Shown here piece by piece: positions 1-64,000 of a stretch of 64,000 nucleotides of DNA. The stretch is from the NCBI RefSeq assembly GCF_001898805.1, contig NZ_MKVJ01000014.1, positions 290,410-354,409 of the forward strand. Reading direction: 5' to 3'. Below the pieces are notes generated by a model that had not been told where the DNA came from, did no database searches, and worked only from the letters and a program-made list of their open reading frames with translations. The translations under genes were made by a program, and so were the position numbers. The first letter of the stretch is position 1. Each line of letters begins with the position of its first letter. This DNA comes from Leifsonia sp. 71-9 (lineage in GTDB: Bacteria; Actinomycetota; Actinomycetes; Actinomycetales; Microbacteriaceae).

Positions 1-34
1 TGGTGACGCCACGGAACTCGATGATGGGGCTCAC
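1..34 (-). CDS. metN: MetN start (fragment): methionine ABC transporter ATPase
   Basis: Only the first eleven codons lie in the window. Read on the minus strand they begin with GTG at 34 and give VSPIIEFRGVT, which resembles the opening of ATPase subunits of methionine importers. The start codon lies 4 nt after the metQ stop, as expected for a metQ-metN(-metI) operon in which the ATPase follows the binding protein. The call rests mainly on context because the Walker motifs are outside the window. Confidence 0.55.
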   Translation of the reverse strand, partial: MSPIIEFRGVT

Positions 35-38
35 CGGG

Positions 39-1007
39 CTACTTCGCCGCCTCGATGTTCTTCTTCAGCTTGTCGAGCACGGCGATGAGGTCGGCCTGCG
101 GCTTCTCGACGACCACCGCGGTGTTCTTCGACTCCGCGAGCACCGCGTCCGTGACCTCCTTGGAGTGGTAGAGCTCCGCGATCTTGAGGTAGGTCGCGTT
201 GTCCTTGTCCTTCTCGCGGGAGACGAAGGCGTTGATGTAGGGCTCGGCCGTCTCGGACTTCGGGTCGTCCTGGAAGATCGCGGACTTCGGGTCGATGCCG
301 GCGGTCAGGGCGAAGTTGTTGTTGACGATCGCGCCGTCGGCCGAGTTGAGCGCCGGGGCGGTCTGCGCGGCGTCGACCGGGATGACCGTGACCTTCGAGG
401 CGGAGGCGTCGATGTCGGCGGGGGTGGCGAGCGTGTTGCCGCCGTCCTTGAGCTTCAGGAGGCCGGCCTTCTGCAGCACGAGCAGCGCACGGGCCTGGTT
501 GGTCGCGTCGTTCGGGATGGCGATCTGGGCGCCCTGCGGGATCGCGTCGACCGAGTCGTACTTGTGCGAGTAGAGCGGCAGCGGCACGACCAGCGTCGAG
601 GCGATCGGGACCAGGTTCTGCTTCGCCTGCACGTCGTAGTTCGCGAGGAACTGGAGGTGCTGGAACAGGTTGAGGTCGATCTGGCCGTCGGCGAGCGCCG
701 GGTTGGCCTGGGTGTAGTCGCTGAAGCCGACGACGTCGATGGTGATGCCCTCGGCGGCAGCCTTCTTCTTCAGGATGGCCCAGTAGGGGGCGGCCTGCTC
801 GGTGGTGCCGATCTTCACGGTGACGTTCTTCGAGCCGGCGGCCTGCGAGGAGCCGTCGGCGGCGACGTTCACGGCGATCAGCACGGCGGCCACGATCACG
901 ACGACGACCGCGACGGCGATGCCGGCGATCCAGCCGACCTTCGACTTCTTCGGCTTCTCGGGCAGCGCCGGCGTCGGGGAGCCGGCAGGAGGGGTGGCGT
1001 CGGGCAT
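39..1007 (-). CDS. metQ: MetQ/NlpA-family methionine-binding protein, membrane-anchored
   Basis: Substrate-binding component of a D/L-methionine ABC importer, 322 residues. After a basic, proline-rich N-terminus (about residues 1-25) there is one hydrophobic helix (about 26-48, rich in V/A/I). The NlpA fold follows, with typical phrases KIGTTEQAAPYW and NLFQHLQFLANYDV. The usual lipobox cysteine is absent, so the protein is probably held by an uncleaved N-terminal anchor rather than by a lipid. metN begins 4 nt downstream on the same strand. The ATG at 1007 is preceded by a purine-rich AAGAGAGAGG stretch. Family identity is secure; methionine as the ligand is inferred from family and neighbour. 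Confidence 0.9.
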   Translation of the reverse strand: MPDATPPAGSPTPALPEKPKKSKVGWIAGIAVAVVVVIVAAVLIAVNVAADGSSQAAGSKNVTVKIGTTEQAAPYWAILKKKAAAEGITIDVVGFSDYTQANPALADGQIDLNLFQHLQFLANYDVQAKQNLVPIASTLVVPLPLYSHKYDSVDAIPQGAQIAIPNDATNQARALLVLQKAGLLKLKDGGNTLATPADIDASASKVTVIPVDAAQTAPALNSADGAIVNNNFALTAGIDPKSAIFQDDPKSETAEPYINAFVSREKDKDNATYLKIAELYHSKEVTDAVLAESKNTAVVVEKPQADLIAVLDKLKKNIEAAK

Positions 1008-1093
1008 GGCTGTGCCTCTCTCTTGTGAAGGGGGGAATGTGATACCGGTGTTCGTCCGCCGGTGGAACCAGCCTCGCAGCCGCGCGGTGGAGG

Positions 1094-1099
1094 GTCAAA
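1094..1099 (-). promoter_or_regulatory. possible -35 element for metQ
   Basis: TTTGAC on the minus strand lies 87 nt before the metQ start. No convincing -10 hexamer stands at the right distance, so this is a weak suggestion only. Confidence 0.2.
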
Positions 1100-1104
1100 G
1101 TGCG

Positions 1105-1133
1105 TTCCGAAATGTGACGAGCGCGCGTAGTGT
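1105..1133 (+). promoter_or_regulatory. candidate promoter of the repeat-peptide/cupin cassette
   Basis: TTCCGA (1105-1110) and TAGTGT (1128-1133) are separated by exactly 17 nt and would start transcription about 25 nt before the peptide ATG. The -35 is a poor match; the -10 fits the TANNNT form seen elsewhere in the window. Confidence 0.35.
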
Positions 1134-1162
1134 GGCGAGCACCGAGCGAAGTGGAGGCCCAC

Positions 1163-1411
1163 ATGGGCGCGATCGACGACGACGACATCACCACGAACGC
1201 CAGCGGCGGCGGCGAAGGCCCCGCTGACGGCGGAGCGAACCCCAATGGCCACGACGGAGGGGCCGACGGATCGGCGGGCGAAGGCCCGGCCGACGGCGGA
1301 GCGAACCCGAACGGCCACGACGGAGGAGCCGACGGATCGGCGGGCGAAGGCCCCGCCGACGGCGGCGCCACCCCGAACGGGCACGACGGCGGAGCCGACG
1401 GGTCCGCTTGA
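1163..1411 (+). CDS. 82-residue acidic repeat peptide, possible modification substrate
   Basis: Not recognised as a named family. The ATG at 1163 is chosen because GGAGG lies 6 nt upstream. A 16-residue leader-like segment (MGAIDDDDITTNASGG) is followed by three tandem 22-residue repeats (17-38, 39-60, 61-82). Each is close to GEGPADGGANPNGHDGGADG plus SA. The protein has no Lys, Arg, Cys, aromatic residue or transmembrane segment after the leader; each repeat carries one His, three Asp and one or two Asn. Its TGA overlaps the ATG of the cupin oxygenase gene (TGATG at 1409-1413), so the two are translationally coupled. I infer that it is the substrate of that enzyme, as in a RiPP precursor, but this is unproven. 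The alternative is a disordered low-complexity protein of unrelated role. Confidence 0.75.
   Translation: MGAIDDDDITTNASGGGEGPADGGANPNGHDGGADGSAGEGPADGGANPNGHDGGADGSAGEGPADGGATPNGHDGGADGSA
1211..1408 (+). repeat. three tandem 66-bp coding repeats
   Basis: Units 1211-1276, 1277-1342 and 1343-1408 encode the 22-residue repeats in phase. Units 1 and 2 differ at only a few synonymous positions. Unit 3 has more changes, including Asn to Thr at residue 70. This suggests duplication within the gene while the residue pattern was kept. Confidence 0.9.
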
Positions 1412-2664
1412 TGGCGACCGACGAGCGCGGGCCGGGCGACCGGCCCGCGCTTTCGCGCTGCACGGCGATCCCGCGTGACGCGTTCGCGTCGGAGTACTGG
1501 TCGCGGCGCCCCCTCTTCACCCGCGCCGCCGATCTCGGTGGTGACTTCTCCGACCTGTTCAGCAGTGAGGACGTCGACGAGCTCGTCGCCGCGCGTGCCC
1601 TGCGCACGCCGTTCGTCCGGATGGCGAAGGAGGGCGACGTCCTCCCTCCCGCGCGCTACACGTCCGGGGGCGGGTTCGGCGCGGAGGTCGGCGACCAGGT
1701 CGCCAGTGAGCGCGTGCTCGCCGAGCTGGCCGCCGGAGCGACGCTCGTCCTCCAGGGGCTGCACCGCACCTGGGAGCCGATCGCCGCGTTCGCGCGGGCG
1801 CTGTCGGCCGAGCTCGGCCATCCCTGCCAGGTGAACGCCTACATCACCCCCGCCTCGTCGCGCGGCTTCGATCCGCACTACGACGTGCACGACGTGTTCG
1901 TGCTGCAGATCGCCGGCGAGAAGCACTGGCGCATCCACGAGCCCGTCCACCCGGACCCGCTGCGGGACCAGCCCTGGACCGACCACCGCACCGCCGTCGC
2001 CGCTCGCGCGCAGGAGACGCCCGCGATCGACGAGACGTTCCGGCCCGGCGACGCGCTGTACCTGCCGCGCGGCTGGATCCACTCCGCCACCGCGCTCGGC
2101 GAGCTCTCCATCCACCTCACGGTGGGCGTGGCCGCCTACACGCGCACGGACATCGTGGAGGCCGCGGTCACGAGCGCCGCGGACATCCCGTCGCTCCGCG
2201 CCTCCCTCCCCCTCGGCTTCGACCCGGACGACGCGTCCCTGCTCGACCCCGAGGTCGACGCCGCGCTCGACGCGCTGCGCGACGCCCTCGATGATCCGGC
2301 ACGCCGCGCGCTCATCGCCGACGCGGTGGGGCGGCGGCTGCGGGCGCGTCGGCGGCGCGACTCCCCGCCCGCAGCCGTGCGGCCGCTGGCGACGATCGAG
2401 GCGGCCGGCGCACTGGACGGCAGCACGGTCGTCACCGCGCGCGCAGGTCTGCGGCCGACGGTCACGGTCGAGGTGGAGACGGTGACGGTCCGCCTCCCGG
2501 GCCGCACCGTCGCGCTGCCGATCGCCGCCCGCGCGGCCGTGGAGCGACTGCTCGACGGCACACCGGTCGTGGTCGGCGAGCTTCCCTCCCTCGACCCGGA
2601 GTCCGCCGTCGTGGTCGCGCGCCGCCTGCTACGGGAGGGTGTCGTCGTGGTCGACGAGCCGTGA
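1411..2664 (+). CDS. cupin_4/JmjC-type 2-oxoglutarate Fe(II) oxygenase
   Basis: Predicted Fe(II)/2-oxoglutarate hydroxylase of the Cupin_4 (ribosomal-oxygenase-like) family, 417 residues. The facial triad is visible as H156-x-D158 in PHYDVHDVFVLQ and the distal His224 in PRGWIHSATA. The phrase GEKHWRIHEP between them is typical of the family. The C-terminal third (about 270-417) resembles the winged-helix extension of ROX-type enzymes. Known relatives hydroxylate residues of ribosomal proteins such as L16 Arg or L27 His. Here the gene is fused in translation to the repeat peptide upstream and to the Fe-S protein downstream (its TGA overlaps the next GTG), so the peptide is a plausible alternative substrate. 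The start is ATG 1411 within TGATG; a TTG one codon earlier is less likely. Confidence 0.85.
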   Translation: MATDERGPGDRPALSRCTAIPRDAFASEYWSRRPLFTRAADLGGDFSDLFSSEDVDELVAARALRTPFVRMAKEGDVLPPARYTSGGGFGAEVGDQVASERVLAELAAGATLVLQGLHRTWEPIAAFARALSAELGHPCQVNAYITPASSRGFDPHYDVHDVFVLQIAGEKHWRIHEPVHPDPLRDQPWTDHRTAVAARAQETPAIDETFRPGDALYLPRGWIHSATALGELSIHLTVGVAAYTRTDIVEAAVTSAADIPSLRASLPLGFDPDDASLLDPEVDAALDALRDALDDPARRALIADAVGRRLRARRRRDSPPAAVRPLATIEAAGALDGSTVVTARAGLRPTVTVEVETVTVRLPGRTVALPIAARAAVERLLDGTPVVVGELPSLDPESAVVVARRLLREGVVVVDEP

Positions 2665-3557
2665 CGCCGGCGCCCGGCTGGCTGCCGTGCAGCGACCGCG
2701 CCCGCGAGCGCGGCGACCCGCTGCCGGGAACGGCCGGATTCGGCGAGCGCTGGCTCCTCGTCGAGATCGAGAGCGGCTGGGGGCGCCACGCGTTCTTCGA
2801 CTCCGCCCTCGACCCGGCGGTCGGCGCCGCCCTCGTCTCCCGGGCGGAGGAGGCGGGGATCCGGCCTCTCGCGATCCGGCGCACGGGTCTGCGCGCCGGA
2901 GAGCGCCGGGCCCAGGAGACCTGGCGCTGGGCCCTGGTGGATGCGCGGCCGGGGCGCACGTCCATCCGGTGGGGACGGGTGGACGACCCGCGCGACCTCC
3001 TGACCCTTCCGCTGGACGGGACGGCCGGGGAGCCCAGCGAACGGCCGGTCTACGCCGTCTGCACGCATGCCCGGCACGATCAGTGCTGCGCGGTCCGCGG
3101 CCGCCCGGTGGTGGAGGCCCTCGCGAACGCCTTCCCCGAGGAGACGTGGGAGTGCTCGCACCTCGGCGGCGACCGCTTCGCCGCCACGATGATCGTCTTC
3201 CCGCACGGGCTGCTCTACGGAGGCGTCCCCGCCGCCGACGCCTCCGAGGTGGTCGCCCGCTACGCCGACGGACGCGTCGACCCGCGTTTTCTGCGCGGCC
3301 GGACCTCCCTCACCACGGTCGCGCAGGCGGCGGAAGCCTTCGCGCGGGATGTCTCGGGCGACGACGCGATCGACGCCTACCGGGTCGTCTCCGAGCGCCC
3401 GCACCCGCACGGCTGGACCGTCGAGCTCGCGCACGACGGCGGCACGGTGGTGGTGGAGGTCGCCGAACGGCTCTCCGAACCGCTGCTCAGCACCTGTGCG
3501 GCCACGATCGCGCACCCGGTGCGAGAGTTCGTGCCCGGGTCGGTGCGCCCGGCCTGA
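2661..3557 (+). CDS. sucrase/ferredoxin-like thioredoxin-fold Fe-S protein
   Basis: 298-residue member of the Suc_Fer-like family (thioredoxin-fold [2Fe-2S] proteins). The signature CTHARHDQCCAVRGRP sits near residues 132-147. The later GDRFAATMIVFPHGLLYGG segment is typical of the C-terminal half. The GTG start at 2661 overlaps the oxygenase stop (GTGA), so it is the third gene of the cassette. By analogy with ferredoxins it could deliver electrons, for example to keep the oxygenase iron reduced, but that role is inference. The biochemical function of the family is poorly defined. Confidence 0.85.
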   Translation: MTPAPGWLPCSDRARERGDPLPGTAGFGERWLLVEIESGWGRHAFFDSALDPAVGAALVSRAEEAGIRPLAIRRTGLRAGERRAQETWRWALVDARPGRTSIRWGRVDDPRDLLTLPLDGTAGEPSERPVYAVCTHARHDQCCAVRGRPVVEALANAFPEETWECSHLGGDRFAATMIVFPHGLLYGGVPAADASEVVARYADGRVDPRFLRGRTSLTTVAQAAEAFARDVSGDDAIDAYRVVSERPHPHGWTVELAHDGGTVVVEVAERLSEPLLSTCAATIAHPVREFVPGSVRPA

Positions 3558-3585
3558 GCCGGCGCTCCGAGGTCGCGGCGGATCG

Positions 3586-4011
3586 TTACGCGGTCTGCGC
3601 CGCGTCCACGCCCCACTGCTGGATCTTGACCAGGTTGCCGGACGGGTCGCGGAAGGCGCAGTCGCGCGAGCCGTAGAACTGGTCGATCGGCTCCTGCAGG
3701 ACCTCGGCGCCGAAGGCGCGCACCCGCTCGAAGAGCCCGTCGACGTCGTCGGTGCTGAAGACGACGCCGGGCAGGGTGCCCTTGGCGACCAGCGCCGCGA
3801 GGGCGTCGCCGTCCGCCTGGGGGCGACCGGCGTACGGGTCCGAGATGACGATCTGCGAGCCGGGCTCCCCGGCCACGCCCATCGTGATCCAGTGGTGGCC
3901 GTCGTAGGCGACGTCGTTGAGGACGTCGAGGCCCAGCGCGTCGCGGTAGAACACGAGGGACTCGGCGGGGTCGGTGGCGATGATGTCGACGAAGTGGACT
4001 GAGATACTCAT
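3586..4011 (-). CDS. VOC-family (glyoxalase/bleomycin-resistance fold) protein
   Basis: 141-residue vicinal-oxygen-chelate protein with paired beta-alpha-beta-beta-beta modules. It opens ISVHFVDIIATDPAESLVFY and ends with YGSRDCAFRDPSGNLVKIQQ. Metal ligands are suggested by His6, a central Glu/His region and the C-terminal DPSGN motif, but I cannot assign them firmly. It lies 53 nt downstream of an AraC-type gene on the same strand and has its own leaderless-type promoter. The substrate is unknown; such pairs often concern small electrophile or antibiotic detoxification. Confidence 0.85.
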   Translation of the reverse strand: MSISVHFVDIIATDPAESLVFYRDALGLDVLNDVAYDGHHWITMGVAGEPGSQIVISDPYAGRPQADGDALAALVAKGTLPGVVFSTDDVDGLFERVRAFGAEVLQEPIDQFYGSRDCAFRDPSGNLVKIQQWGVDAAQTA

Positions 4012-4017
4012 GGCTTC

Positions 4018-4023
4018 ACTCTA
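4018..4023 (-). promoter_or_regulatory. -10 element of a leaderless promoter (VOC gene)
   Basis: TAGAGT on the minus strand, then 6 nt (GAAGCC), then ATG at 4011. This places the transcription start at or next to the start codon. No Shine-Dalgarno sequence is present. Confidence 0.55.
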
Positions 4024-4064
4024 GAAAGCGGTGCCACGGCCCCGCTTCTCCAAAACTGCTCGAC

Positions 4065-4475
4065 TCAGCCGTGCTGGTGGGTGCGCACCGGGCGGACGCG
4101 CTGCTTGACGATGCAGTCCGGCATCACCGCGACCGACAGGTGCTCGCGCGATCGGTAGCTGGTCGGCGTCTCCCCCACGAGCTCACTGAATTTGGCGCTG
4201 AACGAGCCGAGCGAGGTACAGCCGACCGTCATGCACGCGTCGGTCACGCTCATCCCCGCGCGCAGCAGCGCCATCGCCCGCTCGATGCGCCGCGTCATCA
4301 GGTAGCTGTAGGGCGTCTCCCCGTAGGCGGCGCGGAACTGTCGCGAGAAGTGCGAGGCGGACATGAAGGCGTGCGCGGCCATCGTCGGCACGTCGAGCGG
4401 CTTGGCATAGTCGCGGTCGATGAGGTCGCGTGCGCGCCGGAGCGCGACGAGCGTCTCCAGCTCCTCGGGACTCAT
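4065..4475 (-). CDS. short AraC-family transcriptional regulator
   Basis: 136 residues that consist almost only of the two helix-turn-helix motifs of the AraC DNA-binding domain. The first is around LDVPTMAAHAFMSASHFSRQ and the second around MSVTDACMTVGCTSLGSFSA. It ends the domain with the family-typical GETPTSYR. No effector-binding domain is present. It precedes the VOC gene on the same strand and probably regulates it. The short C-terminal tail (CIVKQRVRPVRTHQHG) is unremarkable. Confidence 0.9.
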   Translation of the reverse strand: MSPEELETLVALRRARDLIDRDYAKPLDVPTMAAHAFMSASHFSRQFRAAYGETPYSYLMTRRIERAMALLRAGMSVTDACMTVGCTSLGSFSAKFSELVGETPTSYRSREHLSVAVMPDCIVKQRVRPVRTHQHG

Positions 4476-4481
4476 GGGTCC

Positions 4482-4487
4482 ACCGTA
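4482..4487 (-). promoter_or_regulatory. -10 element of a leaderless promoter (AraC gene)
   Basis: TACGGT on the minus strand, 6 nt (GGACCC), then ATG at 4475. No ribosome binding site can fit, so the transcript is probably leaderless. Confidence 0.5.
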
Positions 4488-4493
4488 GCCGTC

Positions 4494-7400
4494 TCAGTCG
4501 CCCTCGACCAGACGGATGAACGCGCTCAGCTCCGTGACGCCGGTCGGGGTGGTCGGCAGGAACTCGGCCAGCTCCGGCGAGTGGACGAGGTATGCGGCCC
4601 ACTTGGCGCGCGAGATCGCGACGTTCAGCCGGTTCTTCATCAGCAGGAAGGACATGCCGCGCGGGGCGTCGGCGGCGCTGGAGGCGGCGAGGCTCACGAT
4701 CGCGACCGCGGCCTCCTGGCCCTGGAACTTGTCCACGGTGCCGACGCGCACCGCCGGATGGCCCGCCGCGTCGAGGGCCGCGCGCACCTCCACCAGCTGC
4801 GCGTTGTACGGGGTGACCACGATGACGTCCTCCGGGCCGAGCGGCTGGTCCTCGACGCCCGCGGACGGATCGCTCCACGACCGGCCCAGCGCTCCCCGCA
4901 CCAGGTCGACGACCACTGCCGCCTCCTCCGGCGACGCCGTCGCGTTGCCGACGTGCACGACCGGGACCGGATGCATCCCGGGGTCGACACCCGCCAGCAG
5001 CCGCCGGCCCGCATCCGGGTGGGCGTGCAGGCGGCCCTCGTACGAGAGCACCGACACGGCCTCCGCCAGCGCCGGATGCATACGCCGGCTCTCCGCGAGG
5101 AAGTAGCCGTACTCCGCGGGCAGCACGTCGTGACCGTCGCTCACCCAGCCGAGCGCGGACCCGTCGACGGGCTCGGGATGCCGCCCCTGGCTCACCTGCG
5201 GCAGCTGCTGCGGGTCGCCGAGCAGCAGCAGGTTGGCCGCCGCGACGCCGACGGCGATGGTGGAGGCCAGCGAGAACTGCCCGGCCTCGTCGACGACGAG
5301 CAGATCGAGGCTGTCGCGCGGCACGCGGGCCGGGTTCGCGAAGTCCCAGGCCGTGCCGCCGAGCACGAAGCCGCCGGCGGCGTTGTCCTCGGCGAAGAGC
5401 AGCTGGCCGTCCGGCGGCAGCACGGTGTAGGCGCGCTCCTCGTCCGGGGCGGCGGAGGCCGACGCCACCTTGCCCACGCGCGCCGGGTCGAGGCCGGCGG
5501 CGACGACGCGATCGAGGAGGTTCTCCACGACGGCGTGCGATTGTGCCACCACGCCCACGCGCCAGCCGTGCTCGGCGACGAGGCGCGCGATCACGTGGGC
5601 CCCCAGGTACGACTTGCCCGTCCCGGGCGGCCCTTGCACGGCGAGGTAGGAGCGGTCGAGGTCGAGGAGGCTGGCGACGACCGCGGCGATCCGCCCGCTC
5701 CCGTCGCTCGGCCCCTCGTCGGCGAGTGCGGCCGACACGGTGCGCGGCGGGGTGCGGCGCAGGAGGTCGACGGTCGCGTCGACCGGCCAGGTGCCGGCCT
5801 GGAGCGCGGCGAGCAGCCCGGTGCCCCACTCGCGGATGGCCTCGCCCAGCCGGCGCGCGTCCGGCGGCGCGGCGGGGGTCAGCGCCGTCGGCGCGTCGCG
5901 GTACGGCAGCACGTCCCGCGGCAGCGTCTCGCGGACGACGACCGATCCATCCTCCGTCGCGCCGATCACGGCGACCGTGCGCGCGGTGCGCGAGCCGGGC
6001 TGGGCGCGCGGCTGGCGGAACGGGCCGGGGAACTCGTAGAGCAGGAAGGGTCCGCCGCGCTCGCTCACCCGCACGGCGCTCCCCGGGCCCCAGCGACCGC
6101 TCAGGAGCAGCTCGCGCCGTTCGACGCGCTGCCCGTCGTCCTGGTACCAGTCGCGCACCACGCGGACCGTGTCGACGGCGAGCACATCGCGGGTCTCGGC
6201 CCATTCCTCGATCGGCTGGATGAGGCGGGCGTAGTGCGACTGCCAGAAGCTCTTCTGCTCGCGCCGGTGGAAGTCGATCGCGGCGGCGGCGAGCGCGACG
6301 GCCGCGCGGTCCGGGGTGCGGTGCGGGTCGAGCGGGTCGCCCGCGTAGCCGAGGAGCGCCGCGCGCAGCGGCGACTCCTCCGGCGGGGCCTCCAGCTCGT
6401 CGGCCGGCGCCGTGCCGACGGGGATGCCGTTCTCCGCGGCCCGGGCGAGCAGCCAGTCCCGCAGGCGCAGCGTGCTGACGCAGTCGTACCGGTTGTAGTC
6501 GCCCAGCGCGTCGAGCAGCGGCTGCGCCTCCTCCTCGCGGCCGAGGGCCAGGAGGTCGCGGGCATTGGCGTACTCGGTGATCGAGTCGGCGCCGTTCGTC
6601 ACCTCGCTCTCGCGCAGCTCGGTGCCCATGTAGAGCGGTTCGAGCTTCTTGATCGAGTACGAGCGCGATCCGACGCGCACGGCCTTGCGCACCAGCGGGT
6701 AGAGGTCGACCAGCACGCCGTCGCGCAGCAGGCCGTCGACCTCCTCTTCGCCGACGCCGTGCCGGGCGGCGAGCGCGAGCAGGTGCGTCTGCTCGTAGGC
6801 GGCGTAGTGGTAGATGTGCATGCGCGGGTACCGGGCGCGCCGCTCCTTCACGAACGCGAGGAAGGCCTCCAGCGCGAGCCGCTCCTCCGCGAAGTCGTGG
6901 CCCCAGAACGCGGTGAACTCGGCGTTCACGTCGACCATGCCGAACAGGTAGTCGAGCCCCCAGCGCTCCCCCGCACCCTCGGTGTAGAGCGGGTCGCCCT
7001 CGAAGTCGAAGAAGAGGTCACCGTCGTCGGGGTGCGGCAGGGCGGCGAGCACCGGTGCGTTGTAGACGCGCACGGGCGGCACCTCCCCCGGCGTCGCGCG
7101 CAGCTGCAGCCGCGCCTGCTCGCGCAGGCCGTCGAGCGTCCCCTCGGGGATCCCCTCCACCGGTCCCGTGGAGTCGGCGAGGGCGTCGATGGTGTTCAGC
7201 CCCGTGGCGATCAGGTGCTCGCGCTGCGTCACCCGCATCCCGGCCACGAGCAGCACGTCGCGCGCCGCCTGCACCTCGGCGTCGCAGGTGTCGCACCGCC
7301 CGCAGACCGTGAAGCGCGGGTCGCCCCAGGCCACGGGCCCCTGATCGGCGAGGTGCGCGTCGATCACCCTCAGCAGGCGCGCCCGCCGCTTGCGGTAGAC

Positions 7401-7958
7401 CGGCTCGATGTCGGAGAGGCGGTGCTCGCTCACCGACCCGTCGCCGAGCAGCAGCTCGACCGTCTCGTCGGTGTCGACGCCGAGCCGCCGCAGCTGGTCG
7501 GCGTACGCGGCGAGCTGGAGCAGCGCCGTCACCCGCGCGCTGCGGGCGAGCTTGGAGTCCTGCACGCGGTAGCGGCCGTCGGGACGGCGCACGACGAAGT
7601 CCGCGAACCCGACGAACGCGCCGTCGAAGAAGGTCGCCTGGAAGACGACCTCGGCCCCGCCCTCGAACGCCGCCGAGGTCTCGGCCACGGCCGCGGCGAG
7701 CGCGTCGGCCGTGAGCGACTCCGGCCGCTCGATCTCGGCGACCTGCGCGCCGAAGCGTTCGCGGTAGCGCTCCAGGATGTGGTGCTCGTGCTCGTCGCCG
7801 AGGCGCGACGACCGCACGTACATCGGATCCTCGATCTCGGGCGCCTTCTCGATCCGCCCCAGCTTCACGTCGAGTGCGCGCAGGAAGGCGAACTCGCACT
7901 TCGACGCCTCGGTCAGGTCGCTGGCGCTGGTGACGATCACTCCGTCGAGCACGAACAC
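4494..7958 (-). CDS. TM0106-type RecB-like nuclease fused to a superfamily 1 helicase
   Basis: 1154-residue fusion. Residues about 1-480 form a RecB-like/TM0106-type nuclease with a four-cysteine cluster (CGRCDTCDAEVQAARDVLL) and an RNase-H-like YhcG/ribonuclease segment (FFDFEGDPLY; YNRYDCVSTLRL). The second half is an Upf1/DNA2-like SF1 helicase with Walker A GPPGTGKSYLGAHV, Walker B LLVVDEAGQFSLA, GDPQQLPQ and the C-terminal VGTVDKFQGQEA and NVAISRAK motifs. Such fusions are widespread in Actinobacteria and presumed to act in DNA or RNA processing. The GTG at 7958 has GGAAGGGG upstream and a TAGGTT -10 at 7986-7991. It stands alone on its strand. Confidence 0.88.
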   Translation of the reverse strand: MFVLDGVIVTSASDLTEASKCEFAFLRALDVKLGRIEKAPEIEDPMYVRSSRLGDEHEHHILERYRERFGAQVAEIERPESLTADALAAAVAETSAAFEGGAEVVFQATFFDGAFVGFADFVVRRPDGRYRVQDSKLARSARVTALLQLAAYADQLRRLGVDTDETVELLLGDGSVSEHRLSDIEPVYRKRRARLLRVIDAHLADQGPVAWGDPRFTVCGRCDTCDAEVQAARDVLLVAGMRVTQREHLIATGLNTIDALADSTGPVEGIPEGTLDGLREQARLQLRATPGEVPPVRVYNAPVLAALPHPDDGDLFFDFEGDPLYTEGAGERWGLDYLFGMVDVNAEFTAFWGHDFAEERLALEAFLAFVKERRARYPRMHIYHYAAYEQTHLLALAARHGVGEEEVDGLLRDGVLVDLYPLVRKAVRVGSRSYSIKKLEPLYMGTELRESEVTNGADSITEYANARDLLALGREEEAQPLLDALGDYNRYDCVSTLRLRDWLLARAAENGIPVGTAPADELEAPPEESPLRAALLGYAGDPLDPHRTPDRAAVALAAAAIDFHRREQKSFWQSHYARLIQPIEEWAETRDVLAVDTVRVVRDWYQDDGQRVERRELLLSGRWGPGSAVRVSERGGPFLLYEFPGPFRQPRAQPGSRTARTVAVIGATEDGSVVVRETLPRDVLPYRDAPTALTPAAPPDARRLGEAIREWGTGLLAALQAGTWPVDATVDLLRRTPPRTVSAALADEGPSDGSGRIAAVVASLLDLDRSYLAVQGPPGTGKSYLGAHVIARLVAEHGWRVGVVAQSHAVVENLLDRVVAAGLDPARVGKVASASAAPDEERAYTVLPPDGQLLFAEDNAAGGFVLGGTAWDFANPARVPRDSLDLLVVDEAGQFSLASTIAVGVAAANLLLLGDPQQLPQVSQGRHPEPVDGSALGWVSDGHDVLPAEYGYFLAESRRMHPALAEAVSVLSYEGRLHAHPDAGRRLLAGVDPGMHPVPVVHVGNATASPEEAAVVVDLVRGALGRSWSDPSAGVEDQPLGPEDVIVVTPYNAQLVEVRAALDAAGHPAVRVGTVDKFQGQEAAVAIVSLAASSAADAPRGMSFLLMKNRLNVAISRAKWAAYLVHSPELAEFLPTTPTGVTELSAFIRLVEGD

Positions 7959-8043
7959 GCGCAGCCCCTTCCGTCGAGTCCCCTCAACCTATCGGGAACC
8001 ACCGACACCACCGTGCCGGCCCAGCGGCGGACGGGCCCGCCGG

Positions 8044-8607
8044 TCAGCCCTTGGCGGCGGCCTTCATCGCGCGCTTATGCTCGCGCACGCGGGTGAGCGA
8101 GTCGGCGTCCACGATGTCCGCGACGGAACGGTAGCCCTCGGTGCCGTAGTCGCCCGCCGCCTCGCGCCAGCCCGGCGCCTGCAGGTCCTTCTGCTTGCCG
8201 AGCAGGGCGAGGAAGATCTTCGCCTTCTGCTCCCCGAAGCCCGGCAGCGCCTTCAGGCGGCGCAGGACCTCCGCGCCCGAGGGATCGTCGCGCGTCCAGA
8301 TCGCGGCGGTGTCGCCGCCCCAGTCGGAGACGATGGCGGCGGCGAGCGCCTGCACGCGCCCGGCCATCGACCCCGGGAACCGGTGCACGGCCGGCGTCTG
8401 CTTCATCGCCGCGGTGAGCGTGTCGGGATCGAGCGCCGCGATCTGCGCAGGGTCGAGCTCACCGAGACGGTCGCGCAGCTTCGCCGGGCCGGCGAAGGCG
8501 GTCTCCATCGGGACCTGCTGATCGAGCAGCATCCCGACGAGGAGGGCGAACGGGGAGCTGTCGAGCAGGGCGTCCGCGGCCGCGTCGCCCGTGATGTTCA
8601 CTGCCAT
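8044..8607 (-). CDS. HhH-GPD base-excision repair family protein
   Basis: 187 residues with the helix-hairpin-helix element LKALPGFGEQKAKIFLALLG near residues 120-140, as in endonuclease III-like glycosylases. The opening half (LLDSSPFALLVGMLLDQQVP) matches the actinobacterial HhH-GPD-type family. The catalytic Lys and the terminal 4Fe-4S cysteines of Nth/MutY are not evident, so glycosylase activity is uncertain. The start is ATG 8607; a longer upstream reading is shadow coding. Confidence 0.85.
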   Translation of the reverse strand: MAVNITGDAAADALLDSSPFALLVGMLLDQQVPMETAFAGPAKLRDRLGELDPAQIAALDPDTLTAAMKQTPAVHRFPGSMAGRVQALAAAIVSDWGGDTAAIWTRDDPSGAEVLRRLKALPGFGEQKAKIFLALLGKQKDLQAPGWREAAGDYGTEGYRSVADIVDADSLTRVREHKRAMKAAAKG

Positions 8608-8659
8608 GCCCTCATCGTCCCACGGCGTCGGCGGCGGCGCACGGTCGCCCGGCCACGGG

Positions 8660-8875
8660 TCAGGCGACGAGCAGCAGGACGCCCGCGACGGCGGAGAGCA
8701 CCGCGAGCAGCAGCGCCACCCCGAGGAGCACCGCGTGCACCACGAGGAACGGCGTCGCCTTGCCCGCGGCGTCGCGCGCACGCGGGTCCTTGCGGACGCG
8801 GGTGAAGAAGCGCGGCCACGCGAACACGTTGAAGAGCGCGTTGAGGAACAGGACGAGGGCGGCGAAGACGGTCAT
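8660..8875 (-). CDS. small two-helix membrane protein, SCO4848-like
   Basis: 71 residues with two hydrophobic helices (about 3-22 and 44-68). They flank a polar loop with FFTRVRKDPRARDAAGK, which I recognise from the SCO4848-type membrane protein family of Actinobacteria. The ATG at 8875 overlaps the stop of the LysR gene (ATGA), so the two are coupled. No function is known for the family. Confidence 0.75.
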   Translation of the reverse strand: MTVFAALVLFLNALFNVFAWPRFFTRVRKDPRARDAAGKATPFLVVHAVLLGVALLLAVLSAVAGVLLLVA

Positions 8876-9765
8876 CGTCCCTCCAGCGTACGGGACGGCG
8901 CGAACCGCTCCGCCACGAGGTCGAGCAGGGCCGCGGCGGCCGCACTCGGGCGCGGCCGGGCGATCGTCCCCAGCCGCCACTCGATCCGCTCCCGCAGCGG
9001 GACCACGACCGCCCCCTCCGCCGGGATGACCGTCAGCTCGGGCAGCGCGGCGACGCCGAGGCGGGCGGCGACGAACCGCGGGATCTCACCGAGGTCGGAG
9101 AGCTCGGTCGGCACATGCCGCACGATCCCGCGCGCGGCCAGCTCCCGGTCGAGGGTGACGCGGTTGCCGAAGCCTTCGCGCGCATCCACCCACTGCTCCT
9201 CCGCCAGCTCCGACAGCGACACCTCCGCACGACCGGCGAGGGGATGCGACGCGGGCAGCAGGGCGACGAACGGCGAGACGGCGAGCTCGTGCTCGAGCAG
9301 ACCGGGCAGCCGGTCGGGCAGACCGACGAAGGCGATGTCGAGCCGGCCCTGGCGCACCTCCTCGGCCAATCCGGTCGAGCCGCTCGGGGAGGGACCGAGC
9401 CGGAGGTCGACCAGGGGGTGCCGCCGGTGGAACGCGCCCATGATCCCGGGCAGATCCATCATGGTGAGGTTGGTGAAGATGCCGACGCGCACGATGCCGC
9501 GCAGTTCACCGTCCCCGCGGGCCGCATCGCGCATCCGGTCGATCGCGTCGACGGCGCCGCGCGCCTCCCGCAGCACCGCCTCGCCGACGGAGGTGAGGCG
9601 CACCCCGTGGGGGTCGCGGTCGAACAGCGGGGCGCCCAGTTCGCGTTCGAGGGCCTGGATGCCCGCGGACACCGTCGACTGCGCGGCGTACACGCGGTCG
9701 GCGGCGCGGGTGAAGTTCAGCTCCTCGGCGACGGCGACGAGGTACTCGAGCTGTCGGATGTCCAT
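8872..9765 (-). CDS. LysR-family transcriptional regulator
   Basis: 297 residues. The N-terminal winged HTH (about 1-60) reads MDIRQLEYLVAVAEELNFTR with AADRVYAAQSTVSAGIQALE as the helix-turn-helix. A substrate-binding-like effector domain follows. It is divergent from an MFS transporter gene (79-nt gap) and most likely controls that gene. The ATG at 9765 is chosen from the family start MDIRQLEY. Its stop overlaps the small membrane protein gene downstream. Confidence 0.93.
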   Translation of the reverse strand: MDIRQLEYLVAVAEELNFTRAADRVYAAQSTVSAGIQALERELGAPLFDRDPHGVRLTSVGEAVLREARGAVDAIDRMRDAARGDGELRGIVRVGIFTNLTMMDLPGIMGAFHRRHPLVDLRLGPSPSGSTGLAEEVRQGRLDIAFVGLPDRLPGLLEHELAVSPFVALLPASHPLAGRAEVSLSELAEEQWVDAREGFGNRVTLDRELAARGIVRHVPTELSDLGEIPRFVAARLGVAALPELTVIPAEGAVVVPLRERIEWRLGTIARPRPSAAAAALLDLVAERFAPSRTLEGR

Positions 9766-9844
9766 GCGGCAATCGTATCCATCGATCGCAGGTATCGACG
9801 TTATCCGTTGGACTCGATCATGGATCGGGGGCATCCTCGGAACC
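9766..9844. promoter_or_regulatory. divergent LysR/MFS control region
   Basis: 79 nt shared by the two promoters. It contains several ATCGAT/GATC-rich repeats (ATCGTATCC, CATCGATCG, GTATCGACG), suitable as LysR half-sites. TTGGAC followed 17 nt later by GCATCC is a possible MFS promoter. No single operator stands out. Confidence 0.4.
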
Positions 9845-11083
9845 ATGAGCACGATCCGCGAACCCGAGACCTCGTCCCTCCCCGCCTCCCCCGTCCGGCG
9901 CTGGCGGTTCCGCCACGGGACGGGCTTCTGGGTCATCGCCGCCGCGTTCCTCACCGTGATGGCCTTCTCCACCGTGCCGACGCCGCTCTACTCGCTCTAC
10001 CAGGCGCGCGACGGGTTCCCCACCTGGGTCGTCACGGTCGTCTTCGCCGCGTACGCCGTCGGAGTGATCGCGAGCCTGTTCCTGATCGGCCACCTCAGCG
10101 ACTGGGCCGGCCGGCGGCGGATGGTGCTGATCGCCGTCCTCGTCGAGGTGCTGGCCGCGGTCGTCTTCCTCGTCTGGAACGACGTCTCCGGACTGATCGT
10201 CGCCCGCATCCTCTCCGGGATCGGCGTGGGGGCGCTGACGGCGAGCGCCACCGCGCACCTGAGCGAGCTGCGCGCGGTCGCCCGCCCCGCCGAGGGCCCG
10301 CGACTGGCGGGGACGGTGTCCACGGTCGTCAACACCGGCGGCCTGGCACTCGGGCCGCTGATCGGCGGCGCCTTCGCGCAGTTCCTGCCGGCGCCCCTGC
10401 TGCTCCCCTACGTCGTGTTCCTCGTCCTGCTCGCCGTCGCGGCGCTGGCCGTCGCGCTGGTCCCCGAGACGGTCGAGCGCGCTGAGGAGCGCCCCGCCTA
10501 CCGGCCGCAGAGGGTGTCGCTGCCGGCGTCGGCTCGCGGCGCCTTCTCCGCCGCCGCGATCGCCGCGTTCGCCGGATTCGCGGTCTTCGGCCTGTTCACC
10601 TCGCTCGCGCCGAGCGTCGTCTCCGGCGTGCTGCACCAGTCGTCGCATCTGCTGGCCGGCGCCGTCCCGTTCACGGTCTTCGCCGCGTCGGCCTTGTCCC
10701 AGATCGTGTTCGCGCGGCTCCGGATGCGGGCCCAGCTGGTCCTCGCCCTGGTCCTGATGCTCACCGGCCTCGTGGGCCTCGCGGCCGGCGTCCTCCTCGC
10801 GTCGCTGGCGGTCTTCCTGGTCAGCGGCGTGCTCGCGGGGGCCGGGGTCGGCCTGCTGTTCCGCTCCGCGATCGCCGCCACGGCCGCCCTGGCCGCGCCC
10901 GAACGTCGCGGGGAGGTCCTGGCCGCGATCTTCCTGGTCGCCTACGTGGGGCTCGCGCTGCCGGTGCTGCTGGTCGGCGTCGCCCTGATCGTCTGGCCCC
11001 TGGTCCCCGTCCTCGTGGTGTTCGTCGGCGTCGTCGGGGTGCTCGCACTGTTCGGGCGCCTGCGGATGCTGCGGACGGCCTGA
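9845..11083 (+). CDS. MFS drug/solute exporter
   Basis: 412-residue major facilitator superfamily protein with twelve predicted membrane helices. The loop 2-3 signature appears as GHLSDWAGRRRMVL, and motif C-like glycine-rich helices follow. The first helix follows a polar N-terminal tail of about 25 residues. It is divergent from a LysR gene, the usual arrangement for an inducible exporter. The start ATG 9845 gives the family-length protein; the reading frame remains open far upstream but there it is antisense to other genes. The substrate is unknown. Confidence 0.92.
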   Translation: MSTIREPETSSLPASPVRRWRFRHGTGFWVIAAAFLTVMAFSTVPTPLYSLYQARDGFPTWVVTVVFAAYAVGVIASLFLIGHLSDWAGRRRMVLIAVLVEVLAAVVFLVWNDVSGLIVARILSGIGVGALTASATAHLSELRAVARPAEGPRLAGTVSTVVNTGGLALGPLIGGAFAQFLPAPLLLPYVVFLVLLAVAALAVALVPETVERAEERPAYRPQRVSLPASARGAFSAAAIAAFAGFAVFGLFTSLAPSVVSGVLHQSSHLLAGAVPFTVFAASALSQIVFARLRMRAQLVLALVLMLTGLVGLAAGVLLASLAVFLVSGVLAGAGVGLLFRSAIAATAALAAPERRGEVLAAIFLVAYVGLALPVLLVGVALIVWPLVPVLVVFVGVVGVLALFGRLRMLRTA

Positions 11084-11104
11084 CCCCGCGCCTGCGAGGG
11101 CGCG

Positions 11105-11725
11105 TCAGCCGCGGCGGTCCACGATCCGGACCGCCGTGGCGCGCGCGTATCCGCGCTCGACCAAATCGACCTCGAAGCCGGCGAGCCGCTCCAGGTGCCG
11201 GGAGGTCCGCAGAGGGCCCACGTCGAACGGCTCGCACCCGATCTCCGTGACGAGACCCGCCACGAGTTCCTTGGCCGGGTCGTCGTCGGAGGCGAGCAGC
11301 ACCTGGACCCGCTCGTCCGCATCGTCGGCGAGCAGCTCGGCATAGACGGTGTTGAACGCCTTCACGACGCGCGCCCCGGGAGCCGCCTCCGCCATCCGCT
11401 CGGCGAGCGACGGACCCGCGCCGTAGCGGCTCTCGAAGTGCGGCGGGTCGATCGGGTTGCCGATGTCGATCAGCCCCCGCCCCTCCAACTCGGCGGCCAG
11501 CGATCGGACGAGCTCGAGGGCCACGGCATCCTGCACCGCGACGATCACGGCGTCGGAGGCGGCCGCCCCGCGGTGATCGGTCCCGTCGAGGGCCCCGATG
11601 GCGCGCGCGAGCCCGCGGGCCCGCTCCGGATCGCGCGAGCCGACCACGACGTCGTGACCCGCCCGGGCGAGCCGCCGGCCGAGGGCCTCCGTCATCGCAC
11701 CGGTGCCCAGAATGCCGATCCTCAC
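11105..11725 (-). CDS. NADP-binding F420-reductase-like oxidoreductase
   Basis: 206 residues with a Rossmann start VRIGILGTGAMTEALGRRLA (GxGxxxxA type) and the NADP-favouring GSRDPERAR at the end of the second strand. The phrase GARVVKAFNTVYAELL is typical of NADPH-dependent F420 reductases (Fno-like). F420 binding itself cannot be judged. GTG 11725 is chosen because GGAAGGGAG lies just upstream. It is convergent with the MFS gene 21 nt away and stands alone. Confidence 0.85.
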   Translation of the reverse strand: MRIGILGTGAMTEALGRRLARAGHDVVVGSRDPERARGLARAIGALDGTDHRGAAASDAVIVAVQDAVALELVRSLAAELEGRGLIDIGNPIDPPHFESRYGAGPSLAERMAEAAPGARVVKAFNTVYAELLADDADERVQVLLASDDDPAKELVAGLVTEIGCEPFDVGPLRTSRHLERLAGFEVDLVERGYARATAVRIVDRRG

Positions 11726-11812
11726 GGCGTCTCCCTTCCACGGTGACGGCGACGGCACGGGACGTCCGCGGCTGCGCGCGCAGCCGCAGACGTCCCCGGC
11801 CGCAGCCGTCGC

Positions 11813-12652
11813 TCAGCAGTACTCGTAGCGGTACGCGCTGTCGCCCTTGGCGACCACATCCCGGTCGCGCAGGATCACGGAGATGTTCTTGCCCTGCGCG
11901 GCGCACGCCTGCGTGTACGCCGAGCGCGGGTTGTCCGTGTACTCGATCTCGATCACATTGTTGCCGTAGACGGAGGTGTAGGCGCTGCACTCCGTGTTGA
12001 ACTGGCACTCCTCCGCGATGGCGAAGTCGAACCCGATCGTGTTCTTGCCCGCCGAGCCCAGCTCGGTCGTGTTCTTCTGGGCGATGGCGAGCCCCTTCTG
12101 GTGCGCGTGGGCGGCCAGCAGAGTGGCGAGATCGATGTTGTTCTGCTTGGTCAGGAGCTGCGTGCCGCCGCTCTTCGACCGCGTCCAGGAGTCCAGGTTG
12201 TCGGGCTCGACCGCCTGGAAGCCCTTGGTCGCGCAGGAGTCGATCCAGCCGTTGACGATGGCGGCGATCCGGGTGCGCTTGGCCGGGGTCGAGGTGTCGA
12301 GCAGGTACTCGTTCCACTCCGGATCGCCGACCTTCACGCCCTTCGCGTTGCGGAGGATGAGGTCGCTGTTCGCGCCCGCCCACGTCGTGGTGTCGTCGGG
12401 CTGGGTCTGGTACGCGTTCACGTAGCAGACGTTGTACTTGCCGGCCACGGGCGACGCGGTGTGGTCGCGGTCGACGATGCCGACCGACGCCGCCGGTGTG
12501 TAGGCGCCGCCGATCTGGTAGTCGAACTGCGCGTTCACCGGCGGCGGTGCCGGGGTCGCCGCCTGCGCGGCGGTCCCGCCCGCGACGATCGACAGGGCGA
12601 TCGCTCCGGCGGAGAGGAGGGTGGTCAGGGCTGTACGGGATGAGGCACGCAT
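11813..12652 (-). CDS. secreted GH114-like endo-alpha-1,4-polygalactosaminidase family protein
   Basis: 279 residues with a Sec signal peptide (about 1-32, ending TAAQA-AT) and a TIM-barrel of the GH114/TM1410 type. Characteristic phrases are YNVCYVNAYQTQ, the active-site-like GFQAVEPDNLDSW (Glu and Asp) and GLAIAQKNTTELG. Six or more cysteines suggest disulphides outside the cell. Family members cleave polygalactosamine-type polysaccharides, so a role in matrix degradation is plausible but not shown. ATG 12652 is preceded by GGAG at a good distance. An ATG 13 codons upstream lacks a site. Confidence 0.85.
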   Translation of the reverse strand: MRASSRTALTTLLSAGAIALSIVAGGTAAQAATPAPPPVNAQFDYQIGGAYTPAASVGIVDRDHTASPVAGKYNVCYVNAYQTQPDDTTTWAGANSDLILRNAKGVKVGDPEWNEYLLDTSTPAKRTRIAAIVNGWIDSCATKGFQAVEPDNLDSWTRSKSGGTQLLTKQNNIDLATLLAAHAHQKGLAIAQKNTTELGSAGKNTIGFDFAIAEECQFNTECSAYTSVYGNNVIEIEYTDNPRSAYTQACAAQGKNISVILRDRDVVAKGDSAYRYEYC

Positions 12653-12754
12653 CGGTGCTCCGATCTGTGGATGCCCCGCCTCGAGCTTCATCTCTGGCGT
12701 CACGCCCGGCGTTCGATCATTTCGGCGACCGGTAGGGCTCTCCACGGCGCGTTC

Positions 12755-12784
12755 AGACTACGAGAGCGCGGGGAGGCGATGCAA
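12755..12784 (-). promoter_or_regulatory. candidate promoter of the GH114-like gene
   Basis: On the minus strand TTGCAT (12784-12779) and TAGTCT (12760-12755) are 18 nt apart. This gives a leader of about 95 nt before the ATG at 12652. Confidence 0.4.
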
Positions 12785-12807
12785 GACGGGTCTTCGACCG
12801 GTCGTCG

Positions 12808-13683
12808 CTAGTCCGCCGCGACCAGCTGCACGCGGAGGGAGTCCACCCGCGTCGCGATCACGTCGTCCGCCGCCCAGCGCTGGGCCAGCCGGGCCAGGAT
12901 GGCGTCGAGCTCCTCCCGCGTCAGTCCGCTCGCGAGCGCGAGCTGCACGACGAGCTCCTCGCCCGCGAACCGGTGCCCGGGATCGCCTGCGGCGAGACGC
13001 ACGGCGTGCACACCCAGCTCGGTGGCGATGGACGCGTCGAACGCGGCGAACACCTCGGGATCGCGGTCGCTCGGCAGCCACCGCTCCCCGCGCGCGACGG
13101 CCCAGACGGCCGGGCGGCGCAGCACGAACTCGGTCTCGCTCGTCGGATCGAGGACGACGATCTCGGTCTCCTCCGAGGCGGCGGCGAGAGCGACCCGCCG
13201 TCCGTCGGCGGGGACCGGACGCGCGGCCGGGTTCCAGGTCTGCATCGCGGTGACCGACGAGAAGACGGGCAGGACGCTGCGCCCGTCCGGGCCGGAGACC
13301 GTCACGATCGACAGCTCCTGCGACTTGTCGACGGTGAGGCCGGCCTCCGTCGTGCCCTCGTCGCCGAGCTCGGCCACCAGCGGGATCAGGAGCCGGGAGG
13401 CGCGGAGCGCGTCGACCACGGCCTCCGGTCCGACCTCGCCGGCGCGGAAGGCCGCCAGTGCGCCGAGGAGCGCAGGGGGCGCCGTCCCGTCGTCGTCGCC
13501 GAACGGGTTGTCGTCGAACTCCCGGCCCTCCCACGGCTGACCCGCGGAGTCGCCGAGCGACGCCGCGAAGTGCTTCAGCCGATCGGCGCCCTTCTCCGTG
13601 GGCCGCCCGGGCGCGCGGCCGGTGCCGCCCGCCGCGTCGCCCGTCGCGTCGCGGCCGTCCGCCGGGTCAGTATCCCGCGACAT
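12808..13683 (-). CDS. SseB-family protein
   Basis: 291 residues. A disordered acidic/Gly-rich N-terminus (about 1-65) is followed by an SseB N-terminal domain ([21 protein letters not shown]). A C-terminal region ([20 protein letters not shown]) follows, as in actinobacterial SseB proteins. It overlaps the end of priA by 17 nt and is the last gene of the his cluster, an arrangement I recall as common in this order. The molecular function is not known. Confidence 0.82.
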
Positions 13684-14413
13684 CCAGCGCCTCGGGCAGC
13701 GTGAACGCCCCGGAGTAGAGCGCCTTCCCCACGATCGCGCCCTCGAGGCCCAGGGAGACGAGCTCGCGCAGGGCGGCGATGTCGTCCAGGCTCGCGATGC
13801 CGCCGGAGGCGACCACGGGGCGCTCGGTGCGGTCCATGACCTCGCGGAGCAGATCGAGGTTCGGCCCGCGCAGGGTGCCGTCCTTCGTGACGTCGGTGAC
13901 GACGTAGCGGGCGCAGCCGGCGTCCTCGAGGCGCTCGAGGACCTGCCACAGGTCGCCGCCGTCCTGCGTCCAGCCGCGGGCGGCGAGCGTGGTGCCGCGT
14001 ACGTCGAGCCCGACGGCGATGGCCTCGCCGTACTGGCCGATCACGTGCGCCGCCCACTCCGGGTTCTCCAGCGCCGCAGTGCCGAGGTTGACGCGGGTCG
14101 CGCCGATCTCGAGCGCCTGCTCCAGGGACTCGTCGTCGCGGATGCCGCCGGACAGCTCGATGTTGACGCCGCGCACCTGGCGGATGACCTTCTTCAGCAG
14201 CGAACGGTTCGAGCCGCGCCCGAAGGCGGCGTCGAGGTCGACGAGGTGGATCCAGTCCGCACCCGCGTCCGCCCACTCGGCGGCCGCGTCGACCGGGTCG
14301 CCGTAGCTCGTCTCGCTGCCGGCCTCGCCCTGCGTGAGGCGCACGGCCTTGCCGTCCGCGACGTCGACCGCCGGGAGCAGGACGAGCTTGGGCGTGTTGT
14401 TGAATTCGCTCAC
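13667..14413 (-). CDS. priA: bifunctional HisA/TrpF isomerase (PriA)
   Basis: 248-residue (beta/alpha)8 isomerase that acts on ProFAR in histidine synthesis. In Actinobacteria, which usually lack trpF, it also acts on PRA in tryptophan synthesis. Visible motifs are [15 protein letters not shown] (catalytic Asp in strand 1), [31 protein letters not shown] (catalytic Asp in strand 5) and [17 protein letters not shown] 14413 has GAGG 8 nt upstream. It lies 56 nt after hisH and overlaps sseB. Confidence 0.95.
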
Positions 14414-14469
14414 TGTGTTTCCTCGTTCGGGTCCGCGACGGCGGACGGGGTGACGCGCTCCGGCGTCGG

Positions 14470-15111
14470 TCAGAGAGTGCCGAGCCAGTTGCGCAGCAGC
14501 TGGATGCCGGCGGTGCCGGACTTCTCGGGGTGGAACTGGGTCGCGCTCAGCGGCCCGTTCTCCACCGCCGCGATGAACGGCGAGCCGTGCTCCGCCCAGG
14601 TCACGTGCGGCTTCGGGAAGGGGCCGGTCACCTCGAGGGTCCAGTCCTGCGCGGCGTAGGAGTGGACGAAGTAGAAGCGCTCGTCGTGGAGCCCGGCGAA
14701 GAGTCGCGAGCTCTCGGGAGCCTGGATCGTGTTCCAGCCCATGTGCGGGACCACGTCGGCCTGCAGCAGGTCGACCGTGCCCGGCCACTCGCCGAGCCCC
14801 TCGGTCTCCACGCCGTGCTCGACGCCGCGCTCGAACAGCACCTGCATCCCGACGCAGATCCCGAGCACGGGGCGTCCGCCCGCGAGCCGGCGGTCGATGA
14901 CCTCGTCGCCGTGGGACGCACGCAGCGCGTCGATGACCGCGGCGAACGCTCCGACCCCGGGGACGAGCAGGCCGTCGGCCTCCAGCGCCCGCTTGCGGTT
15001 TCCCGTCAGCTCGACGTTCGCGCCGGCGGCCTCGAGCGCCTTGACGGCGGAGTGCACGTTGCCCGAGCCGTAGTCGAGGACCACGACGTCCGGGGTGCCC
15101 GAAACGCTCAC
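14470..15111 (-). CDS. hisH: imidazole glycerol phosphate synthase glutaminase subunit
   Basis: 213-residue class I glutamine amidotransferase that supplies ammonia to HisF. The nucleophile Cys is in [15 protein letters not shown] and the His-x-Glu pair in [10 protein letters not shown]. It opens with [16 protein letters not shown] 15111 overlaps the hisB stop (GTGA). hisF is not adjacent within this window. Confidence 0.96.
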
Positions 15112-15710
15112 AGCGCGCCCTTGGTCGACGGGATGCCCGACACCAGCGGGTCGAGCGCCTTCGCCTGGCGGAACGCGCGCGCGAACGCCTTGAACTCCGC
15201 CTCGGCGATGTGGTGCGGGTCGCGACCGCCGACGACGGTGATGTGCGCGGTCATCGCGGCGTTGAACGCGATGGCCTCGAAGACGTGCCGCACCATCGAG
15301 CCGGTGAAGTGGCCGCCGATCAGGTGGAACTCGAACCCAGCCGGCTCCCCCGTGTGCACGAGGTAGGGGCGGCCGGAGAGGTCGACGACGGCCTGCACGA
15401 GCGCCTCGTCCAGCGGCACGAGCGCGTCGCCGTACCGGGAGATGCCGCTCTTGTCGCCGAGCGCCTGGCGGATCGCCTGGCCGAGCACGATGCCCACGTC
15501 CTCCACGGTGTGGTGCACGTCGATCTCGGTGTCGCCGTTGGCGCGCACGCGCAGATCGGTCAGCGAGTGCTTCGCGAACGCCGTGAGGAGGTGGTCGTAG
15601 AACGGCACGCTCGTGGCGATGTCGGCCACGCCCGTCCCGTCGAGGTCGAGGCTCAGCTCGATGCTCGACTCACTGGTCTCCCGCTGCAGGCTGGCGGTGC
15701 GATTCGTCAT
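15108..15710 (-). CDS. hisB: imidazoleglycerol-phosphate dehydratase
   Basis: 200-residue monofunctional IGPD. It has the paired metal-binding repeats with [16 protein letters not shown] and [16 protein letters not shown] in the first half. [15 protein letters not shown] and [16 protein letters not shown] are in the second half. There is no histidinol phosphatase domain. The ATG overlaps the hisC stop (ATGA). Confidence 0.97.
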
Positions 15711-16819
15711 GACTGCGAGTTTACTGGGGCGGAGGAGCCGGACGGGCGCCCGAGGGCGGCCAGCGCCTCCAGGAAGGCGGTCGTCTCGGCCTCGGTCCCC
15801 GCGGTGACCCGCAGGTGGTTCGGGATGCCGACGTCGCGGATCAGGATGCCCCGCTCCAGCAGCGCCTCGAAGACCGCGTGCGGGTCCGCCACGCCCCCGA
15901 AGAGCACGAAGTTACTCCCGCTCCGGTGGGGCGCGTAGCCGAGGCGCGCGAGCTCGGTCACCAGGCGGTCGCGCTGCAGGCGGATCTCGCCCACCATCGC
16001 GAGCATCTCGTCCGAGTGGGCCAGGGCGCCGAGCGCGGCCGCCTGGGTGAGCGCGGAGAGGTGGTAGGGCAAGCGCACGAGGCGCAGAGCGTCGACGACG
16101 GCCGGGTCGGCGGCGAGGTAGCCGACGCGGGCGCCCGCGAAGGCGAACGCTTTGCTCATGGTCCGCGAGACGAGCAGGCGGGGCCGGCCGTCCAGCAGGG
16201 TGAGGGCCGACGGCTCGCCGTCGGGCATGAACTCGGCGTACGCCTCGTCGACCACGACGATCCCGCGCGCAGCATCGTAGGCGGCCTCGATGGTCGCCAG
16301 GTCGAGAGGGGTGCCGGTGGGGTTGTTCGGCGAGCAGAGGATGACGATGTCCGGATCGGCGCGACGGATCTCGGCGGCGGCGGTCTCCGGCGTGAGCTCG
16401 TAGTCGGCGTCGCGCGCCCCGGCGATCCAGCTCGTGCCGGTGCCGGAGGCGAGCAGCGGGTACATCGAGTACGTCGGGGCGAAGCCGAGCAGGCTCCGGC
16501 CCGGTCCGCCGAAGGCCTGCAGGATGTGCTGCAGCACCTCGTTGGAGCCGTTCGCCGCCCAGATCCGGCTCGCGTCGAGGCCGTGGCCGAGGTAGCGCGC
16601 GAAGGCCTCGCGCAGCTCGGTGAACTCGCGGTCCGGGTAGCGGTTGACGCCGGTGATGGCGACGGCGACGCGGGCGACGATGTCGGCCGCGACGTCCTCC
16701 GGGACCGGATGCGTGTTCTCGTTCACGTTGAGGGCGACGGGAACGGACTTCTGCGGGGCGCCGTACGGCGTCCGTCCACGCAGATCGTCACGGATCGGGA
16801 GGTCGGAGAGGGAGGTCAC
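15707..16819 (-). CDS. hisC: histidinol-phosphate aminotransferase
   Basis: 370-residue fold-type I PLP aminotransferase. [11 protein letters not shown] binds the cofactor, [13 protein letters not shown] carries the PLP-contacting Asp and Tyr, and [17 protein letters not shown] carries the Schiff-base Lys. It is first of hisC-hisB-hisH-priA-sseB, all on the minus strand. GTG 16819 is used. A short 17-bp tandem repeat lies upstream toward the LysM gene. Confidence 0.95.
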
Positions 16820-16885
16820 CCATCCATGCTAGCCATGCGCCGGTGCAGCTCATCCCACATGACGAACGGCTGCGGGACGGTCACC

Positions 16886-16970
16886 GCCGCGAGCGTCAGC
16901 GGCGCGCGAGGGTCAGCGCCGCGCGAGGGTAAGTGCCGCGCGACGTTCACCGCCGCGCGAGCGTCAGTGC
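16886..16970. repeat. five tandem 17-bp repeats
   Basis: Units near CGCGCGAGGGTCAGCGC run end to end at 16886 (degenerate), 16903, 16920, 16937 and 16954. The last unit covers the stop codon and final codons of the LysM gene. Variation between units is a few substitutions with no length change. The period is not a multiple of three. Confidence 0.8.
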
Positions 16971-17332
16971 GCGTACTGCGCCGGGATGGCGAGCTGCTGG
17001 CCGGGCGAGACGACACCCGACGCGTCGAGGCCGTTGAGCTGGACGAGAGCGGCGATGACATCGCGCGGGTCGGCGCTCGGCGCGACGCGCTCGGCGACCG
17101 ACCAGAGCGAGTCGCCGGACTCAACCGTCACGTGCTGGAAGCTGACGTGCGTCTGCTCGCTCGTGGCGACCGCTCCCCCGCCGTTGAGAGCGAAGGCGAG
17201 GGCGCCGATGACGAGGGGAAGGGCGACGAGCGCCGTCAGGACGGCGCGACCGCGCCGCGTGAGACGGAGCCGCGTGCGTGCACCCGCGGGGAAAGCGGGA
17301 ATCGTGCTGCTCACCATCGCCGTCGTGCTCAT
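16964..17332 (-). CDS. SOS-associated LysM-domain protein (ChiZ/DivS-position gene)
   Basis: 122 residues: a basic N-terminus, one membrane helix (about 33-52), then a C-terminal LysM domain that opens [18 protein letters not shown] and closes SPGQQLAIP. It is divergent from lexA and carries LexA-type boxes in its promoter. This matches the position of M. tuberculosis Rv2719c (ChiZ), C. glutamicum DivS and the YneA type of SOS cell-division inhibitors. I infer that it delays division during DNA damage. ATG 17332 follows GAGGAGG. Confidence 0.88.
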
Positions 17333-17374
17333 GGCTGTGACCTCCTCGTGCAACGCGGATGCGAAGCTTTGTTC

Positions 17375-17405
17375 CGAATGTATCTTCGAATGTTCGAAAC
17401 CGCAA
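17375..17405 (-). promoter_or_regulatory. LysM gene promoter with LexA-type boxes
   Basis: On the minus strand TTGCGG (17405-17400) and TACATT (17382-17377) are exactly 17 nt apart. The spacer and -10 hold overlapping SOS-like sequences: a CGAATGTATCTTCG box at 17375-17388 and TTCGAATGTTCGAA at 17385-17398. Confidence 0.65.
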
Positions 17406-17451
17406 GAGCCGATGCGGTGGAGGAATTCGCCCACGGATTTCGAGACACACT

Positions 17452-17465
17452 CGAACACATGTTTG
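17452..17465. promoter_or_regulatory. SOS box (LexA operator) upstream of lexA
   Basis: CGAACACATGTTTG is a perfect match to the Gram-positive consensus CGAACRNRYGTTYG. It overlaps the -35 element TTTGTT (17462-17467), which lies 17 nt before TACAGT (17485-17490). This is the expected place for autorepression. Confidence 0.85.
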
Positions 17466-17572
17466 TTTCCGGCCGTATCGTGGATACAGTTTCGATTGTC
17501 TGGACTTCACCTTTCCAGGCACCACCGACATTCGAGACGAGCGGATGCGGTCGAGGTCACGAAGGGACGAGC

Positions 17573-18256
17573 GTGTCGAACGAGAACCAGGCTCCACGAG
17601 GGGGCACGCGCCGCCGCAAGAACCTCAGCGAGAAGCAGCTCGCGATCCTCGACGTGATCCAGAAGTCCGTCAGCCAGCGGGGCTATCCGCCGAGCATGCG
17701 CGAGATCGGCGACGCGGTCGGGCTCTCCTCCCTCTCGTCGGTGACCCACCAGCTCAACCAGCTGGAGCTGAGCGGCTACCTCCGCCGCGACCCGAACCGT
17801 CCCCGCGCCCTCGAGATCCTGATCGACCTGCCGTCCCCGTCCTCCGAGTCGGTCGACTACGAGAACCAGACCCCGGTCGGCGACGCCGCCATGGTCCCCC
17901 TCGTCGGGCGCATCGCCGCGGGCGTGCCGATCACGGCCGAGCAGCAGGTCGAGGAGGTGTTCCCCCTCCCCCGTCAGCTCGTCGGCAACGGCGACCTCTT
18001 CATGCTGAAGGTCGTGGGCGAGTCGATGATCGACGCCGCCATCACCGACGGCGACTGGGTCGTGGTCCGCCAGCAGAACACGGCGGAGAACGGCGACATC
18101 GTCGCGGCCATGCTCGACGAGGAGGCCACCGTCAAGGTGTTCCGTCAGCGCGATGGCCACACCTGGCTGCTGCCGCGCAACTCCAACTTCGAGCCGATAG
18201 TGGGCGACTTCGCCCAGATCCTCGGCAAGGTCGTCGCGGTCCTCCGCGCCGTCTGA
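17573..18256 (+). CDS. lexA: LexA repressor
   Basis: 227-residue SOS master repressor. The N-terminal winged HTH (about 18-85) includes [20 protein letters not shown] and [12 protein letters not shown]. Self-cleavage site Ala116-Gly117 (RIAAGVPI), nucleophile Ser151 (VGESMID) and base Lys188 (EATVKVF) are all present. GTG 17573 is chosen from a GAAGGGA site and from the family start [10 protein letters not shown]. It is divergent from the LysM gene with shared operators. Downstream lie three palindromic repeats before the convergent metallopeptidase gene. Confidence 0.96.
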
Positions 18257-18261
18257 CCCCC

Positions 18262-18359
18262 ACATTTGTGCCAAATGTCGCTTATAGCGGCGTCATAACC
18301 CACATTTGTGCCAAATGGCGCGAAAGCGCGCCTCACAAGCCACTTTTGTGACGAATGTG
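18262..18359. repeat. palindrome cluster A (3 copies) between convergent genes
   Basis: ACATTTG-TGC-CAAATGT at 18262-18278, ACATTTG-TGC-CAAATGG at 18302-18318 and CACTTTTG-TGA-CGAATGTG at 18341-18359. They fill the 113-nt gap between lexA and the metallopeptidase gene. They belong to the same family as the clusters near 25.5 and 49.6 kb. They could form stem-loops that end transcription from both sides; no long U-tract is present. Confidence 0.8.
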
Positions 18360-18369
18360 CGGCGGGCCC

Positions 18370-18720
18370 TCACGCCCAGCCGAGCTCCTGCAGCTTCGCG
18401 TCGTCGAGCCCGTAGTAGTGGCCGATCTCGTGCACCAGCGTCACGCGCACCCGCGCGCGCAGCTCGTCCAGGCTGGAGCAGCTCGCTTCGAGGTTGTTGC
18501 GGAACAGGGTGATCCGGTCCGGCAGCTCGCCGAAGCCGTACACGCCGCGCGTCGTGATCGGCCGCCCGCTGTACAGCCCGAACAGCCGCGGCCGGTCCCC
18601 CGACGGCTGATCCTGGATGAGGAACGCCACGTTGTCGAGCTTCCCGACGATCGCGTCCGGCAGCGCGTCGAACACCGCGCCCACCAGTTCCTCGAACTCA
18701 GCGTCCGTCATCTGCACCAT
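18370..18720 (-). CDS. small zincin-like metallopeptidase family protein
   Basis: 116 residues with a clear zinc-binding helix RVTLVHEIGHYYGLDD (HEIGH) near residue 95. It belongs to the small minigluzincin-like family common in Actinobacteria. The fold segment FGELPDRITLFRNNLE precedes the motif. ATG 18720 is used; an ATG three codons later is also possible. A CAGGAT-6 nt-ATG arrangement suggests a leaderless transcript. The substrate is unknown. Confidence 0.85.
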   Translation of the reverse strand: MVQMTDAEFEELVGAVFDALPDAIVGKLDNVAFLIQDQPSGDRPRLFGLYSGRPITTRGVYGFGELPDRITLFRNNLEASCSSLDELRARVRVTLVHEIGHYYGLDDAKLQELGWA

Positions 18721-18806
18721 GCGCCCATCCTGACGCACGGAGACGGGGTCGCGTCCCGCCGTCCGCCCACGGCGGAACCGGCGGGGCCGCGACCCCGGAG
18801 TCCTAG

Positions 18807-21155
18807 CTACGCGTCGACCGAGGCCCGCTCGCGCACGGCGCGCGTCGCCTCCAGGATGTTGCGCAGCGAGGCGACGGTCTCGTCGTAGCCGCGCGTCTTG
18901 AGACCGCAGTCCGGGTTGACCCAGAGCTGGCGGCCCGGGATGGCGCTGAGCGCGGTCTCGAGTAGCTCGGTGACCTCGGCGACCGACGGCACGCGCGGCG
19001 AGTGGATGTCGTAGACGCCCGGGCCGATGCCGTGCTCGAATCCGGAGGTCTGGATGTCGTGGACGACCTCCATCCGGCTGCGGGCGGCCTCGATGCTGGT
19101 CACGTCGGCGTCGAGGTTGCGGATCGCGTCGATCACCACGCCGAACTCCGAGTAGCAGAGGTGGGTGTGGATCTGCGTCTCGTCGCGGACACCCGCGGTC
19201 GCCAGGCGGAAGGAGCCGACCGACCAGTCGAGGTAGTCGTCCTGTGCCGCACGCTTCAGCGGGAGCAGCTCGCGCAGCGCGGGCTCGTCGACCTGGACGA
19301 CGCGGATGCCCGCCGACTCCAGGTCCTCGATCTCGTCGCGCAGCGCGAGGGCGACCTGGCGGGCGGTCTCGCCGAGCGGCTGGTCGTCGCGGACGAACGA
19401 CCACGCGAGGATCGTCACCGGGCCGGTCAGCATCCCCTTGACCGGCTTCTCGGTCAGGCTCTGCGTGTAGGTCGACCAGTCCACCGTGATGGGCTTCGGC
19501 CGCGAGACGTCGCCCCACAGGATCGAGGGCCGCGTGCAGCGGGAGCCGTAGGACTGCACCCAGCCGTTCTGCGTGACCGCGAAGCCGTCGAGGTTCTCGG
19601 CGAAGTACTGGACCATGTCGTTGCGCTCGGGCTCGCCGTGCACGATGACGTCGATCCCGATCTCCTCCTGGAGGTCGACGACGCGCTTGATCTCCGCCTG
19701 CATGCGGGCGAGGTACTCCGCCTCGGTGATGAGGCCCTTCACCAGCTGGGCGCGCGAGCGGCGGATGTCCCCGGTCTGCGGGAACGAGCCGATGGTCGTG
19801 GTCGGGAGGAACGGCAGGCCGAGGGCCGCGTCCTGGGCCGCCAGGCGGTCCTCGTACGCGCCGCGGCGGAAGTCCGCCTCGGTGAGCGCCGCCTCCCGGG
19901 CCCGCACCGCGTCGACGCGCACGCCGGGAGCGGAGGCGCGGTCCGCGAGGGAGGCCGTGGCCGCCGTCAGGTCGTCCTGGATCGACTCGTGGCCGTCGAC
20001 CAGCCCGCGGGCGAGGATCGCGATCTGCGCGACCTTCTGGTCGGCGAAGGCGAGCCAGCTCTTCAGGCGCCCGTCGAGCTCCGGCTCGTCCTCGACGTCG
20101 TGCGGCACGTGCAGGAGCGAGGTGGAGGTGGACACCGCGACGTCCGGGCTCAGCGACAGCAGTTCGGTCAGCGAGCCGAAGGCCGCCTCCAGGTCGCCGC
20201 GCCAGATGTTGTGGCCGTCGACCACGCCGCCGACGATGGTCTTCGTCGCGAGCGAACCGGCGGTCTGCGCGTCGAGCCCCGTCGGCAGGGAGCCGCGGAC
20301 CAGGTCGAGGGAGATCGCCTCCACCGGCGACGCGGCGAGCACCGGGAGGGCGTCGTCCAGGCTGCCGTAGGGCGCGGCCACGAAGAGGGCCGGCCGCTCG
20401 GCGACGGCGCCGAGGTCGGCGTACGCCGTGCGCAGCGCCTCCAGCACCTCCGCCCGCGGCTCCTCGATGCTCTCGCTGACGAGCGCCGGCTCGTCCAGCT
20501 GCACCCACGGTGCGCCAGCGGCGCCGAGCCGGGTGAGCAGTTCGCGGTACACCGGCAGCAGGTCCGCCAGGCGCGAGAGCGGACGGAAGCCCTCGGGCGC
20601 CTCGTCCGACGCCTTGCTCAGGAGGAGGAACGTCACCGGTCCGACGATCACCGGGCGGGTGACGAAGCCGGCGTCGCGCGCCTCCTCGAACTCCCGCACC
20701 AGGCGGTCGGACGCCAGGCGGAAGTCGGTCTCCGGTCCGATCTCGGGCACGAGGTAGTGGTAGTTGGAGTCGAACCACTTCGTCATCTCGAGCGGCGCGT
20801 TGTCGCCCTCGCCGCGCGCGATGGTGAAGTAGCCGGCGAGGTCGACGGTGCCGTCCGCCCCGACGAGCCCGGCGAACCGGGTCGGCACGGCTCCGACGGC
20901 GACCGCGGCGTCGAGCACCTGGTCGTAGTAGCTGAAGCTCTCCGGGATGGCGGCGTCGTCGCGTCCCAGGCCGAGGGCGGCGAGGCGCTCGCGCGTCGCA
21001 GCGCGCAGGCCCGCGGCGGTCGCCTCCAGCTCGTCCGCCGTGATGGCGCCGGCCCAGAAGGACTCGACGGCCTTCTTGAGCTCGCGGCGGCGCCCGATGC
21101 GCGGGTAGCCGAGGATCGTTCCGGCCGGGAAGGCGGCGCGGGAGGTGGAGGTCAT
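18807..21155 (-). CDS. metE: cobalamin-independent methionine synthase
   Basis: 782-residue MetE, which transfers the methyl of 5-methyl-THF-(Glu)n to homocysteine. The N-terminal half starts ILGYPRIGRRRELKKAVE. The C-terminal half has FPQTGDIRRSRAQ, IVHGEPERNDMVQYFAE, and the zinc ligands in IHTHLCYSEFG (His, Cys) and WVNPDCGLKTR (Cys). The ATG at 21155 overlaps the metF stop (ATGA), so metF and metE form one operon behind the predicted SAM riboswitch. Confidence 0.97.
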   Translation of the reverse strand: MTSTSRAAFPAGTILGYPRIGRRRELKKAVESFWAGAITADELEATAAGLRAATRERLAALGLGRDDAAIPESFSYYDQVLDAAVAVGAVPTRFAGLVGADGTVDLAGYFTIARGEGDNAPLEMTKWFDSNYHYLVPEIGPETDFRLASDRLVREFEEARDAGFVTRPVIVGPVTFLLLSKASDEAPEGFRPLSRLADLLPVYRELLTRLGAAGAPWVQLDEPALVSESIEEPRAEVLEALRTAYADLGAVAERPALFVAAPYGSLDDALPVLAASPVEAISLDLVRGSLPTGLDAQTAGSLATKTIVGGVVDGHNIWRGDLEAAFGSLTELLSLSPDVAVSTSTSLLHVPHDVEDEPELDGRLKSWLAFADQKVAQIAILARGLVDGHESIQDDLTAATASLADRASAPGVRVDAVRAREAALTEADFRRGAYEDRLAAQDAALGLPFLPTTTIGSFPQTGDIRRSRAQLVKGLITEAEYLARMQAEIKRVVDLQEEIGIDVIVHGEPERNDMVQYFAENLDGFAVTQNGWVQSYGSRCTRPSILWGDVSRPKPITVDWSTYTQSLTEKPVKGMLTGPVTILAWSFVRDDQPLGETARQVALALRDEIEDLESAGIRVVQVDEPALRELLPLKRAAQDDYLDWSVGSFRLATAGVRDETQIHTHLCYSEFGVVIDAIRNLDADVTSIEAARSRMEVVHDIQTSGFEHGIGPGVYDIHSPRVPSVAEVTELLETALSAIPGRQLWVNPDCGLKTRGYDETVASLRNILEATRAVRERASVDA

Positions 21156-22114
21156 GCTGGTTCCCTTTCGGTTGCGGAGGAGGTGGAGTCGGGGGCGGGC
21201 AGCGCGCCGATCCGGTCGAGGACCGACAGCACCGCCTCGCTCTGGTTGAAGGTGTAGAGGTGGAGGCCCGGTGCGCCGCCGTCGAGCAGCCGGCGGCCGA
21301 GGCGGGCCGCCCACTCGATGCCGATCTCGCGGCGTCCCTCGTCGGTCGGCTCGACCTCCAGCTGGATCGCCAGATCGCTCGGGAGGTCCTCGCCGCTCAG
21401 CTCGAGCATCCGGCTCAGGCGGGCGGGCGAGGTCACGGGCATGATGCCGGGCAGGATCGGGAACGCGACGCCCGCATCCTTCGCCTTCTGCGCGAACGAC
21501 AAGTAGTCCTCCGCGTGGAAGAAGAGCTGCGTGATGCCGAGATTCGCGCCGGCCGCCTGCTTCGCGAGGAGCGCGTCGATGTCCTGGGAGATCGAGTGCG
21601 AGGCCGGATGCCCGTTCGGGAAGGCGGCGACCGCGATCTGCACGTGCTCCCGGTGCGCGAGCACGGCCTGAGCGGGCAGCCCCGGCACCGGCAGCTCGCC
21701 GTACGGGACCCGCTCGGCCTGCACCCGGTGGATGAGCTGCACGAGCTCGGCCGAGCTGTGGATGTCGCCGATACCGTCCTCGCCCGGCGCCGCGTCCTCC
21801 GGCGGATCCCCGCGCACCGCGAGGAACCGGCGCACCCCCGCGTCGAGGAACTCGCGGATGAGGCGGTTGGCCTCCTCGTGCGAAGATCCCACGCAGGTCA
21901 GGTGCGCCATCGGGCTGACGTCGGTGCGCTCCAGGATGTGGCGCAGCACGTCGAGCGACGACGTGCGGGAGGAGCCGTTCGCCCCGTAGGTCACGGAGAT
22001 GAAGTCCGGGCGCGCAGCGGCGAGCCGGTCGATGGTGGCGGGCAGCGCGGCGGCCGCCCGCTCGTTGCGCGGCGGGTAGAGCTCGAAGGAGTACCGCGCG
22101 GTGGTACAGCTCAT
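21152..22114 (-). CDS. metF: 5,10-methylenetetrahydrofolate reductase
   Basis: 320-residue FAD-dependent TIM-barrel enzyme that makes 5-methyl-THF for MetE. Family phrases are YSFELYPPRNE (catalytic Glu), SVTYGANGSSR, HLTCVGSS, VRRFLAVRGDPP and LGITQLFFHAEDYLSFA. ATG 22114 has GAGG 5 nt upstream. That GAGG lies within or next to the 3' strand of helix P1 of the predicted riboswitch, which offers a direct route for SAM control of translation. Confidence 0.96.
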   Translation of the reverse strand: MSCTTARYSFELYPPRNERAAAALPATIDRLAAARPDFISVTYGANGSSRTSSLDVLRHILERTDVSPMAHLTCVGSSHEEANRLIREFLDAGVRRFLAVRGDPPEDAAPGEDGIGDIHSSAELVQLIHRVQAERVPYGELPVPGLPAQAVLAHREHVQIAVAAFPNGHPASHSISQDIDALLAKQAAGANLGITQLFFHAEDYLSFAQKAKDAGVAFPILPGIMPVTSPARLSRMLELSGEDLPSDLAIQLEVEPTDEGRREIGIEWAARLGRRLLDGGAPGLHLYTFNQSEAVLSVLDRIGALPAPDSTSSATEREPA

Positions 22115-22120
22115 GAGGTC

Positions 22121-22221
22121 CTCAGGTGGTCGATCAGCGGCACGGACACCCCGCCTCGGACCTCACGGCCAGGGGCAGGGTTTCACGGGCGGGTGCCGGG
22201 CTCGGCTGTCGCACCACCGAG
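22121..22221 (-). ncRNA. predicted SAM-I/SAM-IV-superfamily riboswitch upstream of metF-metE
   Basis: On the minus strand the leader starts with CTCGGTGGT (22221-22213) and ends with ACCACCTGAG (22130-22121). These pair as P1 with one bulged A. Inside, AACCCTGCC and GGCGGGGTGTCC pair as a P3-like arm, followed by GCTGATCGACC. The order AACCCU-CC, GG-GGGGUG-CC, UGAU-ACC is that of SAM-IV/SAM-I-IV-variant RNAs. The P1 3' strand includes the Shine-Dalgarno GAGG of metF, so ligand-stabilised P1 would hide it. A cobalamin RNA is less likely because no B12 box is visible. Confidence 0.6.
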
Positions 22222-22247
22222 CGGTCGTCCGCTGCGGTTGAGTGCCG

Positions 22248-22253
22248 AATCTA
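22248..22253 (-). promoter_or_regulatory. possible -10 of the metF-metE operon
   Basis: TAGATT on the minus strand would start transcription about 20 nt before riboswitch helix P1. The -35 position (TTCCGT) is poor. Confidence 0.35.
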
Positions 22254-22262
22254 GCAACGGGA

Positions 22263-22318
22263 AAGGCCGGACGGAATCGCGGGTGTCATCATTCGACACA
22301 CGCGCTCCGTCCGGCCTT
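22263..22318 (-). terminator. strong long hairpin terminator after the Ltp-repeat gene
   Basis: Perfect 13-bp arms AAGGCCGGACGGA (22263-22275) and TCCGTCCGGCCTT (22306-22318). The loop itself pairs (CGCG, then GTGTC ... GACAC, then CGCG). It begins 14 nt after the stop of the Ltp-type gene and is followed on the minus strand by TTTCCCGTT. Confidence 0.75.
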
Positions 22319-22332
22319 CCGACGAGATCGGA

Positions 22333-23199
22333 TCAGTCGTTCAGATGCTGCACCGCATAGTCGGCTTCCTCCGGCGTGAACTTCTCGCCGTACTCGCTCA
22401 CCAGCTGGTCGCGGATCGCCTCGGGCGACATGCTCATCTGGCTCTGGTAGCTCTTCGCCTTCGCCAAGGCGTTCGCTCCCCAGTCCGCCGCGACGTTGTC
22501 GATCGCGTACTGGGCCGCTTCCGCGGAGAACTTCTCACCGTACTGACTCGTGAGCTGGTCGTAGATGCCGGCCTTGCTCATGTGCATCATGCTCGAGTAG
22601 GAGCCGGCCTTCCTGAGCGCCGAGGTGAACTCGGCGGGGACAGCCGGAGCCGCCGGCGCGGGAGGGGCGGGCGGAACCGTGGGGGTGGGCGCAGGGGGCG
22701 TCGTCGCGGTCGGCGACGGCTGCGCGGGCGGCGTCGCCGTCGGCTCGACCGTCGACTGGGCCACGAGGGGAGCATCCGCCGAGATCCGCGGAGCCACGCT
22801 CGCGACGCCGACCGTCATCCCGAGGGAGGCCACGACAGCGAGCGAACCGAGCACGATGCCGGTGACGCTCTGCCCCTTCGACAGGCGAGCGCGCAACGCG
22901 AGCACGGCGAAGACGATGGCCGCGGCCCCGAGGAGGGCGCCGAGCACGGGGACGAGGCCGAGCAGGATCGCCACGATGCCGGCGATGAGGGCGAGGAGCG
23001 CCCATGGTGCGCCCTTGGACGCGACGGCGGTGGGGGCCGGAGCCACGTTCGCGGTCAGCGGCCCACTGATCGTCTGGTCGTCGACCGCCTGGTTGTCGAT
23101 CGCCTGGTAGTCATCGGTCCATCGGGTCCCATCCCACCAGCGCAGACGGCCGGAGCCGTCGTCGTACCATCCTGCTGCTGCGCTTGTTCCTTCGTTCAC
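22333..23199 (-). CDS. membrane protein with DUF2510 and two Ltp (Host_surface) repeats
   Basis: 288 residues. An N-terminal DUF2510 tryptophan-rich module (AGWYDDGSGRLRWWDGTRWT, about 10-30) comes first, then two membrane helices (about 65-90 and 105-130). A long Pro/Thr/Ala spacer leads to two C-terminal Ltp repeats: AGSYSSMMHMSKAGIYDQL with YGEKFSAEAAQYAIDNV, and a second ending YGEKFTPEEADYAVQHL. In phage TP-J34 Ltp these helix-turn-helix-like repeats block DNA injection by superinfecting phages. Chromosomal copies are common and mostly unstudied. The GTG start at 23199 lies 6 nt after a TAGGTT -10, so the mRNA is probably leaderless. Confidence 0.85.
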   Translation of the reverse strand: MNEGTSAAAGWYDDGSGRLRWWDGTRWTDDYQAIDNQAVDDQTISGPLTANVAPAPTAVASKGAPWALLALIAGIVAILLGLVPVLGALLGAAAIVFAVLALRARLSKGQSVTGIVLGSLAVVASLGMTVGVASVAPRISADAPLVAQSTVEPTATPPAQPSPTATTPPAPTPTVPPAPPAPAAPAVPAEFTSALRKAGSYSSMMHMSKAGIYDQLTSQYGEKFSAEAAQYAIDNVAADWGANALAKAKSYQSQMSMSPEAIRDQLVSEYGEKFTPEEADYAVQHLND

Positions 23200-23205
23200 A
23201 GCGCA

Positions 23206-23233
23206 AACCTAGCAAAAGCTGAGCTTTCTCAAA
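23206..23233 (-). promoter_or_regulatory. leaderless promoter of the Ltp-repeat gene
   Basis: TTTGAG (23233-23228), 16-nt spacer, TAGGTT (23211-23206), then 6 nt to GTG 23199, all on the minus strand. Confidence 0.6.
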
Positions 23234-23249
23234 GGAACCAAAACTGGGG

Positions 23250-23279
23250 GCGGGCCGCCACCGCGAGGCGGCGGCCCGC
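23250..23279 (-). terminator. hairpin terminator after hflX
   Basis: Arms GCGGGCCGCC (23250-23259) and GGCGGCCCGC (23270-23279) are a perfect 10-bp stem just after the hflX stop. They are followed on the minus strand by CCCCCAGTTTTGG. Confidence 0.75.
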
Positions 23280-23286
23280 ACCGTGC

Positions 23287-24798
23287 TCAGACCGCGAACG
23301 GCTCGAACACCGCCGTGTACTCCGGCATGATCTTCGCGTGCACGCGGGTGCCCTCCTCCACGTACTCCGTGGAGAGGACGCGTCCGCGCTCGTGCAGGGC
23401 CGAGATCAGGTCGCCGCGGTCGTACGGCACCACGAGCTCCACCTCCACCGAGAGGTCGGGCAGCAGTCGTGAGATCGCCGCCAGCACCTCGTCGATGCCT
23501 TCGCCCGTACGGGCGGAGGCGAAGATCGCTCCGGGCTCCAGGCCGCGCAGCACGAGCCGCTCGTCCGGTCCGATCAGGTCGGACTTGTTGAAGACCACGA
23601 TCTCCGGGATGTCGCGGGCACCGACCTCGCCGATCACGTCGCGCACCGTCGCCAGCTGCGACGCGGGGTCGGGGTGGGAGCCGTCGACGACGTGCAGGAT
23701 GACGTCGGAGTCGGCCACCTCCTCCAGGGTCGAGCGGAACGCCTCCACCAGCTGGTGCGGCAGGTTGCGCACGAAACCGACCGTGTCAGCCAGCGTGTAC
23801 AGCCGGCCGTCGGCGGTCACCGAGCGGCGCACGGTCGCGTCGAGGGTCGCGAACAGCGCGTTCTCGACGAGCACGCCCGCCTTGGTGACGCGGTTCAGGA
23901 GGCTCGACTTGCCTGCGTTGGTGTAACCCGCGATCGCGACCGAGGGCACCGAGTTGCGGTTGCGGTTCGCGCGCTTGGCCTCACGGGCCGGCTTGAACCC
24001 GGCGATCTGCTTGCGCAGCTTCGCCATCCGCGTGTGGATGCGCCGCCGGTCCAGCTCGATCTTCGTCTCACCGGGACCGCGCGAGCCCATGCCCGCACCG
24101 GCCCCGCCGACCTGGCCACCGGCCTGGCGCGACATCGACTCACCCCAGCCGCGCAGGCGCGGGAGCAGGTACTCGAGCTGCGCGAGCTCGACCTGCGCCT
24201 TGCCCTCGCGGCTCTTGGCGTGCTGGCTGAAGATGTCGAGGATCACCGCGGTGCGGTCGATCACCTTCACTTTCACGACGTCCTCCAGCGCGCGCCGCTG
24301 GCTGGAGGCGAGCTCCGTGTCGGCCACGACCGTGTCCGCGCCGAGGGCGGCGACCACGCTCGCGAGCTCCTCCGCCTTGCCGCGGCCCAGGTACGTGCTC
24401 GGGTCGGGGTGCGGGCGGCGCTGCAGCAGGCCGTCGAGCACCACGGCGCCCGCGGTCTCCGCGAGGGCCGCGAGCTCGCGCATGGAGTTCTCGGCGTCCT
24501 GCAGGCTGCCCTGCGAGTACACGCCGATCAGCACCACGTTCTCGAGCCGCAGCTGCCGGTACTCGACCTCCGTGACGTCCTCGAGCTCGGTCGAGAGGCC
24601 GCTGACGCGGCGCAGGGCCGCACGCTCCTCCCGGTCGAACTGCTCGCCGTCGTGCGAGCCGTCGGCGGTCGCCGTCGACTGCAGCGCCTGCGCCCCTGTT
24701 CCGAACAGGGTCACGCTCGCGCGGTTCTTCTCGGTCGCCAGCACGCGCGCGACGACATCGTCGGCCTCGTGTTCTTCGATATTCGTTCGTTCAGTCAT
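23287..24798 (-). CDS. hflX: ribosome-associated GTPase HflX
   Basis: 503-residue translational GTPase of the Obg-HflX class, implicated in splitting or rescuing stalled ribosomes. The N-terminal HflX domain includes RPHPDPSTYLGRGKAEEL and the glycine-rich GGQVGGAGAGMGSRGPGETK. The G domain has G1 GYTNAGKSSLLN, G3 ADTVGFVRNLPH and G4 FNKSD. A C-terminal extension (about 420-503) is present. ATG 24798 is preferred over an upstream reading. It is divergent from a methyltransferase gene. Confidence 0.95.
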   Translation of the reverse strand: MTERTNIEEHEADDVVARVLATEKNRASVTLFGTGAQALQSTATADGSHDGEQFDREERAALRRVSGLSTELEDVTEVEYRQLRLENVVLIGVYSQGSLQDAENSMRELAALAETAGAVVLDGLLQRRPHPDPSTYLGRGKAEELASVVAALGADTVVADTELASSQRRALEDVVKVKVIDRTAVILDIFSQHAKSREGKAQVELAQLEYLLPRLRGWGESMSRQAGGQVGGAGAGMGSRGPGETKIELDRRRIHTRMAKLRKQIAGFKPAREAKRANRNRNSVPSVAIAGYTNAGKSSLLNRVTKAGVLVENALFATLDATVRRSVTADGRLYTLADTVGFVRNLPHQLVEAFRSTLEEVADSDVILHVVDGSHPDPASQLATVRDVIGEVGARDIPEIVVFNKSDLIGPDERLVLRGLEPGAIFASARTGEGIDEVLAAISRLLPDLSVEVELVVPYDRGDLISALHERGRVLSTEYVEEGTRVHAKIMPEYTAVFEPFAV

Positions 24799-24828
24799 CG
24801 TTCGTCCCCGTTCCGGGTCCATCCCAGT

Positions 24829-24856
24829 TTGTCAGTTCGTCTGCGTCCTGTACGGT
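24829..24856 (+). promoter_or_regulatory. leaderless promoter of the methyltransferase gene
   Basis: TTGTCA (24829-24834), 16-nt spacer, TACGGT (24851-24856), then 6 nt to ATG 24863. No Shine-Dalgarno sequence can be placed in the expected transcript. Confidence 0.65.
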
Positions 24857-24862
24857 CCTCTT

Positions 24863-25474
24863 ATGGCGAGCGGAGACCACTACTTTTCCACGGCTCCCGA
24901 GAGCGAGATGAACCTGCGGCCGATCACCGTACGACTGGCCGGCCAGACGTACGAGCTGACGACCGCGAACGGCATCTTCAGCCCCGAGCGCATCGATACG
25001 GGAACGAGAGTCCTGCTCGACCATGTCCCCTCGGCGCCTCCGGGCGGTCAGTTCCTCGACCTCGGCTGCGGCTGGGGGCCCCTGGCTCTCACACTTGCTC
25101 TCGAATCCCCTCATGCGACGGTCTGGGCCGTCGACGTCAATACCCGAGCGTTGGACGTGGTGCGCCTGAACGCGCAGAAGCTCGGTCTCACCAATGTTAA
25201 CCCCGTCACCCCGGATGATGTTCCCGACGACGTGATGTTCACCACGATCTGGTCGAACCCGCCCATCCGGATCGGCAAGGACGAGCTGCACAACATCCTG
25301 ACCCGCTGGCTCCCCCGGCTCGAGCCGGGCTCCGACGCGTGGCTGGTCGTGCAGCGCAACCTCGGCAGCGACTCGCTGCAGCGGTGGATCGAGGCAACCA
25401 TGCCGGAGCTCAAGACCACCCGCCAGGCGATCTCCAAGGGCTACCGCGTCCTCCGCTCGCACCGCCCGGCGTGA
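24863..25474 (+). CDS. RsmC-like class I SAM-dependent methyltransferase
   Basis: 203 residues of the MTS (small-domain methyltransferase) family. The SAM-binding loop is FLDLGCGWGPLALTLAL, the acidic strand-2 end is VWAVDVNTRALDVV, and the catalytic IWSNPPIRIG (NPP) is typical of N6/N2 base methyltransferases such as RsmC. The usual N-terminal duplicated half of RsmC is missing, as in many actinobacterial homologues. It is divergent from hflX, which also acts on ribosomes. The substrate, probably rRNA, is inferred. Confidence 0.9.
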   Translation: MASGDHYFSTAPESEMNLRPITVRLAGQTYELTTANGIFSPERIDTGTRVLLDHVPSAPPGGQFLDLGCGWGPLALTLALESPHATVWAVDVNTRALDVVRLNAQKLGLTNVNPVTPDDVPDDVMFTTIWSNPPIRIGKDELHNILTRWLPRLEPGSDAWLVVQRNLGSDSLQRWIEATMPELKTTRQAISKGYRVLRSHRPA

Positions 25475-25482
25475 CCCCGGCG

Positions 25483-25545
25483 CGACATTCGTGCCGAATG
25501 TCGTGAATGCCCGCGCGAAACCCGGCATTCGTGCCGAATGTCGGG
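25483..25545. repeat. palindrome cluster B (2 copies) between convergent genes
   Basis: CGACATTCG-TGC-CGAATGTCG at 25483-25503 is perfect. CCCGGCATTCG-TGC-CGAATGTCGGG at 25521-25545 has one G-T position. They lie between the ends of the methyltransferase gene and dapF. Confidence 0.85.
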
Positions 25546-25558
25546 AACGCTCGCCCGG

Positions 25559-26443
25559 TCAGGCGAGCTCGAGGGTGCCGGTGTAGACGAGTTCGGCCGG
25601 TCCGGAGAGGGCGACGTGCTCGCCGTCCTCCGTCGCGAACATCCGCACGCCGACCGTGCCGCCCGGCACGTCGACGCGCCACTGGTTCGGGGCGCCGCCG
25701 CCGGCCCAGTATCGCACCGCGAGTGCCGCCGCCGCCGCCCCCGTGCCGCAGGACAGGGTCTCGCCGCTGCCGCGCTCGTGGACGCGCATGCGGATGCGGC
25801 CGACGCCGTCCTTCACGAGCGGCTCGTGCGGAACCACGAACTCGACGTTCGCGCCGTCCTCCGGGGCGGGCTCGAGGTGCGGGATGTACGTGAGGTCGGC
25901 CGCCTCCAGCTCGCTCTCGTCGGCGACCGCGACGACGACGTGCGGGTTGCCCATGTCGATGCCGAGACCGGGACGGGCGACGGGCAGCTCCTTGGCGCGG
26001 ACCAGCGGCTCCCCGCCGTCGAGGGCCCACCGGCCGAGGTCGACCTGGAAGCCGGTGAGGTTGCGCTGCACGTCGCGGACGCCCGAGCGGGTACCGATCG
26101 CGAGCGTGTCGCCGTCGGCGAGCTCCACCAGCCCCGACTCGATGAGGTAGCGGGTGTAGACGCGGATCCCGTTGCCGCACATCTCGGCGGCCGAGCCGTC
26201 GGCGTTGTAGTAGTCCATGAACCACTCGGCGCCCTCGTCCTCGGCGAGGGCCTCCGCGCCCTCGGGGAGGTGCTTCGACTTCACCGCGCGGATCACGCCG
26301 TCGGCCCCGACGCCGAAGTGGCGGTCGCAGATCTCGGCGATCTGCGCGGCCGTCAGCGGCAGGCTGCCGTCCGGGTCGGAGTAGAGCACGAAGTCGTTCC
26401 CGGTGCCCTGACCTTTGGTGAAGTGGAGTGTCGCCATGCTCAC
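25559..26443 (-). CDS. dapF: diaminopimelate epimerase
   Basis: 294-residue cofactor-independent racemase that converts LL- to meso-DAP. The catalytic cysteines are in [15 protein letters not shown] and [13 protein letters not shown]. It opens [19 protein letters not shown] 26443 overlaps the miaA stop (GTGA); an ATG two codons later (26437) is an alternative. The miaB-miaA-dapF order on the minus strand is common in Actinobacteria. Confidence 0.96.
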
Positions 26444-27378
26444 AGCCTACCGAGCGCCGCGTCGACCAGACCGGGGTCGTCGTAGTCGAGCCAGTGCAGG
26501 TCGGGGTAGCGCTTGAACCAGCTCACCTGCCGCCGCGCATAGCGCCGGGTGAGCTGCTGCGTCTGGGCGATCGCCTCGGCGCGGGTCAGCTCGCCGCGCA
26601 GTTCGGCCAGCGCCTGGGCGTACCCGATGGCCCGGCCGGCGGTCACGCCGCGTTCGATGCCGAGCGGGAGGAGGCCACGGACCTCGTCCAGGAGGCCCGA
26701 CTCCCACATCTGGTCGACGCGGGCGTCGAGCCGCGCGACGAGCTCCTCGCGCGGTGCGGCGAGGCCGAGGACGGTCACGGGCCGCCACGGCACCGGGGCG
26801 TCGGGGAGCGTCCCGCTGACGGGCTCTCCGGTCAGCTCGGCGACCTCGAGCGCCCGGACGATGCGGCGGCCGTTGCTGGAGCCGATGCGCGCCGCGGCCT
26901 CCGGGTCCACCTCGGCGAGGCGGCGGAACAGCATCCCGGGGCCCTGCTCGGCGAGCTCGGCCTCGAGGCGGGCGCGCAGCACGGGGTCGGTGCCCGGGAA
27001 CCGGAAGTCGAAGATCACGCTCGAGACGTACAGCCCGGAGCCGCCGACGAGGATCGGCACCGCACCCCGGCCCTGGATCACCTCGATCGCCGCGCGCGCT
27101 TCCGGCTGGTACCGGGCGACCGTCGCCTCCTCGGTGACGTCGAGCACGTCGAAGAGGTGGTGCGGGACGCCGCGCCACTCCGCGGGCCGGATCTTCGCCG
27201 TGCCGATGTCCATGCCGCGGTAGAGCTGCATCGCGTCGGCGTTGACGACCTCGGCGGCCTGTCCGCGGTCGCGCAGCCGCTCCGCGAGCGCGAGGGACAG
27301 GTCCGTCTTGCCGGTGCCGGTGGGGCCGACGATCGCGACGATGGACGGCGCCTCGGCGCCCGGGGCGTGGGCGCTCAG
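26440..27378 (-). CDS. miaA: tRNA dimethylallyltransferase, apparently CTG start
   Basis: 312 residues that add dimethylallyl to A37 of UNN-reading tRNAs. P-loop [18 protein letters not shown], substrate motif [19 protein letters not shown] and the later [12 protein letters not shown] and [12 protein letters not shown] are all present. No in-frame ATG, GTG or TTG occurs between the P-loop and well inside the end of miaB. The best start is CTG 27378, which forms a CTGA overlap with the miaB stop, like the ATGA/GTGA overlaps used throughout the window. A sequencing error is the alternative. Confidence 0.9.
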
Positions 27379-29021
27379 CGCTGTCCGTCCGTCGGGTCGT
27401 AGATCGGCATCGTCCCGACACCCGGGGAAGTCAGCGGCTCGCGCGTGCGGAGCGTGGGAAGGCCGAGCGAGACGGGGCCCGCTCCGCTCGCTGCCGTGCC
27501 CGATCCGTGCGCAGGGACGGCGCAGGACTCGGCCTCGGCGCGGTCCCACGCGTCGCCGGCCTGCGTGCGGCGGACGCGCAGCGGCGTGCCCGGGTCGGCG
27601 TCGGCGATGAGGTAGTGCGGGGCGGCCTGCGTGACGCGCACGGTGACGATGTCGCCGGGTCGCGGCGTCTCCGAGCCCTCGGGCAGTTCGAAGTGCACCA
27701 GGCGGCTGTCGCGGGCGCGCCCGCTCAGACGGCGGGTGTCGGCGTCCTTGCGGCCCTCGCCGTTGGCGACGAGCAGCTCGACCTCGCGACCGACCAACTT
27801 CTGGTTCTCCTCCAGGGAGATCCGCTCCTGCAGCGCGATCAGGCGGTCGTAGCGCTCCTGCACGACCTCCTTCGGCACCTGGTCCTCCATCGTCGCGGCG
27901 GGCGTGCCGGGGCGGATCGAGTACTGGAAGGTGAAGGCCGACGCGAAGCGGGCCGCCTCGACGACGCGCATGGTCTCGAGGAAGTCCTCCTCGGTCTCGC
28001 CGGGGAAGCCGACGATGATGTCGGTGCTGATCGCGGCGTCCGGCAGCTTGGCGCGGACGCGGTCCAGGATGCCGAGGAACTTCGAGGAGCGGTACGACCG
28101 GCGCATGCTGCGGAGGATACGGTCGGAGCCGGACTGCAGCGGCATGTGGAGCTGCGGCATCACGTTCGGGGTCTCGGCCATCGCGTCGATGACGTCGTCC
28201 GTGAAGGCGGCCGGGTGCGGGCTGGTGAAGCGGATGCGCTCGAGCCCCTGGATCTGGCCCGCCGCGCGCAAGAGCTTGCTGAACGCCTGACGGTCGCCGA
28301 ACTCGACGCCGTAGGAGTTGACGTTCTGGCCGAGGAGGGTGACCTCGATCGCGCCGTCGTCGACGAGCGCCTGGATCTCCGCGAGGATGTCGCCGGGGCG
28401 ACGGTCCTTCTCCTTGCCGCGCAGCGACGGCACGATGCAGAACGTGCAGGTGTTGTTGCAGCCGACGGAGATCGAGACCCAGCCCGAGTAGGACGAGTCG
28501 CGCTTGGTGGGCAGCGTCGAGGGGAAGGTCTCCAGCGCCTCGAGAATCTCGATCTCGGCGGCGTCGTTGTGACGCGCGCGCTCGAGCAGGCTCGGCAGCG
28601 CACCCATGTTGTGGGTGCCGAAGACGACGTCCACCCAAGGCGCCTTCTCCAGGATGACGTTCTTGTCCTTCTGGGCCAGGCAGCCGCCGACGGCGATCTG
28701 CATGCCCTCGTGCCGGCGCTTGACCCCGGCGAGATGGCCGAGATTGCCGTAGAGCTTGTTGTCGGCGTTCTCGCGCACGGCGCAGGTGTTGATGACGACG
28801 ACGTCGGCTTCCTGGCCGTCGGCGGGCACGTAGCCGGCCGCCTCGAGGGAGCCGCTCAGCCGCTCCGAGTCGTGGACGTTCATCTGGCAGCCGAAGGTGC
28901 GGACCTCGTAGGTCCGGGCGCGTCCGTCGGTGCTGAGGGCCGCGTCGGAGGGCTCGATGATGCTGCGCTTCTCGAGGACGCTGCGCAGTTCGAGGTCGGT
29001 GCGCTGTTCGGTGATGCTCAT
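27375..29021 (-). CDS. miaB: tRNA-2-methylthio-N6-dimethylallyladenosine synthase
   Basis: 548-residue radical-SAM methylthiotransferase that acts after MiaA. The N-terminal cluster cysteines are in [18 protein letters not shown] and AVGGCLAQK; the radical-SAM motif is [14 protein letters not shown]-terminal TRAM-like region follows. The last about 60 residues are an unusual low-complexity extension that overlaps the miaA start. ATG 29021 follows no strong site. Confidence 0.95.
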
Positions 29022-29064
29022 GATGCCGACAATTCTACGTTCGCCTCGGCGTGGATCCGAACGG

Positions 29065-29880
29065 CTACTGGAAGCGCACGCCGCCGCGACGGCGGGACGC
29101 GAAGGCGGCGTCCATCGCCTGCCGCACGATGCTGGAGCTGTAGCCCTTGCGCGCGAGGAAGCCGTGGAGCCGGCGACGCGCGGTCTCCTCGTCGTACGAC
29201 GACAACTGCCCGATGCGTTTGACGGCCAGCTCGGTGGCCCGCTCCAGCTCGTCCTCGTCCGCGATGTCGGCCAGGGCGATCTCGATGAGCTCGGGATCGA
29301 TGTGCCGGCGCTTGAGGTCCTGCTCGATCGACGATCGGCCGAGCCCCTTGCGGCTGTGCTGCGTGAACGCCAGGCTGACGGCCAGCGACGCGTCGTCGAT
29401 CACGCCGAGCGTCTCGAGGCGGTCGAGCTCCGGACCGAACACCTCCGGCTCGATCTCGCGCTTGATCAACACCTGCTCCAGCTCCCAGCGCGACATGCCG
29501 CGGCGGGCGAGCTGACGGATGGTGACGGCCGAGACCTTCTTGCTCTGCCGGTCCGCCTCGTCGTCCTCCGGCTCGGTGGGCGTCGACCGGGTCTCAGGGC
29601 GCGACGCCGCGGGACGACCGTCGTCGCCCCAGGTGTTGTTCCAGCGCGTCGACCCCGGAAGCTCGACGACCTCACCCGCGGGTTCCGGCTTCGCAAGCGC
29701 AGCAGCACGGCCGGAACCCGCCGGGTGGCGCGAGCTCTGCGTGCCACCGCCTCGGGGCGCCGTCGGGCGCCGGAGCGGTGTCACCGGGGCGAGGTGCTCT
29801 CCCCCGGTGACACCGCTTTCGTCCGTGCGGGCATCGCCCTGCTCGCCCCCGAAGGGATCGGACGGGAACCTCACGACCAT
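29065..29880 (-). CDS. recX: RecX regulator of RecA
   Basis: 271 residues, longer than typical RecX (about 150-180) because of a disordered N-terminal half (about 1-115). The C-terminal three-helix repeats are recognisable in [39 protein letters not shown] and [18 protein letters not shown]. RecX binds RecA filaments and limits their activity. It sits 61 nt after recA on the same strand and has a GAGGAG site before ATG 29880. Confidence 0.93.
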
Positions 29881-29941
29881 GCGGATCTCCTCGTGCGACG
29901 AACGGATGGACGGTCGACGGGCGATACGCCCGCGGCCCGGG

Positions 29942-31021
29942 TCAGGCGCCCTTGCGTGCGCGCAGCTTCTCCTCGATCGAGCCGACCTCGGCGTCGGCCT
30001 CGGGGGCCGCCACCGGGTTCGGGTCGGGGATGATACCGAGCTTGATCTTGATCTTGTTCTCGATCTCCGCCGCGATGTCCGCGTTGGTGATCAGGAAGTT
30101 GCGCGAGTTCTCCTTGCCCTGGCCGAGCTGGTCGCCCTCGTAGGTGTACCAGGCGCCCGACTTCTTGACGATGCCGTGCTCGACGCCGAAGTCGATCAGG
30201 CTGCCCTCGCGGGAGATGCCGACACCGTAGAGGATGTCGAACTCGGCCTGCTTGAACGGCGGGGCCATCTTGTTCTTCACGACCTTGACGCGGGTCCGGT
30301 TGCCGACCGCCTCGGTGCCGTCCTTCAGGGTCTCGATCCGGCGGATGTCGAGTCGGACCGACGCGTAGAACTTGAGCGCCTTACCACCGGCGGTGGTCTC
30401 GGGGCTTCCGAAGAAGACACCGATCTTCTCGCGGAGCTGGTTGATGAAGATCATGGTGGTGTTGGTCTGGTTGAGCCCACCGGTGAGCTTGCGGAGCGCC
30501 TGCGACATGAGGCGCGCCTGCAGACCGACGTGGGAGTCGCCCATCTCGCCCTCGATCTCGGCGCGGGGCACGAGCGCTGCGACGGAGTCGATGACGATGA
30601 GGTCGATGGAGCCGGATCGCACGAGCATGTCGGCGATCTCGAGCGCCTGCTCACCCGTGTCGGGCTGGGAGACGAGCAGGGCGTCGATGTCGACGCCGAG
30701 CTTGCGGGCGTACTCCGGGTCGAGCGCGTGCTCCGCGTCGATGAAGGCCGCGATGCCGCCCGCGCGCTGCGCGTTGGCGATGGCGTGGAGGGTCAGGGTC
30801 GTCTTACCCGACGACTCCGGGCCGTAGATCTCGACGATGCGGCCGCGCGGGAGCCCGCCGATGCCGAGCGCGACGTCCAGCGCGATCGAGCCGGTCGGGA
30901 CGACCTCCACCGGTGCGCGCTCGTCGCTGCCCAGTCGCATGACCGAGCCTTTTCCGAACTGACGGTCGATCTGCGCGAGTGCGGTCTCGAGCGCCTTCTC
31001 GCGGTCTGCGGGTGATGGCAT
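29942..31021 (-). CDS. recA: RecA recombinase
   Basis: 359-residue strand-exchange ATPase and LexA coprotease. Walker A is [16 protein letters not shown] and Walker [17 protein letters not shown]2-region phrases [19 protein letters not shown] and the C-terminal acidic tail are present. No intein. ATG 31021 follows AAGGAG. An SOS-like box overlaps its promoter 118-145 nt upstream. recX follows. Confidence 0.98.
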
Positions 31022-31138
31022 GTGCGGTTCTCCTTCTTACGCTTCGCTGACGAGTTCGACTGTACGAGGAACGTCCGACACGGGGCCGTCGTCCGGAAGA
31101 TCGGTGGACAACTCGTTTTCGATTGCGGTTGTGAAGCG

Positions 31139-31166
31139 AGTCTAGCCACATCCGAACATATCTTCG
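31139..31166 (-). promoter_or_regulatory. recA promoter with SOS-like box
   Basis: On the minus strand CGAAGATATGTTCG (31166-31153) differs from the LexA consensus at one position. It overlaps the -35 position of a TAGACT -10 (31144-31139). The same form occurs before the LysM gene (CGAAGATACATTCG), which suggests a shared lower-affinity class. Confidence 0.7.
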
Positions 31167-31191
31167 AGTCGTTCGAATCGGCGTGTCGGGG

Positions 31192-31416
31192 TCAGCTCTT
31201 CGGCGCCGGGCGACCCGCACCGTGCCAGTGCGACATCGGGACTCCGGCCTCGCGGCACAGGGCGAACCACACCTCGCGCGGGGCGGCGCCGGCGTCGAGC
31301 GCCTGCTGCGCGGTCCTACCGCCGAGCTCACCGAGCACGAGGTCGGACAGGAGGGCCTGGCCGTAGCCGCTGCCGAACTCGTCGACGACGGCGCGCTGGA
31401 ATTCGCTGAGCTTCAT
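31192..31416 (-). CDS. DUF3046 protein
   Basis: 74 residues: MKLSEFQRAVVDEFGSGYGQ, then a helix with LSDLVLGELGGRTAQQALDA and WFALCREAGVPMSHWHG near the end. This matches the DUF3046 family found next to recA in many Actinobacteria. It is small, soluble and of unknown function. It lies just upstream of the recA promoter. GAGAAT-6 nt-ATG suggests a leaderless start. Confidence 0.85.
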   Translation of the reverse strand: MKLSEFQRAVVDEFGSGYGQALLSDLVLGELGGRTAQQALDAGAAPREVWFALCREAGVPMSHWHGAGRPAPKS

Positions 31417-31446
31417 GGATCCATTCTCACGGGTCGGATACGACGA

Positions 31447-31474
31447 AGGACGCCCCGCTCACGCGGGGCGTCCT
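31447..31474 (-). terminator. hairpin terminator after clgR
   Basis: GGACGCCCCGC (31448-31458), loop TCAC, GCGGGGCGTCC (31463-31473), extended by an A-T pair. This is a perfect 11-12 bp stem 24 nt after the clgR stop. Confidence 0.7.
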
Positions 31475-31497
31475 CGAGTCTTGATGGATGAACGGTG

Positions 31498-31809
31498 TCA
31501 GCGCGAGACCAGCGGCGCTTCCATCGCCGTGACGAACTCGTCGGGGACGGTGTCGGGGATGACCGGCTCGAGGCCCTCGAGGACCGCGATGCGATCTCCG
31601 ACCTCGCGCATGATGACGGACACCGGGGTGTCCAGAGCGTCGGCGACCGAAGCGAGGATCTCGCTCGACGCCTCCTTCTGTCCGCGCTCGACCTCGCTGA
31701 GATAACCGAGGGCGACGCTCGCCTTGCTGGCGACCTGCCGCAACGTGCGGCCCTTCTGCAGGCGGAAGTCCCTGAGCACGTCGCCGATTTCCTGACGTAC
31801 AAGAATCAT
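31498..31809 (-). CDS. clgR: ClgR-type XRE-family transcriptional activator
   Basis: 103 residues with a Cro/C1 HTH (about 12-65) that includes RTLRQVASKASVALGYLSEV and ERGQKEASSEIL. It matches ClgR, the activator of clp protease and other stress genes in Actinobacteria (Rv2745c in M. tuberculosis), and stands in the conserved pgsA-cinA-clgR-recA neighbourhood. Homologues are themselves degraded by Clp through the C-terminus; here it ends APLVSR. ATG 31809 follows GAAGGAGG. Confidence 0.9.
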   Translation of the reverse strand: MILVRQEIGDVLRDFRLQKGRTLRQVASKASVALGYLSEVERGQKEASSEILASVADALDTPVSVIMREVGDRIAVLEGLEPVIPDTVPDEFVTAMEAPLVSR

Positions 31810-31955
31810 TCGGAGCCTCCTTCTCTACCCTGCCGACCGATCGATCGGGATGCAACTGTACCGCATCCGTGATGTTCACGATATCGGCGACGACTGGGCT
31901 TTTCTTGTGAATGCAGCAGTTGTAACGAGACGGAAACAGTCTGTATTCCCGGGCC
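31810..31955 (-). promoter_or_regulatory. clgR upstream region
   Basis: 146 nt with GAAGGAGG before clgR and a TACAGT hexamer about 45 nt before its start as possible -10. It also holds ATCGATCG and GATATC palindromes. I cannot single out the ClgR autoregulatory site. Confidence 0.35.
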
Positions 31956-32465
31956 TCAGGCGCCCGTCTCCGCGACGAGTTCCGCGATCGCCCGCTCGAC
32001 CGTCGCCCGCCGGATCGCCGCCCGATCGCCCTGCAGCGCGAGCTCGACCACGCGCGTCCCCGCCGCGGTCGCGATGCCGAGATAGACGGTGCCGACGGCG
32101 CGGCCGCCCTGCGGGTCCGGGCCGGCCACGCCGGTCGTGGCGACGCCGACGTCCACCGCGCGTCCGTCGACGGCGAGTCGGCTCCGCACGCCCTCCGCGA
32201 GCTGGGCGGCGACCTGCGGATGCACCGGCCCCTCCGCGTCGAGCAGGGCGGCGTCCACCCCGAGGAGCGAGTGCTTGAGCGCGGTCGCGTAGACGACCGC
32301 TCCCCCGACCACGACGGCGGACGCCCCGGGCACACGCGTGAGCTCGGCCGTGAGCTCGCCGCCGGTCAGCGACTCGGCGGCGGCGATCGTGCGCCCCGTC
32401 TCCCGCAGGCGGGCGATCAGCCGCGCCGTCGCATCGCCGGACCGGCCGGCGTCAGGCAGCGGCAC
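31956..32465 (-). CDS. CinA C-terminal family protein (PncC-like amidase)
   Basis: 169 residues corresponding only to the C-terminal nicotinamide-nucleotide amidohydrolase domain of CinA. Motifs are TIAAAESLTGGELTAELTRV, VVYATALKHSLLGV, VGVATTGVAGPDPQGGRAVG and the terminal RRATVERAIAEL. The N-terminal COG1058 domain is absent. The GTG at 32465 overlaps the end of pgsA by 14 nt. Confidence 0.92.
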   Translation of the reverse strand: MPLPDAGRSGDATARLIARLRETGRTIAAAESLTGGELTAELTRVPGASAVVVGGAVVYATALKHSLLGVDAALLDAEGPVHPQVAAQLAEGVRSRLAVDGRAVDVGVATTGVAGPDPQGGRAVGTVYLGIATAAGTRVVELALQGDRAAIRRATVERAIAELVAETGA

Positions 32466-33075
32466 GCTTGGCCCGGTGGCCCTTCCAGGCCTGCCAGAGG
32501 TAGTCGAAGCCGGTGACGACCGTGAGGATCACCGCGGCCGTCATGAAGACGCCGTTGACCCAGTACACCCAGTCGCCGAAGACCGCCCAGAACGGGAAGA
32601 GGGCGAGCGAGATCGCGATCGACTGCACGATCGTCTTGATCTTGCCGCCGCGGGAGGCGGCGATGACGCCCTGCCGGATCACGACGAACCGGTAGAGCGT
32701 GATGCCGACCTCGCGGACCAGGATGACGATCGTGACCCACCACGGCAGCTCGCCGAGGATGGAGAGGGCGATGAGGGCGCCGCCCGTCAGCACCTTGTCG
32801 GCGATCGGATCGAGCAGCTTGCCGAGGTCGGTGACGAGGTTGTTGCGCCGGGCGATGGCACCGTCCACGCCGTCGGTCGCGATCGCGAGGACGAACAGCA
32901 CGGCCGCCGCCCAGCGCAGCCAGCCGTCGGCGCCGGCGTCGGCCAGCAGCATCCACACGAACAGCGGGGCGAGCAGGATGCGCACCACCGTGATCACGTT
33001 GGGCACGTTCCAGTTGCTGGGCCGCGGGACCGGGGCTCCCGCCAGCGGGGGTGTCTCGGACGCCATCGCGCTCAT
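32452..33075 (-). CDS. pgsA: CDP-diacylglycerol-glycerol-3-phosphate 3-phosphatidyltransferase
   Basis: 207-residue membrane enzyme that makes phosphatidylglycerol phosphate. The CDP-alcohol phosphotransferase motif is ATDGVDGAIARRNNLVTDLG followed by KLLDPIADK (D-G-x2-A-R ... G-x3-D-x3-D). About five membrane helices are visible. ATG 33075 follows the ftsK TAG directly (TAGATG) and has GGGAG; an ATG three codons later is possible. Confidence 0.95.
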   Translation of the reverse strand: MSAMASETPPLAGAPVPRPSNWNVPNVITVVRILLAPLFVWMLLADAGADGWLRWAAAVLFVLAIATDGVDGAIARRNNLVTDLGKLLDPIADKVLTGGALIALSILGELPWWVTIVILVREVGITLYRFVVIRQGVIAASRGGKIKTIVQSIAISLALFPFWAVFGDWVYWVNGVFMTAAVILTVVTGFDYLWQAWKGHRAKRAAA

Positions 33076-35901
33076 CTACTCCCTGCCGGTCAGTTGCCAG
33101 GCGTCCTCGCCGGAGTCGCCGTCCACCTCAGGATAGCCCTCGGTCATCGCGGCGACCGGGTCGGATCCGTAGCGGTCGTCGTCGGCAGCGCCGCCCGACG
33201 GCGCGGCGACCGTCGTGGACGGGGATGCCTCCGCCGCGGGCGCGGCCGGTCGCGCTGCCGGCTCCTCGCCGCGCAGCCGCCCCATGACGTCCGCCAGCTG
33301 CTCGACCGTGACGAGCACGTCCCTGGCCTTCGACCCCTCGGAGGGGCCGACGATCTCGCGGGACTCGAGCAGGTCCATGAGCCGGCCCGCCTTCGCGAAC
33401 CCGACGCGCAGCTTGCGCTGGAGCATGGAGGTGGAGCCGAACTGCGACGAGACGACCAGCTCGGCGGCCGCGAGCAGCAGCTCCAGGTCGTCGCCGATGT
33501 CGGAGTCGATCTGCTTCTTCTCGGCGCCGACCGTGACATCCTGCCGGTACTCGGGACGCGCCTGCCGGGTGACGTGCTCGACGACCTTCTGGATCTCGTC
33601 CTCGTTGACCCACGCGCCCTGCACGCGGATCGCCTTCGAGGCGCCCATCGGCAGGAACAGGCCGTCGCCCTGGCCGATCAGCTTGTCGGCGCCGGGCTGG
33701 TCGAGGATGACGCGCGAGTCCGTGACGCTCGTCACCGCGAACGCGAGCCGCGACGGCACGTTGGCCTTGATCAGGCCGGTCACGACGTCGACGGACGGGC
33801 GCTGCGTCGCGAGCACCAGGTGGATGCCGGAGGCGCGGGCGAGCTGGGTGATGCGCACGATCGAGTCCTCGACGTCGCGCGGGGCGACCATCATCAGGTC
33901 GGCGAGCTCGTCGACCACGACCAGGAGGTACGGGTACGGCTTGAGCTTGCGCTCGCTGCCGGCGGGCAGAACGATCTCGTCGTTGATGACGGCCTTGTTG
34001 AAGTCGTCGATGTGGCGGAAGCCGAAGCTGGCCAGGTCGTCGTAGCGCATGTCCATCTCTTTGACGACCCACTGCAGCGCCTCGGCAGCCTTCTTGGGGT
34101 TCGTGATGATGGGCGTGATGAGGTGCGGGACACCGCCGTAGATGGTGAGCTCCACGCGCTTCGGGTCGATGAGGACCATGCGCACCTCGGAGGGCTGCGC
34201 CCGCATGAGGAGGCTGGTGATCATCGAGTTGACGAAGCTCGACTTGCCCGAGCCGGTCGAGCCCGCGACGAGCAGGTGGGGCATCTTGGCCAGGTTGGCG
34301 ACGACGTAGCCGCCGCCGACGTCCTTGCCGACGCCGATGGTCATCGGGTGGACGCTCTTGGTCGCGGCCGGCGACCGCAGCACGTCGCCGAGCGACACGA
34401 TCTCGCGGTCGGAGTTGGGGATCTCGACGCCGATCGCGCTCTTGCCCGGGATCGGGGACAGGATGCGGACCTCGTTGCTGGCGACGGCGTACGAGAGGTT
34501 CTTGCTGAGGGCGGTGACCCGCTCCACCTTGACGCCCGGGCCGAGCTCGATCTCGTACTGCGTCACCGTCGGGCCGCGCGAGTAGCCGGTGACCTTGGCG
34601 TCCACGCCGAACTGGGTGAGCACCTCGGTGATCGCGGCGACGATCTCCTCGTTGGCGTTCGAGCGCACCTTGGCGGGTGTGCCCGCGGAGAGCATGGAGG
34701 CGGAGGGGAGGTGGTAGGGCGCGGCGGGCTGACCGTCGGACGGCAGCGCGGTCGTGTCGTCGAAGTCGTCCGCCGTTCCCGCTTGGAAGCCCGGCAGGAC
34801 GGCGGGGGCGGTTGGGACCGCGGTGGCCGCGGCAGCGACCGCCGTGGCCGGGACCTCGCCGGTGAACCGCTTGAGGGCGTCCTCCGCGAGGGCGAGTTCC
34901 CCGAGCACCTCGGTGTTGTAGTGATCGCTGGAGGGATCGGGCTCGAGCGGGGTGGCGAACTCGCCCTTGCCGCGCTTCGGCTCGCCGAAGACCTCGGTGA
35001 GGCTGTCGCGCGCGGCGGGGCCGTCGTAGTCCGGGTCCTCCTCGCGCTGCGACTTGTTGCGGCGCCACCAGGGCAGGTTGCCCTCCGGCTCCTGCTCGTC
35101 GTCGTCGACGCCGTCGAGCGGGACCTGCTTGGTCTTGGCCTCCTTGGCGGCCTCGCGGGCCTCCTGACGCTCCTCCTCGGTCGGCAGCTGAGCGCCGAAG
35201 AGGTAGGCGTACAGCTCGCGGATGCGGGAGGGGAGCTTGTTCGGCGGGGTCTTCGTGATGATGAAGAGGCTGAGCAGCAGCAGCAGGATGATCACCGCGC
35301 CGGCCCCGTACGGCGTGATGAGCATCGACAGCGGCGCGGCGATCAGCCAGCCGAGCACTCCCCCGGCCTGGGCGAGCGCGGCGATCCCGTCGGTCGGGGT
35401 CGGGTGGTGGCTGAACAGGTGGCAGAGCCCCGACACCATCAGGAGCAGGATGCCGACCCCGATGCCGATGCGCGTGTTGTCGTGCACGGAGCTCGGGTGC
35501 CGGAAGAGCCACGCGGCGAACATGACCATGACCACCGGGAGGGCGAAGGCGACACGGCCGAAGAGCATGCCGAAGGTCCAGGAATCGAGCGTGCGGGCGA
35601 CCTGGTCGTTGATCAGGAACCACTCGATCACCGCGCCGGCGACCGCGAGCAGGACGAGGAAGAAGGGGAAGCCGTCGCGGCGCTCCTCCTTGCTCAGCTT
35701 CTCGGGGCCGAGCGCGCGGAAGGCGCCGCCGGTGAGGTGGGCGAGGCCCATCCAGGCGCGCACGAGAGGGCTCGGCGCGGCGTCGGCGGCCGGGTAGGCC
35801 ACCGTCTTCTGGGCGGCCGTCTTCGACGCCGGCTTGCGCGCGCTCGAGCCGCCGCGACCGGAACCGCCGGAGCGCGCGTTCGACTTGGTGCTCGTAGCCA
35901 T
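33076..35901 (-). CDS. ftsK: FtsK/SpoIIIE DNA translocase
   Basis: 941 residues. A basic disordered N-terminus, four membrane helices (about 60-220), an acidic linker and the motor domain follow each other. The motor has Walker [16 protein letters not shown], Walker [17 protein letters not shown] and [20 protein letters not shown]. The C-terminal gamma winged helix ([20 protein letters not shown]) reads KOPS-like polarity sites. It moves chromosome termini across the septum. ATG 35901 is chosen over an ATG ten codons upstream because family members start near MATSTKS. Confidence 0.95.
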
Positions 35902-35970
35902 GGGCTCAACGGTACTTCGCGCCCGCGACACCCCGCGGATCCCGCGCCTGGAATGCCGAAATCCGAGCGC

Positions 35971-36462
35971 TCAGCGCAGGGCGCGCACCATGATGTCCGC
36001 GCGGTCGTCCGACGCGACCGTCACGTAGCCCTCGCTCACGTAGAGCCGCTGCGCGAAGTTCGAGCGTTCGACGCTCAGGCTGAGCCGTGCGACGCCGCCG
36101 GCCGCCCCGCGCCTCCCGACCTCCTGCAGCAGCGCACGTCCGACACCGCGGGCGCGCCACTGCGGGTTCACGCCGAGGGTGAGCTCGGGGACCCCGGGGG
36201 CGACGAACCCCGTGCCAGGAGCATCGGCCGGGAAGAGGCGCGCCCAGCAGGCGCCGACCGGGGTACCGCGCAGGTCCTCCGCGACGCAGCCGAAGTCTCC
36301 GGGGCGCATCCAGCCCGCGATGTAGCGGGAGACGACCGGATCCTCCAGGACGGTGACGCGCGGTCGCATGCGCACGGCGTTCCAGTTCACGGCCTCGACG
36401 AGCATGTCGGCGATGGTCCGTGCGTCTGCGCCCACGGCCGGGCGGATGCGGTACCCGCTCAT
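35971..36462 (-). CDS. GNAT-family N-acetyltransferase
   Basis: 163 residues. The acetyl-CoA site is in LTLGVNPQWRARGVGRALLQ (R-x-x-G-x-G/A). It opens YRIRPAVGADARTIADMLVE. Its substrate is unknown. TAGCGT lies 6 nt before ATG 36462, so the gene is probably leaderless. It lies between ftsK and an ABC export cluster without clear linkage. Confidence 0.88.
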   Translation of the reverse strand: MSGYRIRPAVGADARTIADMLVEAVNWNAVRMRPRVTVLEDPVVSRYIAGWMRPGDFGCVAEDLRGTPVGACWARLFPADAPGTGFVAPGVPELTLGVNPQWRARGVGRALLQEVGRRGAAGGVARLSLSVERSNFAQRLYVSEGYVTVASDDRADIMVRALR

Positions 36463-36468
36463 GGGGGA

Positions 36469-36474
36469 ACGCTA
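36469..36474 (-). promoter_or_regulatory. -10 element of a leaderless promoter (GNAT gene)
   Basis: TAGCGT on the minus strand, 6 nt (TCCCCC), ATG 36462. Confidence 0.5.
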
Positions 36475-36520
36475 CTCGCCCCCGTGTTTCGGGCAGGTTA
36501 CGGATGCACGGGCGCGCGCG

Positions 36521-37732
36521 TCAGTAGCGGATCGCGTCGATGACCTTGACCCGCACCGCGACGAGCGCCGGCAGCAGGCCGGCGATCGCGCCGACGGCCG
36601 TCGCGGCCACCAGTCCCAGCACCGCCGCCTCGGCCGGGAACGGCGGAGGGTCGGCGACCATGCCCCGCCCGACGAGCTCCTCGACCCACGGGCTCTTCAC
36701 GATCAGGATGGCCAGCGCGACGCCGGCGGCCCCGGCGACGCTGGTCGCGACGACGCTCTCCATCATCACGGCGAAGAAGACGCGCGCACTGGTCGCGCCG
36801 ACGCTGCGCCGGATGCCGATCTCGCGGATCCGCCCGCGCACGGTGACCATCGCGATGTTCACCAGGCCGAGGGCGCCGAGCAGCAGGATGAGCCCGGCGA
36901 TGCCGCCGACCAGCAGCTTGAGGAACAGCAGCGGGTCCTCGGTCTGGTACGCCTGGTAGTCCGACCGGTTCACGCTCACCACCCCCGCGCCGAGCGCCCG
37001 GTCGAACTCGGCGGTGATCGCCGCCGCCATCGCGTCGCCGGTCTCCGGCGGCACCCACGCCTCCAGGGTGGGCGAGCCGTACATCTCGGGGTCGGACGCG
37101 AGGAGCGCTGGAGCGCCCGCGCCGAGGACCATCGCCATGGGCTGATCGCTCGACTCGGGCGTGCGGACCACGCCGACGACGACCGCCGTGACCTTCTGCT
37201 CGCCGCGGAGCACCGTCGCCGTGGGATGGGCGTCCAGCGACGGCTGGCCGAGGCGCGACCAGAAGTCCTCGTTCACGACGATCGACGGGGCCAGGTTCGC
37301 CGCATCCGCGTCGGTGAACCAGCGCCCCTGCTTCATCACGGTGCGATGCATCTGCGCGTACGGCTGGTCGACCGCCTGCGCCGGGACGTCCATCGCGCCC
37401 ATGCGGAACTGCACGCGCATGGCACCGCTCTGCACCTGCGAGGTGTAGCGGATGCCGTGCCGCTCGACGATCTGCGCCCAGACGGCCTCGCTGCGTTCGG
37501 TGCTCGCCGTGCCCTCGCCCGGGTAGATCGAGATGAGCGCCGGACGGCCGCCGTAGCGCTCGTTGTTCTCGCGGAGCGACTGCTCGGCGATGTTCGCGAG
37601 CCCGACGACCGAGCTCAGCGCGCAGACCGCGACGCCGACGCCGATGAGCGAGAGCAGCACGCGGGTGCGGTGGATGCGCAGTTCCTGCCAGGCCTCGAGG
37701 ATCGCGCCCCAGACCGCCTCGACCGCCCTCAC
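36521..37732 (-). CDS. MacB-like ABC transporter permease
   Basis: 403 residues with one N-terminal helix (about 25-50), a large extracytoplasmic MacB_PCD domain (about 50-270) and three C-terminal helices of the FtsX domain. Phrases include LSLIGVGVAVCALSSVVGLA and GRIREIGIRRSVGATSARVF. It is the last gene of a three-gene operon (adaptor, ATPase, permease) with 4-nt overlaps. Family members use mechanotransmission to push substrates outside the membrane. The cargo is unknown. Confidence 0.92.
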   Translation of the reverse strand: MRAVEAVWGAILEAWQELRIHRTRVLLSLIGVGVAVCALSSVVGLANIAEQSLRENNERYGGRPALISIYPGEGTASTERSEAVWAQIVERHGIRYTSQVQSGAMRVQFRMGAMDVPAQAVDQPYAQMHRTVMKQGRWFTDADAANLAPSIVVNEDFWSRLGQPSLDAHPTATVLRGEQKVTAVVVGVVRTPESSDQPMAMVLGAGAPALLASDPEMYGSPTLEAWVPPETGDAMAAAITAEFDRALGAGVVSVNRSDYQAYQTEDPLLFLKLLVGGIAGLILLLGALGLVNIAMVTVRGRIREIGIRRSVGATSARVFFAVMMESVVATSVAGAAGVALAILIVKSPWVEELVGRGMVADPPPFPAEAAVLGLVAATAVGAIAGLLPALVAVRVKVIDAIRY

Positions 37733-38424
37733 GCCGCGACCTCGGACGTGCTGTGCAGGCGCCCGGCGTCCAGCCGGTAGCGCGTCGCCGACCGCGCGGC
37801 GACGGCGGGATCGTGCGTGATGACGACGAGGGCCGCGTCGCTCTCGGCAGCGACCTCCTCGAGCAGGTCGATCACCGCCGCCCCGGTCTCGACGTCGAGG
37901 GCGCCGGTCGGCTCGTCGGCGAGGATCAGCCGCGGTGTGCGGACGAGCGCGCGGGCGATCGCGACGCGCTGCTGCTCGCCGCCGGAGAGCACCTCAGGCC
38001 GGGCGTCGAGCCGGTGCCCGAGGCCGACGCGGTCGAGCATCCCGGCCGCGATCTCCCGCCGGCGCCAGAACTGGCGCCCCGTGGCGTAGAGCAGCGGGGT
38101 CACGACGTTCTCCAGCGCCGTCCGGCCCGAGAGGAGGTTGAACTGCTGGAAGACGAAGCCGACGGCCGCTCCGCGCAGCCGATCGCGGGCGCCGCCGCCC
38201 AGCCGCTGCACCGGGGTGCCGTCGAAGAAGAACTCGCCGCTGCTCGGGGAGTCGAGCAGCCCGAGCATGTTGAGGAGGGTCGACTTGCCCGAACCGGACC
38301 GCCCGACCACCGACACCCGCTCCCCCGCGCCGACCTCGAGGTCGACGCCGTGCAGGATGGTGAGCGGCTCGGCGTCGGGGATGCGGACGGTCTTCGTGAC
38401 GCCCTCGAGTCGCAGCAGGCTCAC
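37729..38424 (-). CDS. MacB/LolD-type ABC transporter ATPase
   Basis: 231 residues with Walker [16 protein letters not shown], signature [15 protein letters not shown] and Walker [13 protein letters not shown]. The sequence [11 protein letters not shown] is the Q-loop. Overlaps of 4 nt with the adaptor gene upstream and the permease downstream show one operon. Confidence 0.95.
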
Positions 38425-39494
38425 GACGCCGCGGTCCCGGAGCAGATCATCCCGCCGCCCGGCCCCTGCATGCAGCCGTCGCCGGTCGGTGCGGGGGCGC
38501 CCGGCACGAACTCGAGGATGGTGTCGCCCTCGGCCAGGCCGCCGGTGATCTGGACGGAGGTGCCGTCGGTGAGGCCCAGAGTGACCGGGATCTCCTTCGG
38601 GTCGCCGCCCTTCTCGTCCGGGACGAAGACGACGCCCTTCTCGGCCGACCCCTTCACGGCGGTGGTCGGGACGGTGAGGACCCCCTCCGCCTTCCCCGCC
38701 GAGATCGTGATGTCGGCGGACAGGCCGGCGAACACGGTGACGTCGGCCGGGACGGCGCAGCGCAGGGTCGTCGTCGAGGCGGTTCCCGACCCGGAGGCGC
38801 CCGAGGACCCGCCGGTACTGGGAGCCGCGCCGGAGGGGGCCTCCGAGGCCGTCGCCGGCGGCGTCGTGATGGACAGCGCGGTGCAGGTGAACGGAGCCGG
38901 TCCGCCCTTGACCGCGACCGACGCCGAGTCCGGGCGCGCGACGAGGCGGTACTGCTGCTCGGGCGGCAGGGAGGCGGTGGCCGAGAAGGTCGGCGGCGCG
39001 ACCGCCCCCGCCTTGTCGCCGATCGCCACGGTCTGGCCGCTGAGAACGGGCAGCTCGCTGACGGTGCCCGCGATCGGCGCGGTGACGGCCGAGTAGGTCA
39101 CCAGCGGCTTGCGCTCGGTGACCGTCTGCGACCCGTCGGGCCCGGTGGTGACCACCGGGTCGCGCGGCGTCTCGATCTTCACGTCGAAGAGCACGTCCCC
39201 GGCCTCCACGTGCGTGCCGACCGCGGTCTGCACCTCGTTCACCGTGCCGGCCGCGGTCACCCGCGCCGGCACGGCGTCGTCCGCGACGATCGATCCGGTG
39301 ACCCGCACGTCGTTCACGATCGTGCCGGTCGCCACGGCCGTGACGGGGTCGCTCAGCTCCCCCGTCGGGACGGCCGGGTCGGCCGCCGTCGCCTCGCCGC
39401 TCGGGAAGAACGCGAGTTTGACGAGTGCGACGGCGATCGCCGCCATCACGACGATTCTGAGGACCGGGAACACCCAGCGCCGCATAACCCCCAT
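38421..39494 (-). CDS. HlyD-type adaptor protein of the ABC export system
   Basis: 357 residues. An N-terminal membrane helix (about 6-30) is followed by a lipoyl-like half (VTAAGTVNEVQTAVGTHVEA) and a beta-barrel. A C-terminal membrane-proximal domain ends with two Cys in GCMQGPGGGMICSG. Gly/Ser-rich linkers split the domains near residue 225. Similar adaptors accompany MacB-like exporters even in Gram-positive bacteria, where no outer membrane channel exists. ATG 39494 is used; an ATG three codons later is possible. Confidence 0.85.
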   Translation of the reverse strand: MGVMRRWVFPVLRIVVMAAIAVALVKLAFFPSGEATAADPAVPTGELSDPVTAVATGTIVNDVRVTGSIVADDAVPARVTAAGTVNEVQTAVGTHVEAGDVLFDVKIETPRDPVVTTGPDGSQTVTERKPLVTYSAVTAPIAGTVSELPVLSGQTVAIGDKAGAVAPPTFSATASLPPEQQYRLVARPDSASVAVKGGPAPFTCTALSITTPPATASEAPSGAAPSTGGSSGASGSGTASTTTLRCAVPADVTVFAGLSADITISAGKAEGVLTVPTTAVKGSAEKGVVFVPDEKGGDPKEIPVTLGLTDGTSVQITGGLAEGDTILEFVPGAPAPTGDGCMQGPGGGMICSGTAAS

Positions 39495-39572
39495 CTGCTG
39501 CTGCCTTTCATCCGCCGGGCCCCTCGCCCGGAACTGCTCAGTGCGCGGTCGCGCCCTCGGTCGTGCCTGCGG

Positions 39573-41249
39573 TCACGCCTCGATGACGAGCGGGACGATC
39601 ATCGGGCGACGACGGTAGCTCGTGTTGACCCAGCGGCCGACCGTGCGGCGCACGACCTGCGAGAGGGCGTGCGAGTCGCGCACGCCGTTCTGGGCGGCCT
39701 CCGCCAGCGCGGCGGCGACCTTCGGCTTCACCGTGTCGAACACGGCGTCGTCCTCCGCGAAGCCGCGGGCGTGGATCTCGGGACCGGTGACGATGCGACC
39801 GGTCGCGGCCTCGACCACGACGATGATGGAGATGAAGCCCTCCTCGCCGAGGATGCGGCGGTCCTTGAGGTCCGCGTCCGTGATCTCGCCGACGCTCGAC
39901 CCGTCGACGTAGACGAAGCCGAGGTCGAGCTGGCCGACCACGCGGGCGAGGCCGTCGCGCAGGTCGACGACGGTGCCGTCCTCCGCGAGGATCGTGTTCC
40001 TCTCCGGCACGCCGGTGTCCATCGCGAGCTTCGCGTTGGCGACGAGGTGCCGGTACTCGCCGTGCACCGGCATCACGTTGCGCGGCTTGAGGATGTTGTA
40101 GCAGTAGAGCAGCTCGCCTGCGGCCGCGTGGCCCGAGACGTGCACCTTCGCGTTGCCCTTGTGCACCACGTTGGCGCCGAGCTTCGTGAGGCCGTCGATG
40201 ACGCGGTAGACCGCGTTCTCGTTGCCCGGGATCAGGCTGGAGGCGAGGATGACGGTGTCGCCCGGGCCGACCTCGATCTGGTGGTCCATGTTCGCCATGC
40301 GGGCGAGGACGGCCATCGGCTCGCCCTGCGAACCCGTCGACATGTAGACGATCTTGTCGTCCGGGAGGTCGGACGCCTTCTTGTAGTCGATCAGCACACC
40401 CTCCGGCACCTTGAGGTAGCCGAGCTCGGCGGCGATGGTCATGTTGCGCACCATCGAGCGGCCGAGGAGCGCGACCCGGCGGCCGTTCGCGTGGGCGGCG
40501 TCGAGCACCTGCTGCACACGGTGCACGTGGCTGGAGAAGCTCGCCACGATCACGCGGCGCGGGGCGCGGGCGATGACGTTGTCGAGCACCGGGCCGATCG
40601 AGCGCTCGAGCGGGGTGAAGCCGGGGACGTCCGCGTTGGTGGAGTCGGCCATGAAGAGGTCGACGCCCTGCTCGCCGAGACGGGCGAACGCGCGCAGGTC
40701 GGTGATGCGGTCGTCGAGCGGCAGCTGGTCCATCTTGAAGTCGCCGGTGTGCAGCACGACGCCGGCGGGGGTCTTGATGGCGACCGCGAGCGCGTCCGGG
40801 ATGGAGTGGTTGACGGCCACGAACTCCAGGTCGAACGGGCCGAGCTGCTCGTGCTGACCCTCCTTGACCGAGAGCGTGTACGGCTGGATGCGGTGCTCCT
40901 TGAGCTTCGCCTCCACCAGCGCCAGGGTCAGGCCGGAGCCGATCAGCGGGATGTCGGCCCGCAGCTTGAGCAGGTACGGGACGGCGCCGATGTGGTCCTC
41001 GTGGCCGTGCGTGAGCACGACGCCGAGCACGTCGTCGAGGCGGTCGCGGACCGGGGCGAAGTCCGGCAGGATCAGGTCGACGCCGGGCTGGTTCTCCTCC
41101 GGGAAGAGCACGCCGCAGTCGACGATGAGGAGCTTGCCCTCGTACTCGAAGACGGTCATGTTGCGGCCGATCTCGCCGAGACCGCCCGTCGGGATGATGC
41201 GGAGCGTTCCGGGTTCGAGTGCGGGCGGTGCGGTGACGAGGTTGGGCAT
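39573..41249 (-). CDS. rnj: ribonuclease J
   Basis: 558-residue metallo-beta-lactamase/beta-CASP ribonuclease with 5'-to-3' exo and endo activities in mRNA decay and rRNA maturation. Metal motif VVLTHGHEDHIGAVPYLL (HxHxDH), GLGEIGRNMTVFE near the start, beta-CASP phrases VIVASFSSHVHRVQQ, VYMSTGSQGEPMAVL and VHGEYRHL. A C-terminal extension is short. ATG 41249 has AGGAGGG. dapA lies 70 nt upstream on the same strand, a common actinobacterial pair. Confidence 0.96.
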   Translation of the reverse strand: MPNLVTAPPALEPGTLRIIPTGGLGEIGRNMTVFEYEGKLLIVDCGVLFPEENQPGVDLILPDFAPVRDRLDDVLGVVLTHGHEDHIGAVPYLLKLRADIPLIGSGLTLALVEAKLKEHRIQPYTLSVKEGQHEQLGPFDLEFVAVNHSIPDALAVAIKTPAGVVLHTGDFKMDQLPLDDRITDLRAFARLGEQGVDLFMADSTNADVPGFTPLERSIGPVLDNVIARAPRRVIVASFSSHVHRVQQVLDAAHANGRRVALLGRSMVRNMTIAAELGYLKVPEGVLIDYKKASDLPDDKIVYMSTGSQGEPMAVLARMANMDHQIEVGPGDTVILASSLIPGNENAVYRVIDGLTKLGANVVHKGNAKVHVSGHAAAGELLYCYNILKPRNVMPVHGEYRHLVANAKLAMDTGVPERNTILAEDGTVVDLRDGLARVVGQLDLGFVYVDGSSVGEITDADLKDRRILGEEGFISIIVVVEAATGRIVTGPEIHARGFAEDDAVFDTVKPKVAAALAEAAQNGVRDSHALSQVVRRTVGRWVNTSYRRRPMIVPLVIEA

Positions 41250-41319
41250 ATGCCCTCCTAAAGGTGTTGCGAATGAGTCGGGGGCGCGTCGCGCCCGGGC
41301 CGTTTGGTGACGGCGGCCC

Positions 41320-42297
41320 CTACCGCGTTGTCCCGGCGATCCTGGGGAGCGCTCCACCGGCGGCCGCGTTGCGGTCCGGCCGGAAGTTGGAGAAGTCCAC
41401 ACCGGGGATGTCCTTGACGAGGTCGAGCTCGTCCTCGATCTGCGCAGCCTCCCACTCCTCCGGGCCGACGAGCGGCAGCCGGACGCGAGGGCTGGAGATG
41501 CGGCCGAGGCCGTGGAGGATGTACTTGGCGGCGACGGTGCCGGGGACGTGGGTCATGACGGCGCGCACCAGCGGTTCGAGCTTCTTGTGCGCCGCGGTGG
41601 CCGTGGCGAGGTCGCCGGCGTTCACGGCGTCGACGATCTGGCGGTACGGCGTCGGGGCGATGTTCGCCGTGACGCCGATCAGGCCGCTGGCGCCGATCGC
41701 GAGGTGCGGGAGCACGTTCGCGTCGTCGCCCGAGAAGTAGAGCAGGTCGGTCTGGTTGAGCACGCGGCTGACCTCGCTGAAGTCGCCCTTCGCGTCCTTG
41801 ATCGCGAGCACGTTCGGGTGCTTGGCGATGCGCAGGATCGTCTCGTACTTGATCGGGACGCCCGTGCGGCCCGGGATGTCGTAGAGGATGACGGGCAGAT
41901 CCGTGGAGTCCGCGATCATCCGGAAGTGGGTCAGGATGCCGGCCTGCGTCGGCTTGTTGTAGTACGGGGTGACGACCATGACGCCGTCGGCCCCCGCCTT
42001 CTCGCTCTGCTGGTAGAGCTGGATGGCGTGGGCAGTCTCGTTCGAGCCGCCGCCGGTGATGATCTTGGCGCGGCCGGCCGAGACGGACTTGCCGACCTCG
42101 ACGAGCCGCAGCTTCTCCGGGTCGGTGAGGGTGGAGGTCTCGCCCGTGGTCCCGGTGACGACGATGCCGTCGGCCCCCGCCGTGATCACGTCGTCGATGT
42201 GCTTCTCCGCGCCGGCCCAGTCGACTTCGCCATCGGCGGTGAACGGGGTGACCAGGGCGACGAGGACCTGGCCGAACGGGTTCGCAGAGGAAGACAT
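41320..42297 (-). CDS. dapA: 4-hydroxy-tetrahydrodipicolinate synthase
   Basis: 325-residue TIM-barrel aldolase, first enzyme committed to lysine and DAP. Motifs are VVTGTTGETSTLTDPEK, catalytic Tyr in PVILYDIPGRTGVP and Schiff-base Lys in VLAIKDAKGD. It precedes rnj. ATG 42297 lacks a Shine-Dalgarno sequence and has TAACCT 6 nt upstream, so the message is probably leaderless. Confidence 0.96.
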   Translation of the reverse strand: MSSSANPFGQVLVALVTPFTADGEVDWAGAEKHIDDVITAGADGIVVTGTTGETSTLTDPEKLRLVEVGKSVSAGRAKIITGGGSNETAHAIQLYQQSEKAGADGVMVVTPYYNKPTQAGILTHFRMIADSTDLPVILYDIPGRTGVPIKYETILRIAKHPNVLAIKDAKGDFSEVSRVLNQTDLLYFSGDDANVLPHLAIGASGLIGVTANIAPTPYRQIVDAVNAGDLATATAAHKKLEPLVRAVMTHVPGTVAAKYILHGLGRISSPRVRLPLVGPEEWEAAQIEDELDLVKDIPGVDFSNFRPDRNAAAGGALPRIAGTTR

Positions 42298-42303
42298 GGA
42301 CCC

Positions 42304-42309
42304 AGGTTA
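42304..42309 (-). promoter_or_regulatory. -10 element of a leaderless promoter (dapA)
   Basis: TAACCT on the minus strand, 6 nt (GGGTCC), then ATG 42297. Confidence 0.5.
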
Positions 42310-42310
42310 T

Positions 42311-42347
42311 CGGGTCGCGCCCGGGCGGCGCCTCCCCGGGCGACCCG
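42311..42347. repeat. inverted repeat over the dapA promoter
   Basis: CGGGTC-GC-GCCCGGG pairs with CCCGGGC-GACCCG (13 bp with a 2-nt bulge). If dapA is leaderless this lies upstream of the transcript, in the -35 zone, so it is better read as an operator than as an RNA hairpin. Confidence 0.5.
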
Positions 42348-42390
42348 TCATCTTCCGACACAAACCGCGCGGGCCGGGCGCGCCCGCGCG

Positions 42391-42396
42391 TAGGGT
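42391..42396 (+). promoter_or_regulatory. possible -10 of the thioredoxin/DUF4395 operon
   Basis: TAGGGT lies 9 nt before ATG 42406, so the leader would be only a few nucleotides long. Confidence 0.35.
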
Positions 42397-42405
42397 CGGC
42401 GCACC

Positions 42406-42846
42406 ATGAACGGCATCGCGGCGCTCGGCGTCCTGCTCGCACTGGTGGCCGCGGCCACCGCCGCAGGACTGGTCTGGCGCGCGACCACCGGCCGCGCCCG
42501 CGCCGCACGCCGGGCGGAGACCGTCCGCGCCGAGGAGGTCGGCGCCGCCGCGTTCGGCGAGCGCGCGACACTCCTGCAGTTCACGACGGAGTTCTGCGCC
42601 CTCTGCCCCGCCACGGCGCGCGTCCTCGGTGCGGCCGCCCGCTCGGAGCAGGGTGTCACGCACGTGGAGGTCGACCTCACGCAGCGCCCCGACCTCGCGC
42701 ACCGCTTCTCCGTGCTCCAGACCCCCACCACCCTCGTGCTCGACGGCGCCGGATCCGTCCGCGCCCGCATCGGCGGCGCCGCCCGGCCCGCCGACGTGCG
42801 CACCACCCTCGACCGCATCCTCGGGAGCGACCATGTCTCAGCCTGA
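42406..42846 (+). CDS. membrane-anchored thioredoxin-like protein
   Basis: 146 residues: an N-terminal membrane helix (about 3-22), then a thioredoxin fold with the redox motif FTTEFCALCPATARV (CALC). The cis-Pro region follows in SVLQTPTTLVLDG. It overlaps the DUF4395 gene by 14 nt. The pair probably forms an extracytoplasmic or membrane thiol relay; partner and substrate are unknown. Confidence 0.88.
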   Translation: MNGIAALGVLLALVAAATAAGLVWRATTGRARAARRAETVRAEEVGAAAFGERATLLQFTTEFCALCPATARVLGAAARSEQGVTHVEVDLTQRPDLAHRFSVLQTPTTLVLDGAGSVRARIGGAARPADVRTTLDRILGSDHVSA

Positions 42847-43318
42847 CCGTCCCGCCGGCATCGACCCGCGCTCGCCGCGATTCGGCGCGGGCATCACCGC
42901 CGTGCTCCTCCTCGTCGACGTCTTCCTGGCGCTCGTGGGTGCGACGACCGCGGCCGCGCTCCTCCTGCTGGCCATCGCGCTGCTGTTCGCGTGGGGCGCG
43001 TTCGCGGGCATCCGCCGCCACCCGTACGGCGTGCTCTACCGGCGCCTCGTGCAGCCGCGCCTCGCGCCGCCCACCGAGCGCGAGGACCCGGCGCCGCCGA
43101 CCTTCGCGCAAGGCGTCGGCCTCGTCGTGACCGGCCTCGGACTGCTCCTGCACGTCCTCGGCGTGCCGTTCGTGCTCCCCATCGCCGCCGGTCTGGCCTT
43201 CGTCGCGGCGTTCCTCAACGCGGTCTTCGGGTACTGCCTGGGCTGCCAGATCTACCTGCTGCTGGTGCGGGCCGGCCTGGTCCGCCGCCACGCGGCGGTG
43301 GGCGGCCCGGCGGTCTGA
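42833..43318 (+). CDS. DUF4395 membrane protein with CxxC
   Basis: 161 residues with four hydrophobic helices (about 20-60 in two, 95-145 in two) and a C-terminal FGYCLGCQIYLLL (CLGC) inside or beside the last helix. RFGAGITAVLLLVDVFLA is the family-like opening. ATG 42833 lies inside the end of the thioredoxin-like gene, so the two are coupled. The CxxC beside a membrane suggests redox exchange with its neighbour; this is inference. Confidence 0.88.
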   Translation: MSQPDRPAGIDPRSPRFGAGITAVLLLVDVFLALVGATTAAALLLLAIALLFAWGAFAGIRRHPYGVLYRRLVQPRLAPPTEREDPAPPTFAQGVGLVVTGLGLLLHVLGVPFVLPIAAGLAFVAAFLNAVFGYCLGCQIYLLLVRAGLVRRHAAVGGPAV

Positions 43319-43419
43319 CGGGCCAAACCGGGAATCCCCCGGACGCCCGCGAGCACGGTTCCGCCCGCCAGTAGTCTGGACGGACCCGCCGTGCCCGCGG
43401 CGACCGAACAGGAGTACTC

Positions 43420-43845
43420 ATGCCCGTCACCAGCGAATCCACCACCGTCTGGACCGGAGACCTCACGTCCGGCTCCGGGAACGTCAGCCTCGACTCCTCC
43501 GGCGCCGCGAGCCTCCCCGTCACCTGGAAGGCCCGTTCGCAGGGCGGCGGCGACGTGACGACGCCCGAGGAGTTGCTCGGCGCGGCGCACGCGGCCTGCT
43601 TCTCGATGGCGTTCTCCAACATCCTCGCGGGCTTCGGCTCCGCTCCCGGGAGCATCCGCACCACCGCCGCCGTCACCTTCGACCCGGCCGAGGGCATCAC
43701 CGGCAGCCACCTCACCGTCGAGGCAAGCGTGCCCGGCCTCTCCGACGAGGACTTCCAGCGCCTCGCCGACGAGGCGAAGCGGACCTGCCCGGTCTCGCGC
43801 GCTCTGGTCGGCATCCCGATCACCATCGACGCCGCGCTGGTCTGA
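43420..43845 (+). CDS. OsmC/Ohr-family peroxide reductase
   Basis: 141 residues with the two active cysteines in AAHAACFSMAFSN and AKRTCPVSRALVG. Family members reduce organic hydroperoxides with thiols. ATG 43420 follows CAGGAG. It is 100 nt after the DUF4395 gene and 3 nt before the epimerase gene, so it fits a redox-related run of genes. Confidence 0.92.
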   Translation: MPVTSESTTVWTGDLTSGSGNVSLDSSGAASLPVTWKARSQGGGDVTTPEELLGAAHAACFSMAFSNILAGFGSAPGSIRTTAAVTFDPAEGITGSHLTVEASVPGLSDEDFQRLADEAKRTCPVSRALVGIPITIDAALV

Positions 43846-43848
43846 GCG

Positions 43849-44745
43849 ATGCGGGTGCTCGTCGCCGGGGCGTCCGGCATGATCGGCACCGAGCTCACCC
43901 GTCAGCTCGCCGAGGCGGGGCACGAGGTGCGCCGGCTCGTCCGCCGGCGTCCGCAGTCCGCGGATGAGTTCCACTGGTCGCCGTCCACCCGGATGATCGA
44001 CGTCAACGTGATGGAGGCGGCCGACGCGGTCGTCAACCTCTCGGGCGCGTCGCTCAACCACTTCCCGTGGACCGGCGCGACCAAGCGCCGCATCCTCTCC
44101 TCGCGACTGGAGGCGACCGGGACCCTCACCGACGCGATGCGCCAGGCGTCGCGCTCCCCCGCGGTCTTCCTCAGCGGCTCGGCGGTCGGCTACTACGGCG
44201 ACCGGCCCGGCCAGAAGCTGACCGAGGATTCGGCGAAGGGCACCGGCTTCCTCTCCGACGTCGTCGAGGCGTGGGAGACGGCGGCGCGGCTCGCCCCGGA
44301 GAAGACGCGCGTCGTGCTGCTACGCACCGGTCTCGTCATCGGCCGCGGCGGCGCGATGAAGCCGCTGCTACCGGTCGCGCGCCTCGGCCTCGCGGGCCCG
44401 ATCGCGGGCGGCGGGATGCACTGGCCGTGGGTGAGCCTGCACGACGAGGCCGCGGCGATCGTGCACCTGCTCACGTCCGCGGTCGAGGGCCCGGTCAACA
44501 TCGCCGGCCCGACCCCGGCGACGGCGGGCGGGGTGCTCCGCGCGCTCGCGGCCGCGGTTCACCGGCCGTACGGCCTCCCGGTGCCCGAGAAGGCGGTCAC
44601 CCTCGCGCTGCAGGAGGCCGGCCGCGAGCTGCTGCTCGCCAGCCAGAAGGTCCTGCCGACCCGGCTGCTGGACGACGGCTTCGTCTTCCGCGACTCGACG
44701 GTGCGCGACGCGATGGAGCGCCTCGTGGCGGCGAAGTCGGCCTGA
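43849..44745 (+). CDS. TIGR01777-family SDR epimerase
   Basis: 298 residues with the Rossmann start VLVAGASGMIGTELTRQL, SGSAVGYYGDRPGQKL (Tyr region) and LLRTGLVIGRGGAMK. The C-terminal DUF1731-like end is VFRDSTVRDAMERLVA. It is the YfcH/SulA-type family, whose substrate is unknown. ATG 43849 lies 3 nt after the osmC stop. Confidence 0.93.
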   Translation: MRVLVAGASGMIGTELTRQLAEAGHEVRRLVRRRPQSADEFHWSPSTRMIDVNVMEAADAVVNLSGASLNHFPWTGATKRRILSSRLEATGTLTDAMRQASRSPAVFLSGSAVGYYGDRPGQKLTEDSAKGTGFLSDVVEAWETAARLAPEKTRVVLLRTGLVIGRGGAMKPLLPVARLGLAGPIAGGGMHWPWVSLHDEAAAIVHLLTSAVEGPVNIAGPTPATAGGVLRALAAAVHRPYGLPVPEKAVTLALQEAGRELLLASQKVLPTRLLDDGFVFRDSTVRDAMERLVAAKSA

Positions 44746-44764
44746 CCCGGGAGCAGCGCCCCGC

Positions 44765-45223
44765 TCAGGACCGGGCGGCGCGCGCCTCGGAGCGGTAGAG
44801 CCGGATGGACCGGCGGAGCGCCTCCCGCGCGCGCCTCCGGTCGCCGGACGCGTCGTACGCGAGCCCGAGGCGGAACCACGCCCGCCAGCTCTCCGGTGCG
44901 GCCTCGACCTCGGCCTTGTACGTCGGGAACTCGGCGTCGGCCGCATCCCGCAGCGGCCGGCCGCTCGCCCGGTGCGGCAGATCCTCCACGGGGAGGCCGC
45001 CCTCCGCGTCGAGGATGCGGACGAGCTTCTCAGTCTGCGCGCCGAACAGCAGCTCGCGGCCGATCGCCCAGGCGGCGATGATCGGCAGCAGGACGAGCGC
45101 GACGCCCATGGCCACCCCGACGGGTTCGCCGGTGGCGATGAGCATGATCGAGCGCTGGAAGACCAGCACCAGATAGACCAGCAGGATGATCGCCATGACG
45201 ATGGCGGCGATGCGGTTCTTCAC
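44765..45223 (-). CDS. membrane protein with a TPR-like tail, downstream of dapB
   Basis: 152 residues: two membrane helices (about 5-25 and 37-58) and a C-terminal TPR-like pair of helices (WRAWFRLGLAYDASGDRRRA). GTG 45223 follows the dapB stop by 7 nt and has GAGG. I do not recognise a named family; homologues seem to accompany dapB in relatives. Confidence 0.7.
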   Translation of the reverse strand: MKNRIAAIVMAIILLVYLVLVFQRSIMLIATGEPVGVAMGVALVLLPIIAAWAIGRELLFGAQTEKLVRILDAEGGLPVEDLPHRASGRPLRDAADAEFPTYKAEVEAAPESWRAWFRLGLAYDASGDRRRAREALRRSIRLYRSEARAARS

Positions 45224-45230
45224 GGGCGCC

Positions 45231-46010
45231 TCAGCGTTCGCGCACGGTGGGCCGCGGAGGCTCGCCGTCCGGGCCGGAGATGCCGAGGTCCACGAGCGCG
45301 TCGAGCCCGACGGTCACGCCGGTCGCGGTCGCGGCCGCGCGCAGGGCGAGCAGGATCCCCGTCTCGTACGCCTGCGGGCCGATGGTGTCGTGCCGGATGG
45401 TGAGGGTCTCCCCCGCGCCGCCGAAGATCACCTGCTGCTCGGCGACGACACCGCGCATCCGGAGGCTGTGGATGGGGACGCTCGCCACCTGCTGACCGCG
45501 GGCGCGCTGGTCGGTGTGCGGCGCCTCCACCGGGCCCCGGCCCGCGCGGGCGGCGCCGATCAACTCGGCGGTGCGCACCGCGGTCCCCGACGGGGAGTCG
45601 ATCTTGGTCGCCCCGTGCGTCTCGATGATCTCGATCGAGTCGAAGAAGCGGGCGGCGACGGTCGCGAACGCGGTGCCGAGTGCGGAGCCGAGCGAGAAGT
45701 TCGGGATGACGACCGCGCCGCCGCCCTCGTGCGCGGCGACACGGCGCTCGAGGTCGAGGATGCGGTCGGCCGACCAGCCGGAGGTGCCGATCAGCACCTT
45801 CAGGCCGTTGTCGACCGCGAAGGCGACGATGCCGGGGCTCACCTGCGGCAGCGTCATGTCGACGAGCACGTCCGCACCGAGCATCTCGTCGAGCGACGAC
45901 GAGGAGCCCAGGGTCGCGACGAGCTCGAGGTCGTCGGCCTGCTCGATGAGCCGGACGGCCACGCTTCCCAGTTTTCCGCTCGCCCCCGCGACGGCCACGC
46001 GAATAGTCAC
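45231..46010 (-). CDS. dapB: 4-hydroxy-tetrahydrodipicolinate reductase
   Basis: 259 residues, second step from aspartate semialdehyde to DAP. Rossmann start RVAVAGASGKLGSVAVRLI; active-site segment IIETHGATKIDSPSGTA keeps the catalytic His and Lys (H-x3-K), while the second His of the usual HH is Gly. It forms an operon with the TPR-like membrane gene. GTG 46010 is 6 nt from a TAGGCT -10, so it is probably leaderless. Confidence 0.95.
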   Translation of the reverse strand: MTIRVAVAGASGKLGSVAVRLIEQADDLELVATLGSSSSLDEMLGADVLVDMTLPQVSPGIVAFAVDNGLKVLIGTSGWSADRILDLERRVAAHEGGGAVVIPNFSLGSALGTAFATVAARFFDSIEIIETHGATKIDSPSGTAVRTAELIGAARAGRGPVEAPHTDQRARGQQVASVPIHSLRMRGVVAEQQVIFGGAGETLTIRHDTIGPQAYETGILLALRAAATATGVTVGLDALVDLGISGPDGEPPRPTVRER

Positions 46011-46016
46011 CCGCCC

Positions 46017-46022
46017 AGCCTA
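46017..46022 (-). promoter_or_regulatory. -10 element of a leaderless promoter (dapB)
   Basis: TAGGCT on the minus strand, 6 nt (GGGCGG), GTG 46010. Confidence 0.5.
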
Positions 46023-46078
46023 CCCGGGCCCGCGCACCCTCCTTCGCGTCGCGCCGGGGCCGTGCGGGCACGCGGGGC

Positions 46079-46084
46079 TACTCT
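46079..46084 (+). promoter_or_regulatory. -10 element of a leaderless promoter (GNAT gene at 46091)
   Basis: TACTCT, 6 nt (GGGGCG), ATG 46091; divergent from dapB. Confidence 0.55.
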
Positions 46085-46090
46085 GGGGCG

Positions 46091-46588
46091 ATGGTGTCTT
46101 TCGCAGATGTCGCCGTCACCGACGCGACCGCCCACCGGATGCTCGCGGACTACTTCGCCGAGCGCGCGTCGACGTTCCCCGCGACGCAGGGCGCCTACCG
46201 CACCACCTTCCCCGACCCGGGCCAGTTCGTCGCGCCGGCGGGCGTCTTCCTGCTCGCCTACGACGAGGACGGGGAGGCGGGCTGCGGCGGCGTCCGCGAG
46301 CTGCGCCTCCGCCCGGGCGACGCCGAAGAGGGCGACGGGGTGGTCCGCTATGAGATCAAGCACCTGTGGGTGTCGCCGACGCACCGGGGACGCGGCCTCG
46401 GCCGCGCCATCCTGTCGGAGCTGGAGCACCGCGCCCGCGGCTTCGGCGCCACCGAGGTCGTGCTCGACACGAACGCCAGCCTGGAGGCCGCCGGTTCGCT
46501 CTACCGCTCGCACGGCTACGAGGACATCCAGCCCTACAACGACAACCCGAACGCGACGGACTGGTTCCGCAAGGCGCTGACCGACTGA
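46091..46588 (+). CDS. GNAT-family N-acetyltransferase
   Basis: 165 residues. Acetyl-CoA loop KHLWVSPTHRGRGLGRAIL, then VVLDTNASLEAAGSLYRSHG as beta5-helix. It matches the general GNAT fold; the substrate is not predictable. It is divergent from dapB and convergent with the histidine phosphatase gene. Confidence 0.9.
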   Translation: MVSFADVAVTDATAHRMLADYFAERASTFPATQGAYRTTFPDPGQFVAPAGVFLLAYDEDGEAGCGGVRELRLRPGDAEEGDGVVRYEIKHLWVSPTHRGRGLGRAILSELEHRARGFGATEVVLDTNASLEAAGSLYRSHGYEDIQPYNDNPNATDWFRKALTD

Positions 46589-46639
46589 CCGGCTGCGCGC
46601 AGCCTCCGGGTCGCCGGTCGCCGGTCGCCGCTCGGCCGC

Positions 46640-47242
46640 TCAGACCGGCTGCAGCTCCGGGAGGCCGGTGCGCAGCTCGACCGGCAGGTGCCCCAGGTCG
46701 TTGTGCACCACGAGCACGGGCGGCTTCGCCGAGCGCACGCGGATGATCGTGAGGCCGCAATTCGCCTGGTTGAGGCCGAGCCACCGCCACGCGGGCGCGT
46801 CGAAGACGTGGCGCACGAACCAGCCGATGACGAAGTTGTGGGTGACCAGCAGGTCGTGGCGGTCGCCCAGCGCCGGGGTGAGGAACTCCCCCACGGCGTC
46901 GTCCATCTGCGCGCGCCCGGCCTCGATCTCGGCCTCGGTCACCGAGCCGAAGAACGACTCGAACGCCTTCGGCATGTCGGGCGTGGGGCCCGACGGGATG
47001 CAGTCGAACAGCAGGCTCGACGGCTCCGGCTCCAGGGCGGGCATCCGCTCGGCCATGATCGACGCCGTCTGCGCCGCGCGCACGAGCGGCGAGTGGTACA
47101 TGGCGGTGAAGGGGATGCCGCTCAGCCGCTCGGCGATGAGCTGCGCCTGCCGCTTGCCCCGCGGGGAGAGCGGGCCGTCGGGGAGGCCGTGCTCGGCATC
47201 CTGTTGCTCGCCGTGGCGCACGAGGTAGAGGTAGTGGGGCAC
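46640..47242 (-). CDS. histidine phosphatase (phosphoglycerate-mutase-like) family protein
   Basis: 200 residues with the phosphohistidine motif LYLVRHGEQQDAEHG near the N-terminus. The second His is in LLVTHNFVIGW, and AMYHSPLVRAAQTA is the typical loop. The substrate is unknown. GTG 47242 follows GAAAGG. It is next to, but 37 nt from, the M16 peptidase gene on the same strand. Confidence 0.92.
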   Translation of the reverse strand: MPHYLYLVRHGEQQDAEHGLPDGPLSPRGKRQAQLIAERLSGIPFTAMYHSPLVRAAQTASIMAERMPALEPEPSSLLFDCIPSGPTPDMPKAFESFFGSVTEAEIEAGRAQMDDAVGEFLTPALGDRHDLLVTHNFVIGWFVRHVFDAPAWRWLGLNQANCGLTIIRVRSAKPPVLVVHNDLGHLPVELRTGLPELQPV

Positions 47243-47279
47243 CGGTGGACCTTTCGGAAGTGACTGTCGGAGGCGGGGG

Positions 47280-48626
47280 TCAGGAGGCGAGGCCGGCGAA
47301 CACGTCGTCGGTCACGCTCCCCACCGCGGAGACGGAGATCGGGCGGTCGGCCAGATCCCGTGCGAGGTCGCGCACATCGTCGGCGGTGACGAGGTGCAGT
47401 CGACGGAGGCTTTCGTCGAGGTCGGCGAACTCGCCGAGGGTGATCTCGGCGCGGCCGAGGCGGGACATCCGGGTGTCGGAGTCCTCGAGGGCGAGCGCGG
47501 CGCCGCCGGACAGCTGACCGACCGCGCGCCGGAGCTCGTCGGGCGTGATCCCGCCGTCGGCGAGGCGGTGCAGCTCGTCGAGCATGAGGTCGGCGACCTG
47601 ACGGGCCTTGGCGGGCGCGCAGCCCGCGTACAGCCCGAAGACGCCGGCGTCGGAGTAGGACCCCGAGAACGAATAGACCGCGTAGGCGAGCCCGCGGCGC
47701 TCCCGGATCTCCTGGAAGAGCCGGCTCGACATCCCGCCGCCCAGCACCGAGTTCAGGACGCTCATGGCGGTGCGGCGCGGGTCGGTCGCGACGATGCCCG
47801 GGAGGCCGATCAGGAGGTTGGCCTGCTCGGTCGGGCGCTCGACGGTGACGAGGGCGGCGCCGCGCTCGATCGTCGCGGCCGTGGCGGACCGGCGCGCGAC
47901 CGGCGTGGCGGTGACCTCGGGATCCCAGCCGGCGGCCGCGAGGGCGCGGACCACGCCCTCGACGAGCAGGTCGTGGTCGACGGCGCCCGCGGCGGTGATC
48001 ACGAGGTCCTGCGGGCGGTAGTTGGCGCGGTAGTGCTCCCAGACCGCGTCGCGGGAGGCGGCGCGGATCGTGTCCGGACGGCCTCCGATCGGGCGACCGA
48101 GCGAGTGGTCGCCGAGCACGGCGGAGAACAGGCGCTCGTTGGCGACGTCGGCCGGGTCGTCCTCGGCCATCGACAGCTCCTCGAGGATGACCCCGCGCTC
48201 GTTCTCGAACTCGACCGGGTCGAGCAGGGAGGAGGTGAGCATGTCACCGATGACCTCCACGGCCATCGCGAGGTCGCGGTCCTGCACCTTGGCGTAGTAG
48301 CAGGTGTACTCCTTGGCCGTCATCGCATTGTGCTCGCCGCCGACCGAGTCGAAGGAGATCGCGATGTCGAGCGCGGTGCGCTCGCGCGTGCCCTTGAAGA
48401 GCAGGTGCTCGAGGAAGTGCGTCGAGCCGAGGCTCCCCGGCTCGTCGGTCTCGTCGCGGGAGCCGACGGCGACCCAGTACCCGAGAGTGGCGCTGCGGGC
48501 GCCCGGGACCTGCTCGCTGAGCACGCGGATGCCGCTGGGGAGGACGGTGCGGCGGACCAGCGCATCGCCGGATGCGGCGAAGGAGAGGTCGGCCAGACCG
48601 AGCGGGAGGTCGACTGCGCTGTTCAT
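47280..48626 (-). CDS. M16-family (pitrilysin-like) zinc peptidase
   Basis: 448 residues. Zinc motif STHFLEHLLFKGTRERTA (HxxEH) with the downstream Glu in SFDSVGGEHNAMTAKEYT. The second, inactive M16C domain follows (GLPGIVATDPRRTAMSVLNS). It is the single-subunit bacterial type next to dapB in Actinobacteria. The real start is taken as ATG 48626; two upstream GTG codons overlap the -10 TAGGGT. Confidence 0.93.
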   Translation of the reverse strand: MNSAVDLPLGLADLSFAASGDALVRRTVLPSGIRVLSEQVPGARSATLGYWVAVGSRDETDEPGSLGSTHFLEHLLFKGTRERTALDIAISFDSVGGEHNAMTAKEYTCYYAKVQDRDLAMAVEVIGDMLTSSLLDPVEFENERGVILEELSMAEDDPADVANERLFSAVLGDHSLGRPIGGRPDTIRAASRDAVWEHYRANYRPQDLVITAAGAVDHDLLVEGVVRALAAAGWDPEVTATPVARRSATAATIERGAALVTVERPTEQANLLIGLPGIVATDPRRTAMSVLNSVLGGGMSSRLFQEIRERRGLAYAVYSFSGSYSDAGVFGLYAGCAPAKARQVADLMLDELHRLADGGITPDELRRAVGQLSGGAALALEDSDTRMSRLGRAEITLGEFADLDESLRRLHLVTADDVRDLARDLADRPISVSAVGSVTDDVFAGLAS

Positions 48627-48633
48627 CCCCACC

Positions 48634-48639
48634 ACCCTA
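48634..48639 (-). promoter_or_regulatory. -10 element of a leaderless promoter (M16 gene)
   Basis: TAGGGT on the minus strand, 7 nt before ATG 48626. Confidence 0.45.
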
Positions 48640-48682
48640 CGCCAGTGCCTTCGGAATCCCTGGGACTCTTCAATGAGGACAA

Positions 48683-48709
48683 ACAGACTGGTCTGTCTAC
48701 CTATATACT
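48683..48709 (+). promoter_or_regulatory. TetR-type operator and promoter
   Basis: Perfect palindrome ACAGAC-TG-GTCTGT (48683-48696) lies just before TATACT (48704-48709). The operator sits in the -35/spacer zone of the promoter that reads the TetR gene at 48825, as expected for autorepression. Confidence 0.7.
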
Positions 48710-48720
48710 GGACTCACCAC

Positions 48721-48786
48721 CCGGACCGGTCGCACCCCCCTGGACCCCGTCCCGACCGGTCCGGTGGTTTCCATCCCCCGAGGGGG
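48721..48786 (+). promoter_or_regulatory. structured 5' leader of the TetR gene
   Basis: Two hairpins lie in the about 105-nt leader: an 11-bp perfect stem CCGGACCGGTC / GACCGGTCCGG (48721-48731 with 48754-48764) and CCCCC-GA-GGGGG (48775-48786). The first arms also form ACCGGT palindromes and could bind protein as DNA. AGAAGGAG follows near 48806. Confidence 0.55.
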
Positions 48787-48824
48787 CGGCCTACCGCCTC
48801 CCGTGACAGAAGGAGTCGCGCCCG

Positions 48825-49409
48825 ATGGTGGTTAGCGCCCGAGCGACGATCCGGCCTCCAGCGCCGTCGAAGATCAAGATCCTCGCGACAGCGGATGAGC
48901 TGTTCTACCAGGAGGGCATCCACACCGTCGGCGTGGACCGCATCATCGCGGGCGCCCGGGTGACGAAGGCGACCTTCTACAAGCACTTCCGATCCAAGGA
49001 CCTCCTCATCATCGCGTATGTCGAAGGCCGCGACCGCCAGGTGCGCGAGTGGTTCACCACCCGCGAGCAGGCGGGCGACGACCCCCGCGCCATCGCGCGC
49101 GCCCTCGTCGACTCGATCAACGAGGAGGCGATCCGCCCCGGATTCCGCGGGGACCCCTTCATCAACGCCGCCGCGCAGTTCGCCGACGAGAACCACCCCG
49201 TGCGCGTCGCCGTGACGGCGCACCGCGACTGGTACGCGAAGCGGATCGAGCAGCTCTTCCGCGACCTCGGCCACCCGCGGCCCGGCGACGCGGCCGACGA
49301 CCTCATCCTCGCCCGCGACGGCGCCCTCGCCGGCGGCTACGTGGGCGACCCGATCGCCGCGGGCGCCGCCCTGCACCGCTCCCTCGACCGCATCCTCGCC
49401 GAGAAGTAG
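48825..49409 (+). CDS. TetR-family transcriptional regulator
   Basis: 194 residues with an N-terminal HTH (about 15-60): ILATADELFYQEGIHTVGVD and ARVTKATFYKHFRSKDLLI. The ligand domain is unassigned. It stands alone, with an operator in its own promoter and a structured leader. The nearest other gene is the convergent aldo/keto reductase, a possible target only if the palindrome there is shared, which it is not. ATG 48825 is used; GTG 48828 is possible. Confidence 0.9.
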   Translation: MVVSARATIRPPAPSKIKILATADELFYQEGIHTVGVDRIIAGARVTKATFYKHFRSKDLLIIAYVEGRDRQVREWFTTREQAGDDPRAIARALVDSINEEAIRPGFRGDPFINAAAQFADENHPVRVAVTAHRDWYAKRIEQLFRDLGHPRPGDAADDLILARDGALAGGYVGDPIAAGAALHRSLDRILAEK

Positions 49410-49566
49410 GCCCCGCCGGCCGACGCGGCCTCGACGCCGTCGTTCCGGTCTTCCCGCGCGCCACGCCGCTCCATTCTCCGGAACTCCGGCCTGCGGCCCG
49501 GAGGGAGCCCGGATCACCGGAATTCCGGAGGGTCGCGTCGCGGGGGTCAGCGCGCGGTCCTGGCCA

Positions 49567-49626
49567 CGACATTCGTCACGAATGTCGCGAATGGGGGCGG
49601 CTTTCGCGACATTCGTGACGAATGTG
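49567..49626. repeat. palindrome cluster C (2 copies) between convergent genes
   Basis: CGACATTCG-TCA-CGAATGTCG (49567-49587, perfect) and CGACATTCG-TGA-CGAATGTG (49607-49626). They lie between the ends of the TetR and aldo/keto reductase genes, in the 233-nt gap. The rest of the gap (49410-49566) shows only short GGAATTCCGG-like sequence. Confidence 0.85.
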
Positions 49627-49642
49627 CGCGAGCGTGAGCGGG

Positions 49643-50707
49643 CTACTCGGAGACGCGGTCCAGGTCGAGCATCTGGGCGCGGGTGAGGCGGATGCCGGCG
49701 GCGGCCATGAGGGCGTTGACCTGGTCGGGGCGGCTGGCGCTCGCCACGGGTGCGGCGACGCTGCGCTTGGCCAGGAGCCACGCGATCGCGATGCTCGCGG
49801 GCTCGACGCCGTGCTCGGTCGCGATGCGGTCGACCACGGCGAGCACGCGCTGGCCGCGGCGGTTGACGTACGCGGAGGCGCGCACGCTCCTGGCGTCGGC
49901 GGTCAGGTCGCCCTTCGAGCGGTACTTGCCGGTCAGGAAACCGTTGGCGAGCGCGTAGTACGGCATGACGGACAGCCCCTGCGCGGCCGCGACGATGCGC
50001 AGCGCGCTCTCGAATTCGGACCGGTGCATCAGGTTGTACTGGGTCTGGATGGCGACGAACTTGGGCAGCCCGGACGACGCCAGGATGCGCGCCTCGATCA
50101 GGCGGTCGGCGCTGAAGTTGGACGCGGCGAGGTAGCGCACCTTGCCGGACTCGATCAGCCACTCGGCGGTCGCGAGGCTGTCCTCCAGGGGCACGTCGGG
50201 GTCGTCGTCGTGGAAGTAGAGCAGGTCGATGCGGTCGGTCTGCAGACGCTCGAGCGACGCCTCGACGGCGCGCACGATGCTGACCGAGCCGAGGCCCGGG
50301 TTCTCGTGGTGCCGGCCGACCTTGGTGGCGACGGTGACGTGGTCGCGGTTGCCGCGCTCGCGCATCCACTTGCCGATGAGGACCTCGCTGCGGCCGCCGA
50401 CGTAGCTGTCGGCGGTGTCGACGAAGTCGCCGCCGAGTGCGGCGAAGCGGTCGAGGATGTCGAGCGACGTGTCGCCGTCGGCCGTCCAGCCGAAGACGCT
50501 CGCGCCGAGCGACAGCGGGTAGACGGTGAGGTCGCTCTCGCCGATGCGGCGCGGGGCGATGATCGAGAGGGGCCCGGTGCGCTCCAGGGCGGGGTCGAAG
50601 TCGAGCGGGCCGCCGGTGTCGGTCGACGGCTCCACGATGGGAGTCGCGACGGGGGCGGTGCGCAGACCGACCGTCTCGAGCAGGCGCAGGGGAAGCAATT
50701 GCGGCAT
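49643..50707 (-). CDS. aldo/keto reductase
   Basis: 354 residues, longer than the usual about 320 because of an N-terminal extension (about 1-45). The catalytic tetrad is visible as Asp and Tyr in FVDTADSYVGGRSEV, Lys in VTVATKVGRHH and His in LLYFHDDDPDV. The NADPH-binding end VAPVASASRPDQVNALM follows. It resembles the YajO/IolS-type subgroup. ATG 50707 has AGGGGG. A palindrome in its promoter suggests regulation. Confidence 0.92.
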   Translation of the reverse strand: MPQLLPLRLLETVGLRTAPVATPIVEPSTDTGGPLDFDPALERTGPLSIIAPRRIGESDLTVYPLSLGASVFGWTADGDTSLDILDRFAALGGDFVDTADSYVGGRSEVLIGKWMRERGNRDHVTVATKVGRHHENPGLGSVSIVRAVEASLERLQTDRIDLLYFHDDDPDVPLEDSLATAEWLIESGKVRYLAASNFSADRLIEARILASSGLPKFVAIQTQYNLMHRSEFESALRIVAAAQGLSVMPYYALANGFLTGKYRSKGDLTADARSVRASAYVNRRGQRVLAVVDRIATEHGVEPASIAIAWLLAKRSVAAPVASASRPDQVNALMAAAGIRLTRAQMLDLDRVSE

Positions 50708-50746
50708 CTCATCCCCCTGCACCCGATCCTGCCGCTGACCGGCCGG

Positions 50747-50775
50747 ATCGTACTGTCGAATCGATTCGAGAATGA
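50747..50775 (-). promoter_or_regulatory. candidate promoter/operator of the aldo/keto reductase gene
   Basis: Perfect 14-bp palindrome TCGAATCGATTCGA (50756-50769) fills most of the 17-nt spacer between TCATTC (50775-50770) and TACGAT (50752-50747) on the minus strand. It resembles an SOS box but has the wrong spacing. Confidence 0.45.
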
Positions 50776-50849
50776 TCTACTCCCGAACTCTATGTGAAGG
50801 CTACGTCAAACCCACGACACGCCGTCGGGGAAACGGGTGAACTGCGACA

Positions 50850-50869
50850 GAAACCTAGATCACGGTTTC
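50850..50869 (-). terminator. weak hairpin at the end of the leucine operon
   Basis: GAAACC and GGTTTC pair across 8 nt, directly after the stop at 50871. The stem is only 6 bp and has no U-tract, so termination here is doubtful. Confidence 0.3.
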
Positions 50870-50870
50870 A

Positions 50871-51710
50871 TCACGGCTCGCCCGGACCGGCGGCCGCGGA
50901 CGCCCGGCGGACGACCGCGCGGGCATGGGCCAGCACCGGCCCGTCGACCATGCCGCCGTCGAAGCGGAAGACCCCTCCCCCTGCCTCCTCGGCCGCGGCG
51001 AGCAGCTCGCGCGCCCTGGCCGCCTCCTCGGGCGTCGGACGGTAGGCCGCCCGGACGGTCTCGACCTGCCCGGGATGGATGCACGCCGTCGCCGCGAATC
51101 CCACCGCGACGGCGTCCTCCGCCTCCGCGCGCAGGCCGTCCAGATCCGCGATGTCGAGGTGCACGGTGTCCACGGCGTGCACCCCCGCCGCGCCCGCCGC
51201 GAGCAGCACCGCGGAGCGGGCGTGCCGGGCGACGTCGCGATAGGTGCCGTCCGCGTGCCGGCTCGACGTGCCGCCCAGCGACGCGACCAGGTCCTCCGCG
51301 CCCCACATGAGCGCCAGCACGTTCCGGGCGCGCGCGAGCTCGGGCGCCGCCAGCACCCCGTCCGCGGTCTCACACAGGGCGATGACGGCCAAGCCGTCGA
51401 ACGCCGCGAGGTCGGCGGGGCGCTCCGCCTTGGGGAGCATCACCGCCCGGTAGGGCGTCAGCTCCAGCGCGGCGAGATCGGCGTCGTGGTCACTGCTTCC
51501 CGCCGGGTTGACCCGGACGATCACCCGGGCGGGATCGAGGCGCGACGCGGCCAGCGCCTCCCGTGCCGCCGGACGCCGCGCGGGGTCGACGGCGTCTTCG
51601 AGATCCAGGATGACGGCGTCCGCCCGGTCGAGCGCCTTGGCGTAGCGATCGGGCCGGTCCGCCGGGCAGAACAGCAGGGCGGGTCCCCACGGGAAGGCGC
51701 GGCCGGTCAC
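50871..51710 (-). CDS. CitE-like beta-hydroxyacyl-CoA (HMG-CoA) lyase
   Basis: 279-residue HpcH/HpaI-aldolase/citrate-lyase-beta fold protein. Motifs are AVILDLEDAVDPARRP, VIVRVNPAGSSDHDAD, VIALCETADGVLAA (metal Glu), LMWGAEDLVASLGG (metal Asp) and ACIHPGQVETV. It ends an operon with the same gene order as M. tuberculosis Rv2498c-Rv2504c. There Rv2498c is a stereospecific beta-hydroxyacyl-CoA lyase that cleaves HMG-CoA to acetyl-CoA and acetoacetate. The same reaction is inferred here, in place of a classical HMG-CoA lyase. GTG 51710 overlaps the maoC stop. Confidence 0.87.
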   Translation of the reverse strand: MTGRAFPWGPALLFCPADRPDRYAKALDRADAVILDLEDAVDPARRPAAREALAASRLDPARVIVRVNPAGSSDHDADLAALELTPYRAVMLPKAERPADLAAFDGLAVIALCETADGVLAAPELARARNVLALMWGAEDLVASLGGTSSRHADGTYRDVARHARSAVLLAAGAAGVHAVDTVHLDIADLDGLRAEAEDAVAVGFAATACIHPGQVETVRAAYRPTPEEAARARELLAAAEEAGGGVFRFDGGMVDGPVLAHARAVVRRASAAAGPGEP

Positions 51711-52192
51711 GTCGTCGACCGCTCGTGCGCCTCCCGGCACCACACCATGACCTGCCGCGTCGCGGTCGCGACGACGACGCCGTCCTGGTTGCGGCCGGTG
51801 TGCTCCAGCGTGACGATCCCCTGCCCGGGGCGGGAGGCGGAGAGCCGCTTGGCGGTGACGACCGTCTCGGCGTACAGCGTGTCGCCGTGGTGCATCGGGT
51901 GCGGGAACGCGACCTGCTCGAAGCCGAGGTTGGCGACGATCGTGCCCTGCGTGAGTTGCGCCACCGACGAGCCGACCAGGGTGGAGAGGGTCAGCATCGA
52001 GTTGACGAGCCTCTCGCCGAACGGCTGGCAAGCCGACCATGCGGCGTCGAGGTGCAACGCCTGCGTGTTCATGGTCAGGGTCGTGAACAGGACGTTGTCG
52101 GCCTCGGTGAGCGTGCGCCCCGGCCGGTGCAGGTAGCGCGTCTCGAGCTCCAGCTCGTCGTAGTAGAGCCCGCGCTGCTCCACCTCCTTCAC
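51707..52192 (-). CDS. MaoC-like enoyl-CoA hydratase
   Basis: 161 residues with a hot-dog fold; [20 protein letters not shown] and [18 protein letters not shown] (Asp/His region) are typical of MaoC dehydratases. In this operon it most likely hydrates 3-methylglutaconyl-CoA to HMG-CoA, replacing an enoyl-CoA hydratase. GTG 52192 and the stop both overlap neighbours by 4 nt. Confidence 0.87.
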
Positions 52193-52836
52193 GGCGCCGC
52201 CTCCAGCTCGACCGCGAGCGGCGCGCCGGTGGCGGCGACGACCTCGTCGACGGTGACGCCCGGCGCCAGCTCGCGCAGCACCAGCCCGTCCGGCGTGACG
52301 TCGATGACGGCGAGGTCGGTGATGATGCGGTCGACGCAGCCGGAACCGGTCAGCGGGAGGGTGCACTCCCGGAGGATCTTCGGGCGGCCTTCGCGGTCCA
52401 CGTGCTCCATCATCACGATGAGCCGTTTGGCGCCGAACACGAGGTCCATCGCACCGCCCATCCCCTTGACCATCTTGCCGGGGATCATCCAGTTGGCGAG
52501 GTCGCCGGTCTCGGAGACCTCCATCGCGCCGAGCACCGCCACGTCGACGTGCCCGCCGCGCACCATCCCGAACGACAGCGCCGAGTCGAAGTAGGCGGCG
52601 CCGCGCTCGACGGTGACCGTCTCCTTGCCGGCGTTGATCAGGTCCGGATCCACGTCGGCGTCCGCCGGATACGGCCCGACGCCGAGCACCCCGTTCTCGG
52701 AGTGCAGGATGACCTCCACCCCGTCGGGGATGTAGTTCGGGATGAGCGTCGGCATGCCGATCCCGAGGTTGACGTACTGGCCGTTGCGCAGCTCGCGCGC
52801 CACGCGGGCGGCGAGCTCGGTGCGGGTGAGGCTCAT
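52189..52836 (-). CDS. scoB: succinyl-CoA:3-ketoacid CoA-transferase subunit B
   Basis: 215 residues. The catalytic Glu is in [15 protein letters not shown], and the Gly-rich [17 protein letters not shown] is at the start. It pairs with subunit A to activate acetoacetate with succinyl-CoA, the last step of leucine breakdown. ATG 52836 overlaps the scoA stop (ATGA). Confidence 0.94.
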
Positions 52837-53594
52837 GACCGGCTCCCTTCGGCGACGGTGCGCCGCTCGATCCGCTTCTCGACGCCGGGCGCGTGGACGA
52901 CCCGCTGGACGAAGATGCCCGGGCAGTGGACCGCGCCGGGATCGATCTCCCCCGGCTCCACCAGCTCCTCCACCTCGGCGATGGTGATGCGCCCGGCCAT
53001 GGCGGCGAGCGGGTTGAAGTTCATCGCCGCGGCGTGGAACACGAGGTTGCCGTGCCGGTCGCCTTTCGCCGCGTGCACGAGGGCGAAAGCGGGGCGGAGC
53101 GACTCCTCCAGCACGTAGTCGGCGCCGTCGAAGGTGCGCACCTCCTTCGGCTCGGAGGCGACCGCGACCGAGCCGTCCGGCGCGTACCGGCGGGGCAGGC
53201 CGCCCTGCGCGATCTGGGTGCCGACGCCGGCCGGGGTGTAGAAGGCGGGGATGCCCGCCCCGCCCGCGCGCAGCTTCTCGGCGAGCGTGCCCTGCGGGGT
53301 GAGCTCGACCTCCAGCTCGCCCGAGAGGAACTGCCGGGCGAACTCCTTGTTCTCCCCCACGTAGGAGCTGATCATCTTGCGGATACGTCGCTCGGCGAGC
53401 AGCAGCCCGAGGCCCCAGTCGTCGACGCCGCAGTTGTTGCTGACCACCTCGAGGTCGGTCGTGCCGGCCTCCATCAGCGCTCCGATCAGGGCGCTCGGGA
53501 TGCCGCACAGGCCGAAACCGCCGACCGCCAGGCTCGCGCCGTCGCCCACGTCCGCGACGGCCTCCGCCGCCGTGGCCACCGTCTTGTCGATCAC
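52833..53594 (-). CDS. scoA: succinyl-CoA:3-ketoacid CoA-transferase subunit A
   Basis: 253 residues; [20 protein letters not shown] and [18 protein letters not shown] are typical of the A subunit. [20 protein letters not shown] follows the first motif. GTG 53594 has GAGGGAGG upstream. A 58-nt gap separates it from the acyl-CoA dehydrogenase gene, the only gap in the operon. Confidence 0.94.
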
Positions 53595-53652
53595 GGGATG
53601 CCTCCCTCTCTCACCGTCGAGCCTCTGTCATTGTCGCGCACCGCGGCCCGGC

Positions 53653-54870
53653 TCAGGCGGTGAAGCCGAGAGCCCGGGAGATGACCATGAGCTGGACCTC
53701 CGAGGTGCCTTCGCCGATCTCCAGGATCTTCGAGTCGCGGTAGTGGCGGGCGACCGGGTTCTCGTTGAGGAACCCGTAGCCGCCGAAGATCTGCGTGGCG
53801 TCGCGGGCGTTGTCCATCGCGGCCTCGCTGGCGGTGAGCTTGGCGATGGAGGCCTCCATCTTGAACGGCTTGCCGGCCATCAGCTTGAAGCAGGCGTCGT
53901 AGTAGGCGAGCCGGGCGGTGTGCACCCGGGCCTGCATCCGCGCGAGCTTGAAGGCGATGTGCTGGTTGGAGCCGATCGGACGGCCGAAGACGTTGCGGGT
54001 CTTGGCGTAGGCGAGCGCCTCCTCCAGGCAGCCCTGCGCGGCGCCCGTGCAGAGCGCGGCGAAGGCGACGCGCCCCTCGTCGAGGGTGGCGACGAAGTTC
54101 GCGTAGCCGCGGCCGCGCTCCCCCAGCAGGTTCTCCTCGGGCACGTGGACGTCAGTGAGCGTCAGCGGGTGGGTGTCGGAGGTGTGCCAGCCGACCTTGT
54201 CGTAGACGGGCTCGGCGACGAAGCCGGGGGTGCCGCTCGGCACGATGATGGCCGACAGCTCCTTCTTGATCGAGCCGTCGGCGCGGCGCTCCTCGCCGGT
54301 CACGGCGGTGATCGTGACGAGAGCGGTGATCTCGGAGCCGGAGTTGGTGATGAACTGCTTGGTCCCGTCGATGACCCACTCGCCGTCACGGAGCACGGCG
54401 GTCGTCTTGGTGCCGGAGGCGTCCGACCCGGCGTCCGCCTCGGTCAGCCCGAACCCGGCGAGCGCCTCCCCCTTCGCGAGCATCGGCAGCCAGCGCTGCT
54501 TCTGCTCCTCGCTGCCGCTGCGGAAGATCGGCATGGCGCCGAGGCCGACGCCGGCCTCCAGGGTGACGCCGATCGACTGGTCGACGCGCCCCAGCTGCTC
54601 GACCGCGAGGCACAGCGAGAGGTAGTCCTTGCCCTGGCCGCCGTACTCGACGGGGAACGGCAGCCCGAACAGCCCCATCCGGCCCATCTCGGCGATGATG
54701 CCGTACGGGAGGCTGCGCTTGGTGTCGTACTCGTACGCGGCGGGCGCGACGACGGTGTCGGCGAACTCCCGCACCTCGTCCCGCAGGGCGCGCTGCTCGG
54801 CGGTGAGCTCGAAGCCGGCGACGTCGCTGTCGGCGGCGGGGGCGGTCCGCCCGGTCATCTGCATGGTCAT
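53653..54870 (-). CDS. acyl-CoA dehydrogenase, probably isovaleryl-CoA dehydrogenase
   Basis: 405-residue FAD enzyme. Signatures are [19 protein letters not shown] and [20 protein letters not shown], and it ends [19 protein letters not shown]. The operon partner methylcrotonyl-CoA carboxylase implies isovaleryl-CoA as substrate (FadE19 position). ATG 54870 overlaps the carboxylase alpha stop (ATGA); two later ATGs are less likely. Confidence 0.92.
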
Positions 54871-56936
54871 GGGGTTCCTGTCTCTCGTGGTGACTGTCCA
54901 TGGGGTTCCGCGTCGTCGGGCGATGGTGTCGCGTCGACGCGGGCGACGAGCTGATCGAGCCGCACGAGGTCGCCGGTGGCGACCTGCACGCGGACGACGC
55001 CCGAGATCGGGGCGAGGAGGCGGTGCTCCATCTTCATGGCCTCCACGACGGCCACGGTGTCTCCCGCCGCCACCGCGTCCCCGTCGGCGACCGGCACGGC
55101 CACGACGGTCCCCGGCATGGGCGAGCGCAGCTCGGGATGCGCGGCCGCGTCGCCGCGCTCGACCGCGGCGAGCGCCTCGGCCAGCCGCTCCTCCCGCGTG
55201 CGCAGCCGCAGGCCGCGGGTGCGTCCGCCGCTCGCGAGCCAGAGGGTGGGGCCGTCCAGCGCGATGTCGTATCCGGCCGTGATGCCGTCGAGGGTGAGGA
55301 GGGCGTGGTCCGGCTCGCCGTCGCGGCCGGGGTGCACCGTGAGCTCGGTGGTGTGCTCCGCGTCGCCGAGCAGCACGCGAGCGCCGTCGTCGGCGACCGC
55401 GACGGTCGTCCCGTCCACGTCGTACGACACCGGGCGGGGGCTCGCCATCCGCCAGCCCGAGGGCGCGGACCACAGCGCACCGGCGCCGTGCGGGGCGACG
55501 GCCTCCCGGGCACGATGAGCGAGCAGCGCCGCCAGCACGACCTCCGAGACCGACGACGCCGCGGGTTCGCGCTCGGAGTGCCGGCGGTCGATGAGCGTGG
55601 TGTCCATCGTCCCGTCCACGACCTCCGGGTCGGCGAGCAGGTCGCGCAGCCAGCCCACGTTGTTCGTCGCGCCCAGGATGCTGGTGCGCGCGAGGGCGGC
55701 GTCGAGCCGGGCCAGAGCGGAGGGACGGTCCTCGCCCCAGGCGATCACCTTCGACAGCATCGGGTCGTACTCGGTGACGACCTCCAGCCCGGCCGCGAGC
55801 CCGCTGTCGACGCGGACGCCCTCCCCGGTCGGCTCCCGGAGCGCGAGGACGCGACCGCCTCCGGGGAGGAAGCCCCGGTCTGGGTCCTCGGCATAGACGC
55901 GGGCCTCGACGGCGTGCCCGTCCAGGCGCACGTCCCGCTGCGCGAAGCCGAGCGGCTCCCCCGCGGCGATGCGCAGCTGCCACTCCACCAGGTCGAGGCC
56001 GGTGACCAGCTCGGTGACGGGATGCTCGACCTGCAGCCGGGTGTTCATCTCCATGAAGAAGAACTCGTCCGGCGCCTCCGCCGAGACGAGGAACTCCACG
56101 GTGCCGGCGCCGACGTAGTCCACGCTCTCGGCCACGCGGCACGCGGCGGCACCGATCCGCGCCCGGGTCTCGCCGTCGAGCAGGGCGGAGGGGGCCTCCT
56201 CGATCACCTTCTGGTGGCGGCGCTGGAGCGAGCACTCGCGCTCGCCGAGGTGCACGACCGTGCCGTGCGTGTCGGCCAGCACCTGCACCTCGATGTGGCG
56301 GGGCGCGTCGACGAGGCGCTCCAGGAAGAGGGTGTCGTCGCCGAAAGCGGAGGCGGCGACCCGTCGGGCGGTGCGCAGCGCCTCCGGCAGGTCGGCCGCG
56401 TCGCGCACGGCCTGCATCCCCTTGCCGCCGCCGCCCGCGGACGGCTTGACCAGCACCGGGAAGCCGATCCGCCGGGCGGCGGCGATCAGGGCGCCGTCGT
56501 CGAGCTCGGGTTCCGCGATACCCGGGATGGTCGGCACGCCGTGCGACTCCACCTCGCGCTTCGCGGCGATCTTGTCGCCCATGACCTCCAACGCGTGGAC
56601 GCCCGGGCCGACGAAGACGACGCCGGCGGCCGCGCAGGCCTGGGCGAGCTCGGCGTTCTCGGAGAGGAACCCGTAGCCAGGATGCACGGCTCCCGCACCG
56701 GTCGCGGTGGCGGCGGCGACGATCGCGTCGACGTCGAGATAGCTCTCGCGGGCGGGCGCCGGGCCCAGCCGCACGGCGACGTCGGCGAGCGCGACGTGCG
56801 GGGCGTTCCGGTCGGCGTCGCTGTAGACGGCGACGGAGCGGATCCCGAGGCGGCGCAGGGTGCGGATGATGCGGCAGGCGATCTCGCCGCGGTTGGCGAC
56901 GAGCACGGAGTCGAACGGGAGGGTCACGGCGATCAC
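54867..56936 (-). CDS. acyl-CoA carboxylase alpha subunit (biotin carboxylase + BCCP)
   Basis: 689 residues. The N-terminal biotin carboxylase includes [23 protein letters not shown]-grasp loop [12 protein letters not shown] and [15 protein letters not shown] linker leads to the C-terminal biotin-carrier domain with [19 protein letters not shown]. The domain set and operon match AccA1, the methylcrotonyl-CoA carboxylase alpha chain. GTG 56936 overlaps the beta-subunit stop (GTGA). Confidence 0.94.
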
Positions 56937-58519
56937 ATCCGGAAGAGCCCGAAGGCGGTGTCGGGCAGCGGGCTGCGGGAGCAGACGTCGAGCGCGAGGC
57001 CCAGGACGGTGCGGGTCTCGGCGGGGTCGATCACGCCGTCGTCCCACAGGCGGGCGGTCGAGTAGTAGGGGTCGCCCTGCTCCTCGTAACGCTCGGCGAT
57101 GGGAGCACGGAAGGCGGCCTCGTCCTCGGCGCTCCACTCCTCGCCGTTGCCCTCGAGCTGATCGCGCTTCACGGTCGCGAGCACGCTCGCGGCCTGCGCT
57201 CCCCCCATCACGGAGATGCGCGCGGCCGGCCACATCCACAGGAAGCGGGGCGAGTACGCGCGACCGCACATCGAGTAGTTGCCGGCGCCGAACGAGCCGC
57301 CGATCACCACGGTGAGCTTGGGCACGCGCGCCGTCGCGACGGCGGTGACCATCTTCGCGCCGTTCTTGGCGATGCCGCCGGCCTCGTAGTCGCGGCCGAC
57401 CATGAAGCCGGAGATGTTCTGCAGGAACAGCAGCGGGATGCCGCGCTGGTCGCACAGCTCAATGAAGTGGGCACCTTTCAGCGCCGACTCGCTGAAGAGC
57501 ACGCCGTTGTTGGCGACGATGCCCACCGGGTGGCCGTGGATGCGGGCGAAGCCGGTGACGAGCGTCGTGCCGTACTCGGGCTTGAACTCGTGCAGTCCCC
57601 CGGCGTCCACGATCCGGTCGATCACCTCGTGCACGTCGTACGGCGCTTGCACGTCCACGGGCACGACGTCGTAGAGGCCGGCCGGATCGGCGGCGGGCTC
57701 CAGCGCGGGCACGACCTCCCAGGCGGGCGCGGCGGGCTGCGGCAGGGTGGCGACGATGTCCCGCACGATCGCGAGCGCGTGCTCGTCGTTCTCGGCGAGG
57801 TGGTCGACGACGCCGGAGGTGCGGGCGTGGAGGTCGCCCCCGCCCAGCTCCTCGGCCGTCACGATCTCGCCGATCGCCGCCTTCACCAGCGGAGGCCCGC
57901 CGAGGAAGATCGTGCCCTGGTTGCGCACGATCACGGTCTCGTCGCTCATCGCCGGGACGTACGCGCCGCCCGCCGTGCACGACCCGAGCACCGCGGCGAT
58001 CTGCGCGATCTTCGCCGCCGAGAGCCGGGCCTGGTTGTAGAAGATGCGGCCGAAGTGGTCGCGGTCGGGGAACACGTCGTCCTGCATCGGCAGGAATGCT
58101 CCGCCCGAGTCGACGAGGTAAATACACGGCAGGTGGTTCTCGAGCGCGATCTCCTGCGCGCGCAGGTGCTTCTTGACCGTCATCGGGTAGTAGGTGCCGC
58201 CCTTGACCGTGGCGTCGTTGCACACGACCATCACGTGCCGGCCGTGGACCAGGCCGATGCCGGCGATCACACCGGCGGCCGGGCTCTCGTCGCCGTACAT
58301 CCCGGTCGCCGCCAGCGGCGCGATCTCGAGGAACGGGCTGCCCTCGTCGAGCAGGGTGTCGATGCGGTCGCGCGGGAGCAGCTTGCCGCGGGCGAGATGG
58401 CGCTCGCGGGAGCGCTCCGGACCTCCCGCCGCCGCGACGGCGAGACGCTCGCGCAGCTCGGCGACCAGCTCGCGCTGGGTGGTGGTGGCGGGCATCGTGC
58501 TCCCTGTCGTCGTCGACAT
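56933..58519 (-). CDS. methylcrotonyl-CoA carboxylase beta (carboxyltransferase) subunit
   Basis: 528 residues with the crotonase-like carboxyltransferase halves. [60 protein letters not shown] and [20 protein letters not shown] are closest to MCC-beta/AccD1 among the families I know. It is the first gene of the seven-gene operon and lies opposite a TetR gene across a gap with two operators. Confidence 0.93.
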
Positions 58520-58521
58520 TC

Positions 58522-58565
58522 GGTTAGTGTTCGCTAACCCAGTTTTAGGTTAGTGTTCATTAACC
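58522..58565. promoter_or_regulatory. two TetR operators between accD1-type and tetR genes
   Basis: GGTTAG-TGTTCG-CTAACC (58522-58539) and GGTTAG-TGTTCA-TTAACC (58548-58565) are 18-bp inverted repeats with centres 26 bp apart. They occupy the 73-nt gap between the divergent carboxylase operon and the TetR gene and would control both. Confidence 0.85.
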
Positions 58566-58592
58566 CAAATGTCCACCCTCTCGGGAGACCGC

Positions 58593-59207
58593 ATGACCGA
58601 TCTCGACGCCCCCGGCCGGCCCACCCAGCGCAGCCGCGCCAAGGCCGACCGCCGCGCGGCCCTGCTCGACGCCGCCGCCGGGCTGTTCGCCGAGCGCGGC
58701 TACAACGGGGTCTCGATCGAAGACCTCGGATCGGCGGTCGGCGTGAGCGGCCCCGCCGTGTACCGGCACTTCCCCTCCAAGCAGGCGGTGCTCGCCGCCC
58801 TGTTGGTCGACGTGAGCCAGGGGCTCCTCGACGGCGGCACGACCGTGCAGGAGGAGAGCGGGGATGCGGCCGGCGCCCTCCGCGCCCTGATCGCCTTCCA
58901 CGTCGACTTCGCGCTCGGCGCGCCCGACACCATCCGCGTGCAGGACCGCGATCTCGACGCCCTCCCCGGCGACGACCGGCGCGAGGTCCGCCGCCTCCAG
59001 CGCCGCTACGTCGACCTGTGGACCCGCGTGCTCGGCGAGCTCCACCCCTCCCTCGCCCCGGACGAGCTGCGCGTGCGCGTGCAGGCGACCTTCGGTCTCA
59101 TCAACTCCACCCCGCACTCCGCGCGCGTCGGCTCGGCGCACGCCGACGAGGCCGCCGTGCGCCCGGTCCTGGAGCGGATGGCGTGGGCGGCGCTCACGGC
59201 CCGCTGA
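58593..59207 (+). CDS. TetR-family regulator of the leucine operon
   Basis: 204 residues. The HTH is in GYNGVSIEDLGSAVGVSGPA followed by VYRHFPSKQAVLAALL. It is divergent from the carboxylase operon, as Rv2506 is in M. tuberculosis, and probably represses the operon until an acyl-CoA binds; the ligand is inferred. ATG 58593 is chosen for GGGAG upstream; an ATG eight codons earlier lies in the second operator. Confidence 0.92.
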   Translation: MTDLDAPGRPTQRSRAKADRRAALLDAAAGLFAERGYNGVSIEDLGSAVGVSGPAVYRHFPSKQAVLAALLVDVSQGLLDGGTTVQEESGDAAGALRALIAFHVDFALGAPDTIRVQDRDLDALPGDDRREVRRLQRRYVDLWTRVLGELHPSLAPDELRVRVQATFGLINSTPHSARVGSAHADEAAVRPVLERMAWAALTAR

Positions 59208-59272
59208 CCCGCTGCCGCCACGTCACCGGCGTGCGTTAGGGTCCAAGGAAGGCACCGAGCACGAGGAGGGAC

Positions 59273-61900
59273 GTGGGCGACGACACCCCCAGACTGCGAC
59301 GGCACCATCGGGTCCTGCGCGCCGTGGGCGGCATCCTGGCCGTGCTCCTGGTCGTGGCGGCGATCGCCGGCGGCGTCGGCTTCTGGACCGTGACGCGCTC
59401 GTTCCCGCAGACCTCCGGATCGCTCGACGTGCCCGGCCTCCAGAAGCCCGTGACCGTCTACCGCGACGGCGCCGGCATCCCGCAGATCGTCGCCTCCACC
59501 GCGGACGACCTCTTCCGCGCGCAAGGATTCGTGCACGCCCAGGACCGCTTCTGGGAGATGGACTTCCGCCGGCACGTCACCGCGGGCCGGCTCTCGGAGA
59601 TGTTCGGCGCGAGCCAGGTGCCGACCGACATCTTCATCCGCACCCTCGGCTGGCGCCGCGTCGCCGAGCAGGAGGTGAAGCTCCTCGACCCGACGGCGCT
59701 CCGCTACTACCAGGACTACGCCGACGGGGTGAACGCGTACCTGGCCGCGCACTCCGGGGCCGAGCTGAGCGTCGAGTACGCCGTGCTCGGCCTGCAGAAC
59801 CCCGGCTACAAGCCGGAGAAGTGGACCCCGGCGGACTCCATCGCCTGGCTCAAGGCGATGGCGTGGGACCTCCGCTCCAATCTGGAGGAGGAGGTGGACC
59901 GCGGGCTGCTGGCCGCCTCCCTCACCCCGCAGCAGATCGCCGACCTCCACCCGGGCTACGACTACGCAGCGCACCCGACCATCACCGCGGAGGGCGGCGG
60001 GGACCCGGCACGGACGACACCCGACACCCCGAGCACCGCCTCCGCGGCGGATGCCGGGGCCGCCGCGTCGAACGGGACGGACGCGCAGGCGCTCGCCGCC
60101 GCACCGCCCGCGGACTACCGCGCGCAGCTGGAGCAGGTGTCGGCCAGCCTTGAGTCCCTCCCCCGCCTGATGGGTCCGGCCGGCAGCGACATCGGCTCCA
60201 ACTCCTGGGTCGTCTCCGGCGCCCTCACCGCCACCGGCAAGCCGCTGCTCGCCAACGACCCGCACCTCGGCGCGTCCATGCCGTCGGTCTGGTACCAGGT
60301 CGGGCTGCACTGCGCGACCGTGAACGCGGAGTGCCCGTTCGACGTCAGCGGCTTCGGGTTCTCCGGGTTCCCCGGCGTCGTCATCGGGCACAACGACCGC
60401 GTCTCCTGGGGGTTCACCAACCTCGGCCCCGACGTCGCGGACCTCTACGTCGAGAAGGTCACCGGCGACACCTACGAGTACGACGGCGCGCAGGTGCCGC
60501 TCGAGATCCGCCACGAGACGATCAGGGTTGCGGGCGGCAAGGATGTCGACCTCACCATCCGCTCCACCCGTCACGGTCCGCTCATCACCGATCTCAGCGA
60601 CGACTACGCGGCGATCGCGAAGGACCAGGCCGGCAAGCTCGGGGTGCCCGCGCAGGAGTACCAGCTCTCGCTGGAGTGGACCGCGCTCACGCCCGGCCCC
60701 ACCGCGGGCGCCATCTTCGCCTTCGACACCGCCACCGACTGGGCGAGCTTCCGCGCCGCGGCCGCGGACTTCCAGGTGCCGTCGCAGAACCTCGTCTACG
60801 CCGACGTGGACGGTCACATCGGCTACCAGGCGCCGGGCTCCGTCCCGATCCGGGCCGCCGGGGACGGGACCGTGCCCGTTCCGGGCTGGACGAGCCAGTA
60901 CGGCTGGGTGGGCACCGTTCCGTACGACCAGCTCCCGTCGGTGCTCGACCCGCCCAGCGGGTACATCGTCACCGCCAACAACGCCGCGGTCGGCCCCGAC
61001 TACCCCGTCATGATCACCCGCGACTGGGAGTACGGCTACCGCGCCAACCAGATCGCCGTGCGAGTGCAGGCGCTCGTCGCCGCCGGCGCGAAGATCACCG
61101 CCGCGCAGATGGCCGCCATCCAGGGCGACACCTACGATGCGAACGCGGCAACGCTCGTCCCGCTGCTGCGGACCGTCGGCGAGGCCGCAGAGCCGGGCTC
61201 CGGGGCCGCGCGCGGTGCCGCGCTGCTCGCCGGCTGGGACTTCCACGACGACGCCGACAGCGCCGCCGCCGCCTACTTCAACGTGTTCTGGAAGAACCTC
61301 CTGCACGACGCCTTCGGCCGCAAGCTCCCCGCATCCGCCCCGCCTGCGGGAGGGGACCGCTGGTTCGCCGTGGTGCAGAATCTCGTCACCCAGCCCGACT
61401 CGGCCTGGTGGGCGGACTCCGACCTCGGGACCAGCGACCGCGACGGCATGATCGCCCGCGCCGCCGACCAGGCCTGGACCGAGGCGCGCTCACTGATGGG
61501 CGACGACCCCGCGCACTGGCGCTGGGACCGCATCCACACGCTCACCCTGACCAACGCCAGCCTCGGCAGCTCCGGGATCGCGCCCGTGGAGTGGCTGCTC
61601 AACCGCGGCCCCTACCCGGTCGGCGGCGGGTCCAGCGTCGTCGACGCCACCGGGTGGGATGCATCCGTCGGCTACGGAGCCGACCGCGTCCCGTCGATGC
61701 GCATGATCGTCGACCTGGCGGACTTCGACCGCAGCCGCTGGATCAACCTCGCCGGCTCCTCCGGCCACGCCTTCGACCCCCACTACGCCGACCAGACCGA
61801 CCTCTGGGCCGTGAACAAGACCCTCCCCTGGCCCTTCAGCCGCACCGCCATCGCCGCGTCCGCCACGCAGACGCTCACGCTGCACCCGTCGTCGCGCTGA
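59273..61900 (+). CDS. penicillin acylase-family Ntn hydrolase
   Basis: 875-residue membrane-anchored or exported N-terminal-nucleophile hydrolase. One hydrophobic helix (about 16-40) is followed by the alpha chain, a Thr/Ala/Ser-rich spacer peptide (about 240-285), and the autoprocessing site before Ser309 in SDIGSNSWVVSGAL. The beta chain has VIGHNDRVSWGFTNLGPDV (oxyanion Asn region). Relatives cleave beta-lactam side chains or acyl-homoserine lactones; the substrate here is unknown. GTG 59273 follows AGGAGGG. It is on the same strand as the TetR gene but has TAGGGT as its own -10 near 59236. Confidence 0.93.
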   Translation: MGDDTPRLRRHHRVLRAVGGILAVLLVVAAIAGGVGFWTVTRSFPQTSGSLDVPGLQKPVTVYRDGAGIPQIVASTADDLFRAQGFVHAQDRFWEMDFRRHVTAGRLSEMFGASQVPTDIFIRTLGWRRVAEQEVKLLDPTALRYYQDYADGVNAYLAAHSGAELSVEYAVLGLQNPGYKPEKWTPADSIAWLKAMAWDLRSNLEEEVDRGLLAASLTPQQIADLHPGYDYAAHPTITAEGGGDPARTTPDTPSTASAADAGAAASNGTDAQALAAAPPADYRAQLEQVSASLESLPRLMGPAGSDIGSNSWVVSGALTATGKPLLANDPHLGASMPSVWYQVGLHCATVNAECPFDVSGFGFSGFPGVVIGHNDRVSWGFTNLGPDVADLYVEKVTGDTYEYDGAQVPLEIRHETIRVAGGKDVDLTIRSTRHGPLITDLSDDYAAIAKDQAGKLGVPAQEYQLSLEWTALTPGPTAGAIFAFDTATDWASFRAAAADFQVPSQNLVYADVDGHIGYQAPGSVPIRAAGDGTVPVPGWTSQYGWVGTVPYDQLPSVLDPPSGYIVTANNAAVGPDYPVMITRDWEYGYRANQIAVRVQALVAAGAKITAAQMAAIQGDTYDANAATLVPLLRTVGEAAEPGSGAARGAALLAGWDFHDDADSAAAAYFNVFWKNLLHDAFGRKLPASAPPAGGDRWFAVVQNLVTQPDSAWWADSDLGTSDRDGMIARAADQAWTEARSLMGDDPAHWRWDRIHTLTLTNASLGSSGIAPVEWLLNRGPYPVGGGSSVVDATGWDASVGYGADRVPSMRMIVDLADFDRSRWINLAGSSGHAFDPHYADQTDLWAVNKTLPWPFSRTAIAASATQTLTLHPSSR

Positions 61901-61925
61901 GCGCGACGCGGCGCGCGCGGCCGCT

Positions 61926-62015
61926 GAACGGTCACAACACGCCCTTCTCGCGCCGCGTGGCACACGCACGAGGGCGTGTCACGACGAGTGAGCCGCGCTC
62001 ATCCACAGTGCGCGC
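61926..62015. repeat. 90-bp direct repeat, copy 1
   Basis: It starts GAACGG and ends TCATCCACAGTGCGCGC. It holds an inverted pair ACACGCCCT ... AGGGCGTGT. Copy 2 begins 152 bp later and differs at only a handful of positions. Confidence 0.85.
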
Positions 62016-62077
62016 GGGGAACGTGCGTGCGGGGCGACGCGCCGCATTCGCGGCGCCCTCCCGCACCGCTCACCCGC

Positions 62078-62167
62078 GAACGGCCGCAACACGCCCTTCT
62101 CGCGCCGCGCGGCACGCGCACGAGGGCGTGTCACGACGAGTGAGCCGCGCTCATCCACAGTGCGCGC
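62078..62167. repeat. 90-bp direct repeat, copy 2
   Basis: Near-identical to copy 1, with the same inverted ACACGCCCT/AGGGCGTGT arms and the same TCATCCACAG end. About 62 bp of unrelated sequence separates the copies. Confidence 0.85.
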
Positions 62168-62278
62168 CGAAGCCGGAGCGCGAGAGCGCTAGCCCGCGGG
62201 TCTCGCGGGAGCAGCAGCGCGAGAGCGCCATCCCACCGAGCGCGCGCGTACGCGCGCCCGCTCGCGCCCCGCCGGCGC

Positions 62279-63616
62279 TCAGCGGCTGGTCGGCCAGGAG
62301 CGCTCGGGGCTGCCCGTGTAGAGCTGCTGCGGGCGGCCGATCTTGGTGGCGGGGTCGAGGTTCATCTCGCGCCAGTGGGCGATCCAGCCCGGGAGGCGGC
62401 CGATCGCGAAGAGGACGGTGAACATCCGGGTCGGGAAGCCCATCGCCTTGTAGATCACGCCGGTGTAGAAGTCCACGTTGGGGTACAGCTTGCGGTCGAT
62501 GAAGTACTGGTCGGCGAGGGCGACCTCCTCCAGCTCCTTGGCGATGTCGAGGAGCGGGTCGTGCACGCCGAGGGCGGCGAGCACCTCGTCCGCCGACTGC
62601 TTGACGAGCTTGGCGCGGGGGTCGAAGTTCTTGTAGACGCGGTGGCCGAAGCCCATGAGCTTGACGCCGGACTCCTTGTTCTTGACCCGCTCGACGAACT
62701 TCTGGACGCTCTCGCCCGAGTCGCGGATGCCGGCGAGCATGTCGAGCACGGCCTCGTTGGCGCCGCCGTGCAGCGGGCCGTAGAGGGCGTTGATGCCGGC
62801 CGAGACGGAGGCGAAGAGGTTGGCCTGCGTCGAGCCGACGAGGCGGACGGTCGAGGTGGAGGCGTTCTGCTCGTGGTCCTCGTGGAGCATGAGGAGGCGC
62901 TCGAGCGCACGCGACAGCACGGGGTTGACCTCGTACGGCTCGGCGAGGGTGCCGAAGTTGAGGCGCAGGAAGTTGTCGACGAAGCTCAGCGAGTTGTCCG
63001 GGTACAGGAAGGCCTGGCCGAGGCTCTTCTTGTGCGCGTACGCGGCGATGACCGGCAGCTTCGCGAGCAGGCGGATGGTCGAGAGCTCGACCTGCTCGGG
63101 GTCGGAGACGCTGAGCGAGTCCTGGTAGAAGGTCGACAGCGCGGAGACGGCGCTCGACAGCACCGACATGGGGTGCGCGTCGTGCGGGAGGGCGCTGAAG
63201 AAGCGGCGCAGGTCCTCGTGGAGGAGGGTGTGACGGCGGATGCGCTCGTCGAAGTCGGCCAGCTCGCTCGGCGTCGGCAGCTCGCCGTGGATGAGGAGCC
63301 ACGCCGTCTCGAGGAAGGACGAGTTCTCGGCGATCTGCTCGATCGGGTAGCCGCGGTAGCGCAGGATGCCCTGGTCGCCGTCGATGTACGTGATCGCCGA
63401 CCGGGTCGCCGCGGTGTTGACGAAGCCGTAGTCGAGGCTGGTCAGCCCGGTCTGCTTGGTGAGGCTGGAGAGGTCGATGCTCGACGCGCCGGACGTGCTC
63501 GGCAGGATGGGGAACTCGGCGACACCGCCCGGGTAGCGCAGTTCGGCGACGGCCGCCTCGCCATCGGTGGAGCCGACACGCTCCGCCGGTGCATTCTCGG
63601 TGCCGAGTCCAGTCAC
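62279..63616 (-). CDS. gltA: citrate synthase
   Basis: 445-residue type II (GltA) enzyme of the TCA cycle. Active-site segments are LMLHEDHEQNASTSTVRLVG, ALYGPLHGGANEAVLDML, VKLMGFGHRVYKNFDPRAKL (His) and VDFYTGVIYKAMGFPTRMF (Asp region). GTG 63616 follows GGAGG and opens VTGLGTENAPAERV. The dapC gene lies upstream on the same strand. Confidence 0.96.
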   Translation of the reverse strand: MTGLGTENAPAERVGSTDGEAAVAELRYPGGVAEFPILPSTSGASSIDLSSLTKQTGLTSLDYGFVNTAATRSAITYIDGDQGILRYRGYPIEQIAENSSFLETAWLLIHGELPTPSELADFDERIRRHTLLHEDLRRFFSALPHDAHPMSVLSSAVSALSTFYQDSLSVSDPEQVELSTIRLLAKLPVIAAYAHKKSLGQAFLYPDNSLSFVDNFLRLNFGTLAEPYEVNPVLSRALERLLMLHEDHEQNASTSTVRLVGSTQANLFASVSAGINALYGPLHGGANEAVLDMLAGIRDSGESVQKFVERVKNKESGVKLMGFGHRVYKNFDPRAKLVKQSADEVLAALGVHDPLLDIAKELEEVALADQYFIDRKLYPNVDFYTGVIYKAMGFPTRMFTVLFAIGRLPGWIAHWREMNLDPATKIGRPQQLYTGSPERSWPTSR

Positions 63617-63692
63617 AACGCCTCCAGGTCTTGGGTACGGGCATAACCACGCGCGCCGATCGTGGCAGCGCTGCAATCATTCGTGCGGGTAC

Positions 63693-63698
63693 AGCCTA
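63693..63698 (-). promoter_or_regulatory. possible -10 of gltA
   Basis: TAGGCT on the minus strand about 75 nt before the gltA start; GACAGT 16 nt further up is a weak -35. Confidence 0.3.
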
Positions 63699-63747
63699 AC
63701 GAACGCGCACGGCTACTGTCGCATCACGCAAAGCCGCGCGCATCGCG

Positions 63748-64000
63748 TTAGAGGGAGTCTCCAAAAGCGCGCAGCCGGGAGGCCGCCGCGGCGATCCGCT
63801 CGTCGGTCGCCGTGAGCGACAGCCGCACGTGCTCGGGGAAGGAGTCGCCGTAGAAGTGCCCGGGCCCGGCGAGGATGCCGAGGTCGGCCAGCCGGCCGAT
63901 GCTCTCCCAGGCGTCGCGGCCCTCGGTCGCCCAGAGGTACAGGCCGGCCTCGCTGTGGTCGATGCGGAACCCGGCGGCCTCGAGGGCCGGACGCAGCAGC
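63748..64000 (-). CDS. dapC: C-terminus of succinyldiaminopimelate transaminase (partial)
   Basis: The gene continues beyond the window. The visible C-terminal 83 residues read AGLYLWATEGRDAWESIGRL then ADLGILAGPGHFYGDSFPEH and VRLSLTATDERIAAAASRL before TAA at 63748. The GLYLW and GPGHFYG phrases are typical of the C-terminal domain of DapC-type PLP aminotransferases. It would supply the fourth dap gene in this region. Its assignment over other class I aminotransferases rests on those phrases and family context. Confidence 0.75.
   Translation of the reverse strand, partial: LLRPALEAAGFRIDHSEAGLYLWATEGRDAWESIGRLADLGILAGPGHFYGDSFPEHVRLSLTATDERIAAAASRLRAFGDSL

What the first reader, a model, noticed from the sequence alone, without database searches (positions are those of the whole stretch)
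22115..22221. SAM-family riboswitch whose P1 helix appears to contain the metF ribosome binding site
The metF leader shows P1 and P3-like pairings and the AACCCU...GGGGUG...UGAU-ACC order of SAM-IV-type RNAs, with the GAGG of metF inside the closing strand. This would couple SAM binding directly to start-site masking of metF and, through the ATGA overlap, metE. The details differ enough from textbook SAM-I to suggest a variant class.
Basis: partly seen in the sequence, partly recalled or inferred. Interest (0 to 1): 0.62.

Follow-up and report, generated by a model that had tools for sequence, protein, structure and literature searches.

The report
Undescribed metF leader RNA in Microbacteriaceae
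The start of the metF-metE message carries a small, strongly conserved folded RNA that recurs before these methionine-making genes across one bacterial family, fits no RNA family in the library searched, and looks like an unidentified gene switch rather than the proposed SAM-IV riboswitch.

Summary
A conserved structured leader RNA precedes metF-metE on the minus strand, but SAM-IV membership is not supported. No Rfam 15 SAM family matches the leader even at E<=10. The SAM-IV model finds 24 of 140 family genomes, not this one.

The conserved part is a 24-nt core, GCGACAGCCGAGCCCGGCAYCCGC (window 22212..22189), exact in those 26; a 27th genus leader, L024, lacks it. It occurs in 108 of 398 Microbacteriaceae genomes (<=3 mismatches). 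Of 110 hits, 99 lie upstream of metF on its strand. No hit at E<=0.001 was seen outside the family. It forms a hairpin with compensatory changes, follows a variable hairpin and lies downstream of a -10-like box in 80 of 96 leaders.

Best reading: an orphan cis-regulatory RNA, possibly a new riboswitch class. Ligand and direction are unknown.

The parts
22248..22253 (-). -10-like box TAGATT; transcription start inferred near 22241
   Evidence: sequence; TANNNT in 80 of 96 diverse leaders at -62..-28 from the core; 5-nt bins at -50, -45, -40 and -35 hold 24, 16, 27 and 8 against 1.4-1.8 expected
22216..22238 (-). H1: 5' hairpin ACCG-(C)-AGCGG-ACGA-CCGCU-CGGU
   Evidence: folds in the window; in relatives the stem sequence varies and ends 4-5 nt before the core in 57 of 89 diverse leaders; stem score >=7 in 40 of 89 against 18.8% of shuffles
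22189..22212 (-). H2: conserved core hairpin GCG-ACA-GCCG-AGCC-CGGC-ACC-CGC
   Evidence: exact in 26 of 27 genus leaders, L024 excepted; 25-mer in 108 of 398 family genomes at <=3 mismatches; covariation
22141..22187 (-). H3: possible third hairpin (CGUG ... CCCUGCC/GGCGGGG ... CGUG)
   Evidence: the MFE of the transcript ending at 22140 holds a hairpin here; in relatives a CGCGG 3' strand in 66 of 77 H3-type leaders against 21, 28 and 10 for three permuted words, but the fold test is no better than shuffled (44 of 77 against 42.3 expected)
22205..22221 (-).
22121..22138 (-).
22120..22123 (-). metF Shine-Dalgarno GAGG
   Evidence: sequence
21152..22114 (-). metF, 5,10-methylenetetrahydrofolate reductase
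   Evidence: PF02219, E 3.1e-71
18807..21155 (-). metE, cobalamin-independent methionine synthase; ATGA overlap with metF
   Evidence: PF01717 and PF08267 (on the longer ORF 18807..21314); start inferred from the ATGA overlap

Best explanation
The metF-metE mRNA of this Leifsonia relative begins with a cis-regulatory RNA that is conserved in Microbacteriaceae and matched by no Rfam family. Shown: a variable 5' hairpin (H1) followed by an almost invariant ~24-nt hairpin (H2: two short stems, a 3x3 internal loop, an AGCC apical loop), downstream of a predicted promoter, with strong hits nearly always upstream of metF or metE. Inferred: H2 is the sensor. A factor that stabilises or dissolves H2 would therefore set metF translation and, through the ATGA overlap, metE translation. 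A small molecule of the methionine cycle is judged the likeliest factor; a protein is the main alternative. Ligand identity and ON/OFF direction are not determined.
For: Gene context: 110 core hits in 108 of 398 family genomes; 99 are upstream of metF on its strand within 3 kb, 97 of those at 51-231 nt. Of the 89 hits with <=1 mismatch, 87 are near metF; the other two are G034 (no metF match) and G359 (metF pieces adjacent, its place not printed). In genome contigs, 116 of 120 core places have a metF or metE match within 250 nt. G178 has a copy before metE (L280) as well as one before metF. RNA rather than DNA or peptide: -10-like box upstream of the core; 4 pairs and 10 cells with changes on both sides against shuffled means of 1.1 and 1.3 (0/500 each), including GCG/CGC to GCA/UGC (L257, L259, L260), CCG/CGG to CAG/CUG (L077, L080) and GGAGCG/CGCCC to AAGCG/CGCUU (L242 group). 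Competition: P1 kept in 24 of 26 Leifsonia leaders; the window RNA is nearly bistable, -59.8 against -58.2 kcal/mol, and prefixes ending at 22185, 22160 and 22140 fold H1+H2. The genome has no metH match.
Against: No binding or expression data. Forcing the core changes computed SD accessibility little: up by >0.1 in 6 and down in 1 of 26 Leifsonia leaders (means 0.37 to 0.42), up in 6 and down in 1 of 16 scored of 18 hand-picked compact leaders (means 0.33 to 0.46); in the window the SD stays half paired with H1+H2 forced. The SD is paired to the first 14 nt after the core in 13 of 27 compact leaders against 29% in a control, and in 6 of 35 longer leaders; some start codons were probably misassigned. 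P1 is not general outside Leifsonia. The 4/29 position of the extended stem is unpaired in 42 of 50 distinct sequences, and slid controls reach the same covariation score (0.072 and 0.075 against 0.071) though they pair far fewer cells. 50 of 149 tabulated metF genomes lack a nearby core within 3 mismatches; of 39 such leaders fetched, 4 match the model at E<2e-5 and 7 only at the central 12 nt (E 0.08), so many metF leaders of the family have no recognised core.
Confidence: 0.6

Rival explanations
1. The core hairpin is a binding site for a regulatory RNA-binding protein (or a trans-acting small RNA) rather than a metabolite aptamer; the leader is a protein-controlled switch or an mRNA stability element.
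For: Only ~24 nt are strongly conserved, and the apical loop is invariant in 83 aligned core regions, which suits protein recognition. A variable hairpin followed by a conserved hairpin resembles protein-bound tandem hairpins.
Against: Nothing identifies a protein partner; no co-occurring regulator was searched for. Strong hits are nearly restricted to metE/metF genes, which suits a pathway sensor, though a dedicated protein would do the same.
Confidence: 0.27
2. Divergent SAM-IV / SAM-I-clan riboswitch.
For: Gene context (metF/metE) and a short resemblance to SAM-I/IV core letters (GCCCGGCA-CC), the latter recalled from memory.
Against: No SAM model at E<=10 on the window leader, no Rfam match at gathering in 19 loci of relatives, none at E<=1 in 6 further leaders; the three words together in 1 of 26 leaders. 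SAM-IV is recognised in 24 of 140 family genomes, and G108, G175 and G176 carry it elsewhere in the genome beside the new element (G175) or its central hairpin (G108, G176) at metF.
Confidence: 0.04
3. A translated upstream ORF (leader peptide R-Q-P-S-P-A-P-A) that attenuates by ribosome stalling.
For: The frame CGA CAG CCG AGC CCG GCA CCC GCC is open through the core; 73 of 133 leaders have an in-frame ATG/GTG/TTG in the 36 nt upstream, against 34 and 41 in the other two frames. The stop overlaps the scripted metF start in 16 of 133.
Against: 60 of 133 have no such start; the ORF runs past the metF start in 77 and stops before it in 40. Codon variation is not synonymous-biased: CAG/CCG/AAG/ACG at codon 2, CCC/TCC at codon 7, CGA and AGC unchanged in 133. 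Most of the set was selected by a sequence pattern, which limits this test.
Confidence: 0.04
4. A DNA operator of a methionine transcription factor.
For: The core is an imperfect inverted repeat close to the promoter.
Against: It lies downstream of the -10-like box, with compensatory changes in both stems and a variable-sequence hairpin at a preferred distance, which point to RNA.
Confidence: 0.03
5. An ANTAR-protein target RNA (tandem hexaloop hairpins).
For: Tandem hairpins with a short linker; ANTAR RNAs are reported in Microbacterium (PMC8164766, passages).
Against: ANTAR hairpins have hexanucleotide loops with A1 and G4 (PMC8164766). Here the loop counted as a hexaloop is GAGCCC (G1, C4), and the H1 loop varies in length.
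Confidence: 0.02

Closest known systems
SAM-IV riboswitch (Rfam RF00634)
   Same: Leader RNA class of Actinobacteria tied to SAM/methionine (general knowledge); present in the same family (24 of 140 genomes).
   Different: No covariance match here; a 24-nt hairpin core instead of the 116-position SAM-IV model; some genomes carry both.
SAM-I-IV variant (Rfam RF01725)
   Different: 2 of 140 family genomes match, one over the cut-off; the window genome does not.
ANTAR-target RNAs (PMC8164766, passages read)
   Same: Tandem hairpins separated by a short linker.
   Different: Loops lack A1/G4, and H1 has no fixed hexaloop.
Translational riboswitches with mutually exclusive SD-masking helices (general knowledge)
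   Same: A conserved hairpin competes with a helix that pairs the Shine-Dalgarno.
   Different: Ligand unknown; apparently more than one expression platform in one family.

Membership tests
SAM-IV riboswitch RF00634 | covariance-model match at gathering score (38 bits) | tested here: not met
   (E<=10); positive controls C. glutamicum and 24 of 140 family genomes
   5, 7 and 4 of 26 genus leaders; all three in 1, the window's own
SAM-IV riboswitch RF00634 | binds SAM | not testable with these tools
   needs in-line probing or ITC
SAM-I-IV variant RF01725 | covariance-model match | tested here: not met
ANTAR-target RNA | two hexanucleotide loops with A1 and G4 | tested here: not met
   definition from PMC8164766; loops
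Leader-peptide attenuator | conserved start codon and synonymous variation in the frame | tested here: not met
   on a partly pattern-selected set
cis-regulatory structured leader RNA (general kind) | conserved RNA structure with compensatory changes | tested here: met
   covariation score alone is matched by two slid controls
cis-regulatory structured leader RNA (general kind) | consistent position 5' of functionally related genes, inside the transcript | tested here: met
   transcript start predicted, not mapped
riboswitch | direct binding of a small ligand by the RNA | not testable with these tools
   no binding data
riboswitch | mutually exclusive structures involving the ribosome binding site | tested here: inconclusive

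The most novel reading that the evidence does not exclude
A new riboswitch class: a minimal 24-nt hairpin aptamer, preceded by a generic 5' hairpin, that senses a methionine-cycle metabolite (homocysteine, SAH, SAM or a methyl-folate) and gates translation of metF-metE. Because folding of the core excludes the SD-masking helix in Leifsonia, and in some compact leaders of other genera, it may be an ON switch, as expected for a substrate or intermediate such as homocysteine rather than for the end product SAM.
Probability: 0.35. Interest if true: 0.82.

Novelty: new variant of a known kind. Interest (0 to 1): 0.62.

Why it matters
It would add an orphan regulatory RNA at a central metabolic step (methyl-folate to methionine) in a large environmental family where SAM-IV riboswitches are also found. 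The core is short, almost invariant and nearly specific to metE/metF, so ligand candidates are few and the hypothesis is directly testable in vitro. It also shows how a correct eye for structure can be filed under the wrong family: the letters that suggested SAM-IV occur together in one of 26 genus leaders.

Tried and rejected
SAM-clan membership by covariance models at gathering and at permissive E-values: rejected. The six permissive hits are five miRNA models on the intergenic inverted repeat and sRNA P5 inside metF, all far below their gathering scores; judged chance.

The first alignment of the genus leaders was useless because reverse-strand loci were not turned; replaced by oriented extraction. 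The 80-nt alignment was not used for counts. A first pair count on 70 sequences gave 2 pairs and 3 cells with double changes (5 and 0 of 500 shuffles reach them), with a slid control above it on the covariation score (0.090 against 0.038); one search adds 13 variants.

Pairing of the core with downstream sequence: complements of the loop are not enriched (GGCTC 18 against 14.2; GGGCT 8 against 7.5); complements of the CGACA/GACAG and CGGCA/GGCAC positions are (41 and 40 against 21.6 and 18.7; 72 and 55 against 37.3 and 35.3), without correction for relatedness. Anti-core duplexes near the start show nothing family-wide. Outside Leifsonia, CTGTC and GCTGT are more frequent than most permuted words (3 and 1 of 29 reach them), but the hexamers CTGTCG and GCTGTC are not: left open.

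uORF, DNA operator, ANTAR: see rivals. H3: word test positive, fold test negative: left open.

Outside the family, 14 order-level genomes had weak matches (best E 0.0013-0.087), treated as chance and not inspected. Searches used stricter filters that lose weak matches.

Literature: seven searches listed no paper that I recognised as describing such an element in Microbacteriaceae. The library lacks most subscription journals, so this is weak evidence of novelty. Passages only were read of PMC11009677, PMC6106888, PMC8164766 and PMC2864571; other papers were seen in search listings only.

Rows dropped: of the 110 hits only 30 came with loci; two of those (L062, L075) failed my stricter pattern and were not used. 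L150 (Streptomyces, no metF/metE match nearby) was left out of the structural sets but counts among the 120. L024 lacks the exact core and is outside the 26. Duplicates or near-duplicates were removed. In one search metF places were available for 149 of the 179 genomes. The compact set was picked by hand (18, of which 16 scored). Most relatives were collected with a sequence pattern, so core variation is underestimated.

Full report
What is there. On the minus strand a -10-like box (TAGATT, 22253..22248) lies about 133 nt before the metF start codon at 22114. metF (PF02219) and metE (PF08267 + PF01717) follow with an ATGA overlap. The window very probably belongs to Leifsonia: its closest genome G021 (MetF 98% identical) has a contig of 2,058,765 bases, the length of the L. 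aquatica DSM 20146 record (inference from lengths). The genome has no match to the MetH model TIGR02082, while the same search rings in 11 of 14 control genomes.

The SAM-IV reading. Rfam 15 gives no match at gathering in the whole window and none from any SAM family at E<=10 in the 401 bases around the leader. RF00634 is absent from the window genome, with C. glutamicum ringing as control. It is found over the cut-off in 24 of 140 family genomes, so the model works in this family. RF01725 matches 2 of 140, one over its cut-off. The SAM-IV assignment is not supported.

The conserved element. A DNA search finds the leader in 26 of 27 other genomes of the genus. The exact 24-mer GCGACAGCCGAGCCCGGCACCCGC (window 22212..22189) is in 26 of the 27 genus leaders with metF, the window included; L024 lacks it. 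Family-wide, the 25-mer with up to 3 mismatches occurs in 108 of 398 genomes, 36 of 85 genera, and its reversed control in 4. metF is found in 179 of 398. Of 110 core hits, 99 lie within 3 kb upstream of metF on the same strand, 97 at 51-231 nt. Of the 11 others, 7 are 3-mismatch hits, probably chance. The remaining four: G178 has a second copy before metE; G359 and G256 have metF matches in pieces next to the core; G034 has no metF match, and its leader now precedes an NtaA/DmoA-type monooxygenase gene. Titles were shown for 80; 74 name Microbacteriaceae taxa (placement of genera recalled), and the other six are four MAGs of broader or other names, a Planococcus and a Streptomyces record. 116 of the 120 places have a metF or metE match within 250 nt. 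In L028 and L131 a MetE-C-domain-like gene comes first and metF follows (weak PF01717 for L028). Covariance searches of 396 order-level and 394 class-level genomes gave matches at E<=0.001 only in the same family.

RNA, not DNA or peptide. A TANNNT box occurs 28-62 nt upstream of the core in 80 of 96 diverse leaders, far above expectation, so the core lies in the 5' UTR if these are promoters. In a gap-free alignment of 83 core regions (50 distinct) the two stems give 89.3% paired cells, 4 pairs with double changes and 10 double-changed cells, against shuffled means of 86.8%, 1.1 and 1.3, none of 500 shuffles reaching them. Examples are GCG/CGC to GCA/UGC, CCG/CGG to CAG/CUG, and a G-C flank to A-U. 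The covariation score alone is matched by two slid controls, and the 4/29 position is unpaired in 42 of 50. A hairpin of variable sequence (H1) precedes the core, ending 4-5 nt before it in 57 of 89 diverse leaders; 40 of 89 have a stem score of 7 or more against 18.8% of shuffles. The frame through the core lacks a consistent start, stop or synonymous pattern.

The helix 22221..22205 with 22138..22121 is in the MFE fold and pairs GAG of the Shine-Dalgarno. In Leifsonia it is retained even where the 3' strand is rewritten: mean z -2.13, 24 of 26 below -1. It uses the 5' arm of the core and the 3' strand of H1, so it excludes the core and H1 as drawn. In the window the two states differ by 1.6 kcal/mol; prefixes ending at 22185, 22160 and 22140 fold H1+H2, one ending at 22130 folds neither, and those ending at 22124 or later fold P1. 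Several compact leaders of other genera instead pair the segment just after the core with the SD. Forcing the core raises computed SD accessibility by more than 0.1 in 6 of 26 Leifsonia and 6 of 16 compact leaders and lowers it in 1 of each. In the window the SD goes from 0.24 to 0.49 unpaired. These numbers suggest, but do not show, that core folding favours translation.

What it most likely is. A cis-regulatory leader RNA of Microbacteriaceae metF/metE that Rfam 15 does not hold. That it is a conserved structured RNA rests and I hold it at about 0.9. That it works by competition for the SD is at about 0.5. That the sensor binds a small molecule rather than a protein is a judgement from gene specificity and compactness. 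In G108, G175 and G176 a SAM-IV element elsewhere in the genome coexists with the new element (G175, L257) or its AAGCG/CGCUU variant (L242, L250) at metF, so there it is not a stand-in for a lost SAM-IV.

Limits. Core variation is underestimated because most relatives were collected with a sequence pattern. About a third of the tabulated metF genomes (50 of 149) have no nearby core within 3 mismatches, and most of the 39 such leaders fetched showed none to the model. Some start codons were assigned by script and may be wrong. The literature library is partial.

Noticed in passing
22257..22322: Near-perfect inverted repeat between the upstream gene (22333..23199, -) and the metF promoter, probably a terminator; it draws only sub-threshold miRNA model hits.
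   Followed up: no
L059 1579..3050 (genome G034): The leader core is retained, but only an 18-residue ORF resembling the MetF N-terminus (by eye) follows, overlapping (ATGA) an NtaA/DmoA-family FMN monooxygenase gene; possibly a gene recruited to the same control.
   Followed up: partly
L028 251..1417 and L131 566..1732: A 388-aa MetE-C-domain-like protein sits between the leader and metF (L028: weak PF01717; L131 alike by eye).
   Followed up: partly
L289, L290, L291, L292, L293: Strong RF00634 hits in these family genomes have no methionine gene that I recognised by eye in the ORFs just downstream; in L289 and L291 the downstream proteins look alike. No family search was run on them.
   Followed up: partly
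window 23287..24822; upstream parts of L241, L255-L257, L259-L261, L263, L275: An HflX-like GTPase gene (name recalled from the sequence, not searched) lies near metF in the window, and similar C-terminal sequence lies directly upstream of metF in several relatives, suggesting old synteny.
   Followed up: no
L247, L251: metF leaders that keep an H1-like GGCGCC hairpin while the core hairpin appears lost (by eye).
   Followed up: no
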